NCBI GenBank assembly: GCA_033763975.1
Contig: JANRJM010000011.1
Span: 1 to 64,000, forward strand
DNA from: Planctomycetota bacterium
GTDB lineage: Bacteria; Planctomycetota; Phycisphaerae; Phycisphaerales; UBA1924
DNA length: 64,000 nt
Direction: 5' to 3'
The translations under genes and the position numbers were made by a program. Below are positions 1-64,000 of the stretch, piece by piece (the stretch's first letter is position 1; each line of letters begins with the position of its first letter). The notes under the pieces are model-generated. The model did no database searches. It worked only from the letters and a program-made list of their open reading frames with translations, and was not told the origin of the DNA.

Positions 1-2918
1 TCGGCGCGAAGGCCCGCGAGGCGCTCGGCCCGGCGCCGGTCGCGGGCGGCCGCCGCGAGCGCCGCCGCGTCGTTCGCGCCCAGCGTGAGGGCCGGGCCGG
101 CGGGCGGCGCGTCCTCGGCGCGCAATCGCCCGGCCCGCAGCCCGCCGACGGTGCGGCCCGCCGCGAGCGCGCGCTCGCGTTCGAGACGCTCGGCGGCGAG
201 CAGGTCCGGGTTGAACCGCCGGCTGATCCAGCGGTCCCAGGCGATGCGCCGCGTCGCGATGTCGAGCAGCAGCAGCGCGAGCGCCCACGACAGCAGCGGA
301 CGCCACAGCGACGACACGCTTTCGCGCGGCGGCACGCCGGTGCGCTCGAAGAGGGCGGCGTCGGCGGGGCGGTCGATGGACAGCACCCGCCCGCCGCTCG
401 CGCGGGCGATGCGCTCGAGCAGGGCGGCGTCGGACGATCGCGCGCGGTACTCGACGCCCTCGAGCACGGTCGAGCCCACGACGCTCGCGGGCAGCGGGCG
501 TCCGTCGCGCGTGGGGCGGATGACGGCGACGTGCGTGCCGGTCTCGCGCACGCGCGCGAGCCCCTCGTACACGCCCGGGGCCACCTGCGAGAGCACGAGC
601 GTGCGGGCCTCGCCCGAGGGCGCGAAGACGGTCGCGTCGACGGCGAGCGCGTCCATGGGCGTGGCGTCGGGGTTCTGCGCGACCAGTCTCAGGCGGATGC
701 CCTCGGGGCCTGATTCGCTCTCGCCCCGGATGGTCGGGCTCTCGGGCGCGCGGCCGACGGTGCGCAAGATCTGGGTCCAGAGGCGGGCATAGGCGGGATC
801 GTCGATCCAGGCGCGCGACCAGGCGCCCGCGTCGCTCGTCCACGCCGCGACCTGCCCGAGGCCGACGTTCCAGATCGCGAGCACGGGCTCGCCCCGGGGC
901 GTGGTCATCGCGAGGGTGATGCCCGGCTCGGTGCGCGGGCGGGTGAGCACGAGCCCGCCCAGGATCGGCGGCGCGTCGAGCCCGGCGGTGACGGCCGACC
1001 CGCCCCCGAGCACGACGGGCGTGAACGGCTCCTCGCGGATGAGCGGGGAGCGCACGATGCGGACGGCCTTGAGCAGCAGGCGGGGGAGTTGGGCGGCGCT
1101 CTGGGCCTCGAAGTGCTCGCCCCCGCCGACGGAGGCCATGCGCCGCAGCAGCGCGTTGTCGGCGCTGTCGCCCACCGCGATGGTCGAGACCTTGATGCCC
1201 TCCGCGGCGCACTGCTCGGCCAGGGGGACAAGGCGCTGCTGCGCCTGCGAGACGCCGTCGGTGAGGAGCACGATGTGGCGCACCTTCGCGTCGCGCCCGG
1301 CGCGGCGCATCTCGGCGATGGCGATCTCCATCCCCGCGGGCGCGTTGGTGCCGCCGCCCGACGAGATCCCCCGGATGGTGCGCACGAGGGCGGGCGGGTC
1401 GTCGTTGGGCGCCAGCGGCGCCTCGAGCGTCGCCTCGGTGTTGAACGTGACGACGCCCACCAGGTCGCGCCGGTCCATCGAACGCACCGCGAGGGCGGCG
1501 GCGTCGTTCGCCAGTTCCTGCTGCGAGCGACCCGACCCCAGCACCGGACGCCACATCGAGCCGGAGTTGTCGAGCACGAAGATCGTCGCGGCGTCGGGCG
1601 TCACGACCACGTCGGGCACCTCGAGGTCGACCGGGAGCACGGGCTCGAGCGTTGAGCCCCGCCAGCCGCCCGGCGCATACGAGTTGAGCCCCCCCACGTA
1701 CACCAGCCCGCCCCCCAGGTCGTTCACATGCGTGCGCAGGGCGAGTTGCACGGCGTCGGGAACGTCCTCGGCCGGCACATCGTTCAGGATCACCAGGTCG
1801 TGCGCCTGCAGCGCGAGCAGGTCGGCCGAGAGCCCGGCGGGCGCGGTGACGCGGACGTCGGCCCCGCCCGCGCGCAGCACGCCCGCCAGCGTGCGCGACG
1901 ACAGCGACTCGGGCTCGCCCACCAGCAGGACCGACCCGCGCCCGGGGCTCACGGTGAAGGCCTCGCCCCGGTTGTTCTCCTCGATCGTGTCGGCGAGCGC
2001 ACGCACGCCCCCCTGGTCGTCGGGGCCCAGCGCGGGCTCGAAGACGGCCCGGAACCGGTGCACGCGCCCCTCGCCCAGCGGGACCTCCACCCGCTCGACG
2101 CGCAGCCCGGGCTCGAGCGCCACCGCCAGCCCGTCGCCGGGCGCGCCGGGCGAGATGTCCACGCTCTCGCCGTTGCGCAGGAGGCGGAGCGTGCCGGTCG
2201 TCGCCTGCGTGCTCGAGAGCGCGACGCGCACGCTGACCGTGCTGCCCGCGGCGGCGGTGGCGGGGGCGTCCACCGCCTCGATGGCGACCTCGCGGTCGAC
2301 GCTGTACTCCAGCGGCACGACATCCACCGGCACCACCGTGCCGGCGACGACGCCCGCGCCCGGCGCTTCCTGCGCCGCGGTCAGGGCGTCGCCGGCGGTC
2401 TGCACGCCGTCCGAGATCAGCACGAGGCGACCGGCCGCGCCGGGGGGGATCATGGCGCGCGCCAGGCGCAGGGCCTCGGCGATGTTGGTGCCCTCGCCGG
2501 TGCGGACGTCGAGGGACAGATCGCCCACGCCCGCGCGGGTCGGCCTCCGGACGCCCACCGGCGCCGCGTCGAAGGCGACGATGCCCAGGAGATCGTCCGG
2601 TCCGCGCGAGACACCGGCGGCGCGAAGAAACGCGGCGGCCTGCGCGGTCGCGTCTTCGCCCTGTGCCCCCCGGTAATACCGACGAGCGCTCCCCGAGGTA
2701 TCCACGACGGCGACCACCGCCAGCGCCTCGGACCGGCGGACCGTGCTCAGGTCCGCCAACGCCGCCACGAGCACGGCGCCCAGCACCACCCGCACCAGGA
2801 CCGCGGCGGCCCGGCGCACGCCGGTCATCGCGAGCAGCCATCGCGCGCCGATCAGCGTGAGCAGCACGAGCGCGCCCAGCGCCCAGACCCAGACGGGCTC
2901 GTCGAGTCGGACCGTCAC
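1..2918 (-). CDS. Membrane protein with two VWA domains and a glutamine-amidotransferase-like middle (C-terminus beyond window)
   Basis: Reading from GTG at 2918, the frame stays open for 972 codons to the window edge, so the gene is partial at its 3' end. Two hydrophobic helices lie in residues 8-60. A first von Willebrand A fold follows, with a DTSGS metal-site motif near residue 73. Next comes a region with GATase-like features (LLVGEPESLS, LVYVGG), then a second VWA fold with DNSGSM near residue 450 and LLTDG further on. Another helix lies near residue 880, followed by a charged tail. This is the BatA/YfbK-like double-VWA architecture common in planctomycetes, often near MoxR ATPases. No MoxR is visible here because the neighbour lies outside the window. 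GTG at 2951 is an alternative start. The role (surface or chaperone-like assembly) is inferred from the family only. Long open frames on the opposite strand here are Arg/Ser-rich and are not genes. Confidence 0.8.
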   Translation of the reverse strand, partial: MTVRLDEPVWVWALGALVLLTLIGARWLLAMTGVRRAAAVLVRVVLGAVLVAALADLSTVRRSEALAVVAVVDTSGSARRYYRGAQGEDATAQAAAFLRAAGVSRGPDDLLGIVAFDAAPVGVRRPTRAGVGDLSLDVRTGEGTNIAEALRLARAMIPPGAAGRLVLISDGVQTAGDALTAAQEAPGAGVVAGTVVPVDVVPLEYSVDREVAIEAVDAPATAAAGSTVSVRVALSSTQATTGTLRLLRNGESVDISPGAPGDGLAVALEPGLRVERVEVPLGEGRVHRFRAVFEPALGPDDQGGVRALADTIEENNRGEAFTVSPGRGSVLLVGEPESLSSRTLAGVLRAGGADVRVTAPAGLSADLLALQAHDLVILNDVPAEDVPDAVQLALRTHVNDLGGGLVYVGGLNSYAPGGWRGSTLEPVLPVDLEVPDVVVTPDAATIFVLDNSGSMWRPVLGSGRSQQELANDAAALAVRSMDRRDLVGVVTFNTEATLEAPLAPNDDPPALVRTIRGISSGGGTNAPAGMEIAIAEMRRAGRDAKVRHIVLLTDGVSQAQQRLVPLAEQCAAEGIKVSTIAVGDSADNALLRRMASVGGGEHFEAQSAAQLPRLLLKAVRIVRSPLIREEPFTPVVLGGGSAVTAGLDAPPILGGLVLTRPRTEPGITLAMTTPRGEPVLAIWNVGLGQVAAWTSDAGAWSRAWIDDPAYARLWTQILRTVGRAPESPTIRGESESGPEGIRLRLVAQNPDATPMDALAVDATVFAPSGEARTLVLSQVAPGVYEGLARVRETGTHVAVIRPTRDGRPLPASVVGSTVLEGVEYRARSSDAALLERIARASGGRVLSIDRPADAALFERTGVPPRESVSSLWRPLLSWALALLLLDIATRRIAWDRWISRRFNPDLLAAERLERERALAAGRTVGGLRAGRLRAEDAPPAGPALTLGANDAAALAAAARDRRRAERLAGLRA

Positions 2919-3069
2919 GAAGAAGAGCGTACGCGCGGAGTTATGCGACACGGCGCAGCGGCGGGCCGGCCGCACCGGCGTCAACCCCGTCATACGCGCG
3001 GTGATTCACCGGATCATCACGGATGGGAACACGAAATGGGCCATACCCGGGGACCGATGTCAGAGGGCC

Positions 3070-4335
3070 ATGGAAGACACCAACACATTTCGCCAGGCGG
3101 GCGTGCTGCCGCTGTCCCGCCGTGAACCCTGGCCCGGATCGCTCGTGCGCCGGGCGACGCTCGCGACGTCCGCGATGCTGCTGAAGCTGAGCGCGGCGTC
3201 GATCGACGCCTGCCGCGGCGCCGGCCTGCGCGCGGGCGGGCACATGATGTTCCCGGGCTCGGCGGCCGACGCTCTCGGCGCCTGGCACGACCGCCAGGCA
3301 TGGCCCGAGAAGCCGCTGCGGGTGGGGCTGGTGGATCCCGGGCACTGGGCGACCGTGCTCGCCGAGACCTCCGGGGCGACGCACGTCGAGTGGTACGCGC
3401 TGGCGGACGGCGTCGCGTGCGACTGGGTGCGCGAGGGGCTGGACGCGCTCGTCACGCACGACGCGGACGGGATGCTGACCATCGAGACGCCCGAGCACGC
3501 CGGGCGCGAGGCGCCGTGGTACGACTGGAACGCGCCGCGCCCGCTGTCGTACCCGTCGGTGTTCCCCAACCGGCTCGACGCGGCACGGGTGACCCTCGCC
3601 GAAGGGATGAGCGACGCCGCCATGACCCGGCTGATCATCGAGGCCGCCGGCATCCTCGCGCGTCATCCCGCACGCCTCACGCTGCACGACCGGCTGATCG
3701 GGCGGCGTCCGCTCCCGGCCACGCCCGAACGCAGCGAGCGCCCCGTGCGCTTCTACCCGCGCGCGGACGTGACGACCGCGATCGTCGGCCGCATGGTCGA
3801 AGAACTCGCGCGCTACCGGACCGGTTCGGTGCCGACCGACGCCGAGCGGGTCGCGGCCCGGCTCGTGAGCGCCTGGGCCGCCACCTGGTCGGCGGACGTC
3901 GACGAGGAGTTCCGCCGGCTGGCCGCGGAGGCGTCGATGCGGGTGTGCGCCGACGAGCCCGAGACGCTGCTGCGCGTGGGGGCGGTGCGGCTGTCGGGCA
4001 TGGACGATGAGGCCGGGCTTGAAGTGCTGCTCCGCGCCGAGCGGGTGGTGCGTCGGCGCGAGCCATCCATCACCGACCAGGTGCCGTTCCTCGCGGGCGA
4101 ACTGGACGCGGGCACGCCGGGCCCGCGCACCACGGGACGCATCGCCGCGGGCATCAGCCTGGTCGCCGCGACCCTTCCCGACGACAAGCTCGCGTACTTC
4201 CGCGACGATCTGACCGATGACCTGCGCCACGCCAACGCGCTCGTCGGGCGCGACCAGGATCACACGCTGCTGCTCTCGCTCGTCCGCCAGATCATCGAGT
4301 TCCGCACGAAGGTCGCGACCGCCGCGGCTGCCTGA
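3070..4335 (+). CDS. Hypothetical protein, 421 aa
   Basis: I do not recognise a family. The frame extends further upstream, but the ATG at 3070 is preceded by AGAGGG and starts a natural protein beginning MEDTNTF. The N-terminal 70 residues contain one weakly hydrophobic stretch (LATSAMLLKLSAASIDA). The rest is a soluble, acidic, mixed alpha/beta sequence (GLVDPGHWATVLAE, GAVRLSGMDDEAGLEVLLRAE) with no cysteine motif and no obvious catalytic signature. The middle has a Trp/Tyr-rich stretch (EAPWYDWNAPRPLSYPS). It converges with a small minus-strand gene, the two stops being 3 bp apart, and it is divergent from the double-VWA gene. Codon use looks like the rest of the window, so it is not an obvious recent import. 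Confidence 0.75.
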   Translation: MEDTNTFRQAGVLPLSRREPWPGSLVRRATLATSAMLLKLSAASIDACRGAGLRAGGHMMFPGSAADALGAWHDRQAWPEKPLRVGLVDPGHWATVLAETSGATHVEWYALADGVACDWVREGLDALVTHDADGMLTIETPEHAGREAPWYDWNAPRPLSYPSVFPNRLDAARVTLAEGMSDAAMTRLIIEAAGILARHPARLTLHDRLIGRRPLPATPERSERPVRFYPRADVTTAIVGRMVEELARYRTGSVPTDAERVAARLVSAWAATWSADVDEEFRRLAAEASMRVCADEPETLLRVGAVRLSGMDDEAGLEVLLRAERVVRRREPSITDQVPFLAGELDAGTPGPRTTGRIAAGISLVAATLPDDKLAYFRDDLTDDLRHANALVGRDQDHTLLLSLVRQIIEFRTKVATAAAA

Positions 4336-4338
4336 ACC

Positions 4339-4623
4339 CTACCCCGCGACGTCGAGCCGCCCCGGCCCGTCCGGGTGGTGCAGGCGCCCGCTGGCGGTGT
4401 ACTGGCTCTGCTCCCGATCCTCGTGGGCTTCCTCCTGGTCGTTGCCCTTCAGCGAACGGGCGGCCTCCGGGGCTTCCACCTCGGTGCTGTCCACGAGCAC
4501 CTCGTCCGCCGCGGGCGCGTGCTTCGGGGGTGGGGCCGGGCGCGCGGGCGGTCGAGCCATGACGCGTTCGGCGTGCAGCGCCCCGGCGAGTGACGCGGCG
4601 ATGTTCGTGCCGATCACGGGCAT
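4339..4623 (-). CDS. Small hypothetical protein, 94 aa
   Basis: The reading frame starts MPVIGTNIAASLAGALHAER at ATG 4623. A TTG 39 bases upstream would add 13 basic residues but looks less likely. After a short Ala-rich helix the protein is Pro/Lys-rich and then strongly acidic (EVEAPEAARSLKGNDQEEAH), suggesting a largely disordered protein. It lies 112 bp downstream of fabI on the same strand and may share its transcript. I see no clear ribosome binding site and assign no function. It could be a chance frame, but the composition is unlike the Arg-rich frames that arise antisense to genes in this GC-rich sequence. Confidence 0.5.
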   Translation of the reverse strand: MPVIGTNIAASLAGALHAERVMARPPARPAPPPKHAPAADEVLVDSTEVEAPEAARSLKGNDQEEAHEDREQSQYTASGRLHHPDGPGRLDVAG

Positions 4624-4735
4624 ACCCGTAGATCGGCGAGCGGCCCGCGCGCACTTGATCAACGGACCACCCGTTTAGGGGATGATGGCCGGAAACGCGC
4701 GGCGCGACGCGCACGCCCCGCGCCCGTCGCACGCA

Positions 4736-5521
4736 TCAGGCTCCGAGAATGTTCACGCCGCAGTCCACGTAGATCGTCTCGCCGGTGACGCCCGAGGACA
4801 GGTCCGACACGAGGTACACCGCGGTGTCGCCGACCTCGCGCCCCTCGACGTTGCGCCGCAGCGGGGCCTTCTGCTCGACCATCGCGGAGATGGTGTCGAC
4901 CCCGCCGATGGCCGACGCCGCGAGCGTCCGCAGGTACCCGCCCGAGATGAGGTTCACGCGGATCTTGTCGGGGCCGAGTTCGGCCGCGAGGTAGCGCCCG
5001 GTGGCCTCGAGGGCGGCCTTGGCGACGCCCATCACGTTGTACCCGGGCACGACCTTCTCGGCGCCGTAGTACGACATGCCGAGGATCGAGCCCCCGCCCG
5101 AGCGCGCCATCAGCGGCCTGGCGCGCTGCGCGAACGCCAGCAGCGTGTACGCCGAGACGTCCAACGCGCTCGTGTACTGTGCGCGGGTGGTGGTGATGAA
5201 CTTGCCCGGCTGCAGGATGTCGCGGTCGGCGAAGGCGATCGAGTGGATCACGAAGTCCAGGCGGTCGAACGACTCGGCGTACTTCGCGAAAGCGCCGTCG
5301 ATCTGCTCGTCGTTCCCCGCGTCCATCGGGCACATCCACGGGTTCTGGGCCCCCAGCGTGTCGACCGCGCGCCGGGTGCGGTGCTCGTTGCGCTCGCCGG
5401 GCATGTGCGTGAACGCGCAGCGCGCGCCGTGCTGAATCAGCGACTTGGCGATGTGCCACGCGTACGAGCGGTCGTTCGCGATCCCCACCACCAGCCCGAC
5501 CTTGCCGTCCAGAAGACCCAT
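4736..5521 (-). CDS. fabI: Enoyl-[acyl-carrier-protein] reductase (NADH), FabI type
   Basis: FabI performs the last reduction of each fatty-acid elongation cycle, turning trans-2-enoyl-ACP into acyl-ACP in the cytoplasm. The 261-residue length is typical. The N-terminus carries the divergent SDR nucleotide-binding segment of the family (GIANDRSYAWHIA, residues 13-25). The catalytic pair is Tyr161 and Lys168 in YNVMGVAK, with Tyr151 in SYYGAEK just before it. The C-terminal TGETIYVDCGVNILG strand is also typical. ATG 5521 is preceded by GGAG with nine bases of spacing, which favours it over ATG 5536. The gene is divergent from nadC, and a possible -10 box (TAGCAT) lies about 40 bp upstream of the start. 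Identification is secure. Confidence 0.96.
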   Translation of the reverse strand: MGLLDGKVGLVVGIANDRSYAWHIAKSLIQHGARCAFTHMPGERNEHRTRRAVDTLGAQNPWMCPMDAGNDEQIDGAFAKYAESFDRLDFVIHSIAFADRDILQPGKFITTTRAQYTSALDVSAYTLLAFAQRARPLMARSGGGSILGMSYYGAEKVVPGYNVMGVAKAALEATGRYLAAELGPDKIRVNLISGGYLRTLAASAIGGVDTISAMVEQKAPLRRNVEGREVGDTAVYLVSDLSSGVTGETIYVDCGVNILGA

Positions 5522-5561
5522 GTGGTTGCGCTCCATGCGGCGTTGGGACGCCGGAATCGCA

Positions 5562-5567
5562 ATGCTA
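5562..5567 (-). promoter_or_regulatory. Candidate -10 box for fabI (TAGCAT)
   Basis: On the minus strand TAGCAT sits 40 bases before the fabI ATG, leaving a leader of about 35 bases that contains the GGAG ribosome binding site. No strong -35 hexamer is visible, so this is a motif-only call. Confidence 0.35.
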
Positions 5568-5591
5568 GGAACCCACCCGCGCGACGCCCGG

Positions 5592-5597
5592 TACCAT
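5592..5597 (+). promoter_or_regulatory. Candidate -10 box for nadC (TACCAT), leaderless spacing
   Basis: TACCAT ends five bases before the nadC GTG, so transcription would begin at or next to the start codon. No Shine-Dalgarno sequence is visible, which agrees with a leaderless message. Same arrangement as at several other genes here. Confidence 0.45.
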
Positions 5598-5602
5598 CCC
5601 GC

Positions 5603-6535
5603 GTGCCCGACGACACCGAAGTCAACGCCCTGCCCCTGCCCGACCTCTTCGCCCGGTTCGTCGCGAGCGGGCTGGTCGCGCGCGTCATCGACCTCGCCTT
5701 CGACGAAGACCTCGGGCGGGCCGGCGATGTCACCAGCCTCGCGTGCATCCCCGAGGATCGTGTGGGCGTTGGTCGCCTGGTGGCGCGCGGTGGGGGGGTC
5801 ATCGCCGGGCTGGCCGCGCTTCCCCTCGTGCGGGATCGCTTCGCGCCGGGCCTCCATCTGCGCATCGCGCATCGCGACGCAACGCCCGCCGCGCCCGGCA
5901 CGCTCCTGGCCGAGCTCACCGGCCCGCTGCGCGCCATGCTCGCGATGGAACGCACGGCCCTGAACCTCGTCGGGCGTCTCAGCGGGGTCGCGACGCGCAC
6001 CGCGGCGTTCGTCGGCGCCATGCCGCCCGCCTCGCGTGCCGCGATCTACGACACGCGCAAGACCACCCCGGGCCTGCGCGTGCTCGAGAAGTACGCCGTG
6101 CGCTGCGGCGGGGGGCGCTGCCACCGCCTCGGGCTGCACGATGCGATGCTCATCAAGGACAACCACCTCGCGGGCGTCGGCACGGCGGAACTGGCGGCGT
6201 TCGTGCAGGGGGCGGCGTCGCGGGCGCGGGCGATGTCGCCGGTCGCGTTCGTGCAGGTCGAGGTCGACACGCTCGACCAGTTCGAAGCGCTGCTCGCGCT
6301 CCCGCCGGGCGTGGTCGACATCGTGCTGCTCGACAACATGACGCCCGCCGACCTTGCCCACGCCGCCCGCAGGCGCGACGCCCGCGCCCCGCGGCTCGAA
6401 CTCGAGGCCTCGGGCGGGGTCACGCTCGCCACGCTCCCCGCGATCGCGACGAGCGGCGTGGATCGCATCAGCGTCGGCGGGATCACGCACCAGGCCGTCT
6501 CGCTGGATGTCGCCCTCGACGTGGAGCCCGGATGA
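5603..6535 (+). CDS. nadC: Nicotinate-nucleotide pyrophosphorylase (carboxylating)
   Basis: NadC condenses quinolinate with phosphoribosyl pyrophosphate to give nicotinate mononucleotide, CO2 and pyrophosphate in de novo NAD synthesis. The frame gives 310 residues from GTG 5603, slightly longer than the usual 280-290 because of the N-terminus. Family signatures are clear: the EDLGRAGDVTS start region, the quinolinate/PRPP-binding DTRKTTPGLRVLEKYAVRCGGG-type segment (split here as DTRKTTPGLR and EKYAVRCGGG), HRLGLHDAMLIKDNH, VQVEVDTLDQ, DIVLLDNM, LEASGGV and ISVGGITH. The stop overlaps the birA start as ATGA, so the two are translationally coupled. nadA and nadB are not in the window. GTG at 5603 is chosen because a -10-like box ends five bases before it. 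Confidence 0.93.
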   Translation: MPDDTEVNALPLPDLFARFVASGLVARVIDLAFDEDLGRAGDVTSLACIPEDRVGVGRLVARGGGVIAGLAALPLVRDRFAPGLHLRIAHRDATPAAPGTLLAELTGPLRAMLAMERTALNLVGRLSGVATRTAAFVGAMPPASRAAIYDTRKTTPGLRVLEKYAVRCGGGRCHRLGLHDAMLIKDNHLAGVGTAELAAFVQGAASRARAMSPVAFVQVEVDTLDQFEALLALPPGVVDIVLLDNMTPADLAHAARRRDARAPRLELEASGGVTLATLPAIATSGVDRISVGGITHQAVSLDVALDVEPG

Positions 6536-7392
6536 CCGCGCCCGACGAGACGGGCCGCGTGCGTGACGCGGTGGGCGAGATCCTGGCGCGCGAGCAACGC
6601 CCGGCGCGCGTCGTCGTGCTCGATGAAACGCCGAGCACGCAGGACGTCGCCCGCGAGATGGCGCGCGACCTCGAGGGGGCGTGGGGAGTGGCGATCGCGC
6701 TCGCGCAGACCGCCGGACGCGGGCGCCTCGGCCGCTCGTGGACCGCCTCGCCCGGCCTGTCGCTCGCGTGCACCATCGCGATCCCCGCCCCGGCGCTCGA
6801 CCCGGCCCGCCTCAGCCTCGCGGCGGGCGTGGCGGCGGTGCGCGCGTGCGAGGCGCTGCTCGGCACGCCGAACGCAGTTACCCGGCCGCCCGCGCCTACC
6901 GCGCCAGATGCGCCGCCCGCTGCCCGTCTGGGCCTGCGCTGGCCGAACGACGTCGTGGAGCGCGGCCCGCGCGGGCGCAAGCTGTCGGGCGTGCTCATCG
7001 AGATGGCCGGCGGGGCGGCGTTGGTGGGCGTGGGCATCAACCTCCGACACACCGACGCCGACTGGCCCGCCGAACTCCGCGGCCGGGCCGTCTCGCTGCG
7101 ACAACTGGCGTCCCGCGACGACGGGCCGCTCGTCGACGTTTCCGCCGCGGCGTGCGCGCTGGTTCGCGCCATGAGCCGCGTGCTGCGCGAGCCGTTCGAG
7201 CACGCCCTCGACGACTGGCGCGCGTGCGACGTGCTCACGGGCACCCGGCGCGCGTTCGTCCGCGATGGCGTGCGCTACGAGGGGATGGTGCGGGGCGTCG
7301 ACCCGCTCAGCCACCTGGAACTCGACGACGACCAGCGTGGCCTCGTGCGCCTCGACGTGCTCACGACCTCTATGGTGCACGACGTGCCGTGA
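6532..7392 (+). CDS. birA: Biotin--[acetyl-CoA-carboxylase] ligase
   Basis: This enzyme makes biotinyl-AMP and attaches biotin to the carrier protein of acetyl-CoA carboxylase. The 286-residue protein has the catalytic domain only: there is no N-terminal winged-helix domain, so it should not act as a DNA-binding biotin repressor. Visible motifs are DETPSTQDVA, the biotin/ATP loop GRGRLGRSW (residues 63-71 region), LRWPNDV, KLSGVLIE and GVGINLR. A proline/alanine-rich insert (PPAPTAPDAPPA) precedes the WPNDV motif. The C-terminal beta-barrel is present (GMVRGVDPLSHLEL). ATG overlaps the nadC stop by four bases, so the genes form a two-gene operon of cofactor metabolism. Confidence 0.92.
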   Translation: MTAPDETGRVRDAVGEILAREQRPARVVVLDETPSTQDVAREMARDLEGAWGVAIALAQTAGRGRLGRSWTASPGLSLACTIAIPAPALDPARLSLAAGVAAVRACEALLGTPNAVTRPPAPTAPDAPPAARLGLRWPNDVVERGPRGRKLSGVLIEMAGGAALVGVGINLRHTDADWPAELRGRAVSLRQLASRDDGPLVDVSAAACALVRAMSRVLREPFEHALDDWRACDVLTGTRRAFVRDGVRYEGMVRGVDPLSHLELDDDQRGLVRLDVLTTSMVHDVP

Positions 7393-7423
7393 GGGAACGG
7401 CGCGAGCCGCCGGGAACGCCCCC

Positions 7424-7846
7424 TCACACCCCGGCCGCGATCTCGCGCGCGAGCGATGCGCCCTCGCCAGCGTCGAGCTTGCCGGCCTTCCACACGATGC
7501 CCAGCCCCGCGCCGTCGGTGCGGTCGGCGTACTTGGGGATGATGTGGAAGTGCACGTGGTCGATCGCCTGGTGCGCCAGCCCGCCGTTGTTCTGCAGCAC
7601 GTTGTACGCCGTCGCGCCCGTCGCCCGCATCACGGCCCGGCAGATCCGCGGCAGCACCCGCCCGATCGCGGCGGCCGCGTCGTCGGACAACTCCGCCAGC
7701 GTCGCCTTCGCCTCCCTGGGGATCACCAGCGTGTGCCCGCGGCTGATCGGGAAGATGTCGAGGAACGCCAGCACGTGCGCGTCCTCGTGCACCGTGTGGC
7801 ACGGGATCTCGCCCCGCAGGATCTTCGAGAAGATGGTGTCGGCCAT
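7424..7846 (-). CDS. HIT family protein (Hint/Fhit-like nucleotide hydrolase)
   Basis: The 140-residue protein begins MADTIFSKILRGEIPCHTV, the standard opening of bacterial HIT hydrolases that act on nucleoside phosphoramidates or dinucleotides. The name-giving triad HVHFHII (His-x-His-x-His) is intact, preceded by NVLQNNGGLAHQAIDH. It also has ISRGHTLVIPREA, the second family block. The length and lack of extra domains fit a Hint-type enzyme rather than GalT. The gene converges with birA. TACGAT ends six bases upstream of the ATG, suggesting a leaderless message. The physiological substrate cannot be read from sequence. Confidence 0.92.
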   Translation of the reverse strand: MADTIFSKILRGEIPCHTVHEDAHVLAFLDIFPISRGHTLVIPREAKATLAELSDDAAAAIGRVLPRICRAVMRATGATAYNVLQNNGGLAHQAIDHVHFHIIPKYADRTDGAGLGIVWKAGKLDAGEGASLAREIAAGV

Positions 7847-7852
7847 GGTCTC

Positions 7853-7858
7853 ATCGTA
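7853..7858 (-). promoter_or_regulatory. Candidate -10 box for the HIT gene (TACGAT), leaderless spacing
   Basis: On the minus strand TACGAT ends six bases before the ATG at 7846. No ribosome binding site fits between them, so a leaderless transcript is the simplest reading. Confidence 0.45.
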
Positions 7859-7875
7859 GTGACCGGGCTGAACTT

Positions 7876-8292
7876 CTACACGCGTGTCGGCAGGGCCGTG
7901 GTGTCGAGCCAGATCACTTCCCAGATGTGCCCGTCGAGGTCGGTGAAGGCGTGCCCGTACATGAACGCGTGCTCCTGGGGCTCCTTGTGCACGCTCCCTC
8001 CCGCGGCGACGGCCCGGCGGACCAGCTCGTCCACGTCCTCGCGCCGTGGCCTGGTGATGCACACGAGCACCTCGGTGGTGCGGGTCGCGTCGGCGATGGC
8101 CTTGGTGGTGTACGAGCGGAAGGCGTCGTGCGTCAGGAGCATCGCGAAGATGGTGTCGGAGAAGACGACGCACGAGCCGTGCTCGCCCGAGAACCGCGGG
8201 TCGATCTCGAACCCGAGGTGCCGGAAGAACGCGGTCGATGCCGCCAGGTTGCGGACGGGCAGGTTGACGAAGATCTGCGTGTGTGCCGCCAT
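7876..8292 (-). CDS. VOC family protein (glyoxalase/bleomycin-resistance fold)
   Basis: The 138-residue protein has the paired beta-alpha-beta-beta-beta modules of the vicinal oxygen chelate fold: TQIFVNLPVRNLAASTAFFRHLGF opens module one and the C-terminal FTDLDGHIWEVIWLD block closes module two. The family includes glyoxalase-like and lactoylglutathione-lyase-like enzymes. The sequence most resembles the uncharacterised YaeR/PhnB-like group with a C-terminal DGHxWE motif, where Glu can be a metal ligand. ATG 8292 is chosen over an upstream start because GGAGG sits five bases before it. It is divergent from mutL. The substrate is unknown. Confidence 0.85.
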   Translation of the reverse strand: MAAHTQIFVNLPVRNLAASTAFFRHLGFEIDPRFSGEHGSCVVFSDTIFAMLLTHDAFRSYTTKAIADATRTTEVLVCITRPRREDVDELVRRAVAAGGSVHKEPQEHAFMYGHAFTDLDGHIWEVIWLDTTALPTRV

Positions 8293-8335
8293 CGTGGCCT
8301 CCGCGGGCGCGGCGTGCGCCGGGCCCCGCGGGGCG

Positions 8336-8341
8336 AGCATA
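8336..8341 (-). promoter_or_regulatory. Candidate -10 box for the VOC gene (TATGCT)
   Basis: TATGCT on the minus strand lies 43 bases upstream of the VOC start, leaving a leader that carries the GGAGG ribosome binding site. It is back to back with the mutL box 40 bp away. Confidence 0.35.
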
Positions 8342-8379
8342 CCACGCTGCGTGTCGGGAGCGCCCCGAAGACGCGGGAG

Positions 8380-8385
8380 TACGAT
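8380..8385 (+). promoter_or_regulatory. Candidate -10 box for mutL (TACGAT), leaderless spacing
   Basis: TACGAT ends five bases before the GTG chosen as the mutL start, the same arrangement as for the HIT gene, which has the identical hexamer. Confidence 0.45.
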
Positions 8386-8390
8386 CGCGC

Positions 8391-10433
8391 GTGCAGGAGA
8401 GCCGCCGCCCGATCCGAGTGCTGCCGCCGCTCGTCGCGAACCAGATCGCCGCGGGAGAGGTGGTGGAGCGTCCGGCCAGCGTCGTGAAGGAACTGCTCGA
8501 GAACGCGATCGACGCCGGCGCCACGCGCCTGGTCGTCGAGCTCGAGCAGGGCGGCATCGAGCTGGTGCGCGTGACGGACGACGGCGTGGGGATCCCGCCC
8601 GACGAGCTCCCGCTGGCGCTGGAGCCGCACGCCACGAGCAAAGTCTGGTCGCCCGACGACCTGGCCCGCATCGCGACGCTGGGGTTCCGGGGCGAGGCGC
8701 TCGCGTCGATCGCGTCGGTGTCGCGCCTGTCGATCCGCTCGCGCACGCCCGGCGAGGCGGGCGCGACGCAGATCGACCAGGAGGGCGACCGGCGCACCGC
8801 CCCGCGCCCGGCGCCCGGGGCCGTGGGAACCAGCGTCGGCGTGCGCAACTTGTTCTTCAACACGCCCGCACGCCGCAAGTTCCTCCGCACCGTGCAGACC
8901 GAGCAGGAACGCAGCGTCGAGGTCGTGCGCCACGTCGCGCTGGCGCACCCGGGGGTGGGCGTGCGGCTCACGTGCGACGGGCGCGAGGTGCTCGACCTGC
9001 CGGCGAACCAGTCGCCCCGCGCGCGCGCCCTGGCCGTGCTGGGGGGCGAGCTCGCGGGCGAACTGCTGGACGTGGCGGCCGATCGCTTCGACGACGCGCG
9101 CGGGCTCACGCTGTGGGGGCTCGCGGGCACGCCGTCGATCGCGCGCGGGAGCGCCAAGGGCCAGTTCGTGTTCGTCAACGGGCGCCCGGTGCGCGACCGG
9201 ACGATCCAGCACGCGATCGCCGAGGCGTACCGGGGCCTGATCGACGCGTCGCGCTACCCGACGGTGGTGCTCATGATCGAGATGTCGCCCGAGGGCGTCG
9301 ACGTGAACGTGCACCCGCAGAAGGCCGAGGTGCGCTTCCGCGATTCCTCCATGGTGCACTCGACCGTGCTGCGGGCGCTGCGCGATGCGCTCCGGGGCGC
9401 GGACCTCACGCCCGCGCTGCACGCCTCGCCGGCGTTCCAGTCGCTGGCGCGCCAGGGCGTGCCGGCGTCGATTCCCGGGTCGGGGCTTTCAGGAGTGGGG
9501 CTGTCCGGTCTGGGGCCGCCCGGTTCGGGGCCGCCCAGTTCGGGGCCGTCGGTGCCGAACGCGGCCGGTGCCGCGGCACCGTGGGCCGGCGCGCGCGCGG
9601 GCGCCTCAGGCGACAACGTCGCACGCTTCGTCGAGTACTTCACCCGCCCCGCGCCGGCGCAGCGCACGCTGGATTTGATCTCGGTGCCCGCGCTGCGCGA
9701 GGCGCTCTCCCCCGCGGCTCCGGACGCCGCGTCGCCCGCGCCGGTCGAGGTGCTGGCGCCCGATCGCGCGGGCGCCCCCGACGCAGGCCGCCCCGCCTGG
9801 CGTGACGATCCGCCCGGCCCGCTGGTGCCGCAGGAGGCGCCCCGCGTGCTGCAGGTGCACAAGAGTTTCCTCGTCACGCAGGACGAGCAGGGCGTGGTCA
9901 TCATCGACCAGCACGCCCTGCACGAGCGCGTGATGTTCGAGTACCTGCTGGCCCGCGTGCTCGGCCCCGAAGGGCGGCCTCTGGAAACGCAGCGTCTGCT
10001 CAGCCCCGCGGTGGTCCCGTGCTCGCCCTCGCAGGGCGAGCGGCTGGGCGCGCTCCGCCCGCTGCTGGCGCGCCTGGGCATCGAGTGCGAGGCGCTGGGG
10101 CCGACGACGCTGGGCGTGCAGGCGTTCCCGTCGTTCCTGTTCGAGCGGGGCGTCGATCCCGTCGAGTTCATGACCGGGCTTCTGGAACGCATCGAGCAGG
10201 CCGACTTCCTCCGCGAGGCGTCGCACGCCGGCGAGGCGGCGTTGCGCGAGGTGCTCGACATGATGAGCTGCAAGGCGGCCGTCAAGGCCGGGGACCGCCT
10301 CACCGACCTCGAACTGGGCGAACTCGTGCGACTGCGCGAGGACGTCGAGCGAGCGTCGAGCTGCCCCCACGGGCGCCCGACCAGCATCCGCCTGAGCATC
10401 CGCGAACTGGAGAAGCTCTTCGGGCGGACGTGA
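8391..10433 (+). CDS. mutL: DNA mismatch repair protein MutL (nicking-endonuclease type)
   Basis: MutL couples mismatch recognition by MutS to strand incision. From GTG 8391 the protein has 680 residues. The GHKL ATPase N-terminus is complete: NQIAAGEVVERPASVVKELL, ENAIDAGA, TDDGVGI, HATSKV and GFRGEAL. A central linker (about residues 355-480) is Gly/Pro/Ser-rich and partly encoded by imperfect 15-bp repeats (9505-9550, LGPPGSGPPSSGPS). The C-terminal domain carries the endonuclease metal motif DQHA-x2-E-x4-E (DQHALHERVMFE), with MSCKAAVKAGD and CPHGRP. The protein should therefore nick DNA itself, as in bacteria without MutH. An upstream start at 8283 would overlap the divergent VOC gene and is not favoured. 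Confidence 0.94.
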   Translation: MQESRRPIRVLPPLVANQIAAGEVVERPASVVKELLENAIDAGATRLVVELEQGGIELVRVTDDGVGIPPDELPLALEPHATSKVWSPDDLARIATLGFRGEALASIASVSRLSIRSRTPGEAGATQIDQEGDRRTAPRPAPGAVGTSVGVRNLFFNTPARRKFLRTVQTEQERSVEVVRHVALAHPGVGVRLTCDGREVLDLPANQSPRARALAVLGGELAGELLDVAADRFDDARGLTLWGLAGTPSIARGSAKGQFVFVNGRPVRDRTIQHAIAEAYRGLIDASRYPTVVLMIEMSPEGVDVNVHPQKAEVRFRDSSMVHSTVLRALRDALRGADLTPALHASPAFQSLARQGVPASIPGSGLSGVGLSGLGPPGSGPPSSGPSVPNAAGAAAPWAGARAGASGDNVARFVEYFTRPAPAQRTLDLISVPALREALSPAAPDAASPAPVEVLAPDRAGAPDAGRPAWRDDPPGPLVPQEAPRVLQVHKSFLVTQDEQGVVIIDQHALHERVMFEYLLARVLGPEGRPLETQRLLSPAVVPCSPSQGERLGALRPLLARLGIECEALGPTTLGVQAFPSFLFERGVDPVEFMTGLLERIEQADFLREASHAGEAALREVLDMMSCKAAVKAGDRLTDLELGELVRLREDVERASSCPHGRPTSIRLSIRELEKLFGRT

Positions 10434-10467
10434 CGCGGCGGTCAGCGATCAACGCCCCGCGCGCCCT

Positions 10468-11055
10468 CTACGACCGCCGCCGGCGGGCGACGGCCAGCCC
10501 GGTCGCGAGCAGGAGGGCGCTCGCGCCCGGGGAGGGCACGTCGACGACGACGTCCCAGCCGTACTCGGTGTACGGCCCGATCTGCTGCACCCAGAACGAG
10601 TACGTGCCCGCGGGCAGCGGCGGGGTGAACCCCATGCCGTTGCTGCCCATGATGGGGAGCAGGTCGACGTTCAGGTCCTGGGGACCGAAGAGCATCCAGC
10701 CGAGGAGGTCGTCGGGCTGCACGGTCTCGGGGTCGTTCGGAAAGACCGGGCCGGGCTGAATGCCGCCGAACGCGGCGAAGTCGTCCGACGCCCAGCCGGT
10801 GAGCGTGATGGACGAGAGTTGAAAGCCCGCGGGCACGGTGAAGCTGAAGTAATCGCGGTCGAACGAGCCGTCCGGGTTGTCACCCGAGATCACGCCGAAC
10901 AACTCGTTCGAGCCCGGCGTGAGCGTGAACGCCGTGGGCTCGAAGCGGTTATTGGACAGGTCTCCCTGCAGGAACTCGTTGTAGAGCAGCCCCGCGCTGG
11001 CCGGGGCGGCCAGGGGGACGCAGAGCATCAGGATCGCGGCTGAGCGGGTGTTCAT
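10468..11055 (-). CDS. Exported protein with PEP-CTERM-like C-terminus
   Basis: The 195-residue protein starts with a classic signal peptide (MNTRSAAILMLCVPLAAPASA, cleavage after about residue 21). A beta-rich domain of the pre-peptidase C-terminal type follows, with an Asn/Asp-rich section (GDNPDGSFDRDYFSFTVPAG) reminiscent of PPC domains. The last residues are VPSPG, a hydrophobic helix (ASALLLATGLAVA) and RRRRS, the tripartite PEP-CTERM sorting signal recognised by exosortase in the variant form common in planctomycetes. A GGAGG ribosome binding site sits about eight bases before the ATG. Likely a cell-surface protein of unknown role. It converges with mutL, and an exosortase gene is not in the window. 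Confidence 0.85.
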   Translation of the reverse strand: MNTRSAAILMLCVPLAAPASAGLLYNEFLQGDLSNNRFEPTAFTLTPGSNELFGVISGDNPDGSFDRDYFSFTVPAGFQLSSITLTGWASDDFAAFGGIQPGPVFPNDPETVQPDDLLGWMLFGPQDLNVDLLPIMGSNGMGFTPPLPAGTYSFWVQQIGPYTEYGWDVVVDVPSPGASALLLATGLAVARRRRS

Positions 11056-11242
11056 GCGGGGGTCCTCCGTCGTGCGGAACGATCAATTCTGGCACATGTT
11101 TCTGCGCGGGCAAGCAAATTCGGTGATCGCCGCCTCCGGGCGCCCGCATGAACCGCTGGTTTCGCGGGTGCTGCGTCGTGCGCCCGATCAGCCGGGCGCC
11201 CCGGGGCGTATCGAGCGTGGGGACGGGCCCAGGGAGGCGCCC

Positions 11243-11632
11243 GTGAAAGACGTTCGAGTGATTCACCCCGACGGGACGACGACGCGCGCCGTCACCGATT
11301 CTTCCGTCGAGCACGTGCTGCCCGAGACGACCATGCCCGGCACGCCCGAGGAAGCGGCCTCGGAAATCCGCGAGGTGAGCCCCGAAGGCCGCCCCGGCGA
11401 CGCGAAGACCGGCCCGGGCGGGATCATGCTGTGGATGGCGGCGGCGCTCGTGTTCGTGATCGTCGTGTCGGTGGTGGTGGGGTGGTGGGTCGATTGGCCG
11501 GTGGGCGCGATGGTGTTCGCAATCGGTACGATCGGGCTGCTGTCGAACCCGTCGATCTACGCCGCGGCGAGCCGGGCGAAGGAGCGCGGGGCGGTCATCC
11601 GCCAGCACCGGCACGACCACCCGCCGCGGTGA
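11243..11632 (+). CDS. Small membrane protein, 129 aa
   Basis: GTG 11243 is selected because GGGAGG lies six bases upstream. Frames starting earlier would be Arg-rich and lack a site. The first 60 residues are soluble and acidic (VIHPDGTTTRAVTDSSVEHV, PETTMPGTPEEAASEIREVS). Two adjacent membrane helices follow (IMLWMAAALVFVIVVSVVVGW and WPVGAMVFAIGTIGLLSNP), and a basic, His-containing tail ends the protein. Both helices are long enough to span the membrane, giving a hairpin. I do not recognise the family. The gene is divergent from the PEP-CTERM protein and converges with pgk. Confidence 0.75.
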   Translation: MKDVRVIHPDGTTTRAVTDSSVEHVLPETTMPGTPEEAASEIREVSPEGRPGDAKTGPGGIMLWMAAALVFVIVVSVVVGWWVDWPVGAMVFAIGTIGLLSNPSIYAAASRAKERGAVIRQHRHDHPPR

Positions 11633-11716
11633 AGCACCCGCGCAGGACGAGCCGCGCGTGGGGCGTTCGGCCCGTGCGGCACCCCGGGGCGCGATGTGTC
11701 GAAGGCGCGAGCGTGC

Positions 11717-12922
11717 CTACGCGTTGTCGAGCAGGTCGACGCTCTCGAACTTCTTGCCCTCGAGCATCTCGAGGCTGGCGCCCCCGCCGGTCGAGACGTG
11801 CGACATCCTGTCGGCGAGGTGGAACTTCTCGACCGCCGCGGCGGAGTCACCCCCGCCGACGATGGAGACGGCACCGCTCTTGGTGGCGTCGGCGATGGCC
11901 TTGGCCACCTGCTGGGTGCCCTGCGAGAAGGGCGACCACTCGAACACGCCCATCGGCCCGTTCCACACGATCGTCTTGGCCTTGCGCAGCGTGAGGGCGT
12001 ACTTGGTCTGGGTCTTGGGGCCGATGTCGAGCCCCATGAACCCGTCCTTGATCTCGGCGTCGAAGACCTCGATGTCGCCGGACTGCTCGTCGAACTGCGT
12101 GGAGCAGACGTGGTCGAGCGGGTAGAGGATCTCGACCTTCATCTTCTTGTCGAGCTCGATGATGCGTTTCGCGTCCGCGATGCGGTCCTGCTCCACGCGC
12201 GAGGTGCCGACGTTCTTGCCCATCGCCGCGAGGAACGTGTAGGCCATCGCGCCGCCGACAAGGATGAAATCGGCCTTGGGCAGCAGGTTCTCGATGGCGC
12301 CCAGCTTGTCCGAGACCTTCGCCCCGCCGAGCACGACGACGAAGGGCTTGGCCGGGTTCGCGAGCGTCTCGGAGAGGAACTTGATCTCCTTCTCGACCAG
12401 GAACCCGCTGACGCGGGGCTTGCCGCTCATGGCCTTGGGGACCGCGACCATGCTGGCGTCGGGGCGGTGGCAGGTGCCGAAGGCGTCGTTCACGTAGACG
12501 TCCCCGTACGCCGCGAGCTTGGCCGCGAACGCCGGATCGCCCTTCTTCTCGCCCTTGTGGAAGCGGAGATTCTCGAGCAGCAGCACGTCGCCGTTCTGCA
12601 TCGCCGCGACGGCGGCCGCGGCGGCCTGGTCGGTGCAGTCCTGGCTGGGGAACGCGACGGGCTTGCCGAGCAGTTCGCCGAGGCGGACGGCGCACGCCTT
12701 GAGCGAGGCGTCGGCCTCGTAGCCCTGCCCCTCGGGTCGCCCCATGTGCGACATGAGGATCGCCCGCCCGCCCCGGTCGATGACGGAGCGGATCGTGGGG
12801 AGCGCCTCGCGGATGCGCCGGTCGTCGGTGATCGCGCCGTTCTCGACCGGCACGTTGAAGTCGACGCGGATCAGGACGCGTTTCGCGGACACGTCGACGG
12901 CGCCGATGGTCTTCTTGGGCAT
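11717..12922 (-). CDS. pgk: Phosphoglycerate kinase
   Basis: Pgk transfers phosphate from 1,3-bisphosphoglycerate to ADP in glycolysis. The 401-residue length is normal. Diagnostic blocks are [14 protein letters not shown] (residues 14-27), [35 protein letters not shown], the hinge/substrate segment [24 protein letters not shown] and the C-terminal nucleotide loop [14 protein letters not shown], ending in [19 protein letters not shown] precedes the ATG. It follows atpH by 40 bp on the same strand, where the genes for the F1 subunits would normally follow, so it probably belongs to the ATP synthase transcript. gap and tpi are not visible nearby. Confidence 0.96.
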
Positions 12923-12962
12923 GGGCTGTTCTCCGCTGGAGTTCGGGTCGGGCGGGGACGGG

Positions 12963-13571
12963 CTACTCGGACAGGATGTCGGGGAGGCGCGCTCGCACGC
13001 CGGCCGCCCCGTCGGTCGCCAGCTGGTCCTTCAGACGCCGCAGCTTCGTGGCGATCGACCCGTCGATGAGCTGGTCGCCGATGCGCAGCTTGACCCCGCC
13101 GATCATCTGCGGATCGATGTACGGGTGCAGCACGACCTCGCGCGACAGCGCCCCCTGCAGGCGCTCGCGCAGCGAGGCGAGCGAGGCGGCGTCGAGGCGC
13201 TCGGCGGTGAAGACGTCCACCTCGACGCGTCCCAGGCGCTGCTGCACGAGCGAATCGAACCCCTCGACGAACGCCGGCAGCGCGCCGATCCGCTTCTTCG
13301 CGTTCAGCACCAGCAGGAAGTTCAGGGTCAGGTCCGTCACGCGCCCGGCGAAGATCCGGCGCAGCGACGCGCCCCGCGCCTCGGCGGTCACCGATCGCGA
13401 CGAGAGCAGCTCGGCGAACTCGGCGTCGTGGCGCGCGATCTCCAGGACGTCCTCGAGTTCGGCCAGCACTTCTTCGATCTTCTCGCGCCCGCCCCGCTCC
13501 GACGCGAGGTCGTACAGGCTGCGGGCGTAGGTGAGCGCGACGGCGTCGGCGGGGATTTCGAGCAGCGGCAT
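12963..13571 (-). CDS. atpH: ATP synthase F1 delta subunit
   Basis: The delta subunit joins F1 to the peripheral stalk (OSCP in mitochondria). The 202-residue protein has the N-terminal helical bundle opening ([17 protein letters not shown]), a middle section [25 protein letters not shown] typical of the family, and the C-terminal [23 protein letters not shown] block that ends bacterial delta subunits. It is about 20 residues longer than the E. coli protein. It is 49 bp downstream of atpF and 40 bp upstream of pgk. Normally atpA, atpG, atpD and atpC would come next; their absence means the F1 core is encoded elsewhere. Confidence 0.9.
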
Positions 13572-13619
13572 GGTCGGTCGTCGTCCTTCCTCGGGAGGGG
13601 GTCGTCCGCGGGCGCGCGG

Positions 13620-14207
13620 TCAGTTCCGCGACGCCGCCAGCTGGGTCACCGATTCTTCGACCAGCGCCTGGGTGTCGGCGGGGGTCACCTGGCGCTTCAG
13701 GATCTTGCCGGCGATCATCGCGCCGAGGTTCGACGCCTCGGCGTAGACCTCCGCCACCGCCGCCCGCTTGGCGGCCTCGATGTCCTTGCGGGCCCGGTCG
13801 CGCATCGCCGTCAGCTCCGCGTCGGCCTGGGCCTTGAGCGACGCCGCCAGCGCCGTCTGCTGCTGGCGCGCCTGCTCGATCATCTTCTGGGCCTCGGCCC
13901 GCGCCTGCGCGAGCGACTGCTGGTACTGCTCCAGCGCGTCCTTGGCCTGCTGGCGGGCCATCTCGGCGGCCTCGATCTCTTCGCGGATCTTGTTCGACCG
14001 GGCGTCGAGCGCCCCGGCGATCACGGGCCACACCTTCACGTGCAGCACCGCCGCCACGATCACGAACACCACCACCGCGGTGATCGCCGTCACCAGCCCC
14101 TGGTTGGGCGAGGGGACGGCCTGCAGCGGCGCGTGATGGGCATCGTCGGCTCCGAACGCGACCGGGGCCAGCACAGCGAGCATCGCGAACGACACGGGGA
14201 TCTTCAT
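13620..14207 (-). CDS. atpF: ATP synthase FO b subunit
   Basis: The b subunit forms the peripheral stalk. The 195-residue protein has one true anchor helix (VTAITAVVVFVIVAAVLHVKV, about residues 38-58) and then a long, charged, heptad-like helix (residues 70-190, rich in Glu/Arg/Ala/Gln). Before the anchor there is an additional hydrophobic N-terminus (MKIPVSFAMLAVLAPVAFGA) that looks like a cleavable signal peptide. Such a leader is not found in the E. coli protein, but is seen in several planctomycete and other bacterial b subunits. It follows atpE by about 110 bp and precedes atpH. Only one b-type gene is present, so the stalk is presumably a homodimer. Confidence 0.92.
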   Translation of the reverse strand: MKIPVSFAMLAVLAPVAFGADDAHHAPLQAVPSPNQGLVTAITAVVVFVIVAAVLHVKVWPVIAGALDARSNKIREEIEAAEMARQQAKDALEQYQQSLAQARAEAQKMIEQARQQQTALAASLKAQADAELTAMRDRARKDIEAAKRAAVAEVYAEASNLGAMIAGKILKRQVTPADTQALVEESVTQLAASRN

Positions 14208-14317
14208 GCGGCAACTCCGCGAACGGGTGGCGGGGCTCCAGGCCCCTTCGGGTGGATCTCGAACAATCGCCCCGACGCCGGTGAGGGCGGCGGGGCGTAC
14301 GTCTGGATGACGGAGCC

Positions 14318-14629
14318 TTAGGCCAGGAAGCCCACGGCCACCGCGAACAGCGTCGCGCCTTCGATCAGCGCCGCCGCCAGGATCATGTTGATCTGCACCT
14401 TGCCGGCCGCCTCGGGCTGGCGGGCGATCGACTCGACGGCGGCCTTGCCGACCAGGCCGATGCCCAGCCCGCCGCCCACCACCGCCAGGCCCGCGCCCAG
14501 CGCCGCCAGGCCCTTGCCCATGGGCGTGCCGACGTCCTCGGCGGCCTGGGGGGCGGCGGCCGCCGCCGCCGCGATCGCCGGGAAGGCCAGCACCGCGGCG
14601 CCGGCGAACAGAGCAGAGATCTTCTTCAT
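14318..14629 (-). CDS. atpE: ATP synthase FO c subunit
   Basis: Subunit c forms the rotating ring. ATG 14629 starts MKKISALFAGAAVLAFPAIA, a signal-like leader of about 30 residues, before the two-helix hairpin. The loop motif ARQPEAAGK is intact and the ion-binding carboxylate is the Glu in AALIEGATLFA. Residues that define sodium rings are lacking: the helix-1 Gln position is Ile (GLGIGLVG) and the residue after the Glu is Gly rather than Ser. A proton-driven ring is therefore expected. The mature part is about 73 residues. AAGGA precedes the start. It sits in the usual place between atpB and atpF. Confidence 0.93.
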   Translation of the reverse strand: MKKISALFAGAAVLAFPAIAAAAAAAPQAAEDVGTPMGKGLAALGAGLAVVGGGLGIGLVGKAAVESIARQPEAAGKVQINMILAAALIEGATLFAVAVGFLA

Positions 14630-14714
14630 CGCAACATTCCTTTCACACCAACAACCCGCACGAGCGAGGAAAGCGTCGGGGCGGGGTCCGCCGCCGCCGA
14701 ACATGGCCCGTTAT

Positions 14715-15632
14715 TCACGCGTGCGCGTGCTCGTGGCCGGGGGCATGGGCGTGCTCGTGTTCGTGCCCATGCTCGTCCGAGTGATCCATGAGAGAGATGA
14801 ACACCGTCGTGAGGAACATGAAGATGAACGCCTGCAGGAACGCGACGAACAGCTCCAGGAACATGATCGCGATCGCCCCGACGACGCTGATCAGCGTCAC
14901 CGGCGCCTGGATCAGCAGGCTCTTGCCCCACACCTGCCCCACGAACCCGAACAGCGTCGCCAGCAGGATGTGCCCGGCGGTCATGTTCGCGAACAGACGC
15001 AGCGCCAGCGCCACCGGCTTGATCAGCACCTGCCCCGCGAACTCCAGCAGGAAGATCAGCCACGCCACGAACCAGGGCGAGCCCGCCGTCATGTGCGCGA
15101 AGTACCCGCCGATCCCCAGCCGCTGGATCGCCGCGATGTTGAAGAAGATGCCCGCGATGACGGCGAGCGCTCCGGTCACCCAGATGTTCTGCGTCGCCGT
15201 CCCGCCGATGAACGTCTCGTGGTCCGCCTTCAGGTCCGGGATCGCGATGTGCACGATGTCCATCAGCGGGACCAGCCCCAGCAGGTTGTTGATCAGGATG
15301 AAGAAAAAGATCGTCCAGAGGAACGGCGTCACCTTGTTCGTGCGATCGTGCAGCAGCGGGCGGACGACCTCCTCGCGCAGGTACAGGCAGATCACCTCGA
15401 TCATCTGCGGGAACCGACCCCGCGTGAGGTACCGGTCCGCGCCCATCGTGTCCGGGCCCGTGCGGATCCGCCCGGCGACCCACAGCATGCCCAGCACCAG
15501 CAGCACGCCCCCCAGCACCAGGTTCCCCTGATTGCCGGACCACAGCCACAGCCCGTGGTCCGTCTTGAGGAACGGGTGGTTGTACACGTGCTGGGCGGGG
15601 TCGTCGGCGGCGAGAGTGAACAACTGGTGCAT
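14715..15632 (-). CDS. atpB: ATP synthase FO a subunit
   Basis: Subunit a provides the proton half-channels. The 305-residue protein has at least five membrane helices and the essential Arg in LALRLFANMTAGH, with the helix-5 Gln/Glu-containing region following. The C-terminus is an unusual 25-residue His-rich tail (DEHGHEHEHAHAPGHEHAHA). Two starts are possible: ATG 15632, with GGAG five bases upstream (used here), and ATG 15650, which overlaps the upstream stop as ATGA and would add MTFGAP. The gene follows an AtpI-like gene immediately and precedes atpE by about 85 bp. The His tail could bind metal but has no known role. Confidence 0.93.
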   Translation of the reverse strand: MHQLFTLAADDPAQHVYNHPFLKTDHGLWLWSGNQGNLVLGGVLLVLGMLWVAGRIRTGPDTMGADRYLTRGRFPQMIEVICLYLREEVVRPLLHDRTNKVTPFLWTIFFFILINNLLGLVPLMDIVHIAIPDLKADHETFIGGTATQNIWVTGALAVIAGIFFNIAAIQRLGIGGYFAHMTAGSPWFVAWLIFLLEFAGQVLIKPVALALRLFANMTAGHILLATLFGFVGQVWGKSLLIQAPVTLISVVGAIAIMFLELFVAFLQAFIFMFLTTVFISLMDHSDEHGHEHEHAHAPGHEHAHA

Positions 15633-15646
15633 GGGTGCTCCGAAAG

Positions 15647-16126
15647 TCATGCGGCGTGGGGGCCGGCCCCGCCGCGCTCCGACGCGGGCCGCAGGCCCCG
15701 CGCGAGTGGGTCTGTCGGTACGAGCGCGACGCCGCCGGAGCGTCCGCGCAGAATCACGATCGCCATCGCCGTTTCCGCCACCAGCACGACGCCCGCCCCG
15801 GCCAGCAGCGCGATCGCGAACGGCTGACGGGGCAGGTCCTCGACCACGCGGCTCGCCAGCCCGCCCGCCGACAGCAGCGCCAGCATCCGGGCCATCGACG
15901 ACCCCGCCACCACCAGGCCCCACCGCTCGGCGGACACGTGCAGCAGCGCCGGCGCGAAGGTGAACACCGACGACACCAGCAAGACCAGGACCGCGGCCTG
16001 CTTCGCCCCGCCGGTGTTCTCGCCCGCGGGCGCCAGCATCCACGCCAACCCCAGCGCGACACCCGTCGCGATGGTCATCGCGAGGGCGTATCGGACGCGC
16101 GGGATGGCGGAAGACGGGTCACGCAT
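15647..16126 (-). CDS. AtpI-like four-helix membrane protein, second copy
   Basis: The 159-residue protein has four predicted membrane helices (starting ALAMTIATGVALGLAWMLA, AAVLVLLVSSVFTFAPALL, GSSMARMLALLSAGGLAS, PFAIALLAGAGVVLVAETAMA). Size, topology and position immediately before atpB match the ATP synthase I subunit, which helps assemble the c ring and binds magnesium, although conservation of that family is low. Its second half resembles the protein at 16690-17229 (shared SM-x-R, P-F-x-x-AL and AE positions), so the two look like paralogues. The stop touches the possible upstream atpB start. Function is inferred from position and topology. Confidence 0.65.
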   Translation of the reverse strand: MRDPSSAIPRVRYALAMTIATGVALGLAWMLAPAGENTGGAKQAAVLVLLVSSVFTFAPALLHVSAERWGLVVAGSSMARMLALLSAGGLASRVVEDLPRQPFAIALLAGAGVVLVAETAMAIVILRGRSGGVALVPTDPLARGLRPASERGGAGPHAA

Positions 16127-16198
16127 GGTCTGGCCCCGCGCCCTGCCCGGCGCGAGGGGATCAAGGGTAGCGCTCGCGTCCCCGTCCGGCGAGGTTGG

Positions 16199-16693
16199 TC
16201 ACGGTTTGCGCGCGCCCCGCGGGCCGTCCCCCGGGCGCTGCCCCGGTCCCGGGCTCCCGGCGCGCTCGCCACCCCTCGCCCGCTCGCGGGCACGCTCCTC
16301 GAGCAGGGTGCGACGCAGGATCCGCCAGAGCGCGTACGCGAAGCCCAGCCCCAGCCCGATGAGTGCGCCCGTGGGCGTCGACTTGAAGTAGAGATCGGCT
16401 GCGACGCCGATGAGCAGCCCGCCCGCGATGGTGAACATGAACTCCATCGCCACGCCCCAGGCCTTGCCCATCTCGCTGAGCGAGGTGCGGCGTGATGCGC
16501 CCGTCTCGGCGGGGGCTCGCACCGGGTGCAGCAGCACCGACGGGATCGGCGGGGGCTCGGGCGTTGGGGGAATGAACGCGACGTCGTGGCGGGCGTCCTC
16601 ACCGGGAGTGTGGTCGTGCCCGCCGCTCCACGGCCCGGGGTCGGGCGGGGAAAAGTCGGGGGGCGGAACGTCCGGCGGGGGGGAGTCGCTCAC
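16199..16693 (-). CDS. AtpZ/AtpI-family ATP synthase accessory protein
   Basis: The 164-residue protein has a long Pro-rich soluble N-terminus (PPPDVPPPDFSPPDPGPWSG), then a two-helix module, MEFMFTIAGGLLIGVAADLYF and PTGALIGLGLGFAYALWRILR, which is the AtpZ core found ahead of atp operons, and a highly basic, Gly/Arg-rich C-terminus. AtpZ works with AtpI in ion handling and c-ring assembly. The GTG start overlaps the previous stop by four bases (GTGA), indicating translational coupling. The much longer open frame upstream in this phase, over alaS, is antisense-type noise and not part of the gene. The Pro-rich head is about twice the size of the conserved domain. Confidence 0.75.
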   Translation of the reverse strand: MSDSPPPDVPPPDFSPPDPGPWSGGHDHTPGEDARHDVAFIPPTPEPPPIPSVLLHPVRAPAETGASRRTSLSEMGKAWGVAMEFMFTIAGGLLIGVAADLYFKSTPTGALIGLGLGFAYALWRILRRTLLEERARERARGGERAGSPGPGQRPGDGPRGARKP

Positions 16694-17229
16694 GGGGCAT
16701 TGTTCGGGGGTATACCCGACCCGTGCCGGCGCAGGGCCAGCACCGCCCAGGTCGCCTCGGCCGCGGTGATGAGGAACACCGCGGCGATCAGCGCCACGAC
16801 GAAGGGCGTGCGCTCCGGGCGGAGGTTGATCCAGAGCGTGTAGCCGAGAAGGCCCGCCACGCCCAGTCGCACCATGGACGCCACGACGATGGCCACGCCC
16901 AGCCGCGACGGGCCGCGCATCGCCCGGGGCGCGAGCACGAAAAGCCCGACGACCGCCCCCGCGCACGCCGCGAACGCCCCGAGCATCGCCGAGTGGGACG
17001 GGCTGGTGCCGCCGGACTTTTCGCCCACGATGCCCGCGGCGAAGAACCCCAGCGGCATCGCGAGGAGGCACGCGCACGCGACCGCACCAACCAACAGGGG
17101 CAGGCGCCCGATCGGGGCGTCGGGAACTGCGCCCGGGCCCGTGCCGCGCACGCCTCCCGGCGGCGCCGCCGAGCCCGCGGGCGCGGGTTGGTCCGGGGCC
17201 TTGTCGATGGGCCTTGGGGGGGCGCTCAT
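16690..17229 (-). CDS. AtpI-like four-helix membrane protein, first copy
   Basis: The 179-residue protein has a disordered Pro/Gly-rich N-terminus of about 40 residues and then four membrane helices (PLLVGAVACACLLAMPLGFFA, HSAMLGAFAACAGAVVGLFVL, LGVAIVVASMVRLGVAGLLGY and FVVALIAAVFLITAAEATWA). The second helix pair aligns by eye with the protein at 15647-16126, with SMVR against SMAR and a shared AE near the end. It begins seven bases after alaS stops and ends by overlapping the AtpZ start. Position suggests an ATP synthase assembly factor. I cannot say which of the two copies is the functional AtpI. Confidence 0.65.
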   Translation of the reverse strand: MSAPPRPIDKAPDQPAPAGSAAPPGGVRGTGPGAVPDAPIGRLPLLVGAVACACLLAMPLGFFAAGIVGEKSGGTSPSHSAMLGAFAACAGAVVGLFVLAPRAMRGPSRLGVAIVVASMVRLGVAGLLGYTLWINLRPERTPFVVALIAAVFLITAAEATWAVLALRRHGSGIPPNNAP

Positions 17230-17235
17230 GGCGGG

Positions 17236-20136
17236 CTACTTCATGGCGATGGTCAGTGCGCTCACGCGGGCGGCCTTGATCGCGTCGCTCACCTTCGCGA
17301 TGTCCGTGCCGCCGCCCTGGGCGCTGTCGGGCTTGCCCCCGCCCTTCCCGCCCAGCAGCGCGCAGGTGTCGCGGACCCAGTCGCCCGCGCGCAGGCCCTT
17401 CTGCACGAGCCAGTCGGGGACCATCGCGCACACGCCCACCTTGCCGGCCCCCTCGTCCACGCACACCAGCATCACCGCGGACTTCGTGCAGATGTCGCGC
17501 ACCGTCTTGACGGCGGCCTGCAACGCCGCCCGGTCGTCGCCGATCGCCAGCGTCGTGACGATCACCTGGTCGTTGGCGGCCTGGGCGCTCTGCGCGATGC
17601 TGCGCGCCAGTCGGACGGCCTCGTCGCGCATCGCGGCGCCCATCGCCTTCTCCGCCGCCTTCACACGCTCCTGCAGCGACGCGATCCCCGCGCGGACCTG
17701 CGCCTTGCGCCACGACGAGCAGACCGCGGCGTCCAGGTCCGCCAGCAGCCCCTGCACGAGATTCGGAAGGTCGATGTCGCGCGCGCCCGCCGCCTCCGCG
17801 ACGCGCCGTTCGAGCGCGATGCCCGCGGCCTGGGCGGCTTCCGCCGGCTCGCCCGTCAGGGCCACGATGCGCCGGATGCCCTTCGCGACGGCCTCCTCGC
17901 CCACCACCGCGAACGACGCCAGCAGCGCCGTCCGCTCGACGTGCGTCCCGCCGCAGAACTCGACCGACAGCTCGCGCCACGCCGGGTTGGCCGGGCCCGC
18001 CACCAGGTCCGACACGGGCTGCCCGATCGAGACCACGCGCACGGGGTCGGGGTATGTCTCGCCGAAGACCGCGCGCAGCCCGCTGATCTCGCGGGCCGCC
18101 GCCAGCGGCGCCGGCTCGGCGTACACCGTCAGGTCCTGGCGGATGGCGGTGCCGACGATCTCCTCGATACGCCGCAGCTCGTCGGGCGAGACCGGCTGCG
18201 CGTGGCTGAAATCGAACCGGAACCGGTCGGGGGCGACGAGCGAGCCCTTCTGGTCCACCCCGTCGCCCAGCACCGCGCGGAGCGCGAAGTTCGCCAGGTG
18301 CGTGCCCGTGTGGTTGCCCGCGATGCGCGCCCGACGCAGCTTGTCGATCTGCATCGACACGCTGTCGCCCACCCGGATCTCCCCGTGCGTCACGCGCCCG
18401 ATGTGCAGCACGTACCCGCCGAACGCCTGCACCGATTCGACGACGAACTCGCCCCCCTCGTGCCGGTCGTGCGCGTGGGCGCGGCTCTCGGACACCACGA
18501 CGATCCGCCCCGCGTCGCACTCCTGCCCGCCCATCGTCGCGTAGAACGGTGTGCGGTCGGTCACGATGCCGATCGTGCGTGACCGCTGCGACAGCGTGAC
18601 CCGCGCGTGCTCGTCGAAGTGCTCGCCCGTCCAGATCGCACGCACGTGCGCCACCAGATCTCGCGCCTGGAACTTGTGATGATCGTCCGTCGCGTCGATG
18701 TGCAGGTGCTTCAGGCGCGCCACCGCATCGCCCGGGAGCGTCAGCGCCTTCGCCTCGTCCTTCGCATCGACCGCGCGAGAACGCTCCTTGGCGGCCTCCA
18801 TCGCCGCCTCGAACCCGGCGACGTCGACCTTCAGCCCGCGCTCCTCGGCCATCTGCACGGTCAAGTCGATCGGGAACCCGTAGGTGTCGTACAGCTTGAA
18901 GGCGTCGTCGCCCGAGATCGGGCTGCGGGCCGCGACTTCTTCGAAGAGCTTGATCCCGCGGTCCAGCGTCTTGCCGAAGCTCTCTTCTTCCTCGTGGATG
19001 ACCGCCGCGACGCGGGCGGGGTCCTTGTTCAGTTCGGGGAACGCGTGCCCGAAGCGCTCGACGACGGTGGGGACGAGCTGCGCGAAGAACCCCGTGCGGG
19101 CGCCCAGGACCTGGCGCCCGAAGCGGACGGCCCGGCGCAGGATGCGGCGCAGCACGTACCCCCGCCCGACGTTGCTGGGCAGCGCGCCGTCGGTGATGGC
19201 GAACGTGAGCGTGCGGATGTGGTCGGCGATGACGCGGTAGGCCGTGTCGACGTTGCCGGTGTCGGCGGCGCCGAGGCGGCCCGTGTAGCCGTGGGGCGGG
19301 TTGGTGAGCTGCTCGATGCGCGCGAAGATGGGCATGAACACGTCGGTGTCGTAGTTGCTGCGCTTGTTCTGGAGGATCGAGGTGAGGCGTTCGAGCCCCA
19401 TGCCGGTGTCGACGTGGCGCGCGGGCAGGGGCTTGAGCGTGCCGGCGTCTTCGCGGTTGAACTGGATGAACACGTTGTTCCAGATCTCGATGAGATCGGG
19501 GTCGCCGGCGTTGACGAGCTCGGGGACGAAGCGCCCGCGCTCCTGCGGGCCGATGCGGTCGTAGTGGATCTCGGTGCACGGGCCGCACGGCCCGGTCTCG
19601 CCCATCTCCCAGAAGTTGTCCTTCATGTTGCCCGGGAGGACGCGCTCGGGGGGCAGGTACTTGAGCCACAGCGCGCGGGTCTCGTGGTCGGGCTCCAGGC
19701 CTGCCCTGGGGTTGCCCTCGAAGTACGTGGCGTAGAGGCGGTCGGGCGAGAGGGCGTAGACCTTCGTGAGCAGTTCCCACGACCAGTCGACGGCCTCCTG
19801 CTTGAAGTACTCGCCGAACGACCAGTTGCCGAGCATCTCGAAGAACGTGTGGTGGTAGGTGTCCTTGCCCACGTCGTCGAGGTCGTTGTGCTTGCCGCCC
19901 GCGCGGATGCACTTCTGGCTGTTGGCGGCCCGTCGCAGGCGCCCCAGGTCGGAGTTCGGGTCGGCCTGCCCGAGAAAGATCGGCTTGAACTGGTTCATCC
20001 CCGCGTTCGTGAAGAGCAGCGTCGGGTCGTCGAGCGGGACGCACGGCGACGAGGGCACGAAGACGTGCGACCGCTTCGAGACGAAGTAGTCGATGAAGGC
20101 GGCGCGCACGCGATCGACGGTCCAGTGGGTGCCCAT
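17236..20136 (-). CDS. alaS: Alanine--tRNA ligase
   Basis: AlaS charges tRNA-Ala and removes mischarged serine or glycine. The 966-residue protein is longer than the usual 870-890. The class II catalytic core is clear (FVPSSPCVPLDDPTLLFTNAGMNQF split across motif 1, NDLDDVGKDTYHHTFFEMLGNWSFG for motif 2, GLERLTSILQ and GRGYVLRRILRRA for motif 3). The editing domain has both zinc-ligand pairs, NHTGTH and CGGTH. A C-terminal DHHA1 domain ends with GGKGGGKPDSAQGGG. The gene leads the cluster that continues into the ATP synthase genes with a seven-base gap. TACAAT ends nine bases before the ATG, suggesting an own, nearly leaderless promoter. Confidence 0.96.
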   Translation of the reverse strand: MGTHWTVDRVRAAFIDYFVSKRSHVFVPSSPCVPLDDPTLLFTNAGMNQFKPIFLGQADPNSDLGRLRRAANSQKCIRAGGKHNDLDDVGKDTYHHTFFEMLGNWSFGEYFKQEAVDWSWELLTKVYALSPDRLYATYFEGNPRAGLEPDHETRALWLKYLPPERVLPGNMKDNFWEMGETGPCGPCTEIHYDRIGPQERGRFVPELVNAGDPDLIEIWNNVFIQFNREDAGTLKPLPARHVDTGMGLERLTSILQNKRSNYDTDVFMPIFARIEQLTNPPHGYTGRLGAADTGNVDTAYRVIADHIRTLTFAITDGALPSNVGRGYVLRRILRRAVRFGRQVLGARTGFFAQLVPTVVERFGHAFPELNKDPARVAAVIHEEEESFGKTLDRGIKLFEEVAARSPISGDDAFKLYDTYGFPIDLTVQMAEERGLKVDVAGFEAAMEAAKERSRAVDAKDEAKALTLPGDAVARLKHLHIDATDDHHKFQARDLVAHVRAIWTGEHFDEHARVTLSQRSRTIGIVTDRTPFYATMGGQECDAGRIVVVSESRAHAHDRHEGGEFVVESVQAFGGYVLHIGRVTHGEIRVGDSVSMQIDKLRRARIAGNHTGTHLANFALRAVLGDGVDQKGSLVAPDRFRFDFSHAQPVSPDELRRIEEIVGTAIRQDLTVYAEPAPLAAAREISGLRAVFGETYPDPVRVVSIGQPVSDLVAGPANPAWRELSVEFCGGTHVERTALLASFAVVGEEAVAKGIRRIVALTGEPAEAAQAAGIALERRVAEAAGARDIDLPNLVQGLLADLDAAVCSSWRKAQVRAGIASLQERVKAAEKAMGAAMRDEAVRLARSIAQSAQAANDQVIVTTLAIGDDRAALQAAVKTVRDICTKSAVMLVCVDEGAGKVGVCAMVPDWLVQKGLRAGDWVRDTCALLGGKGGGKPDSAQGGGTDIAKVSDAIKAARVSALTIAMK

Positions 20137-20145
20137 AGGGGGCGG

Positions 20146-20151
20146 ATTGTA
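20146..20151 (-). promoter_or_regulatory. Candidate -10 box for alaS (TACAAT), near-leaderless spacing
   Basis: On the minus strand TACAAT, one mismatch from the sigma-70 consensus, ends nine bases before the alaS ATG. The space between (ccgcccccT-type) has no ribosome binding site. It would also drive the downstream atp genes. Confidence 0.5.
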
Positions 20152-20220
20152 GTTTCACGCCGGGCGGGCAGAACGCGCCTCGCCCCGGCGCACCAGCGCT
20201 CCGCCCGAGCGCCGGTCGGG

Positions 20221-20226
20221 TATGCT
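20221..20226 (+). promoter_or_regulatory. Candidate -10 box for sthA (TATGCT), leaderless spacing
   Basis: TATGCT ends eight bases before the sthA ATG. No ribosome binding site fits in between. It is divergent from the alaS box, with 70 bp between them. Confidence 0.45.
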
Positions 20227-20234
20227 GTGCCCCG

Positions 20235-21653
20235 ATGCGTTCCTACGACCTGGTGGTGATCGGATCGGGCCCGGCGGGGCAGAAGTGCGCCATCCAGGCG
20301 TCCAAGCTGGGCAAGCGGGTGTGCGTGGTCGAGCGCAGCGAGGTCGTCGGCGGGGCGGCGATCAACACTGGCACCATCCCCAGCAAGGCGCTGCGCGAGG
20401 CGATCCTCGCGGCGACGGGCAAGAGCCCCTTCATGCCCCGCTTCGGCGACTTCATGTCCGCACGCGGCAAGGTGAGCCTGCGCGACCTGTTCACCGCGTG
20501 CGAGGCGATCATCAAGAACGAGATCGCGCTGGTGCGCGGGCACTTCCGCAGCAACGGGATCGACCTCCTCAACGGCAGCGCCCGGTTCCGCGATGCCTCG
20601 ACCATCGAGGTCGTCAGCGAGCACTCGCAGGAGGTGGTGCAGGCTGCGCACGTGTGCATCGCCGTCGGCACCAGCCCCGCCCGCCCCGGCACGATCGACT
20701 TCGACGCCTCCGACATCATCACGAGCGACGACCTGCTGCGCCTCGCCGAACTCCCCCAGTCCATGATCGTGGTGGGGGGCGGGGTCATCGGCACCGAGTA
20801 CGCCTCGATGCTCGCGGCATTGGGCGTCAAGGTGACGCTGGTGGAGGGTCGCACGCGCCTGCTGGACTTCGTCGACGCCGAGATCGCCGAGGCGCTCCAG
20901 TACCACCTCCGCCAGGCGGGCGTCACGCTGCGCATGGGCGAGAAGGTCGTCAGCATCCGCAAGGTCGAACCCCCGCCGGGCGCGCGCAGCACGAACAACG
21001 TCATGGCCGAGGCCACGCTCGAGAGCGGGAAGACCCTGCGCGCCGACTGCCTGCTGTACGCCATCGGGCGTCAGGGGGCGACGGCGTCGCTCGGGCTCGA
21101 GGCCGCGGGGCTCGCGCCCGACGATCGCGGGCGGATCAAGGTGAACGCCCAGTACCAGACGGTCGTCCCGCACATCTACGCCGCGGGCGACGTCATCGGT
21201 TTCCCGGCGCTCGCGAGCACGAGCATGGAGCAGGGGCGGATGGCGGCGTGCGGGATGTTCGGGGAGAAGTGCGAGAGCTACGGCAACCTGCTCCCGTACG
21301 GGATCTACTCGATCCCGGAGATGAGCATGGTGGGGTGGACGGAGGAGGCCCTGACCAAGGAGGGCATCCCGTACGAGGCGGGGGTGGCGCAGTACAAGGA
21401 GATCGCGCGCGGGCAGTTGCTGGGCGACGAGATCGGCATGCTGAAGATGCTGATCCACCAGGAAAGCCGCACGATCCTGGGCGTGCACGCGCTGGGGACG
21501 GGCGCGACCGAGCTGATCCACATCGGCCAGGCGGCGATGGCGTTCGGCGCGACGGTCGACTACTTCGTGAACGCGGTCTTCAACTGGCCGACGCTCGCGG
21601 AGTGCTACAAGGTGGCGGCGCTCAACGGGCTGAACAAGCTGCGCAACGTCTGA
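20235..21653 (+). CDS. sthA: Si-specific NAD(P)+ transhydrogenase (soluble)
   Basis: SthA is a cytoplasmic FAD enzyme that moves reducing equivalents between NADPH and NAD+. The 472-residue protein has an FAD-binding GSGPAGQKCAIQASKLGK, the NAD(P)-binding GGGVIGTEYASMLAALG and the FAD motif HIYAAGDVIG. The redox disulfide of its relatives (lipoamide dehydrogenase, glutathione reductase, CxxxxC) is absent: the segment reads NTGTIPSKALRE. This Thr form is the hallmark of SthA within the family. The dimerisation domain with IHIGQAAMAFGATVDYFVNAVFN is complete. The downstream coiled-coil gene begins 62 bp later. Confidence 0.9.
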   Translation: MRSYDLVVIGSGPAGQKCAIQASKLGKRVCVVERSEVVGGAAINTGTIPSKALREAILAATGKSPFMPRFGDFMSARGKVSLRDLFTACEAIIKNEIALVRGHFRSNGIDLLNGSARFRDASTIEVVSEHSQEVVQAAHVCIAVGTSPARPGTIDFDASDIITSDDLLRLAELPQSMIVVGGGVIGTEYASMLAALGVKVTLVEGRTRLLDFVDAEIAEALQYHLRQAGVTLRMGEKVVSIRKVEPPPGARSTNNVMAEATLESGKTLRADCLLYAIGRQGATASLGLEAAGLAPDDRGRIKVNAQYQTVVPHIYAAGDVIGFPALASTSMEQGRMAACGMFGEKCESYGNLLPYGIYSIPEMSMVGWTEEALTKEGIPYEAGVAQYKEIARGQLLGDEIGMLKMLIHQESRTILGVHALGTGATELIHIGQAAMAFGATVDYFVNAVFNWPTLAECYKVAALNGLNKLRNV

Positions 21654-21715
21654 ACGTGCCGCGGGGTGTCCGGGCGGGGTGGCGGTGCTCGTGCGGAGCG
21701 CCGTGGGGAGGACGG

Positions 21716-22201
21716 GTGTTCAACGTCATCGCGGCGCAGCCGAGCGAGAACCTGCTGTCGGGGGCGGCGGACATCATCGCGCTGGTGGTTCTCGGGGCGG
21801 TCGCCGTGGCGGGCCCGTTCGTCGCGCTGCTGCGCCGCGAAGCCAACCGGCGGCGGCAGGCCGAGCAGGCCCTCGTCGAGGCGCGCCGTGCGCTGGAGGC
21901 ATCGGCGAACGCGGCGGGCGCTGGAGGCGGGGTGTCGCGCGAGGTGCACGCGCAGCGCGAGTCGATCGCGTTCGAGCAGCACCGGCGGCTGAACGACCTG
22001 GCGTACCGCAAGATGGGGCTGGAGGTGCAGGCGCTGGAGGTGCAGCTCAAGCTCATGGAGAGCGACCTGCGCCGGCGCGACGAGGCGGGCGAGCACGCCG
22101 AGGCCGCCCTGCAGAAGGTGCGCCTGGAGATCGACAGCCTGCGGTTGCACATCCGCGAGCAGCGCAAGCGCGTGGACGACTACGGGCAGTTCGACGAGTA
22201 G
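21716..22201 (+). CDS. Single-pass membrane protein with coiled coil
   Basis: GTG 21716 has GGGGAGG four bases upstream. The 161-residue protein has one membrane helix (about residues 16-38, ADIIALVVLGAVAVAGPFVAL) with a short outside N-terminus. A long helical cytoplasmic part follows, made mostly of charged residues in heptad-like order (RREANRRRQAEQALVEARRA and EVQALEVQLKLMESDLRRRD). The family is unknown to me. It lies between sthA and the DNA polymerase III subunit, all on one strand, without clear functional link. The shape resembles small scaffold or tether proteins. Confidence 0.7.
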   Translation: MFNVIAAQPSENLLSGAADIIALVVLGAVAVAGPFVALLRREANRRRQAEQALVEARRALEASANAAGAGGGVSREVHAQRESIAFEQHRRLNDLAYRKMGLEVQALEVQLKLMESDLRRRDEAGEHAEAALQKVRLEIDSLRLHIREQRKRVDDYGQFDE

Positions 22202-22225
22202 CCGCCGGGCGTGGGGCGGGGGCCG

Positions 22226-22231
22226 TACGCT
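22226..22231 (+). promoter_or_regulatory. Candidate -10 box for holB (TACGCT), leaderless spacing
   Basis: TACGCT ends six bases before GTG 22238 and supports that start over GTG 22211, which lies upstream of the box. Confidence 0.4.
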
Positions 22232-22237
22232 GGGGCC

Positions 22238-23371
22238 GTGGCGAAGCGTCCGGCAAAGTCCGCGGTCGGGGCGATCGAGGCGCCCCCGCCTCCCGAGCAC
22301 CCCGTGCCCGCGCCGATCCCGCTGACGGGCGTGGTGGGGCAGGACCGCGCAATCGGCATCCTGCTCGACGCGATGCGGGCGGAGCGCGTCCACCACGCGT
22401 GGGTCTTCCACGGGCCCACGGGCGTGGGGAAGTTCACCACCGCGCTCGCCTTTGCGGCGGTGGTGCTGGACCCCACCAGCGCCCCGACGCTGACGGGGGG
22501 CCTCGCGCCCGACCCCGAGAGCCACACGCAGCGCCTGCTGCGCGCGGGCGCGCACCCGGACCTGCACGTCATCCGCAAGGAACTGGCCCGGTTCCACGAC
22601 GACGCGAAGGTCCGCGAGCGCAAGCAGACGAACATCCCGCTGGACGTGGTGCGGTCGTTCATGCTGGAGCCGGCCGCGCTGAACGCGACGGTGCGCACAT
22701 CCGCGCCGGTTGCCAAGGTGTTCATCGTCGACGAGGCCGAGATGCTGGCCGGCGCGTCGCAGAACGCCGTGCTCAAGTTCCTCGAAGAGCCCCCGCCCCG
22801 GACGCTGGTGATCCTCGTGACCGACAGCGAGGAGCGCCTGTTGCCCACGATCCGCTCGCGCTGCCAGCGGGTGTTCTTTCCCCCGCTCTCGCAGGCCGAC
22901 ATGCAGCGCTGCGTGCGCGCGAGCGGGCTGGAGCTGGACCCCGCGGCAACCCCGTGGCTGCTGGAGTTCGCCGACGGCTCGCCCGGCGTGCTGCACGGCG
23001 CGGTGCGCCACGGGCTCTGGGCGTGGCAGCAGCGCCTCGCCCCGCTGCTGGCGGCGTCCGACGGCGCGTCGTACCGCGTGGAGCTCGGATCAACGATGGC
23101 CGACCTGGCCGACGAGTGGGCCGAGGCGTGGGTGAAGGCCAACCCGTACGCGAGCAAGGAAGGCGCGAACAAGGCCGGCGCCGACTGGGTGTTCCGCGTG
23201 GTGGCGTCGCACCTGCGGGGGCGGCTTCGCCGGGGGGCGTCGGCGGGCGCGTGGCGCCGCGTCGAGGCGCTCCGCGAGGCGGAGCGCGAGATCGATTCCA
23301 ACGTGAACCAGACGTTCGTGTTCGAGAAGCTCGCGGCGGAGCTGTGCGCCCGGGCTACGCCTGCGCGCTGA
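22238..23371 (+). CDS. holB: DNA polymerase III subunit delta' (clamp-loader ATPase-like)
   Basis: Delta' is the stator of the replicative clamp loader. From GTG 22238 the protein has 377 residues. It shows the AAA+ layout: GVVGQDRAIGILLDAM, Walker A GPTGVGKFTT, Walker B-like KVFIVDEAEML and sensor-1 block AVLKFLEEPPPRTLVILVTD, then RLLPTIRSRCQRVFF with the SRC motif. The Walker A is well formed, so ATP may be bound, unlike in E. coli. The zinc-binding cysteines of DnaX are missing, which favours HolB over a gamma/tau protein. The last 17 bases overlap the end of fliS on the other strand. A start at 22211 would add nine residues. Confidence 0.85.
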   Translation: MAKRPAKSAVGAIEAPPPPEHPVPAPIPLTGVVGQDRAIGILLDAMRAERVHHAWVFHGPTGVGKFTTALAFAAVVLDPTSAPTLTGGLAPDPESHTQRLLRAGAHPDLHVIRKELARFHDDAKVRERKQTNIPLDVVRSFMLEPAALNATVRTSAPVAKVFIVDEAEMLAGASQNAVLKFLEEPPPRTLVILVTDSEERLLPTIRSRCQRVFFPPLSQADMQRCVRASGLELDPAATPWLLEFADGSPGVLHGAVRHGLWAWQQRLAPLLAASDGASYRVELGSTMADLADEWAEAWVKANPYASKEGANKAGADWVFRVVASHLRGRLRRGASAGAWRRVEALREAEREIDSNVNQTFVFEKLAAELCARATPAR

Positions 23372-23807
23372 ACGCCGCGGGCGCCGGGCGCGGGGCGGCG
23401 CCGCGCTCCTCGGCGAGGCGGCGCATGAGCAGAACCCAGGTCTCGCGCTCGAACTCGAGCAGCTCGATGACCTTGTCGATCTTCGCGAGGTCCTTCTCGT
23501 GCGCGCCCTCGACGAGCGTTCGGTAGATGAAGGCGTAGAGGGCCTTGGCGTTGCGGGCGAGCTCGGGGTCGATGTCCTCGCGGATGGTCGTCATGAGTTC
23601 GAAGACGATGTCGCGCGCCTGCGAGAAGCCCTGGAACGCCGCCTCGTGGCGCGCGCGCGCCAGCCCGTCGCGCCCCTGCGTCGCGAACTTCACCGCGCCC
23701 TCGAGCAGCATGAGGCGGAGCTCCTCGGGCGAGGCGGTGAGCACGCGGGTGCGGAGGTAGGCGTTGGCGTGCGCGGCGGCCTGGGGCGACGTGGTCATGG
23801 TGTTCAT
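23355..23807 (-). CDS. fliS: Flagellar export chaperone FliS
   Basis: FliS binds newly made flagellin in the cytoplasm and keeps it unpolymerised until export. The 150-residue protein is slightly longer than the usual 125-135. It has the helical bundle with YLRTRVLTASPEELRLMLLEG at residues 17-37 (Y-x5-V-x-TASPEEL is the family opening), followed by ARDIVFELMTTIRED and LYAFIYRTLVEG. A Pro/Ala tail ends it. It follows fliD by 66 bp on the same strand, the common fliD-fliS order. Two possible ATGs (MNTMTTS) are nine bases apart. Confidence 0.92.
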   Translation of the reverse strand: MNTMTTSPQAAAHANAYLRTRVLTASPEELRLMLLEGAVKFATQGRDGLARARHEAAFQGFSQARDIVFELMTTIREDIDPELARNAKALYAFIYRTLVEGAHEKDLAKIDKVIELLEFERETWVLLMRRLAEERGAAPRPAPAAFSAQA

Positions 23808-23873
23808 TCGATCGGAGTGCGGGGGCGTCGTCTTGAACGCGTCGGGGGCGGATCTCGTCGGATCGTGCGGCGA

Positions 23874-26795
23874 CTACCCGGCGCGCGTCACCCCGCCGAT
23901 GGAACCGAGGGCCGCCTGCTGCGACTGGAGCGAGCCGATCGCCTTCTCCATGGCGAGGAACTGTCGTTCGAGGATGTTGCGTCGCTGCTCGAGGCGTGCG
24001 TTGTACGACTCGATGCGGGCGTTCTGCAGGGAGATCTGGTTGCCGATGCCCTGGGTGCGCCCGGTCAGCACGCCGCTGGTCGAGTCCACGTAGCGGTCGA
24101 CGAGCTGCTCGAACTGGCCCATGACGCCCAGCGCGGAGAAGGTCGAGCCGGCGTTGGGGTTGCGCACGAGCACCGAGCCGTCGCCGAAGACGTCGAGCTG
24201 CGCGTCGTCGGACTGCGTGCGCGTGACGAAGAGCGATTCGACGCTCGCGGGGTCCTCCTGCAGGGCCTCGCGCAGACGATCGGTGTCCAGTTCGAGCGTC
24301 CCGCCGTCGCCCACCGAGATGCCGACCTCGAGCAGCGTGTTGAACCGCCCGCTCGTCCCCACCCCGGGCGACGAGACGGCGCGGAACAGGGCGGCACGCA
24401 GCTCGCGGACCGTGCCGTCGCCCAGCAGGGGCCCGCCCCGCTCGGTCGCCTTGTCGTAGCGGCTCTGCGTGTCGATGCGCTGGATCGCTGTGTTGAAGCT
24501 CGACACGAACAGCTCGACGGCCTTCTCGATCGCGTTCGTGTCGGTCTGCACGTTGAGCGTCACCGGCGAGTTGCTCGCGCCGGTCAGATCGATCCGCACG
24601 CCCGGCACGATCGAGTCCACCGTGTTCGACGAGCCCACGATCGCGACGCCCCGCGCCGCGTCCGTCGAGCCGTAGAACACGCGCGAATCGCTCCCGGCGT
24701 CGAGCGTCGCGAGCCCGAGGTCGACCGAGCCCGAGTCGATGATGAACCGCCCCGCGGTGCCGGCGTTCCCGCTCGTCAGGCTCAGGCGGAACGGCGCGGA
24801 CGACGATCCGTCGCGCACGATCGCCGCCGTCACGCCCGCGTTCGCCTGGTTGAGCTTCGTCACGACCTGGTCGAGGGTGTCGGCGGCGGAGAACGACACG
24901 ACGCGCTCGAACGTGCCGTTGAGGGCGTTCGCCCCGCCCGTGCCCGACGCCGTGCCCGCGAGGTTGAGGCTCCGCGCCACGCTGCCGGACTGGTCGCTGA
25001 TGGAGATCTTGGTGGCGCCGGGGACGGGGTCGGTGGTGAGGTCCTCCACGATGCGGATCCCGTCGCCGTTGCTGTTGATCTCGGCCCGCACCCGCAGCCC
25101 GCGCGAGTTGATCTGGTCGATGAAGTCGCCCACGGTCTTGATCGAGTCGGAGATCGTCACCACCTGCGACTCGCCGTCCGAATCCACCAGGCGGAACGTG
25201 CCCGTGCCGATGCCCCGCCCCGCGTTGAGCGAGGAGAGCAGCGTGGCGCGGCTCATGTACTGGCGCTGCAGGTTGCCCGACGACTCCGTGCTCGACGCGA
25301 CGCCCGAGGGCCCGGTCGAGATGCCCAGCGAGGCGGCGGTGTCGCTCCCGGACGTGCCCGTGATGATGAGGTTCGAGGCCGACGCGCCGGTGAGGTCGGT
25401 GACGACGATGCCCGTGCCGCGTTCGTCCAGCGAGACGTCGACGCGCGCGCCCGAGCCGGCGTCGGACGCCTGCTCGATCTGGCGGAAGATGTCGTCGAGC
25501 GAGGCCTCGCGGTCGATGGTGACGGAGAAGGTCGCCCCGTTGCGCAGCGTGAAGTTCAGCGCGCCGTCGCCGGCGATGCCCGCCCCGCCGTTCAGCCCGC
25601 GTCCCAGGGTGGAGTTGAGCGTGGCGAGCACGCGCTTGCCGTTCAGCGTGGCGCCGGGGGTGGCGCCGATGAACCCCAGGTCGGTAGCGGTGGTGTCGCC
25701 GTTCTCGACCACGCTCAGCGTGCGTGTGCCGGTCGAATCGACGAGGCGCAGCCGCCCGTTGGTCGCGTCGACGCTGATCGAGACGTCCGTGACGTTGCTG
25801 TCGGCGAGGGCCTGGGTGACGCGGTCGATCACGCCCTGCACGGTGGTGACCGCGCCCTGCGTGCGGGTGAGCACCGGATCGCCCCCGCCCGAGGGGACGA
25901 CGTCCTCGTAGACGTCGCCGATGTTGACGAGCACCTCGGTGGGCGTGCCCCCGCCGTTGTCGATCACGATCTTGAAGTTGAACGCGCCCGTGCCGGCAAC
26001 GCTGTCGATCGACACGCCCCGCCCGTCGTTGAGGGTGCTCAGCAGCGTGCCCCCGTGCAGCGAGTAGACGGACGAGCCGGTGATCCGCCCGCCCGTCGCC
26101 GAGCCGGCGATGCCCAGGCTGCTGGCGGTGGTGTAGCCGGCGGTGTTCGCGATGGACATGGTGCCGGGCCCGCCGGCGGTGTCGTCCACGACCAGGCGCC
26201 CGTCCTGGACCCGGGCCGAGACCCGCGCCGTGCCGTTCTGGTTGATCGCGGCGAGCACCTCGCCCACCGTGGTGGTGCGCGACAGGTCGACCACGGCCGT
26301 CCCGCCGGCCGAGTCGGTGATGGAGATCCTGCCGCGCGAGACGCCCGCGCCGCTGTTGAGGTCGCTGAGTTCCACGTCGCGATCCAGTCGCGCCTGGGTG
26401 GATTCCAGCGTCACCTGCGTGAGGCCCACGGCCGAGACATCGCGATTCGCGAAGCCGCGGCTCAGGAGCTGCTGCGTCGACACGAGCCGATCGACGATGA
26501 ACTGGTACACGCCCGGGGCCGCGTCGGTCGAGGCGGTGGCGCGGAGCACGTCGGGGTTCGAGGACGTCGCGCTGCGCGTCTGGAAGGTCTTGTTGTCGCG
26601 GAACGCCTTCGCGGCGGTGCGGAGTGCGCTCAGGCGCGAGTTGATGTCGAGGTACGCGGAGTTCTGGAGCTGGAGCTGCACGATGCGCGCCTGCGCCTGG
26701 TCGCGCGGGCGGGCCTCGATCGCCAACAACTGGCTGATGATCGACTGCGAGTCGATCCCGCTGAAGATGCCCACCCCGCTGGTGATCCCGCCCAT
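23874..26795 (-). CDS. fliD: Flagellar filament capping protein FliD (unusually long)
   Basis: FliD caps the growing filament and inserts flagellin. AAGGAGG five bases before ATG 26795 fixes the start; the frame upstream is not coding. The N-terminus (GGITSGVGIFSGIDSQSIIS, then IEARPRDQAQARIVQLQLQN) is the family's coiled-coil D0 region, and the C-terminus (GIGNQISLQNARIESYNARL, ERQFLAMEKAIGSLQSQQ) is its partner. At 973 residues it is about twice the E. coli protein. The extra length lies in the middle as repeated beta-rich units of the flagellin hook-IN type (such as VTIDREASLDDIFRQIEQA and TISDSIKTVGDFIDQINSRG). It is exported without a Sec signal. fliS follows. Confidence 0.93.
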   Translation of the reverse strand: MGGITSGVGIFSGIDSQSIISQLLAIEARPRDQAQARIVQLQLQNSAYLDINSRLSALRTAAKAFRDNKTFQTRSATSSNPDVLRATASTDAAPGVYQFIVDRLVSTQQLLSRGFANRDVSAVGLTQVTLESTQARLDRDVELSDLNSGAGVSRGRISITDSAGGTAVVDLSRTTTVGEVLAAINQNGTARVSARVQDGRLVVDDTAGGPGTMSIANTAGYTTASSLGIAGSATGGRITGSSVYSLHGGTLLSTLNDGRGVSIDSVAGTGAFNFKIVIDNGGGTPTEVLVNIGDVYEDVVPSGGGDPVLTRTQGAVTTVQGVIDRVTQALADSNVTDVSISVDATNGRLRLVDSTGTRTLSVVENGDTTATDLGFIGATPGATLNGKRVLATLNSTLGRGLNGGAGIAGDGALNFTLRNGATFSVTIDREASLDDIFRQIEQASDAGSGARVDVSLDERGTGIVVTDLTGASASNLIITGTSGSDTAASLGISTGPSGVASSTESSGNLQRQYMSRATLLSSLNAGRGIGTGTFRLVDSDGESQVVTISDSIKTVGDFIDQINSRGLRVRAEINSNGDGIRIVEDLTTDPVPGATKISISDQSGSVARSLNLAGTASGTGGANALNGTFERVVSFSAADTLDQVVTKLNQANAGVTAAIVRDGSSSAPFRLSLTSGNAGTAGRFIIDSGSVDLGLATLDAGSDSRVFYGSTDAARGVAIVGSSNTVDSIVPGVRIDLTGASNSPVTLNVQTDTNAIEKAVELFVSSFNTAIQRIDTQSRYDKATERGGPLLGDGTVRELRAALFRAVSSPGVGTSGRFNTLLEVGISVGDGGTLELDTDRLREALQEDPASVESLFVTRTQSDDAQLDVFGDGSVLVRNPNAGSTFSALGVMGQFEQLVDRYVDSTSGVLTGRTQGIGNQISLQNARIESYNARLEQRRNILERQFLAMEKAIGSLQSQQAALGSIGGVTRAG

Positions 26796-26821
26796 GACAT
26801 CCTCCTTGAACCCGGCGCGAT

Positions 26822-27058
26822 CTACGCGGCGCGCCGCTGCGGCCGCCAGCGCAGCAGCGACGTGTCCGCCTCCGCCATCTCGGACGCGACCGGCGTGCCG
26901 CGACTCGGGAACGCCAGCACGCGGCGTGCCGAGGCCCGGCGGGGGATGTCGCGCCCGGTGCGCCGCAACTCGAGCAGGTCCTGCGCCCATGCGCACATCA
27001 CGCGGGCGTACATCGCCCGCGCAGCCTCCAGTCGGGATTGGACTTCCGCGTCGATCAT
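26822..27058 (-). CDS. Small hypothetical protein, 78 aa, upstream of fliD
   Basis: The frame begins MIDAEVQSRLEAARAMYARV at ATG 27058 and ends 26 bp before fliD. The N-terminal 35 residues form an amphipathic helix and the C-terminus is Arg-rich (LLRWRPQRRAA). Its position ahead of fliD-fliS and its size would suit a flagellar chaperone or regulator such as a FliT-like protein, but there is no sequence similarity that I can see. The ribosome binding site is weak (TAGAGA). Real coding is likely because the composition fits and the spacing to fliD is tight. Confidence 0.5.
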   Translation of the reverse strand: MIDAEVQSRLEAARAMYARVMCAWAQDLLELRRTGRDIPRRASARRVLAFPSRGTPVASEMAEADTSLLRWRPQRRAA

Positions 27059-27308
27059 GGCGTCTCTAGTAGATCGGACCACGCCCGGTGCCCCCTTCAG
27101 CCCGCCTCGGCGCAGGCCGAACATCGCACGCCCGGTGCCTCGAAACGTCCGATAGTCGGCCGATACCATCCGAGGCCGCACTTCGCGCGGGTGAGCGTCG
27201 TACGTGCCGAGGTGGTTTTCGGGCTGAAGCCGGCCCGCCCGACACCCGAAGACCCCACCGAGACCGGCGTCCGACGATCCCGCCCCGCAGACCCCGACGA
27301 GCACCCGC

Positions 27309-27986
27309 ATGACCACCCAGACGCGCGAGACTTTCGCCCCGCCGTTGCCCGCCTGGCTGCGCCTGGGGCTGCGCGTGCTGTCCGGGGTCGTCGCGCTGAG
27401 CGCCGTGGGCATGGCGCTGGCATCGCTGGTGATCGCGCCCAACGCCGTGTGGGTCATGTTCGGGTTCGAGGTGGTGGTCGCACTCGCGGGGGTTGTTGGC
27501 GTCGTGGCCGCGGGCGGGCGGTTCGACAGCGGCCAGGGGCTGGTCTGGCTGTGCGTCGCGGGTGTGCTGTTCGTGGCCGGGGTGCTGAGTTACCTCGGCA
27601 CGCCGCAGGGCATCGTGTGGTCGCAGGGAACGCCGGCCTCGCCGACGACGACGTGGAGCGTCGGGCGGGTGGCGCTGGCGGGCGTGTTCGGCGCGGCGGC
27701 GGTGTACGCCGTGCTGCGTCGCAGCGCCGAGGCGCGTCGGAACTTCGCGCGGGGGCTGGTTGCGGGCGTGCTGCTGGTGTGCCTGATGGGCGGGCTGGTG
27801 ATTTTCGGCGGGCGCGCGATGGCGGCGCTCGCGGGCACGGCGGGGGTCGTGAAGGCCGCGATCGCGATCGTGGTCGGTTTCATCGGCATCACGCTCATGA
27901 GCGCGGCGGGGCACTGGCTGATCCGCGCGTTCGAGTGCGCCCGGCGCGAGGACGCTACGCCGACGCCGGCTGCCAGACCGTCTTGA
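27309..27986 (+). CDS. Integral membrane protein, about six helices
   Basis: The 225-residue protein is almost entirely hydrophobic, with about six membrane helices (examples: VLSGVVALSAVGMALASLVI, VWVMFGFEVVVALAGVVGVV, GLVAGVLLVCLMGGLVIF, AAIAIVVGFIGITLMSAAGHW) and a short polar head and tail. I recognise no transporter or enzyme motif. Its 3' end overlaps the end of the truncated aldehyde dehydrogenase gene on the other strand by 32 bp. The start ATG has no strong ribosome binding site. Confidence 0.75.
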   Translation: MTTQTRETFAPPLPAWLRLGLRVLSGVVALSAVGMALASLVIAPNAVWVMFGFEVVVALAGVVGVVAAGGRFDSGQGLVWLCVAGVLFVAGVLSYLGTPQGIVWSQGTPASPTTTWSVGRVALAGVFGAAAVYAVLRRSAEARRNFARGLVAGVLLVCLMGGLVIFGGRAMAALAGTAGVVKAAIAIVVGFIGITLMSAAGHWLIRAFECARREDATPTPAARPS

Positions 27987-28869
27987 ACTCAACGAGCGGC
28001 TCGATCCACCAGGGCGAGCAGCACGCGCCGTCGTCGTGCCAGTCCACGCCCTCGATGATCCGCACGCGCTTGAGATTCTCCGCGACTCCGGCGCGCAGCG
28101 TGCGCGCCAGGTCGGGCTCGGGATCGCCCGCGACGATCGCGTCGATGTCGCGGTGCTGCGCGGCGATCGGGGCCAGTTCCTTCGCGTCGCCGGTCAGGAT
28201 GTTCACCACGCCCGGCGGGACGTCGCCCGTGGCGATGGCCTCGGCGAGCGCGACCGCCGCCAGCGGGTTGCGCATGCTCGGCACCGCGACGCAGGTGTTG
28301 CCCGCGCACAGCGCCGGCGCCAGCAGCGACACGAGCGCGAGCAACGGGTGGCGGTCCGGGGCGAACGCCGCGACCACGCCCGTGGGTTCCGCGACCGTGA
28401 ACGTGTAGTACGAGCCGGCGACGGGGTTGTGGCAGCCGAGCACCTGCGAGAACTTGTCGGCCCATCCCGCGTAGTGCACGACGCGGTCGATGGCGCGCGA
28501 GACCTCGCCCGCGGGGCCGAGGTCCGGCGCGTTCGCTCGCGCGGCCCGCTTCGTCGCGGTTCGCCCGGGCGAGCGGGTCGCATGGATCGCGTCTTCCAGT
28601 TCGCGACGGCGCGATTCCATCATCTCCGCGACGCGGTACAGGATCTGCCCGCGCAGCAGGGGCGACGCCGCCGCCCAGCCGGGCTGTGCGCGGCGGGCGG
28701 CCTCCACCGCGTCGCGCAGGTCCTTGCGCGAGGCGAGGCTGGCGTGCGCGAGAATCCCGCCGCGTGTGTCGTGCACGCCCCACGTCCGCCCGCTCTCGCT
28801 GCGCGGGAACTTGCCGTCGATGAACAGCTTGAGCGTCTTCTGCACGTCGAGGCGGGCGTCGTCGGGCAT
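27955..28869 (-). CDS. Truncated aldehyde dehydrogenase-like protein lacking the catalytic domain
   Basis: The 304-residue protein aligns with the NAD-binding half of aldehyde dehydrogenases (KLFIDGKFPRSESGRTWGV, AVEAARRAQPGWA, LLRGQILYRVAEMM, HYAGWADKF, PTGVVAAFAPDRHPLLALVS, CAGNTCVAVPS, GVVNILTGD). The catalytic ELGGKSP Glu and the active-site Cys are absent, and it ends with LVEFKTVWQP. It therefore cannot act as an aldehyde dehydrogenase by itself. It follows a complete aldehyde dehydrogenase 32 bp away, the order also seen in Streptomyces tandem pairs, and resembles the non-catalytic second domain of class 16 enzymes. TAGACT ends nine bases before the ATG. Confidence 0.85.
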   Translation of the reverse strand: MPDDARLDVQKTLKLFIDGKFPRSESGRTWGVHDTRGGILAHASLASRKDLRDAVEAARRAQPGWAAASPLLRGQILYRVAEMMESRRRELEDAIHATRSPGRTATKRAARANAPDLGPAGEVSRAIDRVVHYAGWADKFSQVLGCHNPVAGSYYTFTVAEPTGVVAAFAPDRHPLLALVSLLAPALCAGNTCVAVPSMRNPLAAVALAEAIATGDVPPGVVNILTGDAKELAPIAAQHRDIDAIVAGDPEPDLARTLRAGVAENLKRVRIIEGVDWHDDGACCSPWWIEPLVEFKTVWQPASA

Positions 28870-28878
28870 GGCGGCACC

Positions 28879-28884
28879 AGTCTA
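28879..28884 (-). promoter_or_regulatory. Candidate -10 box for the truncated aldehyde dehydrogenase (TAGACT)
   Basis: On the minus strand TAGACT ends nine bases before the start at 28869, inside the 32-bp gap after the full-length enzyme. If used, the non-catalytic partner has its own promoter. Confidence 0.3.
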
Positions 28885-28901
28885 GCGGTCGGTGCGGGCG
28901 C

Positions 28902-30521
28902 TCATGTCGCGCGCCCGCGCGGGCGTCGGGGCTCGTCCAGGCGGACGTACGCGCGCAGGCCCTGCACGCCCCCCTCGCGCCCGAAGCCCGACTCCTTGTA
29001 CCCGCCGAAGGGCGAGGCCGGGTCGAAGCGGTTGTAGGTGTTGCACCAGACGACGCCGGCCTTGAGCTTGCCGGCGATCTCGAAGACCTTGGAGCCCTTG
29101 TCGGTCCAGATGCCCGCCGCCAGCCCGTAGGGCGTGTTGTTGGCGCGGGCGACGGCCTCGTCGGGCGTGCGGAAGCTCATGACGGCGAGCACGGGGCCGA
29201 AGACCTCGTCGCGCGCGATGGTGTGGCTGGGCTGCACGCCCGTGAAGAAGCAGGGCGGGCACCAGAAGCCCCGCGAGAGCCCCGCGGGCCGCCAGGCGTC
29301 GAGCGCGTCGGACGTAAGGGGCCGGGCGGGCTCGCCGTTCTCGCGGGCGGGCGTGCAGAGCACCGCGCCCTCGGCCGTTCCTCGGCGCAGGTATCCGAGC
29401 ACGCGGTCGAGGTGCGATCGCGAGTTCATCGCGCCCACGTCGGTGTTCTTGTCGAGCGGATCGCCCACGCGCAGCGACGCGAGGCGTACCTCGAGCGTGC
29501 GGAGCACCTCGGGCAGGATCGACTCCTGCACGAAGAGCCGCGACCCGGCGCAGCAGACCTCGCCCTGGTTGAAGTAGATGCCCCGCACCACGCCCTCGAC
29601 CGCCTGGTCGATCGACGCGTCTTCGAAGATGATGTGCGGGCTCTTGCCGCCCAGTTCGAGCGTGAGGCGCGTGCCCCGCCCCGCGACGCTCGCGGCGATG
29701 CGCTTGCCGACCTCGGTGGAGCCGGTGAACGCGATCTTGTCGACCCCGGCGTGCTCGACCAGGGCCGCCCCGGTCGTGCCGTCGCCCGTGACGACGTTCA
29801 CCACGCCCTTGGGCAGGCCGATCTCGTCGATGATCTCGGCGAGGCGCAGGGCCGAGAGGGGCGTGGTCTCGGCGGGCTTGAGGACGCAGGTGTTGCCGCA
29901 GGCGAGCGCGGGTGCGAGCTTCCACGCGGCCATGAGCAGCGGGAAGTTCCACGGGATGATCTGCCCGCACACGCCGACGGGGCGGGGCGTGCGTCCGGCG
30001 AAGGCGAACGCGAGCTTGTCGGCCCAGCCGGCGTGATAGAAAAAGTGTGCCGCGGCGAGGGGCACGTCGACGTCGCGCGATTCGCGGATGGGCTTCCCGC
30101 TGTCGAGCGACTCCAGCACCGCCAGTTCGCGCGACCGTTCCTGGATCCGCCGCGCGATCCGGAAGATGAACTTCGCGCGCTCGGCGGGGCGCAGCGCGCT
30201 CCACGCCGGGAGCGCCGCCCGGGCCGCCCGCACCGCGGCGTCCACGTCTCGCCCGCTCCCCTGCGCCACCTCGCTCAGGACTTCCTCGGTCGCCGGGTTG
30301 ATCGTCGGGAAGCGCGTGCCCTCCGACGGCTCGCGCCACGCGCCGTTGATGTAGTGCGCGTGGCGCGGGGCGATCGCAGTGCGGACGGTCTCGGGCGCGG
30401 GGGCGTAGTCGGCCGCCCACACGCCCGCGAGCGACGGTCCCGGCGCGCGGTCGTGTACCCCGGCGCGCGCGGACGGGGCGTTCGAGGGCGTCGTGCCGTT
30501 GCGGGCGGTGGTGCGGGCCAT
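28902..30521 (-). CDS. Aldehyde dehydrogenase, catalytically complete
   Basis: This NAD(P)-dependent enzyme oxidises an aldehyde to the acid. From ATG 30521 (GGAGG four bases upstream) it has 539 residues, about 50 more than usual. The extra part is an N-terminal head with ADYAPAPE before APRHAHYINGAWREP. Motifs: IIPWNFPLLMAAWKLAPALA, GNTCVLKPAE, FTGSTEVGKRI, catalytic Glu in LELGGKSP and catalytic Cys in FNQGEVCCAGSR, then RDEVFGPVL and SPFGGYKESGFGREGG. The tandem with the truncated paralogue at 27955 resembles a split class 16 enzyme. The substrate is not evident from sequence. Confidence 0.93.
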   Translation of the reverse strand: MARTTARNGTTPSNAPSARAGVHDRAPGPSLAGVWAADYAPAPETVRTAIAPRHAHYINGAWREPSEGTRFPTINPATEEVLSEVAQGSGRDVDAAVRAARAALPAWSALRPAERAKFIFRIARRIQERSRELAVLESLDSGKPIRESRDVDVPLAAAHFFYHAGWADKLAFAFAGRTPRPVGVCGQIIPWNFPLLMAAWKLAPALACGNTCVLKPAETTPLSALRLAEIIDEIGLPKGVVNVVTGDGTTGAALVEHAGVDKIAFTGSTEVGKRIAASVAGRGTRLTLELGGKSPHIIFEDASIDQAVEGVVRGIYFNQGEVCCAGSRLFVQESILPEVLRTLEVRLASLRVGDPLDKNTDVGAMNSRSHLDRVLGYLRRGTAEGAVLCTPARENGEPARPLTSDALDAWRPAGLSRGFWCPPCFFTGVQPSHTIARDEVFGPVLAVMSFRTPDEAVARANNTPYGLAAGIWTDKGSKVFEIAGKLKAGVVWCNTYNRFDPASPFGGYKESGFGREGGVQGLRAYVRLDEPRRPRGRAT

Positions 30522-30577
30522 GCGTCCTCCGCGCCGGGTGCGTCGCCCCGCGCGGAGCGACTGTATCGCGCGGACCG

Positions 30578-31255
30578 TCAGGCCCGGGACTTCTTCTTCG
30601 ACGCCTTGCGAGCCGCGCCGCCCGCCCCAGCCCCGCGCGAGGACCCGCGCGAAACCCCGGCCCTGCGCGGGGCCTTCTTGGAAGCCGCGGAGCCGGTCCT
30701 CTTGGACGTTTTGCGGACGGCTTTCCCGGAGACCTTGGTGGCGGTCTTGGCGGCGGCCTTCCCGGTGTGGCTGGCGGACGCCTTCGCCGCGCTCGCCTTG
30801 TTCTTCGATCGGATCTCGCGCGTGTAGTGCTCGATCCACCGGTGCGCCGGCATCTCTCGGATGGACTTGCCGAGTACGTCGAGCGCGACCTGTTCGAGGC
30901 GCTTGAACCGGATGCAGCACTTGCCCATGTCGAGCTTGCGACCTGTCGCCTCCCAGTCGCGCCGGAACGCCGCCTCGCCCCCCGGACTGCCGTACATGCT
31001 CATGAGGTACACCGACATGTGGTTCTTCTGCGATGCCAGCCCCGCGAACGGCAGCGGCTGGCGCGGGTCGCAGTGGTACCCGTCCGGGAACACCGAGTGC
31101 GGCACGTAGTACCCGATCATCCCGTACTGCATCCCTTCCTCGTACTGGTCGTCGAGATTCTCGAGGATCGTCCGGCGGACGGCCTCCAGCGCCTCACGCC
31201 GGTCGGGCGGCAACGAATCCAGATACTCCGCGACGGTGGTGGCCTTCGATTGCAT
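30578..31255 (-). CDS. DUF1801 domain protein with basic Ala/Lys-rich tail
   Basis: Residues 1-145 form a DUF1801 (YdhG-like) domain: TVAEYLDSLPPDRREALEAV, MIGYYVPHSVFPDGYHCDP, SQKNHMSVYLMSMYG, MGKCCIRFKRLEQVALDVLG. The family has a SRPBCC-unrelated small fold of unknown biochemical role. Residues 150-225 are a low-complexity tail of Lys, Ala, Ser, Arg and Gly (KAAAKTATKVSGKAVRKTSK, ARKASKKKSRA), resembling histone H1-like or basic nucleoid protein tails. The tail may bind DNA or RNA; this is inference from composition. TACACT ends seven bases before the ATG. It is divergent from the mannose-1-phosphate guanylyltransferase gene. Confidence 0.85.
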   Translation of the reverse strand: MQSKATTVAEYLDSLPPDRREALEAVRRTILENLDDQYEEGMQYGMIGYYVPHSVFPDGYHCDPRQPLPFAGLASQKNHMSVYLMSMYGSPGGEAAFRRDWEATGRKLDMGKCCIRFKRLEQVALDVLGKSIREMPAHRWIEHYTREIRSKNKASAAKASASHTGKAAAKTATKVSGKAVRKTSKRTGSAASKKAPRRAGVSRGSSRGAGAGGAARKASKKKSRA

Positions 31256-31262
31256 CGGCCCG

Positions 31263-31268
31263 AGTGTA
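31263..31268 (-). promoter_or_regulatory. Candidate -10 box for the DUF1801 gene (TACACT), leaderless spacing
   Basis: On the minus strand TACACT ends seven bases before ATG 31255, with no ribosome binding site between them. Confidence 0.45.
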
Positions 31269-31342
31269 CCTCGCGGGCGTCCCGTGCGCCCCGCCGACTG
31301 TGGGGGGCGTGGGCCCGCTGGAGCCCGCCCGGGCGAGCGCGA

Positions 31343-31348
31343 TACCCT
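31343..31348 (+). promoter_or_regulatory. Candidate -10 box for the guanylyltransferase gene (TACCCT), leaderless spacing
   Basis: TACCCT ends eight bases before ATG 31357; the intervening gccccctc has no ribosome binding site. Confidence 0.4.
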
Positions 31349-31356
31349 GCCCCCTC

Positions 31357-32517
31357 ATGCGCTACGCGATGATCATGGCGGGCGGGGCGGGGACGCGGCT
31401 GTGGCCCACGAGCCGCAAGGACCGCCCCAAGCAGTTGCTCCGCTTCATCGAGCGCCCCGGGCGCGTTGGCCGCGTGTCGCTGCTGGAACTGGCGGCGGCG
31501 CGGCTGGACGGGCTTATCGACCCGCAACGCCGCTACATCTGCACCGCCGAGTCGTACCGCGAGGCCGTGCGCGAGCAGCTCCCCCAGTTTGATGACGCGC
31601 ACGTGCTCGGCGAGCCCTGCGGGCGCGACACCGTGAACGCGGTGGGGTTCGCGGCGGCGGTGCTGGCGAAGGAAGACCCCGACGCCGTCTTCTGCGTGCT
31701 CACCGGCGACCACGTGATCGAGCCCGAGGACGCCTTCCGCGCGCGGATGGACCTGGGCTTCCGGCTGGTGGAGAACGACCCGCGCCGGTTCGTGACGTTC
31801 TCGATCAAGCCGACGTACCCCGCGACGGGCTTCGGCTACGTCGAACGGGGCACGCCCATCCGCGACCCCCGCCACGGCAAGAGCGCCATGATCGACGGCG
31901 CCAAGGAGCACGCGTACCACGTGGCGCGGTTCGTCGAGAAGCCCGACCGGGCCCGGGCCGAGGTCTACGTGCAGTCGGGCGACTTCGGGTGGAACAGCGG
32001 GATGTTCGTCTGGAAAGCCTCCGCCGTGCTCGAGGCGCTCGCGAAGTTCAAGCCCGAGAGCCACGAGGGGCTCGTCAAGATCCAGAAGGCCTGGGGCACC
32101 AAGAAGGCCAAGGGCGTGCTCGAAGAGGTCTACCCGACGCTTCCCAAGATCAGCGTGGACTACGCGCTGCTGGAGCCCGCGAGCCAGGCGGCCCGCGCGG
32201 GGGCGCCCGGCGCCGACCAGTTCTCCGTCTGCACCGTGCAGATGGACCTCACGTGGCTGGACGTGGGCAGTTGGCCCAGCTTCGCCGAGACGCTCACGCC
32301 CGACAAGGCGGGCAACTGCGTCGCGGGCGAGGGGGAGGCGGTGATCCTGGGCGGGCGGAGCAACCTGGCGGTGACCGCGGCGGGGCACACCCTGGCGCTG
32401 CTGGGGTGCGAGGACATGATCGTCGTCCACACGCCCGACGCGACGCTCGTGATGCCCAGGGCCAAGGCCGAGGAACTCAAGCTGCTGCACGCGCAGATCG
32501 ACGAGCGCCTGCGGTAA
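31357..32517 (+). CDS. manC: Mannose-1-phosphate guanylyltransferase
   Basis: The enzyme makes GDP-mannose from mannose-1-phosphate and GTP for surface polysaccharide or glycoconjugate synthesis. The 386-residue protein opens with the nucleotidyltransferase signature MIMAGGAGTRLWPTSRKDRP. Other sites are LGEPCGRDTVNAVGFAA, LTGDHVI (metal Asp), GFGYVERG, FVEKPD and the sugar-binding NSGMFVWKA, then DLTWLDVGSW and LGCEDMIVVHTPD. The isomerase domain of bifunctional ManC/AlgA is absent, so this is the single-function form. Codons fit the window. A leaderless start is likely. Confidence 0.9.
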   Translation: MRYAMIMAGGAGTRLWPTSRKDRPKQLLRFIERPGRVGRVSLLELAAARLDGLIDPQRRYICTAESYREAVREQLPQFDDAHVLGEPCGRDTVNAVGFAAAVLAKEDPDAVFCVLTGDHVIEPEDAFRARMDLGFRLVENDPRRFVTFSIKPTYPATGFGYVERGTPIRDPRHGKSAMIDGAKEHAYHVARFVEKPDRARAEVYVQSGDFGWNSGMFVWKASAVLEALAKFKPESHEGLVKIQKAWGTKKAKGVLEEVYPTLPKISVDYALLEPASQAARAGAPGADQFSVCTVQMDLTWLDVGSWPSFAETLTPDKAGNCVAGEGEAVILGGRSNLAVTAAGHTLALLGCEDMIVVHTPDATLVMPRAKAEELKLLHAQIDERLR

Positions 32518-32614
32518 CGGGCGACGGGGTGCGGAGGGGCGCGCATCCGCGTGATCTGCTACGCTCGCGCCCCCGAGCGCCCGCGGGAGGGCGCCGAACC
32601 ACCGAGAGAGAACC

Positions 32615-33712
32615 ATGGCGAACATCGAACTGCTCAAACGCCTGTGCGAGACCCCCGGCGTGCCGGGGCGCGAGGAACGCGTCCGCGCGCTGATCGAGTC
32701 GGAGATCGCGGGCCTCTTTGATAGCGTCGAGACCGACGCGCTCGGCTCGCTCATCTGCACCCGTGCGCCCCGCCCGGGCAAGAAGGGCGCCAAGAACGCC
32801 CCCGCCCGCCCGGCCAAGGCCCGCGGGGGCGAGCGCCCGCTGCGCGTCATGCTGCTCTGCCACATGGACGAGATCGGGTTCTACGTCACGTCGATCGACA
32901 AGAACGGGTTCCTGTGGATGAACCCCGCGGGCGGGTTCGACACGCGGAACCTCTTCTCGCGCCGGGTGCTGGTGTGCGCCGACAGCGGCGACTTCCGGGG
33001 CGTCATGAACCCCTGCGGCCGCCCGATCCACATCTCGAGCCCCAAGGACCGCGAGAAGGTGCCCGAGGTCAAGGAGTTCTTCGTCGACACCGGCATGAAG
33101 GCCGACGACGTCAAGAAGAAGATCAAGGTCGGTGACTTCGTCGTCATGGACGAGCCCGCGATCGAGATCGGCACCAAGGTCGTGAGCAAGGCGCTCGACA
33201 ACCGCGTCGCGTGCTGGCTGGGCATCGAGAGCATCCGGCGCCTCGACGCCTCCGGCTCCGGGCACGCGTGCGAGATCGTCGTCGCCTTCACCACGCAGGA
33301 AGAAGTCGGCCTGCGCGGCGCCCGCACCGCCAGCCACCGCGTGCTCCCCGACATCGGCATCGGCCTGGACGTCACCCTCGCCTGCGACACGCCCGGCGTG
33401 CCCGACGAAGAAACCGTCACCAAGCAGGGCGTCGGGTTCGGGCTGCACATCAAGGACAGCTCGTTCATCGCCGACCACCGCCTCGTCGCCGAGTTCGAGG
33501 CCCTCGCCAAGAAGCACAAGGTGCCCTACCAGCGCACCATCCTGGCGGCCGGGGGGCAGGACGGCGCCGCGGCCCAGCAGGCCGCCGCCGGCGCCCGCGC
33601 CATCGGCATCACCGTCGGCACCCGCTACATCCACACCGTCACCGAGATGATCGACACCAAGGACCTCTACGCCGCCCGCGACATCCTGGCGGCGTACCTC
33701 GCTGTCGCGTAG
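32615..33712 (+). CDS. M42 family metallopeptidase (aminopeptidase-like)
   Basis: M42 enzymes are cytoplasmic two-metal aminopeptidases that form large tetrahedral complexes. The 365-residue protein has ETPGVPGREERVRALI at the start and the metal ligands in order: LLCHMDEIG (His), KALDNRVACW (bridging Asp), TTQEEVGLRGA (catalytic and metal Glu), GLDVT (Asp) and GTRYIHT (His). A Lys/Ala/Pro-rich insert (residues 55-70) precedes the first ligand. GAGAGAGAACC sits just upstream of the ATG and a possible -10 (TACGCT) lies about 55 bases further upstream. Substrate preference is not predictable. Confidence 0.92.
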   Translation: MANIELLKRLCETPGVPGREERVRALIESEIAGLFDSVETDALGSLICTRAPRPGKKGAKNAPARPAKARGGERPLRVMLLCHMDEIGFYVTSIDKNGFLWMNPAGGFDTRNLFSRRVLVCADSGDFRGVMNPCGRPIHISSPKDREKVPEVKEFFVDTGMKADDVKKKIKVGDFVVMDEPAIEIGTKVVSKALDNRVACWLGIESIRRLDASGSGHACEIVVAFTTQEEVGLRGARTASHRVLPDIGIGLDVTLACDTPGVPDEETVTKQGVGFGLHIKDSSFIADHRLVAEFEALAKKHKVPYQRTILAAGGQDGAAAQQAAAGARAIGITVGTRYIHTVTEMIDTKDLYAARDILAAYLAVA

Positions 33713-33773
33713 GCGTTGCAGAGGCGTCAAGGGCCAAAGTCGTTCCGCGGCCCGCCGCCCGGCCCCGAGCGCG

Positions 33774-35126
33774 TCAGCGCGCCGTCTTCGCGTTCGTCGC
33801 GCCCGCCGCCAGCACGGGCAGGGCCTTGAACGTGCCCTCGAGCACGGCCTTGCTGTCGGCCTTCATCCACGACTCCAGCACGCCCGCGTACACCGAGCGG
33901 AAGTCGATCTTGTACTTGAGGTCGCCGTCGTCCAGGTCCTTGAGCGACGGGTGCTCGCCCACGACGCCCCGGCGCACCATGGGCCCGAACAGGAACATCG
34001 GGGCCGCCGTCCCGTGGTCGGTGCCCTGGCTCTGGTTCTGCCCCACGCGCCGCCCGAACTCCGAGAACGCGACCGACAGGACGCGCTCGTCGGCGCGCTG
34101 CTCCTTCAGTTCGGCGTAGAACGCCCGCACCGCCTGCGAGAACTGGCCTAGGAGCTGCGCGTGGCGCCCCTGCGCTCCGCCCTGGCCGGCGTGCGTGTCG
34201 AACGAGCCCATGTTCGCGTAGTACACGCGCGTCTTGAGGCCCGCCCCGATCATGCTGGCGATCATCGAGAGCTGGCGCCCCAGGTCGCTGTTGGGGAACT
34301 GCGTCTTGGGGCGCTGCTCCACCGCCTTGCGGATCAGGTCGCTGGACACCTGCGCGTCGAGCGAGGTCCGCAGCAGGAACGCCGCGTTCGAGTCGGCGCG
34401 GGCGGCGTTGCCATCGCCCGACTCGCGCGTGTTGAGGCTCGAATAGCCCTTGCGGAGCGCGTCGTTCATTTCCTGCGCCGACCAGCGGAAGAGGTCCGCG
34501 GACTCGAACGCGACGGGCTTGATGCGGCGCCCTTCCATGGCGAGCGGGGCGGTGCGGCCGATGGCGATGCCGGGGGGCCCGGCGCCGGGCGTCTGGGCCG
34601 CCTCGGGCGTGCCGGACTCGCCCTTGCCAAAGCCGCAGCACTCGCTGTCGAAGTACTTGCCCAGCCAGCCGTCGCCGGTGGCGGAGGTGTCGGCGGTGTG
34701 CCAGATGTCCATGGACTTGAAGTGCGAGCGGTTGGGGTTGGGGTAGCCCACGCCCTGCACGACGCAGACCTTCCCGTCGTCGTACATCTCGCGGAGCGGG
34801 GCGAGCTGAGGGTGCAGCCCCACGCCGTCGGCCTTCGACAACTTGAGCACCTGGTTCTCGGGAACGCCGATCCCGGGCCTGGCGCGGTAGTACTCGGGCG
34901 CGCCGAACGGCACGACGGTGTTGAGCCCGTCGTTGCCCCCCGAGAGCTGGATCACCACCAGCACGTGGTCGTCGGGCACGCCGGGCACCGACGACAGCCC
35001 GCCCGCCGCGGCGTGCATCGCGAGCGCGGAGTTGTTGAGAAACGCCGGCAGCGTCGCCGCCGCCGACGCCATCACCAGCCCGGTGCGGAGAAACTCACGA
35101 CGCGTAAACGGGTTCTGCGTGCTCAT
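33774..35126 (-). CDS. DUF1501 family protein with Tat signal
   Basis: The 450-residue protein begins with a twin-arginine signal (FTRREFLRTGLVMASAAATL), so it is exported folded. The DUF1501 body follows: HVLVVIQLSGGNDGLNTVVP, PYGAPEYYRARPGIG-like text, MDIWHTAD, GWLGKYFDSEC, NMGSFDTHAGQ and FSEFGRRVGQNQSQGTDHG, AAPMFLFGPMVRRGVVG. DUF1501 belongs to the alkaline-phosphatase-like superfamily and the conserved Asp/His residues suggest a metal site. Hundreds of copies occur in planctomycetes, typically next to DUF1800 or PSCyt genes, but the reaction is unknown. Here it follows DUF1800 and the two heptamer arrays. Confidence 0.92.
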   Translation of the reverse strand: MSTQNPFTRREFLRTGLVMASAAATLPAFLNNSALAMHAAAGGLSSVPGVPDDHVLVVIQLSGGNDGLNTVVPFGAPEYYRARPGIGVPENQVLKLSKADGVGLHPQLAPLREMYDDGKVCVVQGVGYPNPNRSHFKSMDIWHTADTSATGDGWLGKYFDSECCGFGKGESGTPEAAQTPGAGPPGIAIGRTAPLAMEGRRIKPVAFESADLFRWSAQEMNDALRKGYSSLNTRESGDGNAARADSNAAFLLRTSLDAQVSSDLIRKAVEQRPKTQFPNSDLGRQLSMIASMIGAGLKTRVYYANMGSFDTHAGQGGAQGRHAQLLGQFSQAVRAFYAELKEQRADERVLSVAFSEFGRRVGQNQSQGTDHGTAAPMFLFGPMVRRGVVGEHPSLKDLDDGDLKYKIDFRSVYAGVLESWMKADSKAVLEGTFKALPVLAAGATNAKTAR

Positions 35127-35150
35127 GACGTCCCTTCCGCCCTCTTGCTC

Positions 35151-35197
35151 GTCCCCAGTCCCCAGTCCCCAGTCCCCAGTGCCCAGTGCCCAGTGCC
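35151..35197. repeat. Heptamer tandem array 1, unit GTCCCCA (about 6.7 copies)
   Basis: Four perfect GTCCCCA units are followed by two GTGCCCA variants and a partial GTGCC. Read in another phase the unit is CCCCAGT, which is the consensus of the cyanobacterial STRR1 heptanucleotide repeats (CCCCRRT). It lies 24 bp upstream of the DUF1501 start on its non-coding side. The period is not a multiple of three, so it is not coding for a peptide repeat. Confidence 0.95.
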
Positions 35198-35219
35198 TTT
35201 ATGTCTCTTCCGAATGCCC

Positions 35220-35282
35220 TAATGCCTAATGCCTAATGCCTCATGCCTAATGCCTAATGCCTAATGCCTCACGCCTCATGCC
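35220..35282. repeat. Heptamer tandem array 2, unit TAATGCC (9 copies)
   Basis: Nine consecutive 7-bp units: six TAATGCC, two TCATGCC and one TCACGCC, preceded by a degenerate GAATGCC and one extra C. It begins 23 bp after array 1 and ends 8 bp before the DUF1800 stop on the minus strand. Its base composition (near 50% GC) contrasts with the surrounding 70%. Confidence 0.95.
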
Positions 35283-35289
35283 TTCGTCT

Positions 35290-37020
35290 TCAGCACAACT
35301 GATACTCCGGCATCGCCGAGATGAGCAGCAGCATGCCGCTCACCGTCTCGTTGTTCACCGCGTTCTCGTTCGACCCGAGGAACGCGAGCAGTTCGGCGAC
35401 GCCCGCGCTGGGCGCCCAGCCCAGCGCCAGGCGCAGCAGCGCCTCGGCGACCGCGCGGGGCTCGCCCCGCCCCACGGGCGAGTCCTTCCCGTACGGCGTG
35501 AGCAGGGCCATCGCGTCGTAGGTCTGCGTCCGGGCCGTGGGGTCGTAGCCCCGCGGGCGCTTGCCCGCGATGAGAAACGCGAGCGTGTTCTGGCGCACGT
35601 AGTACGTCGAGGTGTTGATCCACGCCCGCCCGCCTTCCCAGCCCTTGACGCTGGGCGGGAACATCAGGCGCTGCCCCATCAGGTCCATCGCGTCGTTGAG
35701 GATCGAGAGATCGCGCACGGGCGTGTCGAGCGAGCGGCACGCGCCGACGACCAGCTGCACCGGGCTCTTGATCTGGTCGTTCATGAACCGGGGCTCGTAG
35801 AAGTGCTCGCTCAGGAAGAGCTTGCGCAGCACAGGCTTGAGTTCGTACTTGCCGCCCGAGAGCGAGATCGCCATCTGCCGAAGCACCGCGCGCTGCGCGG
35901 GGTCGAGGCCCTTGTCCCCGCCGCGCTCGTCGGGCGGGACGTCGGCGACGAAGTGGTGGTAGAGGCGCCGCGAGATGTACCGCGGGCACGCGGGCTGCGA
36001 GAGGATGATCCGCACGAAGTCGTCGCCGTCCCAGTTGCCGGTCTGCCCGAGGATCGTCTTCTTGCCGGTGTCGTGGTTGTCCTTCTCGAGCACGAACTCG
36101 TCGTCGCGGAACGTGTAGCCCGTCAGCGCCCGCGCGCCCTCCTTGATGTCCTGCTCGGTGTAGTTCCCCACGCCCAGCGAGAACAGCTCCATGATCTCGC
36201 GGGCGAGGTTCTCGTTCGGGCGGTTCTTGCGGCTGTCGTTGTTGTCGAGGTACGCCAGCATCGCGGGGTCGCGGATGAGGGCCTTGAGCAGGTCGGCGTA
36301 GCTGCCCACCGCGTGCTTGCGGAAGGTCTGGTTCTGCAGGAACATGTGGTACGAGTTCTCGATCGTGCGGTAGTTCGTCGCCAGCAGCCCGTGCCAGAAG
36401 AGCGTCATCTTCTCTTCCAGCGGGTTGGGCGTCTCGATCATCCGCGCGAGCCACCACTTCTGCACCTGCGTGATCTGGGCGCGGTCGTCGCGCTCGCGCC
36501 GCTCGCGCTCCAGGCGCAGGCGCGCGAGGGTTTCCTCGTCCTGGTTGCGCTGCGCCATGCGGTACGCCTGACGCTCCTGCTCGCTGGGCGGGCGCATGAT
36601 GTCGGGGTCGAACTCGCGCTCCCCGGGCCACGCGAAGTCGCTGGGCTTGTAGTTCACCAGCAGGTCGACCGCCTTCTCCGGGCCGATGTCCGCGAGGTAG
36701 CGCACCTGCTTCTCGTTCCCGCCCAGGCCCGCCCGCCACAGCAGGTGGCGCGCCTGCTCGTACCCGAAGTCCTTCCGCTTGATCGGGCGCAGCGAGGCCT
36801 CGAGCTTCTCATCGATCGGCGCCCCCGGCACCTCGTCCGTGGGCGCGGCCGGCGGTTGGTCCGTCGCGCTCGGTGCGGCGTTCGGTTCGGTGCCCGGCGT
36901 TGGTCCGTCAGGTTGGCGCATCGTCCCCTCCGACGCCGCCCCAGACGGCGGCCCCCGTGCCCAAGTCTCCGCGGGCTTCGAGCGCCCACGCACCGCCGAA
37001 CGCCCGCCGTCCGCGCTCAT
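35290..37020 (-). CDS. DUF1800 family protein
   Basis: DUF1800 proteins are large planctomycete- and proteobacteria-enriched proteins of unknown reaction, usually paired with DUF1501. The 576-residue protein has a disordered acidic/Pro-rich N-terminus (residues 1-75), then ARHLLWRAGLGGNEKQVRYL, EKMTLFWHGLLATNYRTIEN, RKNRPNENLAREIMELFSLG, VGNYTEQDIKEGARALTGYT, HDTGKKTILGQTGNWDGDDF, FLSEHFYEPRF, the DUF1800 blocks, and ends LLISAMPEYQLC. No export signal is obvious at this start. Downstream are the two heptamer arrays and DUF1501. It is probably co-transcribed with DUF1501 through the repeats. Confidence 0.92.
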   Translation of the reverse strand: MSADGGRSAVRGRSKPAETWARGPPSGAASEGTMRQPDGPTPGTEPNAAPSATDQPPAAPTDEVPGAPIDEKLEASLRPIKRKDFGYEQARHLLWRAGLGGNEKQVRYLADIGPEKAVDLLVNYKPSDFAWPGEREFDPDIMRPPSEQERQAYRMAQRNQDEETLARLRLERERRERDDRAQITQVQKWWLARMIETPNPLEEKMTLFWHGLLATNYRTIENSYHMFLQNQTFRKHAVGSYADLLKALIRDPAMLAYLDNNDSRKNRPNENLAREIMELFSLGVGNYTEQDIKEGARALTGYTFRDDEFVLEKDNHDTGKKTILGQTGNWDGDDFVRIILSQPACPRYISRRLYHHFVADVPPDERGGDKGLDPAQRAVLRQMAISLSGGKYELKPVLRKLFLSEHFYEPRFMNDQIKSPVQLVVGACRSLDTPVRDLSILNDAMDLMGQRLMFPPSVKGWEGGRAWINTSTYYVRQNTLAFLIAGKRPRGYDPTARTQTYDAMALLTPYGKDSPVGRGEPRAVAEALLRLALGWAPSAGVAELLAFLGSNENAVNNETVSGMLLLISAMPEYQLC

Positions 37021-37107
37021 TGCAGCGCGAACCGCACCCCGTGAATGTATCGGACGCCGGGACGCGAGAGAAGCCCGATTTCGTCGGCAGTTACCCGCCC
37101 TCGACGA

Positions 37108-38490
37108 TCACCCGCCCGCCCGCGCGGGCTCAACCCCGCCGACCACCGGCGGCGTGGCGCGCGCCAGTTGCTTCGCGATCACGACCAAGTATGCCACGAC
37201 CCCGATGAGCAGCGCCCCGTTCGCCTGGTGTGCGGTCCGCACGAGCGCCTGCGGCACGGACGACGTGTCCAGCGACTGACCGGCGGTCACCATGAACGCG
37301 ATCCACCCGAGCACGAACTGCACCGCCACGACGCCCACCAGCGCCCCGCCCGCACGCCGAACACGGGCGCCCGGACGCGGGTCTGACGCGTCCTTCAGGA
37401 AACTCATCGCGGCGAACCCGGCGATGATCGCCACCAGCAGCACGACCGTGGCGAACGCCGCGTGCGTCCAGAGCACGTGGGTGTGACGGAACTGGCGGTA
37501 GACAGCGCCCAGCGCGAGCTGGATGAACAGCGTGTGCAGCGTGGCGGTCGCGAACGCGCGCAGACGCCGCGCCCCCGGCTGCGCACCGCCCGCCGCGAGG
37601 CCCGCGTACCACGGGGACAGATACACCGCCAGCGCGACCATGCCGGCGAAGATCACCTGCGCCGACACGCCGTGGAACGCCGCCATCCAGCGGCTGTTCT
37701 CCAGCACGCGGGCCGCCCCCAGCAGCCCCTGCGCGATGATGAACAGCAGCAGCCCCGTGGCCCACCACTTGACGAACGACGAGGTGCGCGACACCCACAC
37801 CCAGACGGTCAGGATGATCGCGGCGAACCCGACGAGCGTGCCGAAGAGGCGGTGCGCGTGCTCGAGGTAGATGTTCGCGGGCACGCGCGGGCCCAGCGGG
37901 TACAGGAACATGTTCGAGCCGTACGTGTTGGGCCAGTCGGGCACCGCCATCCCCGCGTCGGTGCTGGTCACGAGCCCGCCGACGAAGAGCAGCGGGGCCG
38001 CGGCCAGGCACGCGACCCACGCGAAGCGCGCGAGCCAGGGCGTGTTCGCGGCCGAAGCCGCGGGGCGCGCGAACCGCGAGCCCAGGAAGGCGCCTGCAAG
38101 CCCGAGCACCGTGCCGAACACGAGAAAGCCGAGCACGATCGCGGGCGCGCTGGGCGTGAGCGAGGGGTCCGCCGGCCCGCCGCCCTCAACCTGCGGGCGC
38201 AACTTGCTGCCGACCACGGCGAGGCCGGTGAACGCGGAGACGAAGCCCGCGAGCGCACCGACCTGCCACGCGCGCGCGTGCGCGAGGTTCCGCCCCGCGA
38301 CGACAAAGCACAGGAACCAGACGCCGACGATCGCGGGGATCGAAATCTGTTCGCGAATTCCCAGCCAGGGGAGGTGGGTGACGAACCAGAGCACCCAGAC
38401 TCCCACGGCCGCCATCATGCCGGTGACAAGCGCCGGAGAAACAACGTCGGCGAGGGGAGAACGAGCGGTACCAGTGGAAGACGCGGGCAT
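37108..38490 (-). CDS. ctaA: Heme A synthase, CtaA/Cox15
   Basis: CtaA oxidises heme O to heme A for aa3/caa3 oxidases. From ATG 38490 (GGAGGT upstream) the protein has 460 residues, longer than the usual 300-350. The extra part is an N-terminal pair of hydrophobic helices (residues 12-110). The family blocks are present: VGGLVTSTDAGMAVPDWPNT, LEHAHRLFGTLVGF (heme His), ENSRWMAAFHGVSAQVIFAG, FRHTHVLWTHAAFA and LGWIAFMVTAG with VRTAHQANGALL (heme His). Eight or more membrane helices. It is divergent from the act-cox operon, whose oxidase needs its product. The heme O synthase CtaB is not in the window. Confidence 0.9.
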   Translation of the reverse strand: MPASSTGTARSPLADVVSPALVTGMMAAVGVWVLWFVTHLPWLGIREQISIPAIVGVWFLCFVVAGRNLAHARAWQVGALAGFVSAFTGLAVVGSKLRPQVEGGGPADPSLTPSAPAIVLGFLVFGTVLGLAGAFLGSRFARPAASAANTPWLARFAWVACLAAAPLLFVGGLVTSTDAGMAVPDWPNTYGSNMFLYPLGPRVPANIYLEHAHRLFGTLVGFAAIILTVWVWVSRTSSFVKWWATGLLLFIIAQGLLGAARVLENSRWMAAFHGVSAQVIFAGMVALAVYLSPWYAGLAAGGAQPGARRLRAFATATLHTLFIQLALGAVYRQFRHTHVLWTHAAFATVVLLVAIIAGFAAMSFLKDASDPRPGARVRRAGGALVGVVAVQFVLGWIAFMVTAGQSLDTSSVPQALVRTAHQANGALLIGVVAYLVVIAKQLARATPPVVGGVEPARAGG

Positions 38491-38511
38491 GACCAGCACC
38501 TCCGAAAAGTT

Positions 38512-38528
38512 CTGAGAATCGGTCTCAG
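38512..38528. promoter_or_regulatory. Perfect inverted repeat CTGAGA-N5-TCTCAG
   Basis: Six-base arms separated by ATCGG, 22 bp upstream of the ctaA start. The size fits a dimeric regulator site or a small RNA hairpin. No regulator can be named. Confidence 0.4.
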
Positions 38529-38597
38529 TTGCGGTCCGACAGGAATCGGGACTTGACAGGGTAGGGGTACTCAGTCCAAATTGCGGTCTCGCAGGAA
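38529..38597. promoter_or_regulatory. Pair of 17-bp direct repeats in the ctaA/act intergenic region
   Basis: TTGCGGTCCGACAGGAA at 38529-38545 and TTGCGGTCTCGCAGGAA at 38581-38597 differ at three positions and are 52 bp apart, about five helical turns. Between them lies TTGACA at 38553-38558. The pair sits in a 211-bp divergent control region between ctaA and actA, so it could be an operator for both. Confidence 0.45.
38553..38558 (+). promoter_or_regulatory. Consensus -35 box TTGACA upstream of the act-cox operon
   Basis: A perfect TTGACA on the plus strand, about 145 bp before actA. The best -10 partner at 17-18 bp spacing is weak (CCAAAT or CAAATT), so an activator or an alternative spacing may be involved. 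It falls between the direct repeats. Confidence 0.35.
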
Positions 38598-38701
38598 CGG
38601 TTGTCGTCCGGCGGGAGACCCTTCGGCGGTTCGCCGCGGGCCGTGGATCGGACGCGGAAGAAGGCGTAAGCGCGGCGTGAACGCCGCTGAGGAGGCCGGC
38701 G

Positions 38702-39406
38702 GTGTCGCTGATGTTTCCCAAGTGGATGAACCTGTTTCCGACGGTCTCCGCGGTCGCCGGGCTGCTGGGGACGTGCACGATCATCGGAGGGTTCTGGTAC
38801 TACGCGACGCCGAAGTTCTTCCGCGTGGGCTACATGCCGACGCAGCCCGGGGGCGGGTTCAGCCACCAGTTGCACGCGGGCAAACTGGGGATGGACTGTC
38901 GTTACTGCCACACGAAGGTGGAAGAGAGCGCCGAGGCGAACATCCCGAACGTGGCGACGTGCGTGGGGTGTCACGCGGAGGATCGGCTGACGCTGTTCCA
39001 GACCTCCGACACGCACAAGGCGCTGACGCAGTTCGTGCGGGACGCGTATGCGGCCGACCAGCCGATCGCCTGGGCGCGGGTGCACAAGCTGCCGGACTAC
39101 GTGCGGAACTTCCCGCACCAGGTGCACCTGCAGGCGGGGGTGAGCTGCTTCTCGTGCCACGGGCGGATCGACCAGATGCCCATCGTGTACCACGCGGAGC
39201 CCCTGTCGATGGGGTGGTGCCTGGAGTGCCATCGCGAGCCGGAGGCGAGTCTGGTGCCGCGGGAGCAGGTCACGAACCTGAACTGGGTGGAAGAGCACCT
39301 GGCGCAGCGCCAGTCGGGGGCGGCGGGCGCGGTGACGACGGGCAAGCAACTGCTGGATTCGCTGCGGAACGCGCCGCCGGAAAACTGCGGCGCGTGTCAC
39401 TACTAG
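38702..39406 (+). CDS. actA: Alternative complex III subunit A, pentaheme cytochrome c
   Basis: ActA is the pentaheme cytochrome c of ACIII, the menaquinol oxidising complex that replaces bc1. The 234-residue protein has one N-terminal membrane anchor (VSAVAGLLGTCTIIGGFWYYA, about residues 14-34) and five CxxCH motifs: CRYCH, CVGCH, CFSCH, CLECH and CGACH, matching the family. GTG 38702 has GGAGG six bases upstream; ATG at 38711 is less well placed. It is the first gene of the act-cox unit. Heme attachment requires the ResB-CcsA system found at 57952. The separate motifs and length fit ActA rather than NrfB. Confidence 0.93.
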   Translation: MSLMFPKWMNLFPTVSAVAGLLGTCTIIGGFWYYATPKFFRVGYMPTQPGGGFSHQLHAGKLGMDCRYCHTKVEESAEANIPNVATCVGCHAEDRLTLFQTSDTHKALTQFVRDAYAADQPIAWARVHKLPDYVRNFPHQVHLQAGVSCFSCHGRIDQMPIVYHAEPLSMGWCLECHREPEASLVPREQVTNLNWVEEHLAQRQSGAAGAVTTGKQLLDSLRNAPPENCGACHY

Positions 39407-39485
39407 CGGGGCGGCGTCCGGCGTGGCCGGTCGCGGGGGCGTGCAGAGGAACGGAACGGTGTTCGCGCGAGGACAGACGGCATCT

Positions 39486-42400
39486 ATGACACACGATCAA
39501 TGCCCATCGACGCGGACGGGGGAGAAGGCCAAGCCGGGCAAGGCCCAGTTGGCGCGCGTTCCCCGTATCGCCGGCACGGTCAACGGGCTTCCCGTCTGGC
39601 GCAGCCCCGAAGAGCTGGGCGACGAGGCGGCGTTCCGCGACTGGCTCGAGCGTGAGTTTCCCGCGGGCGCGTCCGAGCTCGACCGGGCGGAGATCGCCGA
39701 CGCGGGTGATCCCTCGGGGACCGGCGAGACCCGCCGCACGTTCCTGAAGCTGATGGGGGCGTCGGTGGCGCTGGCGGGGGCGGCGACGATCCCCGGCTGC
39801 CGGCGGCCCGAGCACCCGATCATGCCGTACTCGCGCGTGGTGCCCGAGGAGGTCGTGCCCGGCAAGCCCCTGTACTACGCGACGAGCTGGGCGCGCCCGG
39901 ACGGCGGGGTCGAGGGCCTGCTCGTAGAGACGCACGAAGGGCGTCCGACGAAGATCGAGGGCAACCCGCTGCACCCGGCCAGCCGCGGGAAGTGCACGTC
40001 GTGGGCGCTGTCGAGCATCCTGAGCCTGTACGACCCCGACCGCCTGAAGAACCCGGTCTACCGCAACCCCACCCGCGGGCAGGTGGGCGCGACGTGGGAC
40101 GACTTCCGCGTCTGGGGCGCCTCGCACTTTGCGCCCTACGACGCGTCGAAGGGCGAGGGCCTCGCGTTCGTAGTGGCCAAGTCTGCGAGCCCGACGCGCC
40201 GCGCGGTGTGCGCCCGCCTTCGTCAGAAGTACCCCAACGCGATGTGGGTCGACTGGGCGCCGGCCGAGTCGCCGGGCCCTCGCGAGGGGACGCGGGCGGC
40301 GCTGGGTGCGCCGTGCCGCGAGGTGCTGCACCTGGGGCGTGACACGGCCGAGGTCATCCTGAGCCTCGATCACGACTTCCTGGAGCACGTGCCCGACCAG
40401 GTCCGCAACTCGCTCGGGTTCGCTTCGTCGCGGTCGCTGGGCGCTCCGAACCCCGCCGACGACACGATGTCGCGACTGTACATGGTCGAGAGCGGGTTCT
40501 CGATCACGGGTGCGCAGGCCGACCACCGCGTGCCGATGGCGCCGTCGCGCATCAGCGGCTTCGCGGTCGAGCTGGCCAGGTTCATGCTGCCCAAGGTGGG
40601 CGCCGCCGACGCGGCCCCGCTCGCCACGGCGCTGGGCGCGGTGCAGACGCCCGCGGGCGAAGACCTGGGCGGAGCCCGCGCGTTCCTGGAGGCGTGCGCC
40701 AAGGACCTGATGGACCCCGCGCGGCGCGGGCGCGCGGTCGTGACCGCCGGCCCGAGCCAGCCCCCCGAGGTGCACGCCCTGATCGTCGCGATCAACGCCG
40801 CGCTGGGCAGCATCGGCGTCGGCGTGTCGTACGTCGCGATGACGCCCGACGAGGCGGCCGACGGGCACGCGGACCTGGCGCGCCTGACGGCGGCGATGAA
40901 GGACGGCGCGATCTCCACGCTCGTGTGCGTCGGGGCCAACCCCGTGTACGACGCGCCCGGCGCGCTCGACTTCGCCGGCGCGATGGCCAAGGTGGGCGCC
41001 ACCGTCACCCTGAGCGTCGAACTGACGGAGACCGCCCTCGCCTCGACGTGGATGCTCAACGCGGCGTCGTACCTCGAGAGCTGGGGCGACACGATCAGTT
41101 CCGAGGGCGTCATCGCGCCCGTGCAGCCCATGATCGCCCCGCTGTACGAGCCCGCCCTGTGCGAGATCGAGTTCCTCGCGCTGCTCGCCGGCACCGACTG
41201 GACGGCACGCATCGACGGGTTCGAGATCGTCCGCGCCCACTGGCGGGGCGTGGTCGCCGGCACGGACGGCGCGTTCGCCAAGGCGTGGCGGGCGGCCCTG
41301 CACGAGGGCATCGGCCCGGTCGTCGCGCCCGCCGCGCGGACGCGCGTGGACTACGCGAGCGTCGCGCAGGGCGTGTCGCGCCTGACGCTGGCCGGTGCGC
41401 CCGGGGCCGAGGCGCTGGACGTGGCCTTCGGGGTCGGCAACCTGGCGGACGGGCGCCTGGCGAACATCGGCTGGCTGCAGGAGCTTCCCGCCGCGGGCAC
41501 GCGCGTGGTGTGGGACAACCCGGTGCTCATGAGCCCGCGCACGGCGGAGGCGCTCGGCGTCGCGCCGGTGGGCTTCTCGCGTGCGGACGACATGGGCGGG
41601 GTGTACACATCACCCAAGTACCCGACCGCGCGGCTCGCGAAGCTGACGCTGGCGGGGCGCGAGGTCGTGGCGCCGGTGTGGATCCTCCCGGGCATGCCCG
41701 ACTTCACGCTGCGCTGCACGCTGGGCTACGGGCGGACAGCGGCGGGGCGCGTGGGCGACGGGGTGGGCGTGAACTTCTACGCCGTGCTGCCCGCGACGGG
41801 GCGCCAGAGCATGGCGGGCGGCACGCTGCGGCGCGAGCCCGGATCGCACATGATCGCCTCGACGCAGAACCACTGGTCGATGGAGTCGCGCACGTCCATC
41901 GTCCGCGCGGTGGATCTGCCGGCGTGGCAGAAGCACGGCACGCACGTGCAGAAGACGCTGGACACGTTCTACGCGAACGAGGGCAAGGTGCGCGAGCTGA
42001 ACTTCGCCGAGATGCTCGGCGAGCTGAGCCACACGCCCCCGAACATCTCGATCTACGAGAACCCGTTCAACCGCTCGCACGCGGACCCGGACCCCAAGGA
42101 CATCGGGCCCGCGAAGCCGGACGGCCCGGCGTATCAGTCGCTGCAACCCCCGGTGTACACGCAGGGACCGCAGTGGGCGATGACGATCGACCAGACGCTG
42201 TGCACCGGGTGCGGCGCGTGCACGATCGCGTGCCAGGCGGAGAACAACATCCCGGTGGTGGGCAAGAAGGAAGTCGCGAAGGGGCGCGAGATGGCGTGGA
42301 TCCGCGTCGACCGGTACTTCACCGGCGACATGGACAACCCCGGGGCGATGCTGCACCAGCCGGTCGCGTGCGTGCACTGCGAGAACGCCCCGTGCGAGGT

Positions 42401-43250
42401 GGTGTGCCCGGTGAACGCGACGGTGCACGGGCCCGAGGGGCTCAACTACATGACGTACAACCGCTGCATCGGCACGCGGTACTGCGCCAACAACTGCCCG
42501 TACAAGGTGCGCCGGTTCAACTTCTTTGACTATGGCGTGACGAAGTTCAACGGGGACTACTTCTTCAAGGAGTTCGTCGACGACGCGGGCGGCATGGTCC
42601 CCGGGCAGGAGGGGATCACGGGGAGCGGGGCGTACAACAAGATCAACCCGAACCTGATTCCGCCTCGACTGCGCGAGAAGCTCGACCAGATCAGCCGCAT
42701 GCAGAAGAACCCGAACGTCACGGTGCGTTCGCGCGGCGTGATGGAGAAGTGCACGTACTGCATCCAGCGGATCAACGCCGGTCGCATCGAGATCAAGCTG
42801 AAGGGGCTGGAGAAGCTCCCCGACGGGTTCGTGCAGGCCGCCTGCCAGCAGGCGTGCCCGAGCGACGCGATCGTGTTCGGCGACATGCTGGACCCGGCCA
42901 GCCGCGTGGCGCGCACGCGGGCGAACGCGCGGAGCTACGAGCTGTTGGGGTATCTGAACACGCGCCCGCGCACGTCGCACATGGTGCGGGTGATGAACCC
43001 GAACCCCGCGCTGTGCGACGCGGCCCGGAAGGACTCGTGGGAGCACCCGTTCCACCACGCCGGCGGGCACGGGGAGTCGCACAACGGGCACAACGGGCAC
43101 GGGCACGACGGGCACGGGCACGATGAACCGGGGCACGACGGGCACGCGCCCCCGACGCCACCCCAGTCGTTCCGCTTCGACGGGCGCCGGCGCCGCGAGG
43201 ACCGCGGGTACGCCCTGAGCCTCACGGTGCTGCACGGGAGGAAGGCATGA
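39486..43250 (+). CDS. actB: Alternative complex III subunit B (iron-sulfur/molybdopterin-fold fusion)
   Basis: ActB combines a catalytically empty molybdopterin-oxidoreductase fold with an iron-sulfur module on the periplasmic side. The 1,254-residue protein has a twin-arginine motif ([17 protein letters not shown] near residue 80), unusual in being internal. The N-terminal two thirds is the MopB-like fold. Cysteine clusters sit in the C-terminal third: [50 protein letters not shown] and CTYCIQRI with [10 protein letters not shown], consistent with four clusters. A His/Gly-rich tail ([20 protein letters not shown]) ends the protein. The stop overlaps actC as ATGA. Confidence 0.93.
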
Positions 43251-44893
43251 CGACGCACCCGCATCCCGACGAACTGACGGCCCGGCGCCTGGCGGGGCTC
43301 GAGCGCGACGCCGCGGGGAGCGTGCTCCCGCCGCCGGGCACGGGCGACGGCTCGCTGGTCGAGACGCCCGGGGTTCGCCCGCCGCTGGTGCTGAACAACC
43401 GCTCGTTCCGCGAGGTGACGGACATCATCTGCGGGTACACGGAGTCGCCCCCGCCCCGGTGGTGGTACGCGGTCGCGGCGATGACCGCGGGGCTGGCGTC
43501 GATGATGGGCGCGTTCATCCTGTACCTGGTCATCACGGGGATCGGCACCTGGGGTCTCAACAACCAGGTGGACTGGGCGTGGGACATCACGAACTTCGTG
43601 TTCTGGATCGGTATCGGGCACGCCGGCACGCTCATCTCCGCGATCCTGTGCCTGCTGAAGCAGAAGTGGCGCACAGCGGTGAACCGCTCGGCCGAGGCGA
43701 TGACGATCTTCGCGGTGATCTGCGCCGCGACCTTCCCGGGCATCCACGTCGGGCGCCAGTGGATGGCGTGGTTCCTCGCCCCGCTGCCCAACGCGAACGC
43801 GATCTGGCCGAACTTCCGCTCGCCCCTGCTGTGGGACGTCTTCGCGGTGTCGACGTACGGCACGGTCTCGCTGCTGTTCTGGTACATGGGCATGATCCCC
43901 GACCTCGCGACGCTGCGTGACCGGGCCGACCGTCGCCTGCGTGCCAACCGCGAGGGCAGCCCGCTCGTGGTGCCCTTCCTGCCCTTCCGGGTGGATGAGG
44001 TGCGGGCGAAGGTGTACGGGTTCCTGAGCCTGGGGTGGCGGTTCAGCGGGCGCCACTGGCACCGCTACGAGGCGGCGTACCTCGTGCTGGCGGGGATCTC
44101 GACCCCGCTGGTGCTCAGCGTGCACTCGATCGTGTCGTTCGACTTCGCGACGTCGATCCTGCCCGGCTGGCACACGACGATCTTCCCGCCCTACTTCGTC
44201 GCCGGCGCCATCTTCGGCGGGTTCGCGATGGTGCTGCTCCTGCTGATCCCGGCGCGCGAGCTGTACCCGCACATGAAGGACTTCATCACCCTCCGCCACC
44301 TCGAGAACATGGCGAAGATCATCCTCCTCACCGGCATGATGGTCGGCTTCGCGTACTCGATGGAGTTCTTCATCGCGTGGTACGGCGGGAACGAGTTCGA
44401 GCTCTACGCCTTCAAGAACCGCGCGTTCGGGCCCTACTGGTGGGCCTACTGGACGATGATCTCGTGCAACGTGCTGAGCCCCCAGGTGTTCTGGCACAAG
44501 TCGATGCGGACCAACCCGCTGGTCATCTTCATGGTCAGCGTGCTGGTGACCATCGGCATGTGGTTCGAGCGGTTCGTGATCATCGTGACCAGCCTGCACC
44601 GGGCGTTCCTGCCCGGCGAGTGGCACATGTTCCACCCGACGCTCGTGGACATCTGCATCTTCGTGGGGTCGATCGGGCTGTTCATCCACCTGTTCCTGCT
44701 GTTCATGCGGTTCCTGCCGATGTTCGCGATGGCCGAGCTCAAGGCGGTGCTCCCGCAGGCCAGCCCGCACTACCACCCTCATGGGCACTCCAACGGGCAC
44801 GGGACGGGGGACGGGCACGGCGGGGGTCAGACGGGCGACGGGGGCGACGCGCGCGTCCGGGTTGAGACGCGGGCGCCCGGAGGGGGACACTGA
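43247..44893 (+). CDS. actC: Alternative complex III subunit C (NrfD/PsrC-like quinol-binding protein)
   Basis: ActC is a multi-helix membrane subunit with the quinol site. The 548-residue protein begins with about 55 polar residues, then [20 protein letters not shown], typical for the family, and about ten helices (such as [21 protein letters not shown] and [17 protein letters not shown]). The C-terminal 50 residues are a His/Gly/Asp tail ([20 protein letters not shown]). GGGAGGAAGGC precedes the ATG, which overlaps the actB stop by four bases. Conserved charged residues inside helices form the proposed proton path in characterised ACIII. ActC and ActF are homologous to each other. Confidence 0.93.
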
Positions 44894-44895
44894 CC

Positions 44896-45465
44896 ATGGC
44901 GACCGCGAGCGGACGCGTCTACGTGACCGAGTCGGGCGAGGCGATCCACGGGATCCTGGCCTCGTTCGCCACGCCGGCGGACCTGTACCACGCCGCCGAG
45001 AAGGTGCGCGACCAGGGCTACAGCCGCTGGGACACCTTTACGCCCTTCCCGATCCACGGGCTTGAGGAGGCCATGGGCATGCGGCGGACGAAGCTGCCCG
45101 TGCTGGTGGCGTGCATCGGGCTCTCGGGGTCGGGGCTGGGGTTCCTCATGCAGTGGTGGATGTCGATGTACGGGTACGCGCTTGTCACGCAGGGCAAGCC
45201 GTTCAACAGCTGGCAGGCCTTCGTGCCCATCACGTTCGAGCTGGGCATCCTGTTCTCGGCGTTCACGGCGCTCATCGGGATGCTGGCGCTGAACGGCCTG
45301 CCCCGCCACCACCACCCGCTCTTCCGCAAGGAGCGGTTCCTGGCGAGCAGCGACGACGGGTTCTTCGTGTGCGTCGAGGCGTCGGACCCCAGGTTCGACC
45401 CCGACCGCACGCGATCGCTGCTGGAGCACGCGGGGGCGACGAGCATCGAACTGGTCGAGGAATGA
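44896..45465 (+). CDS. actD: Alternative complex III subunit D (DUF3341)
   Basis: The 189-residue protein starts one base after the actC stop region and belongs to DUF3341, the small membrane subunit of ACIII. An N-terminal soluble alpha/beta domain (GILASFATPADLYHAAEKVR, DTFTPFPIHGLEEAMG) is followed by two helices (TKLPVLVACIGLSGSGLGFLM and EFGILFSAFTALIGMLALNG) and ends with the characteristic HHPLFRKERFLASSDDGFFV tail. It lies between ActC and ActE, the usual order. No cofactor is expected. Confidence 0.92.
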   Translation: MATASGRVYVTESGEAIHGILASFATPADLYHAAEKVRDQGYSRWDTFTPFPIHGLEEAMGMRRTKLPVLVACIGLSGSGLGFLMQWWMSMYGYALVTQGKPFNSWQAFVPITFELGILFSAFTALIGMLALNGLPRHHHPLFRKERFLASSDDGFFVCVEASDPRFDPDRTRSLLEHAGATSIELVEE

Positions 45466-45518
45466 CGGGCGATGCCCGGTCGGGGCGCCCGAGATCGAAC
45501 GCAGGGGCTGGTGCACGC

Positions 45519-46337
45519 ATGACGACACGATCCACATCCCGAGCGACCCGCGCGTCCAGGCTGGCCCTGGTCGTGCTGCTGGCGGCGGGCGTCGGGGGCC
45601 TGGCGGGCTGTCGCGACGATCGCAGCCGCGAGGCGCCGCGCCAGTTCTTCCCGGACATGGACGACGCCCCGCGCTGGAACCCGCAGAGCGGGACGGAGAT
45701 GTTCGCCGACGGGCGCACGATGCGTCCGGTCGTGCCGCAGACCGTCGCGTTCGCGCGGTGGCCGATCGTCGCCGACCAGGAATGGGCGGATCCGTGGCGC
45801 CAGGAGCGTGCGGACCTGCTGAAGCACGACGACCAGTTCTACACGGGCGTGGAGGGCGTGGAGGCGGACGGGACGAAGCGGTACGTGCGGTCGATTCCCC
45901 AGAGCGTGCCGGTGGACGAGGCGTTCATCCGCCGGGGCCAAGAGCGGTTCAACATCTACTGCTCGGCGTGCCACGGCTACCTGGGCGACGGGCAGGGCAC
46001 GGTCGGACGCCAGTACAACCCGATCGTGGTGAGCTTCTACGACCCGACGTTCGCCGATCCGAAGAACGTGCGCAGCCGCGACGGCTGGATCTTCCAGATC
46101 ATCCGCAACGGCAAGCCCACCGAGGGCCAGCCGGGCAAGTACAACATGCCCCCGTACGGGCACGCGGTGAACGAGCGTGACGCGTGGGCGATCACGGCGT
46201 ACGTGCGGGCGCTGCGGGCGTCGCGCGAGGGCACCATCGACGACGTGCCCGCGAGCCTGCGCGACCAGTTGCTGCAGAAACGCACGACCCCGGCGCCCTC
46301 GGGCGCCGCGCCGACGCCGGCGGGAGGTGGATCATGA
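45519..46337 (+). CDS. actE: Alternative complex III subunit E, monoheme cytochrome c lipoprotein
   Basis: ActE is a lipid-anchored cytochrome c. The 272-residue protein has a basic head, a hydrophobic core and the lipobox GGLAGC near residue 31, then a cytochrome c domain with a single CSACH heme site and Met ligand candidates (YNMPPYGHAV). The first part has PFRQFFPDMDDAP-type text (RQFFPDMDDAPRWNPQSGTE), typical for ActE. ATG 45519 was chosen because it begins a canonical lipoprotein signal; ATG 45462, overlapping the actD stop, would add 19 polar residues. Its stop overlaps actF as ATGA. Confidence 0.9.
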   Translation: MTTRSTSRATRASRLALVVLLAAGVGGLAGCRDDRSREAPRQFFPDMDDAPRWNPQSGTEMFADGRTMRPVVPQTVAFARWPIVADQEWADPWRQERADLLKHDDQFYTGVEGVEADGTKRYVRSIPQSVPVDEAFIRRGQERFNIYCSACHGYLGDGQGTVGRQYNPIVVSFYDPTFADPKNVRSRDGWIFQIIRNGKPTEGQPGKYNMPPYGHAVNERDAWAITAYVRALRASREGTIDDVPASLRDQLLQKRTTPAPSGAAPTPAGGGS

Positions 46338-47653
46338 GCGCGGCCGCGACCGGGAACCTCCTGCGTTCCGACAACATCACTCTTCCGGGGGCGCCCATCC
46401 GCCCGCTGGGCATGGGCGTGCTCGTGGCGGGGGCGGTCGCCGCCCTCGCGGTGCTGGGCATGGGCTTCACCGGGGCGGCGGGCGTGACGCTGAAGCACGC
46501 GCTGGCCGTGTACCACGTCGGGGCCATGGGCGTGCTGGCCATGTGCCTGGGCAGCCTGTTCTTCGTGATGGTGTTCCACCTCATGGGGGCGGGCTGGTCG
46601 ATCGTGCTGCGCCGCCAGCTCGAGAACATCGCCTCGTTCCTGCCCTTCGCGTGGCTGCTGGTGATGCCCGTGCTGGTCATCGAGCTCGTGACGCAGGGCA
46701 CGCTGTTCATCTGGATGAAGCCGGTCTTCTACGCGGACTACCTGCTGCAGAAGAAGGCCGCCTACTTCTTCGCCCCGCTCGCGATCGTCGACCACGACAC
46801 GCACGAGGCGAAGACCACCTTCGTCTTCCCGGCGTTCTTCGCCGTCCGCGCGCTCTTCTACGGGGGCGTGTGGACGCTGCTCTCGCGCCGGATGGTCGCC
46901 TTCGGGCGGGCGCAGGAGGCCCGCACCGACCTGCAGGCGGCGTCGAAGGCGCGGTTCACCTCCGCGTGGGGCCTGCTGCTCTTCGCCCTCACCACCGCGT
47001 TCGCGTCGTTCGACTGGCTCATGTCGCTCGACTTCAAGTTCTTCAGCACGATGTGGCCCGTGTGGTACTTCGCGGGGTGCGCGTTCTCGGGCATCTCGCT
47101 GCTCGTGCTGATCGTCGCGCGGCTCAAGGCCGCCGGACGCCTCCAGGGCGTCGTCACCAGCGAGCACTTCCACGACACCGGCAAGCTCGTCTTCAGCTTC
47201 ACGGTCTTCTGGTCGTACATCGCGTTCAGCCAGTACTTCCTGATCTGGTACAGCAACATCCCCGAGGAAACGGCCTTCTTCTTCTACCGCACCAACGAGG
47301 GTTCGCCCTGGCGACCCCTGGGCATCTTCCTCATCATCGGGCACTTCGCCGCCCCGTTCCTCGTCGGGCTCTTCCGCCCGGTGAAGCGCAGCCCGATGGC
47401 CCTTGGCCTGCTGGCGGCGTGGGCGCTGTTCGTGCACTTCGCGGACCTGTACTACGTCGTCCGCCCGATGGTCGAGACCGCGGGCGGCGGGCCGATCCAG
47501 ATCGCCCGGTTCATCTGGGTCGACGTCATCGCGATCGCCGGCGTGTTCGCGATCCTCATCGGGTACCTGCTCATGCGGATCCCCGCGACGCCTCTGGTGT
47601 CGGCGAAGGACCCGCTCATCGAGGAATCCCTGGAACACCGCAACTACGTGTAG
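46334..47653 (+). CDS. actF: Alternative complex III subunit F (NrfD-like membrane protein)
   Basis: ActF is the second, shorter NrfD-like subunit, with about ten helices (GMGVLVAGAVAALAVLGMGF, GAMGVLAMCLGSLFFVMVFH, WGLLLFALTTAFASFDWLMS). The 439-residue length and blocks such as HDTGKLVFSFTVFWSYIAFS, QYFLIWYSNIPEETAFF and the ending LVSAKDPLIEESLEH match the family. GGGAGGTGGATC precedes the ATG, which overlaps the actE stop. Like ActC it may take part in coupling quinol oxidation to proton movement, as proposed from ACIII structures. Confidence 0.93.
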   Translation: MSAAATGNLLRSDNITLPGAPIRPLGMGVLVAGAVAALAVLGMGFTGAAGVTLKHALAVYHVGAMGVLAMCLGSLFFVMVFHLMGAGWSIVLRRQLENIASFLPFAWLLVMPVLVIELVTQGTLFIWMKPVFYADYLLQKKAAYFFAPLAIVDHDTHEAKTTFVFPAFFAVRALFYGGVWTLLSRRMVAFGRAQEARTDLQAASKARFTSAWGLLLFALTTAFASFDWLMSLDFKFFSTMWPVWYFAGCAFSGISLLVLIVARLKAAGRLQGVVTSEHFHDTGKLVFSFTVFWSYIAFSQYFLIWYSNIPEETAFFFYRTNEGSPWRPLGIFLIIGHFAAPFLVGLFRPVKRSPMALGLLAAWALFVHFADLYYVVRPMVETAGGGPIQIARFIWVDVIAIAGVFAILIGYLLMRIPATPLVSAKDPLIEESLEHRNYV

Positions 47654-47747
47654 GCATCCACAGGTTCGTGGCGACGGGGTCGACTTCTGGTTTCGCAGCA
47701 ATCCGTTCGGGTTGACCGGACGAATACAAGGCCAAAGGGAACGAGTC

Positions 47748-48155
47748 ATGTCGGGGCACAACCACACGCCGGAGGTTCACGAGCACGTCGACGCGTGGCA
47801 CCACCACGGGGCGGACGAGGGCTTGCCGCAGGCCGAGCACCTGGGCAACCTGAACGTCACGGCGATCTTCCGGTGGGGCGCGGCGATCAGCGTGATCTTC
47901 GTGCTCGTGCTGGTGGTGACGGCGATGTACTTCTCGCGGTACACGAACCGGCTGCGCCTGGAGCGCCAGGAGCGGGCGGCGTGGAACGGGCTCTCGGCCG
48001 AGGCGCGCGGGCTGCGCGACAGCGCGGAGGCGACACTCTCCACCGGCGGCAAGCCCGAGACCTACGCGTGGGCGAGCGAGCAGCAGGGGGCGGTGCAACT
48101 GCCCATCGAGCAGGCGATGCGCAAGGTGGCGCAGACGTATCGGGAAGGGAAGTAG
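47748..48155 (+). CDS. Small single-pass membrane protein in the act-cox operon, 135 aa
   Basis: ATG 47748 is preceded by AGGGA. The His-rich N-terminus (HNHTPEVHEHVDAWHHHG) is followed by one membrane helix (AAISVIFVLVLVVTAMYFS, residues 45-63) and a soluble domain with YAWASEQQGAVQLPIEQAMR near the C-terminus. A tyrosine-Trp and PI-x-x-AM pattern of this kind occurs in small proteins next to SCO genes in other oxidase operons. No known domain name. Its place between actF and sco, and the His head, suggest a copper or assembly role. That is inference. Confidence 0.8.
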   Translation: MSGHNHTPEVHEHVDAWHHHGADEGLPQAEHLGNLNVTAIFRWGAAISVIFVLVLVVTAMYFSRYTNRLRLERQERAAWNGLSAEARGLRDSAEATLSTGGKPETYAWASEQQGAVQLPIEQAMRKVAQTYREGK

Positions 48156-48157
48156 TC

Positions 48158-49102
48158 GTGCGGCGGACGGTCCTGGGAATACTGCTGGCGGGCGCGGTCG
48201 CGATGAGCGGCCCGTCGTCGGTGCGCGCCCAGGTCCAGGCGACCGACGAGGGGATGAACTTCTACCAGACGCCCTCGCAGATCCGCGGGCTGGACGTGGT
48301 GGAGAACATCGGGCGGACGCTGCCGATGGAGCTGACGTTCACGGATCACGAGGGGAAGGTCGTCCGCCTGGGCGACTACTTCGGCGCGAACGCGAAGCCC
48401 GCGGTGGTGACGCTGGTCTACTACAACTGCCCGGTGGTGTGCGACGTGCTGCTGACGAAGCAGACCGAGGTGTTTGAGAAGCTCGACTACTCGGTGGGGA
48501 AGGAGTTCACGGCGCTGTCGTTCAGTTTCGACCCGCGCGAGACGCCCCCGCAGGCGCGGACGGCGCGCGAGGCGTACATGTCGTCGTACGGGCGGCGTGG
48601 GGAGCCGGGCGTCGAGGGCGGGTGGCGGTTCCACGTGGGCGAGGACTCGAACAACCGGGCGCTGGCGGAGGCGCTGGGGTTCCAGTATCGCAAGCTGGGG
48701 GACGGGAACTACTCGCACCCGGTGTGCCAGTTCATCATCACGCCGGACGGGCGGGTGAGCCGCTACCTGTACGGGTACCCGTCGGACGTGCGCGATCTGA
48801 AGCTGGCGTTGATCGACGCGAGCGAGGGGAAGCTGGTGCGGACGATCGGGGAGCGGTTCCTGTCGTTCTGCTACGAGTTCGACGTGTCGAGCGGGAAGTA
48901 CTCGCTGCGGGTCTACCGGGTGCTGCAACTGGGCGGCGCGGTGACGGTGATCACGCTGGGGTCGGTGATCGGCGCGTTCATGCTGGCGGAGCGGTCGCGA
49001 CGGCGGCGTGGGGGCGGGGGGTCGGGCCCGGGCGGGGCGCCGAGTGAGACGGGCAATGAAGACGGGCCGCACGCGGTCGGCCCGACGGGGTACGCACGAT
49101 GA
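48158..49102 (+). CDS. SCO family copper chaperone for cytochrome c oxidase
   Basis: SCO proteins deliver copper to or reduce the CuA site of subunit II. From GTG 48158 the protein has 314 residues: a signal peptide (residues 1-25, ILLAGAVAMSGPSSVRA), the thioredoxin-like SCO fold with the copper pair CPVVC (residues 89-93 region, YYNCPVVCDVLL), and the His ligand near SHPVCQFIITPDG. Unlike typical SCO, it ends with a membrane helix (LGGAVTVITLGSVIGAFML) and a Gly/Arg tail, so it may be anchored at its C-terminus. The stop overlaps coxB as ATGA. Confidence 0.9.
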   Translation: MRRTVLGILLAGAVAMSGPSSVRAQVQATDEGMNFYQTPSQIRGLDVVENIGRTLPMELTFTDHEGKVVRLGDYFGANAKPAVVTLVYYNCPVVCDVLLTKQTEVFEKLDYSVGKEFTALSFSFDPRETPPQARTAREAYMSSYGRRGEPGVEGGWRFHVGEDSNNRALAEALGFQYRKLGDGNYSHPVCQFIITPDGRVSRYLYGYPSDVRDLKLALIDASEGKLVRTIGERFLSFCYEFDVSSGKYSLRVYRVLQLGGAVTVITLGSVIGAFMLAERSRRRRGGGGSGPGGAPSETGNEDGPHAVGPTGYAR

Positions 49103-50238
49103 CGGGGCAGCACCACACGCTGGGGACCGGGGGGCCGTTCACGCAGTTGTGGCTGGACGGGCCGTCGGCCACGATGGCCGGTCGCGAGACGGATGAGATG
49201 TTCATCTGGCTCTGGTGGTTCTGCGTCGTGTGGTTCGTGGGCCTGATGGCGCTGATGGCGTACTGGGTGGTGAAGTACCGGCGGCGTCCGGGGAAGATCG
49301 CGCCGATGAGCCCGTCGCACAACACGCGCCTGGAGATCGCCTGGACGGTGATCCCGTCGCTGTTCCTGGTGTACATGTTCTTCAAGGGGTTCAAGGGGTA
49401 CATCGGGCAGTTGCTGGCGCCGGGCGACGCGATCGTGATGAACGTGACGGGCGCGAAGTGGTACTGGCAGTTGACGTACCCGAACGGGGCGGAGTCGCCG
49501 GCGACGGCGCGCCCCGGGGCGAAGGACATCCCGGTCTTTTACTTCCCGGCGAAGACGAACATCCAGCTCAAGATGCAGAGCAAGGACGTGCTGCACGCGT
49601 TCTGGGTGCCGGATTTCCGCGTGAAGCAGGACGTGATCCCCAACCGGTTCACGACGCTGTGGTTCAACGCGGAGGGCCCCGGGCCCGGGGCCGCGGTGCA
49701 CCCGACGCCCAGCGAGGGGTCGGCGGAGGCCAAGCGGACCGACGTGATCGCGCTGGCGGGCGTGCCCTACACCGAGCACATCCTGTTCTGCGCGGAGTAC
49801 TGCGGGACGGAGCACTCGGAGATGGCGGCGTTGATCCGGATCGTGCCCGACGACGCGTACCGGCGCTGGGTCGAGGCGATCGGCACGCCCTCGGACCCCG
49901 TGGAACTGGGGCGCAAGCAGTGGCGGCTCAAGTGCGCCTCGTGCCACACGATCGACGGCTCGCCGAACACGGGCCCGACGTGGCTGAACGCGTACGGCGC
50001 GACGCACGAGATGACCAACGGCGAGCAGGTGACGGTGGACGACGCGTACATTCTCGAATCCATCATGGAGCCGTCCAAGCGGGTGGTGAAGGGGTTCGAG
50101 AACGGGAACATGCCGTCGTTCCGCGGGCTTCTCACGCCCACGCAGGTGGACGGGATCATCCAGTTCATGAAGTCGATCAGCGATAAGGCGGGCACGGACG
50201 GCGCGGCGCCGGCGGCGGAGAGCGCCCCGACGCCCTAG
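49099..50238 (+). CDS. coxB: Cytochrome c oxidase subunit II with fused cytochrome c domain
   Basis: Subunit II accepts electrons at CuA. The 379-residue protein has two membrane helices ([20 protein letters not shown] and [20 protein letters not shown]), a cupredoxin domain with all CuA ligands in [12 protein letters not shown], and a C-terminal cytochrome c domain with one CASCH site and [19 protein letters not shown]. The fusion makes this a caa3-type oxidase. Electrons from ActE can then reach CuA through the built-in heme. It overlaps sco by four bases and precedes coxA by 22 bp. Confidence 0.95.
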
Positions 50239-50260
50239 GCAGGGCGGGGAAGGAGCGGTC

Positions 50261-52846
<2,586 letters not shown>

Positions 52847-52875
52847 CCGCGCGCGACGCACCCCGAGACCACGCC

Positions 52876-53631
52876 ATGGCCACCCAGCACCCGCACGCCT
52901 CGCACCCCGTCGCCCCGTTCGACCAGACCGACCCGCACGGGACGGGCTCGCACGCCAGCCACGTCATCGTGGGGCCCATGGCCCTGCGGACGGTGCTGGC
53001 GATTTTGCTCGTGTTCACGGCCCTGACGGTCGGCTTCGCGCAGGCGGAGCAGTGGGCGGCGTCGTACTTCAACGTGTCGCTGCCCGGGTGGATCAACATC
53101 GTCGGCGCGATGACGATCGCGACGATCAAGGCCGTGCTCGTCATGGCGATCTTCATGCAGCTGCGCTACGACAACGCGCTGAACACGCTGATCATGGCGG
53201 TGACGTTCTCGGCGCTCGCGATCTTCGTCGGCATGACGGCGATCGACCTGCTCGGGCGCGACCGCGTGTACGAGTTCAAGAGCGGGCAGATCACGCCCGG
53301 CGGCACGGGCGACCAGGTGGCGACGGCGAACGGGCGTCCGATGGTCGTCGCCGCGAAGGAGCGATACCTGGGCGTGCTGCGGGAGCGCGTGATCGCGATG
53401 CACCCCGAGCTCGCCGACGCCGCGAACGCGGCGGCCCTGGACGCCCGCGTGCAGGCGATGTACCTCGAGCACAAGGGGATCATCAAGCACTCGGCGCACC
53501 ACGCTCATGATGACGACGGGCTGAACACGCCCAACCGCACGCGTCCGCGCACGGGGCTGTCCGGCTCGCTCCAGACCGACGCCCCGGCGCACGACGATCA
53601 TTCACACGGGCCCGCCTCGAGCGGGCATTAG
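52876..53631 (+). CDS. Cytochrome c oxidase subunit IV-like protein with extended tail
   Basis: The 251-residue protein has the three-helix core of bacterial cytochrome oxidase subunit IV: MALRTVLAILLVFTALTVGF, GWINIVGAMTIATIKAVLVM and LNTLIMAVTFSALAIFVGMT. The KAVLVMAIFMQLRYD block is the family signature. A His-rich N-terminus (TQHPHASHPVAPFDQTDPHG) and a C-terminal extension of about 125 residues, half of it His/Asp/Gly/Pro-rich, are unusual: the normal length is about 100-110. It completes the caa3 oxidase genes, 29 bp after coxAC. The long tail has no recognisable domain. Confidence 0.85.
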   Translation: MATQHPHASHPVAPFDQTDPHGTGSHASHVIVGPMALRTVLAILLVFTALTVGFAQAEQWAASYFNVSLPGWINIVGAMTIATIKAVLVMAIFMQLRYDNALNTLIMAVTFSALAIFVGMTAIDLLGRDRVYEFKSGQITPGGTGDQVATANGRPMVVAAKERYLGVLRERVIAMHPELADAANAAALDARVQAMYLEHKGIIKHSAHHAHDDDGLNTPNRTRPRTGLSGSLQTDAPAHDDHSHGPASSGH

Positions 53632-53636
53632 CGTCC

Positions 53637-53651
53637 GGCGGCCCGGCCGCC
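53637..53651 (+). terminator. Strong GC hairpin after the cox genes, no T tract
   Basis: GGCGGCCCGGCCGCC is a near-perfect palindrome just after the subunit IV-like stop and 17 bp before the next gene. There is no T run, so it may be a weak or Rho-dependent end, or an mRNA stabiliser. Confidence 0.25.
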
Positions 53652-53667
53652 ACCGATTTCGCTCGCG

Positions 53668-54429
53668 ATGGAACGCTCCAGACTCATCGCCCTCGTCCTC
53701 GCCGCGACCAGCGGGGTGGCCGCCGTCGCGTGCGCGGTCGGGGTGGCGCGCGCGGTCGCGGACTTCCACAAGCGCAACCCGCGCGAGGTCTTCGCGTTCA
53801 AGAAGATCGAGAAGCGCGAGTTCACGTTCTCCGGGCGTCCGGTCTCGCTGACGGACGACCGTTCGAACCCGGACCAGGCCTACCTCGTCGTGACGTACGG
53901 CGACACGCAGGAGCGCCTGCGCGTGACGGTGCCGGGCGACTGGCGCCTGCCCGATCTGCTGCCGCACAAGGACTGGCTGCGGGTGCTGGTCTTCGCGCCC
54001 GCGAGCGGGCTCTCGACCGAGGCGTTCCTCGACGAGTTCGACCGCGTGCCCGACAACTACCGCCTGGTGATCGTCACGCGCACGCCCCGCGCGGGGGTCG
54101 ATCCCGAGACGTGGGGTGCCGCGTGGAAGCGCGACTGGGTGTTCGACTTCTACGAGTTCGACCGCGGGGGCGGGTTCGTTCGTGAGCGGCTGAACTACCC
54201 GAAGCGCGGCGGGATCCGCGAGCCTCGTCCCGGCGAGCTGCGCGAGAACACGTGGCAGTTCCAGGCGGCGTTGCAGCTCATGCCGCAGGCGGGGGGCGTC
54301 GGCCCGACGCGCAACTTCTTCGGCGATGCGCTGTCGGCCGCGGGGTGGCTGCTGCCCGGGGCGGCGTTCGCGGGGGCGATCTTCACGTTCTCGACGGCGT
54401 TCGTGTTCGCGCCCCGACGACGCGCGTGA
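53668..54429 (+). CDS. Membrane protein of unknown function at the end of the act-cox unit
   Basis: The 253-residue protein has a signal-anchor helix at the N-terminus (IALVLAATSGVAAVACAVGV) and a second helix at the C-terminus (AAGWLLPGAAFAGAIFTFST), with a soluble periplasmic domain between. The domain has conserved-looking text (FAFKKIEKREFTFSGRPVSL, DWRLPDLLPHKDWLRVLVFA) but no known fold signature. Placed 36 bp after the subunit IV-like gene and in the same direction, it may be an oxidase assembly factor. I do not recognise the family. Confidence 0.75.
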   Translation: MERSRLIALVLAATSGVAAVACAVGVARAVADFHKRNPREVFAFKKIEKREFTFSGRPVSLTDDRSNPDQAYLVVTYGDTQERLRVTVPGDWRLPDLLPHKDWLRVLVFAPASGLSTEAFLDEFDRVPDNYRLVIVTRTPRAGVDPETWGAAWKRDWVFDFYEFDRGGGFVRERLNYPKRGGIREPRPGELRENTWQFQAALQLMPQAGGVGPTRNFFGDALSAAGWLLPGAAFAGAIFTFSTAFVFAPRRRA

Positions 54430-54481
54430 AGGGAGCGAGACCGGCGAGGCGCGAAAAGCGAGACAGGGCAAGAGCGAGCGT

Positions 54482-55393
54482 CTAGCGGAAGACGGAGTCC
54501 ACGCCGCCCCGGATGAGGAAATCGAGGTCGTTCAGCAGCTTCACGAGCACGAGGCTCATGACGATGATGGTGATGAAGCTGGTGACGAAGGAATCGGTGG
54601 TGGCCTCGCCGACGCCCTCGGCGCCGGGCTTGCACGAGAAGCCCTTCCAGCAGGCGACGAGCCCGATGCCCGCGCCGTAAAAGAGGCTCTTGACGAGCCC
54701 GCTGAGCACGTCGAACCAGTGCACGAACTGCTCGGAGTAGCGCCAGTACAGGAGCTGGTCGGAGTCATAGAAGCGCGTGAGGATGAGGTAGCCCCCGAGC
54801 ACGCCGCAGAGGTTCGAGAGCACGGTCAGCGCGGGGATGACGAGCACGCAGGCGAGCAGGCGCGGCACGACGAGCACGCGGACGGGGTCGCTGCCCATGG
54901 CGCGCATGGCGTCGAGCTGCTCGGTGACGCGCATGGTGCCGAGTTCGGCGGTGAGCGAGCAGCCGACGCGTCCGGCGAGCATGACGGCGGCGAGCACCGG
55001 GCCGATCTGCTTGACGAGCGAGAGGTTGATGACCCCGCCCAGGCGCGATTCCTGTCCGATGGTCTGGAACTGGCGGTAGCCCTCGAAGGCGAGGATCATC
55101 CCGATGAACGCGCCGGTGATGGCGAGCACCGGGAGCGAGGTGGTGCCGACGAGGTACAACTGGCGGGGCAGTCGGTCGCGCCGGCCCCACGAGCGCGCGT
55201 CGAAGATGCCCAGGAACGTCCCCGCCGCGAAGCGCGTGAACCGCCCGAACCCGATCACACGGTCGACCAGGTCGTGCCCGAGCGCCACCAGCAGCGTGAG
55301 CGGCGTGACGAGCCCGGACAGCATCGCGGACCACAGCCCCGCGGGCGGCGAGGTCGCGTCGGAAGGCGGGGCGGGCGTGGGGGGCGTGCTCAT
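54482..55393 (-). CDS. MlaE-type ABC transporter permease
   Basis: The 303-residue protein has the MlaE/YrbE fold: an N-terminal region that enters the membrane, then QLYLVGTTSLPVLAITGAFI, VNLSLVKQIGPVLAAVMLAGRVG, AELGTMRVTEQLDAMRAMG (the coupling-helix motif), DPVRVLVVPRLLACVLVIPA and a C-terminal block with five helices. Such permeases transport phospholipids between outer and inner membrane with an MlaF-like ATPase and an MCE protein. Neither partner lies next to it, so they may be elsewhere or upstream. A candidate -10 (TACGCT) is 13 bases before the ATG. It converges with the 53668 gene. Confidence 0.9.
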   Translation of the reverse strand: MSTPPTPAPPSDATSPPAGLWSAMLSGLVTPLTLLVALGHDLVDRVIGFGRFTRFAAGTFLGIFDARSWGRRDRLPRQLYLVGTTSLPVLAITGAFIGMILAFEGYRQFQTIGQESRLGGVINLSLVKQIGPVLAAVMLAGRVGCSLTAELGTMRVTEQLDAMRAMGSDPVRVLVVPRLLACVLVIPALTVLSNLCGVLGGYLILTRFYDSDQLLYWRYSEQFVHWFDVLSGLVKSLFYGAGIGLVACWKGFSCKPGAEGVGEATTDSFVTSFITIIVMSLVLVKLLNDLDFLIRGGVDSVFR

Positions 55394-55433
55394 CGGAGGG
55401 TCGCCAAGCGTAGACGGTGCGCTGGGGGGCTCG

Positions 55434-55467
55434 GAAAAAGAAAGGCCGCCCCGGTGTGGGACGGCCT
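55434..55467 (-). terminator. Rho-independent terminator after the OmpA-family gene
   Basis: Read on the minus strand: a 10-bp stem (AGGCCGTCCC with GGGGCGGCCT, one G-T pair), loop ACACC and then TTTCTTTTT. It lies 50 bases after the lipoprotein stop and before the mlaE start, so it separates the two genes. It is the only textbook terminator I see in the window. Confidence 0.85.
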
Positions 55468-55516
55468 GCGTGGCGTGCGTGGTGCGGACCGGTCGGGGGA
55501 GCGCCGCGAGCCGCGA

Positions 55517-56389
55517 TCACTTCGTGAGGTCGATCGCCGGCCCGCTCGGGGTGGTCGGGGTCGGGGTGGGCGCCGGTTCGGCGGATTCCGTCGAGCGGCG
55601 CGAGCCGGTGGAGCGGACGAGGAAGATCTCGACGCGCCGGTTCTGCGGGGTGTTGCCGCTGGCGGTGTTCGGTACGGCGGGGCGATGCTCGCCCCATCCG
55701 GCGGCCATCATGCGGTCGGACGCGACGCCCAGCTTGCCGAGTTCATCGATGACGGCGATCGAGCGGTGGGCCGAGAGGCGGCGGTTGGTGCGGTGCTCGC
55801 GGAGGGTCGCGGGGTTGGCGATGCGCTGGCTGTCGGTGTGCCCCTCGATGATGACGTCGTAGGCGCTGGCCGACGCGCTGTTGAGGATCTGCGCGAGCGC
55901 GCCCAGGGCCTGGCGGGCGTTCTCCTTGACGGCGTCGGAGCCGGAGTCGAACGTGAGGTCCGAGGCGAAGCGGAGCATGCCGCGAGCGGGGTCGTAGCGG
56001 ATGAGGTCCGGGTACTGGGCCGCGAGGGCGGCGAGGGCCTGGTCGGTCTCGGCGTCGACGGGCCCGAAGTCGAAGGCGGCGATGCGCTGTTCGAGCGTGC
56101 GGTAGTCGGCGAGGGCCTGCTCGAGCTGGCGGCGGAGTTCGTCGTTCTGGCGCTGCAGGTCGGAGAGGGTGCCGGCGTTGCTGCCGACGCTGCGGCGCAT
56201 GAGCTCGATCTGGGCGCGTGCCTCGTCGCGCTCGCGGGTCAGTTCGGCGTTGCGCCGGGTGAGGCTGCTGTTGGTCTCGTACAGCTTGTCGTACTGGCCC
56301 TGGCCGATGCAGCCGGTGAGCAGGGCGGCGCTGGCGAGCATGCCGAGCACCAGGATCAGTTGAACGCCACGCCTCTGGGACGTTGCCAT
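55517..56389 (-). CDS. OmpA/Pal-family peptidoglycan-binding lipoprotein
   Basis: The 290-residue protein has a lipoprotein signal (residues 1-27, VLGMLASAALLTGC with lipobox LTGC). A long coiled coil follows at about residues 35-105 (SLTRRNAELTRERDEARAQI). The C-terminal OmpA domain has IEGHTDSQRIANPATLREHR, NRRLSAHRSIAVIDELGKLG and TPQNRRVEIFL, the peptidoglycan-binding signature. AAGGAG precedes the ATG and a candidate -10 (TACGAT) is about 75 bp upstream. It probably links the outer membrane with the cell wall. A terminator closes the gene. Confidence 0.93.
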   Translation of the reverse strand: MATSQRRGVQLILVLGMLASAALLTGCIGQGQYDKLYETNSSLTRRNAELTRERDEARAQIELMRRSVGSNAGTLSDLQRQNDELRRQLEQALADYRTLEQRIAAFDFGPVDAETDQALAALAAQYPDLIRYDPARGMLRFASDLTFDSGSDAVKENARQALGALAQILNSASASAYDVIIEGHTDSQRIANPATLREHRTNRRLSAHRSIAVIDELGKLGVASDRMMAAGWGEHRPAVPNTASGNTPQNRRVEIFLVRSTGSRRSTESAEPAPTPTPTTPSGPAIDLTK

Positions 56390-56517
56390 CGTCGTACACT
56401 CCTTCGCGAACGGCGCCGCGCGGCGCCGGGGCCTGCCAACGGCGAGCCCGTCCGCGCCGATCGTAGCCGACGGCGCGAGAGCGGGACCTCTTCCATCGTC
56501 CGTCCCGGCGCCGGGGC

Positions 56518-57879
56518 ATGAGTTCGGGGGCACCCCACGTGACGCGTCGCACAGCCCTGCGCATCGACGGCGCGTGCGTCGCCGACGCGGAACGGGCCTA
56601 TTCGCCCGGGTCCCTGCTGCTCGAACTGACCGACGAGACCCCGCCGGTGCAAGGCGCGATCCACGCCCGGGCGCGGGTGCTCGCGGTCGGGGGGCCCGAG
56701 GACGTGGCCGCCGACGCCCGGGGCGCGGGCGCCCGGGTTCTCGACATGCGGTCGCACGCGGTGCTACCGGCGTTCGTGAACGCCCACACGCACCTGGACC
56801 TGACGTGCGTGGGCCCGCGGGCCTACGACCCCGCCCTGGGGTTCGGCGGGTTCGTGGAGGTCGTCCGGGCCGCCCGGCCAACGTCGGCGGAGGCGATCGC
56901 CGCCAGCGTGCGTGCGGGGGTTGAGGCGTCGATCCGGGGCGGGGTGGCGATCGTCGGCGATATCTGCGGCGCGGTGGGCGGGCGGGCGTCGGCCCACGCG
57001 TTCGAGGCGCTGCGCGATTCGCCGCTGTGGGGCGTGGGGTTTCTCGAGTTCTTTGCGGTGGGGGGCTCCACCCCGCGGGCGTTCGCGGCGCTGCGCGAGG
57101 CGCTGGAGCGCGCGGAAGCGGGGGGGCGAACAGGAACACGTGTGCGGCCCGGCGTGCAGCCCCACGCGCCGTACTCGGTGGGGATCGAGGGATACGCGAG
57201 CGCGTGGGACATCTGCCGCGAGCGGGGATTGGCCTTCGCGACGCACCTCGCGGAGACGCTCGAGGAGCGGGAGTTCGTGGAACTGGGCCGCGGCCCGCGC
57301 CGGGCATTCCTGGAGCAGATCGGGCTGTGGGACGAGCACGCCGCCCGCGAAGTCGGGCACGGACGCTCGCCCATTGCGCACGTGGCCCGCGCGCTGGGGG
57401 GCTGGTCGCCGGGCGATCCTCCGCGTGTGGCGGCCCACGTGAACGACCTCGGGGACGACCTCGGCACGCTTGCGGCGGCGAAGTTCGCGGTCGTGTATTG
57501 CCCGCGGGCGAGCGCGTACTTCGGCGCCGAGCGCGTCATGGGCGCGCATCGGTACCGGGAAATGCTGGCCGCCGGAATCCCGGTGGCGCTGGGGACCGAC
57601 TCGGTGATCAACCTACCGGAGGATGCGAGGCCGCTGGTGCTGGGCGTGCTCGACGAAGCGCGGCGTCTGTTCTCGCGCGACGCGGTCGATGCACAGACGT
57701 TGCTGCGGATGGCAACCGTGCACGGGTGCGCGGCGTTGGGCATCTCGACGGCGCACGCGTTGCTGGGCCCGGGGTGCGAGCCGGCGGGAATCGTCGGTGT
57801 GCCCGTCGGTCCGAGCGCGGGTTTGTCTGGGGTCTTTGCGGGTTCGGAACCGCCGGCGATGCTGGTGCTCGGGAAATAG
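56518..57879 (+). CDS. Amidohydrolase family protein (aminohydrolase-like)
   Basis: The 453-residue protein has the metal-dependent TIM-barrel sites of the MtaD/SsnA/chlorohydrolase group: VLPAFVNAHTHLDLT (His-x-His), QPHAPYSVG, FATHLAETLEE (His), RVAAHVNDLGDD and VALGTDSVINLPE (Asp). Substrates of this group are nucleoside or purine-like amines. Aminodeoxyfutalosine deaminase in menaquinone synthesis is one possibility, and would suit an organism that feeds ACIII with menaquinol, but no other futalosine gene is present. The barrel is complete with a C-terminal beta-sandwich closing (GIVGVPVG). Confidence 0.85.
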   Translation: MSSGAPHVTRRTALRIDGACVADAERAYSPGSLLLELTDETPPVQGAIHARARVLAVGGPEDVAADARGAGARVLDMRSHAVLPAFVNAHTHLDLTCVGPRAYDPALGFGGFVEVVRAARPTSAEAIAASVRAGVEASIRGGVAIVGDICGAVGGRASAHAFEALRDSPLWGVGFLEFFAVGGSTPRAFAALREALERAEAGGRTGTRVRPGVQPHAPYSVGIEGYASAWDICRERGLAFATHLAETLEEREFVELGRGPRRAFLEQIGLWDEHAAREVGHGRSPIAHVARALGGWSPGDPPRVAAHVNDLGDDLGTLAAAKFAVVYCPRASAYFGAERVMGAHRYREMLAAGIPVALGTDSVINLPEDARPLVLGVLDEARRLFSRDAVDAQTLLRMATVHGCAALGISTAHALLGPGCEPAGIVGVPVGPSAGLSGVFAGSEPPAMLVLGK

Positions 57880-57890
57880 TACTGTCTGAC

Positions 57891-57896
57891 TAGAAT
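57891..57896 (+). promoter_or_regulatory. Candidate -10 box for resB (TAGAAT)
   Basis: TAGAAT, 55 bases before the resB ATG, in the 72-bp gap after the amidohydrolase. There is no strong -35, so this is a motif-only call. Confidence 0.35.
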
Positions 57897-57951
57897 CGGC
57901 GTCCGATCGGAACGGGTGCGCTCGGTGTCCGGGCGCGGTGAAACACACGAC

Positions 57952-60519
57952 ATGAGCGTCAAGTGGCGAGTGAACAAGGCGTGGGAAGATGCGCACCTGA
58001 CGGGGGCGTGGCTGCCGCTGAAGTGGGTGCTGCGTGCGTTCAGCAGCGTGACGCTGGCGGTGGTGCTGCTGACGTTTGTGATGTTGTACGGCGTGACCGC
58101 GAGCGTGCCGGTCGGGGTGCTGGCGTTGGCGCCGACGTACGTGGTGTACGGGCTGACGCTGCTGGCGGTGGCGGTGGTCGTTGTCGGCGGGTCGCTGCTG
58201 GGCGTGCGGACAGCGCTGCGGGGCGACGCGCGCCGGGTAGGGCGTGTGGCCGCGATGCTGGGCGTGGTGGTGCTGATGACGCCGCTGGCGGTGTGGGCGT
58301 GGCACGCGTGGCTGTGGCCCGTGCTTCGGTACGACCCGATCGCGGGGACGGGCGTGCGGCTGTTCGCGGGGTTCGTGCGTGAGACGTCGAGCACGACGCT
58401 GCGCCGCCTGCCGGGCGTCGAGATGAGCGAGTTGGAGTTCTACGCGTGGTGGCCCCTGCGGCTGGCGCTGCTGCTGTTCGTGGTGAACCTGGTGGTGGCG
58501 ACGATCCGCCGGATCGAGTTCAACTTCAAGAACGTGGGCGTGCTGACGGTGCACACGGGGATCGTGACCATCGCGCTGGGGAGTGTGTACTACAGCGGGC
58601 TGAAGCTCGAGGGCGACACGCTGCTGCTGGCGGGTCGGGCCGGGCCCGACGGGCGACCGGGCGTGGGGCCGGCGCAGGACCGGTTCTTCGACAACACCCG
58701 GGTGGCGCTGTTCGTGGACCAGGGGTGGGGGCTGGAACAGCGCTTGCTGGAGGGCGTGCCGCGGTACAACCACTACGGGCTGGAGCAGGTCGGCGGACGG
58801 CCTGGGGAGGCGTCGGCGCTGGAGGCGGCGCTGTATCGCCGGCCATGGGCGGAGGTGCGGTCGAGAGATCTGTCGCTGCCCGTGCCCGGAACGCCGGTGG
58901 GAGAGGGCGACGAGGGGTTCCGGCTGCGGATCGTGGGGTATGCGCCGTACGCGGAGCCGGCGGAGGACTGGGTGCGCGCGGGCGCCACGGAGGGCCCGGG
59001 CGAGCCGGTGCGCATCGTGCACCTCTACAGCGCGCTGCCCGATCCTGAGACGGGCAAGGCGCCCGACGGGCCGATCTTCGGATTCGTGCTGACGCCCCAG
59101 AAGCCCGCGGGACGCATCTCCGACAACGGCGTGTTCGGGATCGAGTACACGCGCGGGGCCGATGAAGGGATGTCGCCCGCGCGGTGGCGCGATCTGTCGG
59201 AGGCACTGCCCGAGGGCACGTCGCACGCGCTGGCGCTCGACCTGCCCGGGGGCGAGCGGGTGGTGCGGGCGGTGAAGCCCGGCGACGAGGTGTCGGTGGG
59301 CGGGTTCGTGGTGGCGGTGCGCGACCTGCTGCCCGAGCCGCCTTTCCCGATCATCACGCAGGGGTACCAGGGCGCGACGAGTTCGGTGGCGGTGCTGCGT
59401 GTGACGACGCCCGGCGGCGAGTCGTTCGACCGGTACGTGTACCACCGGTTTCCGGCGATCGACCAGGACGTGCTGGGGGCGAAGGACGACGGGCGTCCGA
59501 TCCGGCGCGACGCGGACCCTTCGATCCGCATCGGGCTGATCGAGTGCGACCGGCTGCAGGTGTACATCGACGACGCGCCGGGCGGCGTGACGCGGGCGAT
59601 TGTGCGCCAGCCGGGCGGGGCGGTGCGGGTGGTCGAAGACGCGGGGGCCGAGGGGTGGCTGCGGGAGATCGTGCCGCAGGTCAGCCTGCGCGTGGCGGCG
59701 AGGTGGGACGACGGGGTGCGGGTGGAGCGGCCCGCGCCGGTGCCGCCCGAGCGTCAGGACAAGCGATTCGTCGGCACGCACGACCAGGCGATGCTGGGCG
59801 TCGAGGTGACGGTGCCGGGGGGGGCGGGCGCCGGCCCGGCGTTCCGGCGCGTGGTGTGGGTGCCTTTCTCGAAGTACGTGGGCGTGGCGGCGGGGACGGA
59901 GCGGCCCGTGTTGCTGCCCGACGGGCGCACGGTGCGACTGTCGTTCGGGCGTCTGCAGCACCGGCTGCCGGGGTTCGTGATCCGCCTGGTGGACTTCGAG
60001 ATGGTGTCGTACGACCATCGCGGCGCGCCGCGAGACTACCGGTCGGTGGTGAGGGTGTCGCCGGTCGACGGGGCGGAGTTCGAGGAGTACGAGCACGTCA
60101 CGAAGCTGAACGAACCGCTGCGGGCGCCGTTCCGGTGGGACGAGTCGCGCGGGCTGGCGGCGAACATCGCGGGGCGGATCGGGGCGGGGCTGTCGCCCGG
60201 GCAGTTCAAGCTGAGCCAGGCGGGGTGGGACGAAGCGGGGTGGGAGCGGACGCAGAAGCAGGCCGACGCGGGGGCGATCCCGCGCGCGTACGCGTCGTTC
60301 ACGATCCTGGGCGTGGGGAACAACCCGGGCATTCACGTGATCGCGCTGGGCGGCGTGCTCATGGGGCTGGGCATCCCGTGGGCGTTCTATCTGAAGCCTT
60401 ATCTCGTGCGGCGGGAGCGCGACCGGCTGAAGCGCGCGGTGCTCGCGACTCGGCCGGGCGCGGGCGGCGAACCGATGAGTGTGCCGGCGAACGCGGCGGC
60501 GGAAACGGGGCGGCCATGA
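57952..60519 (+). CDS. ResB-like cytochrome c biogenesis protein
   Basis: ResB (Ccs1) works with CcsA in System II, transferring reduced heme to apocytochrome CxxCH sites in the periplasm. The 855-residue protein has membrane helices near residues 30-80 (LRAFSSVTLAVVLLTFVMLY), 90-120 and 165-185, then a large periplasmic domain (residues 210-800) with NVGVLTVHTGIVTIALGSVY at its entry and a final helix (IHVIALGGVLMGLGIPWAFY). It is about twice the usual ResB length (450-550). ATG 57952 is the first plausible start; the stop overlaps ccsA as ATGA. It fits the seven heme c sites of the act-cox products. Confidence 0.85.
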   Translation: MSVKWRVNKAWEDAHLTGAWLPLKWVLRAFSSVTLAVVLLTFVMLYGVTASVPVGVLALAPTYVVYGLTLLAVAVVVVGGSLLGVRTALRGDARRVGRVAAMLGVVVLMTPLAVWAWHAWLWPVLRYDPIAGTGVRLFAGFVRETSSTTLRRLPGVEMSELEFYAWWPLRLALLLFVVNLVVATIRRIEFNFKNVGVLTVHTGIVTIALGSVYYSGLKLEGDTLLLAGRAGPDGRPGVGPAQDRFFDNTRVALFVDQGWGLEQRLLEGVPRYNHYGLEQVGGRPGEASALEAALYRRPWAEVRSRDLSLPVPGTPVGEGDEGFRLRIVGYAPYAEPAEDWVRAGATEGPGEPVRIVHLYSALPDPETGKAPDGPIFGFVLTPQKPAGRISDNGVFGIEYTRGADEGMSPARWRDLSEALPEGTSHALALDLPGGERVVRAVKPGDEVSVGGFVVAVRDLLPEPPFPIITQGYQGATSSVAVLRVTTPGGESFDRYVYHRFPAIDQDVLGAKDDGRPIRRDADPSIRIGLIECDRLQVYIDDAPGGVTRAIVRQPGGAVRVVEDAGAEGWLREIVPQVSLRVAARWDDGVRVERPAPVPPERQDKRFVGTHDQAMLGVEVTVPGGAGAGPAFRRVVWVPFSKYVGVAAGTERPVLLPDGRTVRLSFGRLQHRLPGFVIRLVDFEMVSYDHRGAPRDYRSVVRVSPVDGAEFEEYEHVTKLNEPLRAPFRWDESRGLAANIAGRIGAGLSPGQFKLSQAGWDEAGWERTQKQADAGAIPRAYASFTILGVGNNPGIHVIALGGVLMGLGIPWAFYLKPYLVRRERDRLKRAVLATRPGAGGEPMSVPANAAAETGRP

Positions 60520-62342
60520 CACGAGTGCTGTCGGTGCTGGCGGGGGTGCTGGTGGTGCTGGGCGGGTGGGCGCGCGCGGGCGCGCAGACAGCCCCGGACG
60601 GGAACGCGCACCCGCCCACGCAGGGCGTGAACGCGGGGGGCGCCGCGGTCGGGCACCCGTTCGGGAGGCCGTCGGCCGATGACGTGCCGACGCGTGACGA
60701 GAAGTGGGCGTTCGCGGAGCAGGTGGACGTTGGCGCGCTGCGCGACCTGGCGGTGTTTCACAACGGACGCGTGAAGATCATCGACACGCTGGCGCGCGAG
60801 ACGGTGCGGTCGATCACGGGTCGGGCGACGTACCGCGAGGACTATCGGAACGAGCGGAGCGGCGAGACGACCGACGGGCTGGGCGGGCCGGTGAAGATCA
60901 TCTCGCGGACGTACGACCCGGTGTTCACGCTGTTCGACCTGACGATCGACCCGGCGTACTACCTGGACAAGCCGCTGATCGGGGTGGACTACCTGCCGCT
61001 GCGTCGCGAACTGGTGGAGATGGCGTACCCGGACGACGCGGACGCGCGGGAGCGCTGGCTGAAGCTGGGGCGCGTGACGCCCCGGGTGGTCGAGTCGTTC
61101 CTGGGCGAGCTGTCGCGCCGGCACATGGGCGAAGACGCGTGGCGGCGCGCGCAGGACCGCGTGGACCGGTCGGTGGGCTGGTTCATCGGCGGACGCTCGA
61201 ACTTCGAACTGGTGGCGCCGGAGCGGCGCGACCTGGCGTGGATGCACATCGCGTCGCTCGACGACACGCACCCGGCGCGGGCGGCGGCGCTGGAACTGGG
61301 GGCGGCCTGGCGGGCGCGCGACGCGGGGCGCGTGAACGAGGCCATCGCGCGCCTCGCGGCGGAACTGCCCCGGATCAACGCGGAGGTCTACCCGCAGGGG
61401 CGTCGGACGCTCGAGCGCACGTACAACCGGGTAAACGCGTTCGAGTGGGGCTTCTGGGCGTACTTCGTGGCGCTGGTGTCGCTCGTGCTGGCCTTCGGCA
61501 CGGGGCGCGTGTGGCCGGCGCGGATCGGCACGGGCATGCTGGTGCTCGGGCTTGGGCTGCACGCCTTCGGGTTCGTGGCGCGCTGCATGATCGCCGAACG
61601 GTTCGCGATCCAGAACCAGTTCGAGTCGATGACCGGCCTCAGCCTCTTCGGCGTGATTGTCGGCGGGGGCATCATGCTCGCACGCCGCGCGTACCTCTTC
61701 GGGGCGGCGGCGGCGGCGGTGGGGTTCATGGTGCTCGTCACCGCGACGCAGGCGAAGATCCCCGGGGTCTCGATCGAGCGCGAGGCCGCGATCCTGAACA
61801 CGAGCGTGCTGCTCAAGTACCACGTCACCACGGTGCTCTCGTCGTACGCGCTCATCGCGCTGGGGTTCGTGGTGAGCATCTTCTACCTCGCGACGCACTA
61901 CCTGGGGGCGCTGCGGAGCGCCCCGGCGGCGGGCGGCGGCGGGGCAGGCACGCCCGCGCTCGCGGGGCTCGACGGAGAAGGCGCCGCCCTGGCCCTGGGC
62001 GCCACGGACGTGCGGACGCCCACGCGCGAGCGTGTGCTGGGCGACCTCGACTCGGCGCAGATGATCGTGCTGCAACTGGCGTTCTGGACGCTTGGCGTGG
62101 GGATCCTGCTGGGCGCGTGGTGGGCCGACCACTCGTGGGGGCGGTGGTGGGCGTTTGACCCGAAGGAGACGTGGGCGCTCATCACGTGGATCATCTACCT
62201 CATCGTGATCCACGTGCGGATCGGGTTCCCGCGCGGGAAGGGCCTCACGACGGCGTGGCTGAGCGTGATCGGGTTCATCATCATGCTCTGGACGTACTTC
62301 GGGGTGAACCTCATGCTGCCCGGGCTGCACGCGTACGCATGA
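60516..62342 (+). CDS. ccsA: CcsA/ResC cytochrome c biogenesis protein with N-terminal extension
   Basis: CcsA is the heme-channel partner of ResB. The C-terminal 300 residues carry eight or so helices and the tryptophan-rich heme motif HSWGRWWAFDPKETWALI, with conserved His in YHVTTVLSSYALIAL and WADHSW. Residues 1-300 are a signal sequence (LSVLAGVLVVLGGWARAGA) plus a periplasmic domain with GRVKIIDTLARETVRSITG, resembling the N-terminal part of Bacteroidetes CcsBA. The whole is 608 residues, about twice a usual CcsA. It overlaps resB and the DNA glycosylase gene by four bases at each end. Confidence 0.9.
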   Translation: MTRVLSVLAGVLVVLGGWARAGAQTAPDGNAHPPTQGVNAGGAAVGHPFGRPSADDVPTRDEKWAFAEQVDVGALRDLAVFHNGRVKIIDTLARETVRSITGRATYREDYRNERSGETTDGLGGPVKIISRTYDPVFTLFDLTIDPAYYLDKPLIGVDYLPLRRELVEMAYPDDADARERWLKLGRVTPRVVESFLGELSRRHMGEDAWRRAQDRVDRSVGWFIGGRSNFELVAPERRDLAWMHIASLDDTHPARAAALELGAAWRARDAGRVNEAIARLAAELPRINAEVYPQGRRTLERTYNRVNAFEWGFWAYFVALVSLVLAFGTGRVWPARIGTGMLVLGLGLHAFGFVARCMIAERFAIQNQFESMTGLSLFGVIVGGGIMLARRAYLFGAAAAAVGFMVLVTATQAKIPGVSIEREAAILNTSVLLKYHVTTVLSSYALIALGFVVSIFYLATHYLGALRSAPAAGGGGAGTPALAGLDGEGAALALGATDVRTPTRERVLGDLDSAQMIVLQLAFWTLGVGILLGAWWADHSWGRWWAFDPKETWALITWIIYLIVIHVRIGFPRGKGLTTAWLSVIGFIIMLWTYFGVNLMLPGLHAYA

Positions 62343-62977
62343 GCGGGCCCACGCGGCTGGATCGGTCGTTCTTCGCGACGCAGGCCGACACGCTGGCGCC
62401 GCGCCTCATCGGGTGCGTGCTCGCGCGGCGCGAGCCCGGGGGCCGGGTGCTGCGCGGGCGGATCGTGGAGGTCGAGGCGTACCTGGGCGCGAAGGATCGC
62501 GCGAGCCACGCGTACGCCGGGCGGCGGACGCCTCGCAACGAGGCGATGTACATGCGCGAGGGAACGCTGTACGTGTACTTTACGTACGGCATGCACCATT
62601 GCCTGAACGTGGTGTGCGCCGAAGAGGGCGTGGCGCAGGCGGTTCTCGTGCGGGCGCTGGAGGCGGTGGACGGGCTGGAGGTGATGCGGGCGCGCCGCGC
62701 GCGGGCGGGACGGGTGCCGGCGGACGAGGCGCTGTGCCGCGGACCGGGCAACGTGTGCAAGGCGCTTGGGGTGGATCTTGCCCAGAATCGCGCGGACCTG
62801 TGCGATGGGGGCGTGGTGTGGCTGGAGGCTGGGGCGGGCGGGCGGCTGGGCGTGAGCGCGCGGATCGGGGTGTCGTCGGCGGGGGCGTGGGCCCGGCGGC
62901 GGCTGCGGTGGTTCGAGCGTGAAAACCGGTGTGTGAGCGGGACGGGAGCGTTGTCCGGGCGTCGCCGCCGGACATAG
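62339..62977 (+). CDS. 3-methyladenine DNA glycosylase, AAG/MPG type
   Basis: This glycosylase removes alkylated purines to start base-excision repair. The 212-residue protein has RLIGCVLARR, IVEVEAYLGAKDRASHAYAG (catalytic Glu in VEVEAY), GRRTPRNEAMYMREGTLYVY, FTYGMHHCLNVV and CRGPGNVCKALGVD, all AAG signatures. The C-terminus is rich in Arg. Translation is coupled to ccsA (ATGA overlap), an unusual partnership between heme attachment and DNA repair, probably just operon packing. The fold is monomeric and has no helix-hairpin-helix motif. Confidence 0.93.
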   Translation: MSGPTRLDRSFFATQADTLAPRLIGCVLARREPGGRVLRGRIVEVEAYLGAKDRASHAYAGRRTPRNEAMYMREGTLYVYFTYGMHHCLNVVCAEEGVAQAVLVRALEAVDGLEVMRARRARAGRVPADEALCRGPGNVCKALGVDLAQNRADLCDGGVVWLEAGAGGRLGVSARIGVSSAGAWARRRLRWFERENRCVSGTGALSGRRRRT

Positions 62978-62980
62978 AGT
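62975..62980 (+). promoter_or_regulatory. Candidate -10 box for the Minf_1886 gene (TAGAGT)
   Basis: TAGAGT overlaps the stop codon of the glycosylase gene and lies 47 bases before GTG 63028, which has its own GGGAGGA site. Motif only. Confidence 0.3.
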
Positions 62981-63027
62981 TGTCCCCCGAACCGGCTGGC
63001 GGGTGCTAGGGATGGGAGGATTCGTTC

Positions 63028-63411
63028 GTGAGCGAGCAACAGCCTGGGAACCAAGGACTTGACGCCCTGGGGAGCGTGTATCCCCCGCAGGCGTTCCAGT
63101 TCATCCGCGACGGGCTGGCGCACACCGTGAAGACGGTGCACGGCTCGGGCGAGGGCGACGACGAGCGGCGGCACGTGACGGGACAGCAGTTGTGCCTGGG
63201 GCTGAAGGACTACGCGATCCGGCAGTACGGGCTGCTGGCGCGGACAGTTTTGCGGAGCTGGAACATCCACGGCACGGAGGACTTCGGCAAGATCGTGTTC
63301 GCGATGATCGAGGCCGACCTCATGCGCAAGAGCGACGAGGACACCTTCGACGATTTCCGGCGGGTCTACGACTTTGACGAGGCGTTCGGGGAGTTCACCT
63401 TCAGCGGGTGA
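63028..63411 (+). CDS. Minf_1886 family protein, 127 aa
   Basis: The protein matches the small Minf_1886 family found in planctomycetes, verrucomicrobia and relatives: YPPQAFQFIRDGLAHTVKTV, RHVTGQQLCLGLKDYAIRQY, GLLARTVLRSWNIHGTEDFG, KIVFAMIEADLMRKSDEDTF and YDFDEAF in the correct order. Its function is not known. GTG 63028 has GGGAGGA seven bases upstream. The short protein has no membrane segment and looks like a mostly helical cytoplasmic protein. It sits between the glycosylase and the permease genes. Confidence 0.85.
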   Translation: MSEQQPGNQGLDALGSVYPPQAFQFIRDGLAHTVKTVHGSGEGDDERRHVTGQQLCLGLKDYAIRQYGLLARTVLRSWNIHGTEDFGKIVFAMIEADLMRKSDEDTFDDFRRVYDFDEAFGEFTFSG

Positions 63412-63422
63412 GGCGGGCCGAA

Positions 63423-63451
63423 TTGCGTCGGGCCGCGCGTCCCCCTAGATT
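63423..63451 (+). promoter_or_regulatory. Promoter of the AI-2E/PerM gene: TTGCGT, 17 bp, TAGATT
   Basis: A -35-like TTGCGT (63423-63428) and a -10-like TAGATT (63446-63451) are 17 bp apart, the best spaced pair in the window. TAGATT ends six bases before ATG 63458, so the message would be leaderless. Confidence 0.5.
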
Positions 63452-63457
63452 CTGCGG

Positions 63458-64000
63458 ATGCCGCGCGAACAGGACGACTGGAAGAACCTTCATCTCTGGC
63501 AGATCCAGCCCGTGCGGGACGGGCTGGTGTTCGCTGGCGTGTTCGGCATCGTGTACCTCGGGTACGTGCTGCGCGTGGTGACGGTGCCGATCCTGCTGGC
63601 GCTGGCGCTGGCGTACTTGTTCGAGCCTCTGGTCGGATGGCTGGCACGCCGGGGCTCGGTGCGGCGGCCCGTGTCGGCGGCGGCGATCATCGTGCTGGCG
63701 GCGGTGGTGATCGTCGTGCCGGCGGTGGCCGGGCTGGTGGCGGGGGGCGTGCAGGCGTCGCAGGCGGCGCGGTCCATTGCCGGCAAGGTCGATCTCGTGT
63801 ATCGATCGACGCAGCACCCGGAAGACACGGCGCTGCTCACGGCCCTGTACGCGCCGGCCGAGCGCGCCAAGCCGTCCGGCGAGCGCGTGTCGAACGCGTG
63901 GGTTGATCTCCGCAACTGGCTGGTGGAGCAGGAGCGGCGTGCGGGGCTCGAGCGGCAGATCAGTGGCTCGAACAGCACTGCCGACCCCGAACAACGCAAG
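63458..64000 (+). CDS. AI-2E/PerM-type transporter family protein (start only)
   Basis: The first 181 residues are present and the gene continues past the window. A polar start (MPREQDDWKNLHLWQIQPVR) is followed by two close helices (GLVFAGVFGIVYLGYVLRVV, TVPILLALALAYLFEPLVGW), a basic turn (LARRGSVRRPVSA) and a third helix (AAIIVLAAVVIVVPAVAGLVAG). This is the opening of the AI-2E transporter (PerM/TqsA) family; the PEPLVGWL-like segment after helix two is typical. The family includes exporters of signals or ions, and the substrate here is unknown. Confidence 0.8.
   Translation, partial: MPREQDDWKNLHLWQIQPVRDGLVFAGVFGIVYLGYVLRVVTVPILLALALAYLFEPLVGWLARRGSVRRPVSAAAIIVLAAVVIVVPAVAGLVAGGVQASQAARSIAGKVDLVYRSTQHPEDTALLTALYAPAERAKPSGERVSNAWVDLRNWLVEQERRAGLERQISGSNSTADPEQRK

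Follow-up and report, generated by a model that had tools for sequence, protein, structure and literature searches.

Tandem heptanucleotide arrays of bacteria are used as fingerprints and have been discussed as G-quadruplexes, and to our knowledge there is no agreed account of their origin. The cyanobacterial STRR1 repeats are said to have been given the consensus CCCCRRT by Mazel and co-workers in 1990. For Xanthomonas and Nostoc, the accessible text of Rehm et al. (2015, PMC4692102) describes G-rich heptamers of the types GGGNATC and GGGGA(C/T)T, the Nostoc unit GGGGA(C/T)T being the complement of a CCCCAGT-type unit, and reports a nearer 5' neighbouring gene and a preference for four units in both genera, as well as convergent pairs in Xanthomonas. 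The intervening sequences (IVS) of 23S rRNA genes, in the part of the source available to us, carry terminal inverted repeats that form a 28-bp stem and are excised by RNase III; tandem heptamers lie beside their S23p ORF in numbers that vary among strains, and the S23p proteins are described as being without known function (PMC4990558). Partial texts further cover the TAACTGA repeats of the Beggiatoaceae (MacGregor 2015, PMC4679880) and the REP/REPIN elements, which are palindromes of 20–40 bp, mostly with a GTAG/CGTC tag, and have been reported in Planctomycetes (PMC3733652).

The 64,000-nt stretch of planctomycete DNA analyzed here (the window) contains a gap of 163 nt between genes for DUF1800 and DUF1501 proteins, in which two heptamer arrays are found (Table 1). 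The first had been described in an earlier, sequence-only reading, and both its composition and its placement between these two genes were confirmed: on the forward strand it consists of four GTCCCCA units, two GTGCCCA units and a partial GTGCC (47 nt, 6.3 copies, TRF score 74). This score lies beyond the period-7 arrays of 200 dinucleotide shuffles of the window (best score 43; 74 reached in 0/200), while arrays of any period reached it in 12/200 shuffles, with a maximum of 94. The second array, which that reading did not contain, comprises ten AATGCCT units (71 nt, score 105) in the same orientation as the first. The orientation rule and the link to S23p genes presented below were likewise absent from it. 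An assembly artefact is unlikely, since the arrays are short and imperfect and many loci in other genomes have units of the same families.

Table 1 Features of the window around the two heptamer arrays (sense refers to the strand of the two genes).
Feature	Position	Strand	Remarks
DUF1501 gene (PF07394), next gene downstream in the sense direction	33774..35126	-	Profile match
Heptamer array 1	35151..35197	-	Sense: GGCACTG units, then GGGGACT units; TRF, shuffles
Spacer between arrays 1 and 2, 15 nt	35198..35212	-	
Heptamer array 2	35213..35283	-	Sense: GGCATTA/GGCATGA units; TRF
DUF1800 gene (PF08811), next gene upstream in the sense direction	35290..37020	-	Profile match; orthologues with the gap in relatives

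Both arrays show the general traits of the repeats of Rehm et al., having at least two tandem units of 7 nt with a G run and being dispersed and intergenic. In both, the G-rich strand is the sense RNA and points away from the DUF1800 stop codon, and the arrays are mutually direct, not inverted. A nearer 5' neighbour is found for array 2, which begins 6 nt after the DUF1800 stop codon and has 86 nt to its 3' neighbour, but not for array 1, which lies 95 nt from that stop codon and is separated from the DUF1501 start codon by 24 nt. On its sense strand, array 1 has four GGGG runs spaced by 3 nt and contains (GGGGACT)3GGGG. As for the traits of the 23S rRNA IVS, the window has neither an S23p ORF (no profile match to PF05635 within the window) nor complementary termini, which are found at other loci, and the arrays are flanked by two protein genes instead of lying in 23S rRNA. 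Rfam matched nothing at 34900–35500.

The sequence-only reading had suggested that such repeats may be more widespread and proposed a search of the genome and its relatives for CCCCAGT tandems; wider occurrence was borne out. In the own genome (3.27 Mb), tandems of CCCAGT and of TGCCTNA were found at 4 loci each, the window being included in each count and the reversed-pattern controls giving 0. Among 61 genomes (the own genome and 60 relatives), the more general pattern SCCYART (2.3 units) occurs in 23, spread over many genera of the order, patchy within a genus and with 226 matches in the richest genome; the reversed control matches 7/61, with 38 of its 57 matches in a single genome (G044) where the true pattern has none. 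A longer SCCYART pattern of 3.3 units is found in 22/392 genomes of the phylum, where single weak matches mean little because some genomes also score in the control. By eye, one relative's locus (L040) has the unit ATTGGTC, which we take to be the cyanobacterial STRR2 unit (TTGGTCA), beside GGGCATT units. In another genome (L286, G055) a unit with a heptamer array is present in three copies about 224 bp apart, near an apparent 16S rRNA gene. Runs of 68 and 25 G at L119:717-843, a region that also contains N, are probably an assembly artefact.

The arrangement of the arrays was analyzed in 40 planctomycete stretches from 7 genomes, the window included, by running TRF between genes called with our own codon-score script, a non-standard caller. 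Of the 113 TRF rows, 56 had period 7, 17 period 8 and 11 period 14, with many unit sequences, and period 7 accounted for 143/207 rows in 63 cyanobacterial loci; since SCCYART arrays guided the choice of the stretches and CCCCART that of the cyanobacterial loci, these period and unit counts are biased towards 7. The bias is smaller for the arrays with other units that these stretches contain and for unit counts away from the targeted places. Period 8–10 arrays were also seen between genes at L109, L116, L125 and L147 (CACAAAGAG, CACAGAGG, CACGGATGAA), some as inverted pairs, and these may be arms of the same kind.

A clear polarity was found: read outward from the nearest gene edge, 71 planctomycete arrays were G-rich against 9 that were not, and 94 against 9 in cyanobacteria. 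Arrays with at most three GG runs showed a similar polarity (11 vs 2 in planctomycetes, n=14; 33 vs 6 in cyanobacteria, n=45), which argues against G-quadruplex potential as the common factor. At gene starts alone it was weaker in planctomycetes (16 vs 6; 8/12 for single arrays), and in convergent gaps 31/32 and 17/19 of the arrays still read outward, so that selection through Rho against C-rich sense sequence, toxic after stops, is a needless assumption. In gaps with a single array, the 5' neighbour of the G-strand was the nearer one in 43/51 planctomycete and 45/63 cyanobacterial cases.

Where arrays neighbour each other in one gap, 50 pairs were convergent, 3 divergent and 19 direct. The unit sequence varies between elements and often between both arms of one gap, and by eye the arms are tandem and non-palindromic. 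SCCYART pairs within 150 nt comprised 12 convergent, 0 divergent and 1 direct, the last being that of the window. The two arms of the 12 convergent pairs were 0.673 identical compared with 0.531 for shuffled partners (fraction 0.001), and eleven of the 12 gave RNA folding energies of -44 to -83 kcal/mol (raw energies, without a shuffled baseline). One-step foldback copying of an arm was rejected, the arms being alike but seldom identical.

SCCYART runs of 3, 4 and 5 units numbered 5, 35 and 9 in all stretches and 2, 13 and 2 away from the targeted places, compared with 6, 3 and 1 for the reversed control in all stretches. In the four-unit arrays (n=47), agreement at three variable positions was 0.593 between adjacent units, 0.53 between arrays and 0.716 between first and last units, and in arrays of at least six units (n=29) adjacent units agreed at 0.788 and units of different arrays at 0.489. 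Long arrays thus look slippage-grown and four-unit arrays do not. The sequence-only reading had taken the switch from GTC to GTG for slippage after a mutation, which fits long arrays (at least six units) such as the two of the window, both longer than the four-unit mode, but not the commonest, four-unit arrays. The window suggested a gradient from GGC to GGG along the array, but this did not hold generally: C preceded G in 13 cases and followed it in 27, and GGC was the first unit in 70/92 and likewise the last unit in 70/92. The nearer 5' neighbour, the four-unit preference and the convergent pairs are confirmed and extended here, not discovered, as they have already been published for Xanthomonas and Nostoc (convergent pairs for Xanthomonas).

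The gap between DUF1800 and DUF1501 was compared among 30 orthologous loci, with the stretch retrieved for one of them (L089) not being the gap. No array pair of the window's type was seen by eye in the 28 other orthologous gaps, three of which measure 31, 31 and 42 nt (G002, G005 and G004). The gap of a genome from the same genus (G006) has a different inverted pair, of AAATGGC type, and another (G040) an inverted octamer pair, both by eye; the gap thus receives different arrays in different species. In two congeners (L083, L084) it holds another palindrome-like repeat of the GTAGGTCGGCTC...GAGCCGACC type (by eye). Elsewhere in G229, a stop and a start codon are separated by 78 nt that are taken up by a two-armed element, whereas G028, G093 and G153 have 9 nt at this place. 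Between groES and groEL (recognized by eye), two arms enclose a gene of 126 and 125 aa in G229 and G153, while the gap in G028 and G093 is about 80 nt long, without arms and without the gene. Elements have thus been inserted into gaps that are empty in relatives. For a further gap (L123) the flanking genes are non-adjacent in the relatives, and an empty site was not found there.

The gene in the groES-groEL gap belongs to PF05635 (23S_rRNA_IVP; E 1e-35 and 1.4e-37) and TIGR02436 (four helix bundle protein). One relative with a known structure is 2gsc (XCC0516), which appears to be the Xanthomonas campestris S23p structure mentioned in the accessible text of the IVS paper (PMC4990558); heptamers are also described from that species in the corresponding text of PMC4692102. 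We compared the flanks of 90 PF05635 genes, 30 from returned loci and 60 picked from the list for the 61 genomes, which are not all matches, with those of 670 control genes, using as flank score the local similarity of the 5' flank to the reverse complement of the 3' flank. A score of at least 20 was found for 54/90 PF05635 genes and 14/670 controls (Fisher 4.5e-45), or 6/326 controls when only those with intergenic flanks were considered (Fisher 1.5e-36), a contrast that is reduced by the controls having been drawn from the same array-rich stretches. Median scores were 22 for the 70 higher-scoring and 23 for the 20 lower-scoring PF05635 genes, and 10 for the controls. Both flanks were periodic in 47/90 PF05635 genes and 22/670 controls, and the best period among those tried (6–9) was 7 or 8 in all but 3 flanks, for which it was 6. 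Where a flank was periodic, the 5' arm was G-rich in 59/68 and the 3' arm C-rich in 50/59, which is the polarity of the gene-less pairs. Arms thus frame many PF05635 genes. They vary from element to element, yet both arms of one element match: the own partner arm scored better than at least 95% of the other elements in 61/90 and better than all others in 40/90. Seven of the 90 genes lie directly before a groEL-like start, with unit variants that differ between genera.

The own genome has four PF05635 genes. In one of them (L335), with a flank score of 16, the 5' arm is built of GGCATTC/GGGATTG units, which belong to the window's unit family, and the other three have octamer-type arms with scores of 22, 25 and 25. 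In a sample of 16 of the 41 PF05635 records from plasmids (15 cyanobacterial, one Gemmatimonadota), 8/16 genes scored at least 18, seven of them cyanobacterial; plasmids and genome scan together (21 loci) gave a median of 16, with 13/21 below 18, including all five loci of the genome scan. The clear cases of the plasmid set are Nostoc edaphicum (AGTAGGG / CCCTACT) and Nostoc C052 (GGGAACA / TGTTCCC), and at L421 and L212 the arrays are direct (by eye).

Some neighbourhoods of PF05635 genes were recorded in addition, those on plasmids coming from four loci. On three cyanobacterial plasmids (L420, L421, L425) the gene lies once between cas10 and a cmr3-family gene and twice between cas6 and cas4, and on a fourth (L417) between two ribonucleotide reductase genes. 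In three genera (L348, L349, L353) a DnaE-like frame (by eye) is interrupted by a PF05635 gene at one shared position, between LGLGMLTC and YDMIC-ADT-GVFQIE; octamer arrays flank the gene on both sides in L353, on the 5' side only in L348 and on the 3' side only in L349.

On account of the ORF, the complementary arms, the heptamers and the arm length shared with the 23S rRNA IVS, we propose that arrays of this class are arms of IVS-type elements, and we consider the two arrays of the window to be solo, slippage-lengthened arms of such a dispersed intergenic element with a probability of about 0.45. The basic element would have two arms in inverted order, each made of roughly four heptamers or in some cases octamers, with the G-rich strand of each arm reading from the flanking gene into the element, and the arms would enclose a short loop or a gene for a four-helix-bundle PF05635 (S23p) protein. 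The arms may act as an RNA stem that RNase III excises from the transcript, as published for the 23S rRNA IVS, and the PF05635 protein may serve the element. Gene-less pairs and solo arms, the window's two included, would descend from such elements; those of the window would later have been lengthened by slippage and would now act, if at all, as G-rich sense sequence between neighbouring co-directional genes. As the window has two gene-less, direct arms, we infer its own assignment from the unit family, from the way array 2 is oriented and from the related element with a gene that this genome also contains. Counting against it are the missing inverted partner arm and gene and the position of array 1 nearer to its 3' neighbour.

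That similar repeats frame a small intervening-sequence gene at many other places suggests that heptamer repeats form the ends of a selfish genetic element of wide distribution. In its most general and more tentative form, which we regard as possible, the proposal is that a single class of selfish RNA-stem elements, with the four-helix-bundle protein S23p/PF05635 as their carrier, supplies the arms seen as intergenic heptamers and octamers in cyanobacteria, Xanthomonas and planctomycetes. The elements would insert at gene edges and inside a polymerase gene, copying of one arm into the other would keep the two alike as the unit drifts, gene-less hairpins and solo arms would be relics, and the 23S rRNA IVS would be a special case in which the insertion hit rRNA. 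A literature search found, among its top-ranked matches, no published link between intergenic heptamer repeats and S23p/PF05635 genes, the nearest publication being the IVS paper, the available part of which mentions heptamers beside its own ORF (PMC4990558). The link would give heptamers and S23p genes alike a testable origin, namely joint arrival of arms and gene and RNase III cuts in mRNA; should it fail, the polarity rule and the four-unit mode would still demand explanation.

A serious rival, though in our judgement a less likely one, is that the arrays are plain G-rich heptamer microsatellites, arising and growing by polymerase slippage, tolerated between genes and capable of forming G-quadruplexes, beside which PF05635 genes have merely inserted. 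The oligonucleotide (GGGGACT)3GGGG, contained in the sense strand of array 1, is reported in the accessible text of PMC4692102 to melt above 95 °C in potassium, and the same text already gives the four-unit preference, the nearer 5' neighbour and the Xanthomonas convergent pairs for such repeats; the likeness of adjacent units in arrays of at least six units points the same way. This rival remains serious because few PF05635 genes were found near arrays in the array-directed searches (11 matches in loci L001–L325, duplicates included), because 5/23 genomes with SCCYART arrays lack PF05635, because similarity of at least 20 is missing from the flanks of 36/90 PF05635 genes, and because in only 12/18 cases did gene-bearing arms match gene-less arms of their own genome better than gene-less arms from elsewhere. 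The last comparison, which would have tied the two kinds of arms together within a genome, was not convincing and was dropped. PF05635 is present in 40/61 genomes, and with 18/23 of those that have SCCYART arrays and 22/38 of those that do not, it tracks the arrays weakly if at all. Against the microsatellites stand the similar polarity of arrays with few GG runs, the four-unit arrays, which are not internally homogenized, and the 78-nt two-armed insertion, which arrives as a block; nor would slippage be expected to place matching arms in inverted order around genes of a single family.

An improbable alternative is that the arrays belong to REP/REPIN- or MITE-like elements whose heptamers are iterons recognized by the transposase that moves them, be it a Y1 (RAYT) enzyme or another. 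The elements are dispersed, extragenic and inverted and have empty sites, a 43-bp array region has more than ten further matches in one genome (G055), and the own genome has 3 matches to Y1_Tnp; this domain, however, occurs in 47/61 genomes and thus cannot discriminate, and the unit differs between elements and often between the arms of one gap. Scars of DNA-end healing, in which broken ends were trimmed to gene edges, extended 3' by G-rich heptamers and joined like fused telomeres, would account for the convergent pairs and for the outward polarity of the G-strand from stops and, less strongly, from starts. We consider them very improbable, as Ku was found in 5/23 array-bearing and 4/38 other genomes and is absent from the richest, G017; Ku-dependent healing was accordingly rejected for lack of association with the arrays. 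End healing also does not predict gene cargo between arms, and the groES-groEL gaps suggest that arms and gene arrive together.

The unit CCCCAGT of array 1, which the sequence-only reading equated with STRR1, falls within the consensus CCCCRRT, which fits neither the GTGCCCA units nor array 2. In a search for CCCCART (3.7 units) with one genome per species, the matches listed (80) were mostly cyanobacterial, and those from elsewhere among them came from Caldilineaceae and Anaerolineae (Chloroflexota), Stenotrophomonas, Xanthomonas, Acidimicrobiia, Verrucomicrobiota, Pirellulales and others. The exact unit is thus no mark of cyanobacteria, and its occurrence in several phyla makes transfer from them needless. 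Horizontal import of STRR1 repeats into the planctomycete is hardly credible: the unit is identical and cyanobacteria provide most of the 80 matches listed, yet units vary within and between loci and the repeats occur in several phyla and many genera of the same order. Taken as a whole, the interpretation given by the sequence-only reading is partly supported.

Among the known systems, the TAACTGA repeats resemble the present arrays as intergenic direct heptamers at gene edges with 7-nt indels between strains, but theirs is one unit, mostly just upstream of start codons, and the accessible part of that paper gives no link to S23p. REP/REPIN elements, in the text available, are likewise short, extragenic, dispersed and single or close together, but they are palindromic whereas the arms here are tandem heptamers. 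The STRR1 repeats share the unit, as CCCCAGT fits and exact CCCCART was found in many cyanobacterial genomes among the matches listed; they differ in host phylum, and here GCCTAAT and GCCCAGT units are mixed in one array. The heptamers of Rehm et al. agree with the present arrays in the unit GGGGACT, the intergenic and dispersed location, the nearer 5' neighbour, the convergent pairs and the four-unit preference, but they were read as G-quadruplex repeats, whereas here the polarity is also found in arrays without G-quadruplex potential and arrays frame PF05635 genes; the planctomycete unit (SCCYART) is also wider than theirs. With the 23S rRNA IVS the elements share an S23p/PF05635 ORF between complementary termini, tandem heptamers and the arm length. 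RNase III excision is published for the rRNA IVS and may apply to the elements here; these are found in gaps separating protein genes, such as groES-groEL, or within a protein gene, often without an ORF. We thus assign the arrays of the window to the known heptamer-repeat class, and propose that arms of IVS-type elements are the likeliest account of this class.
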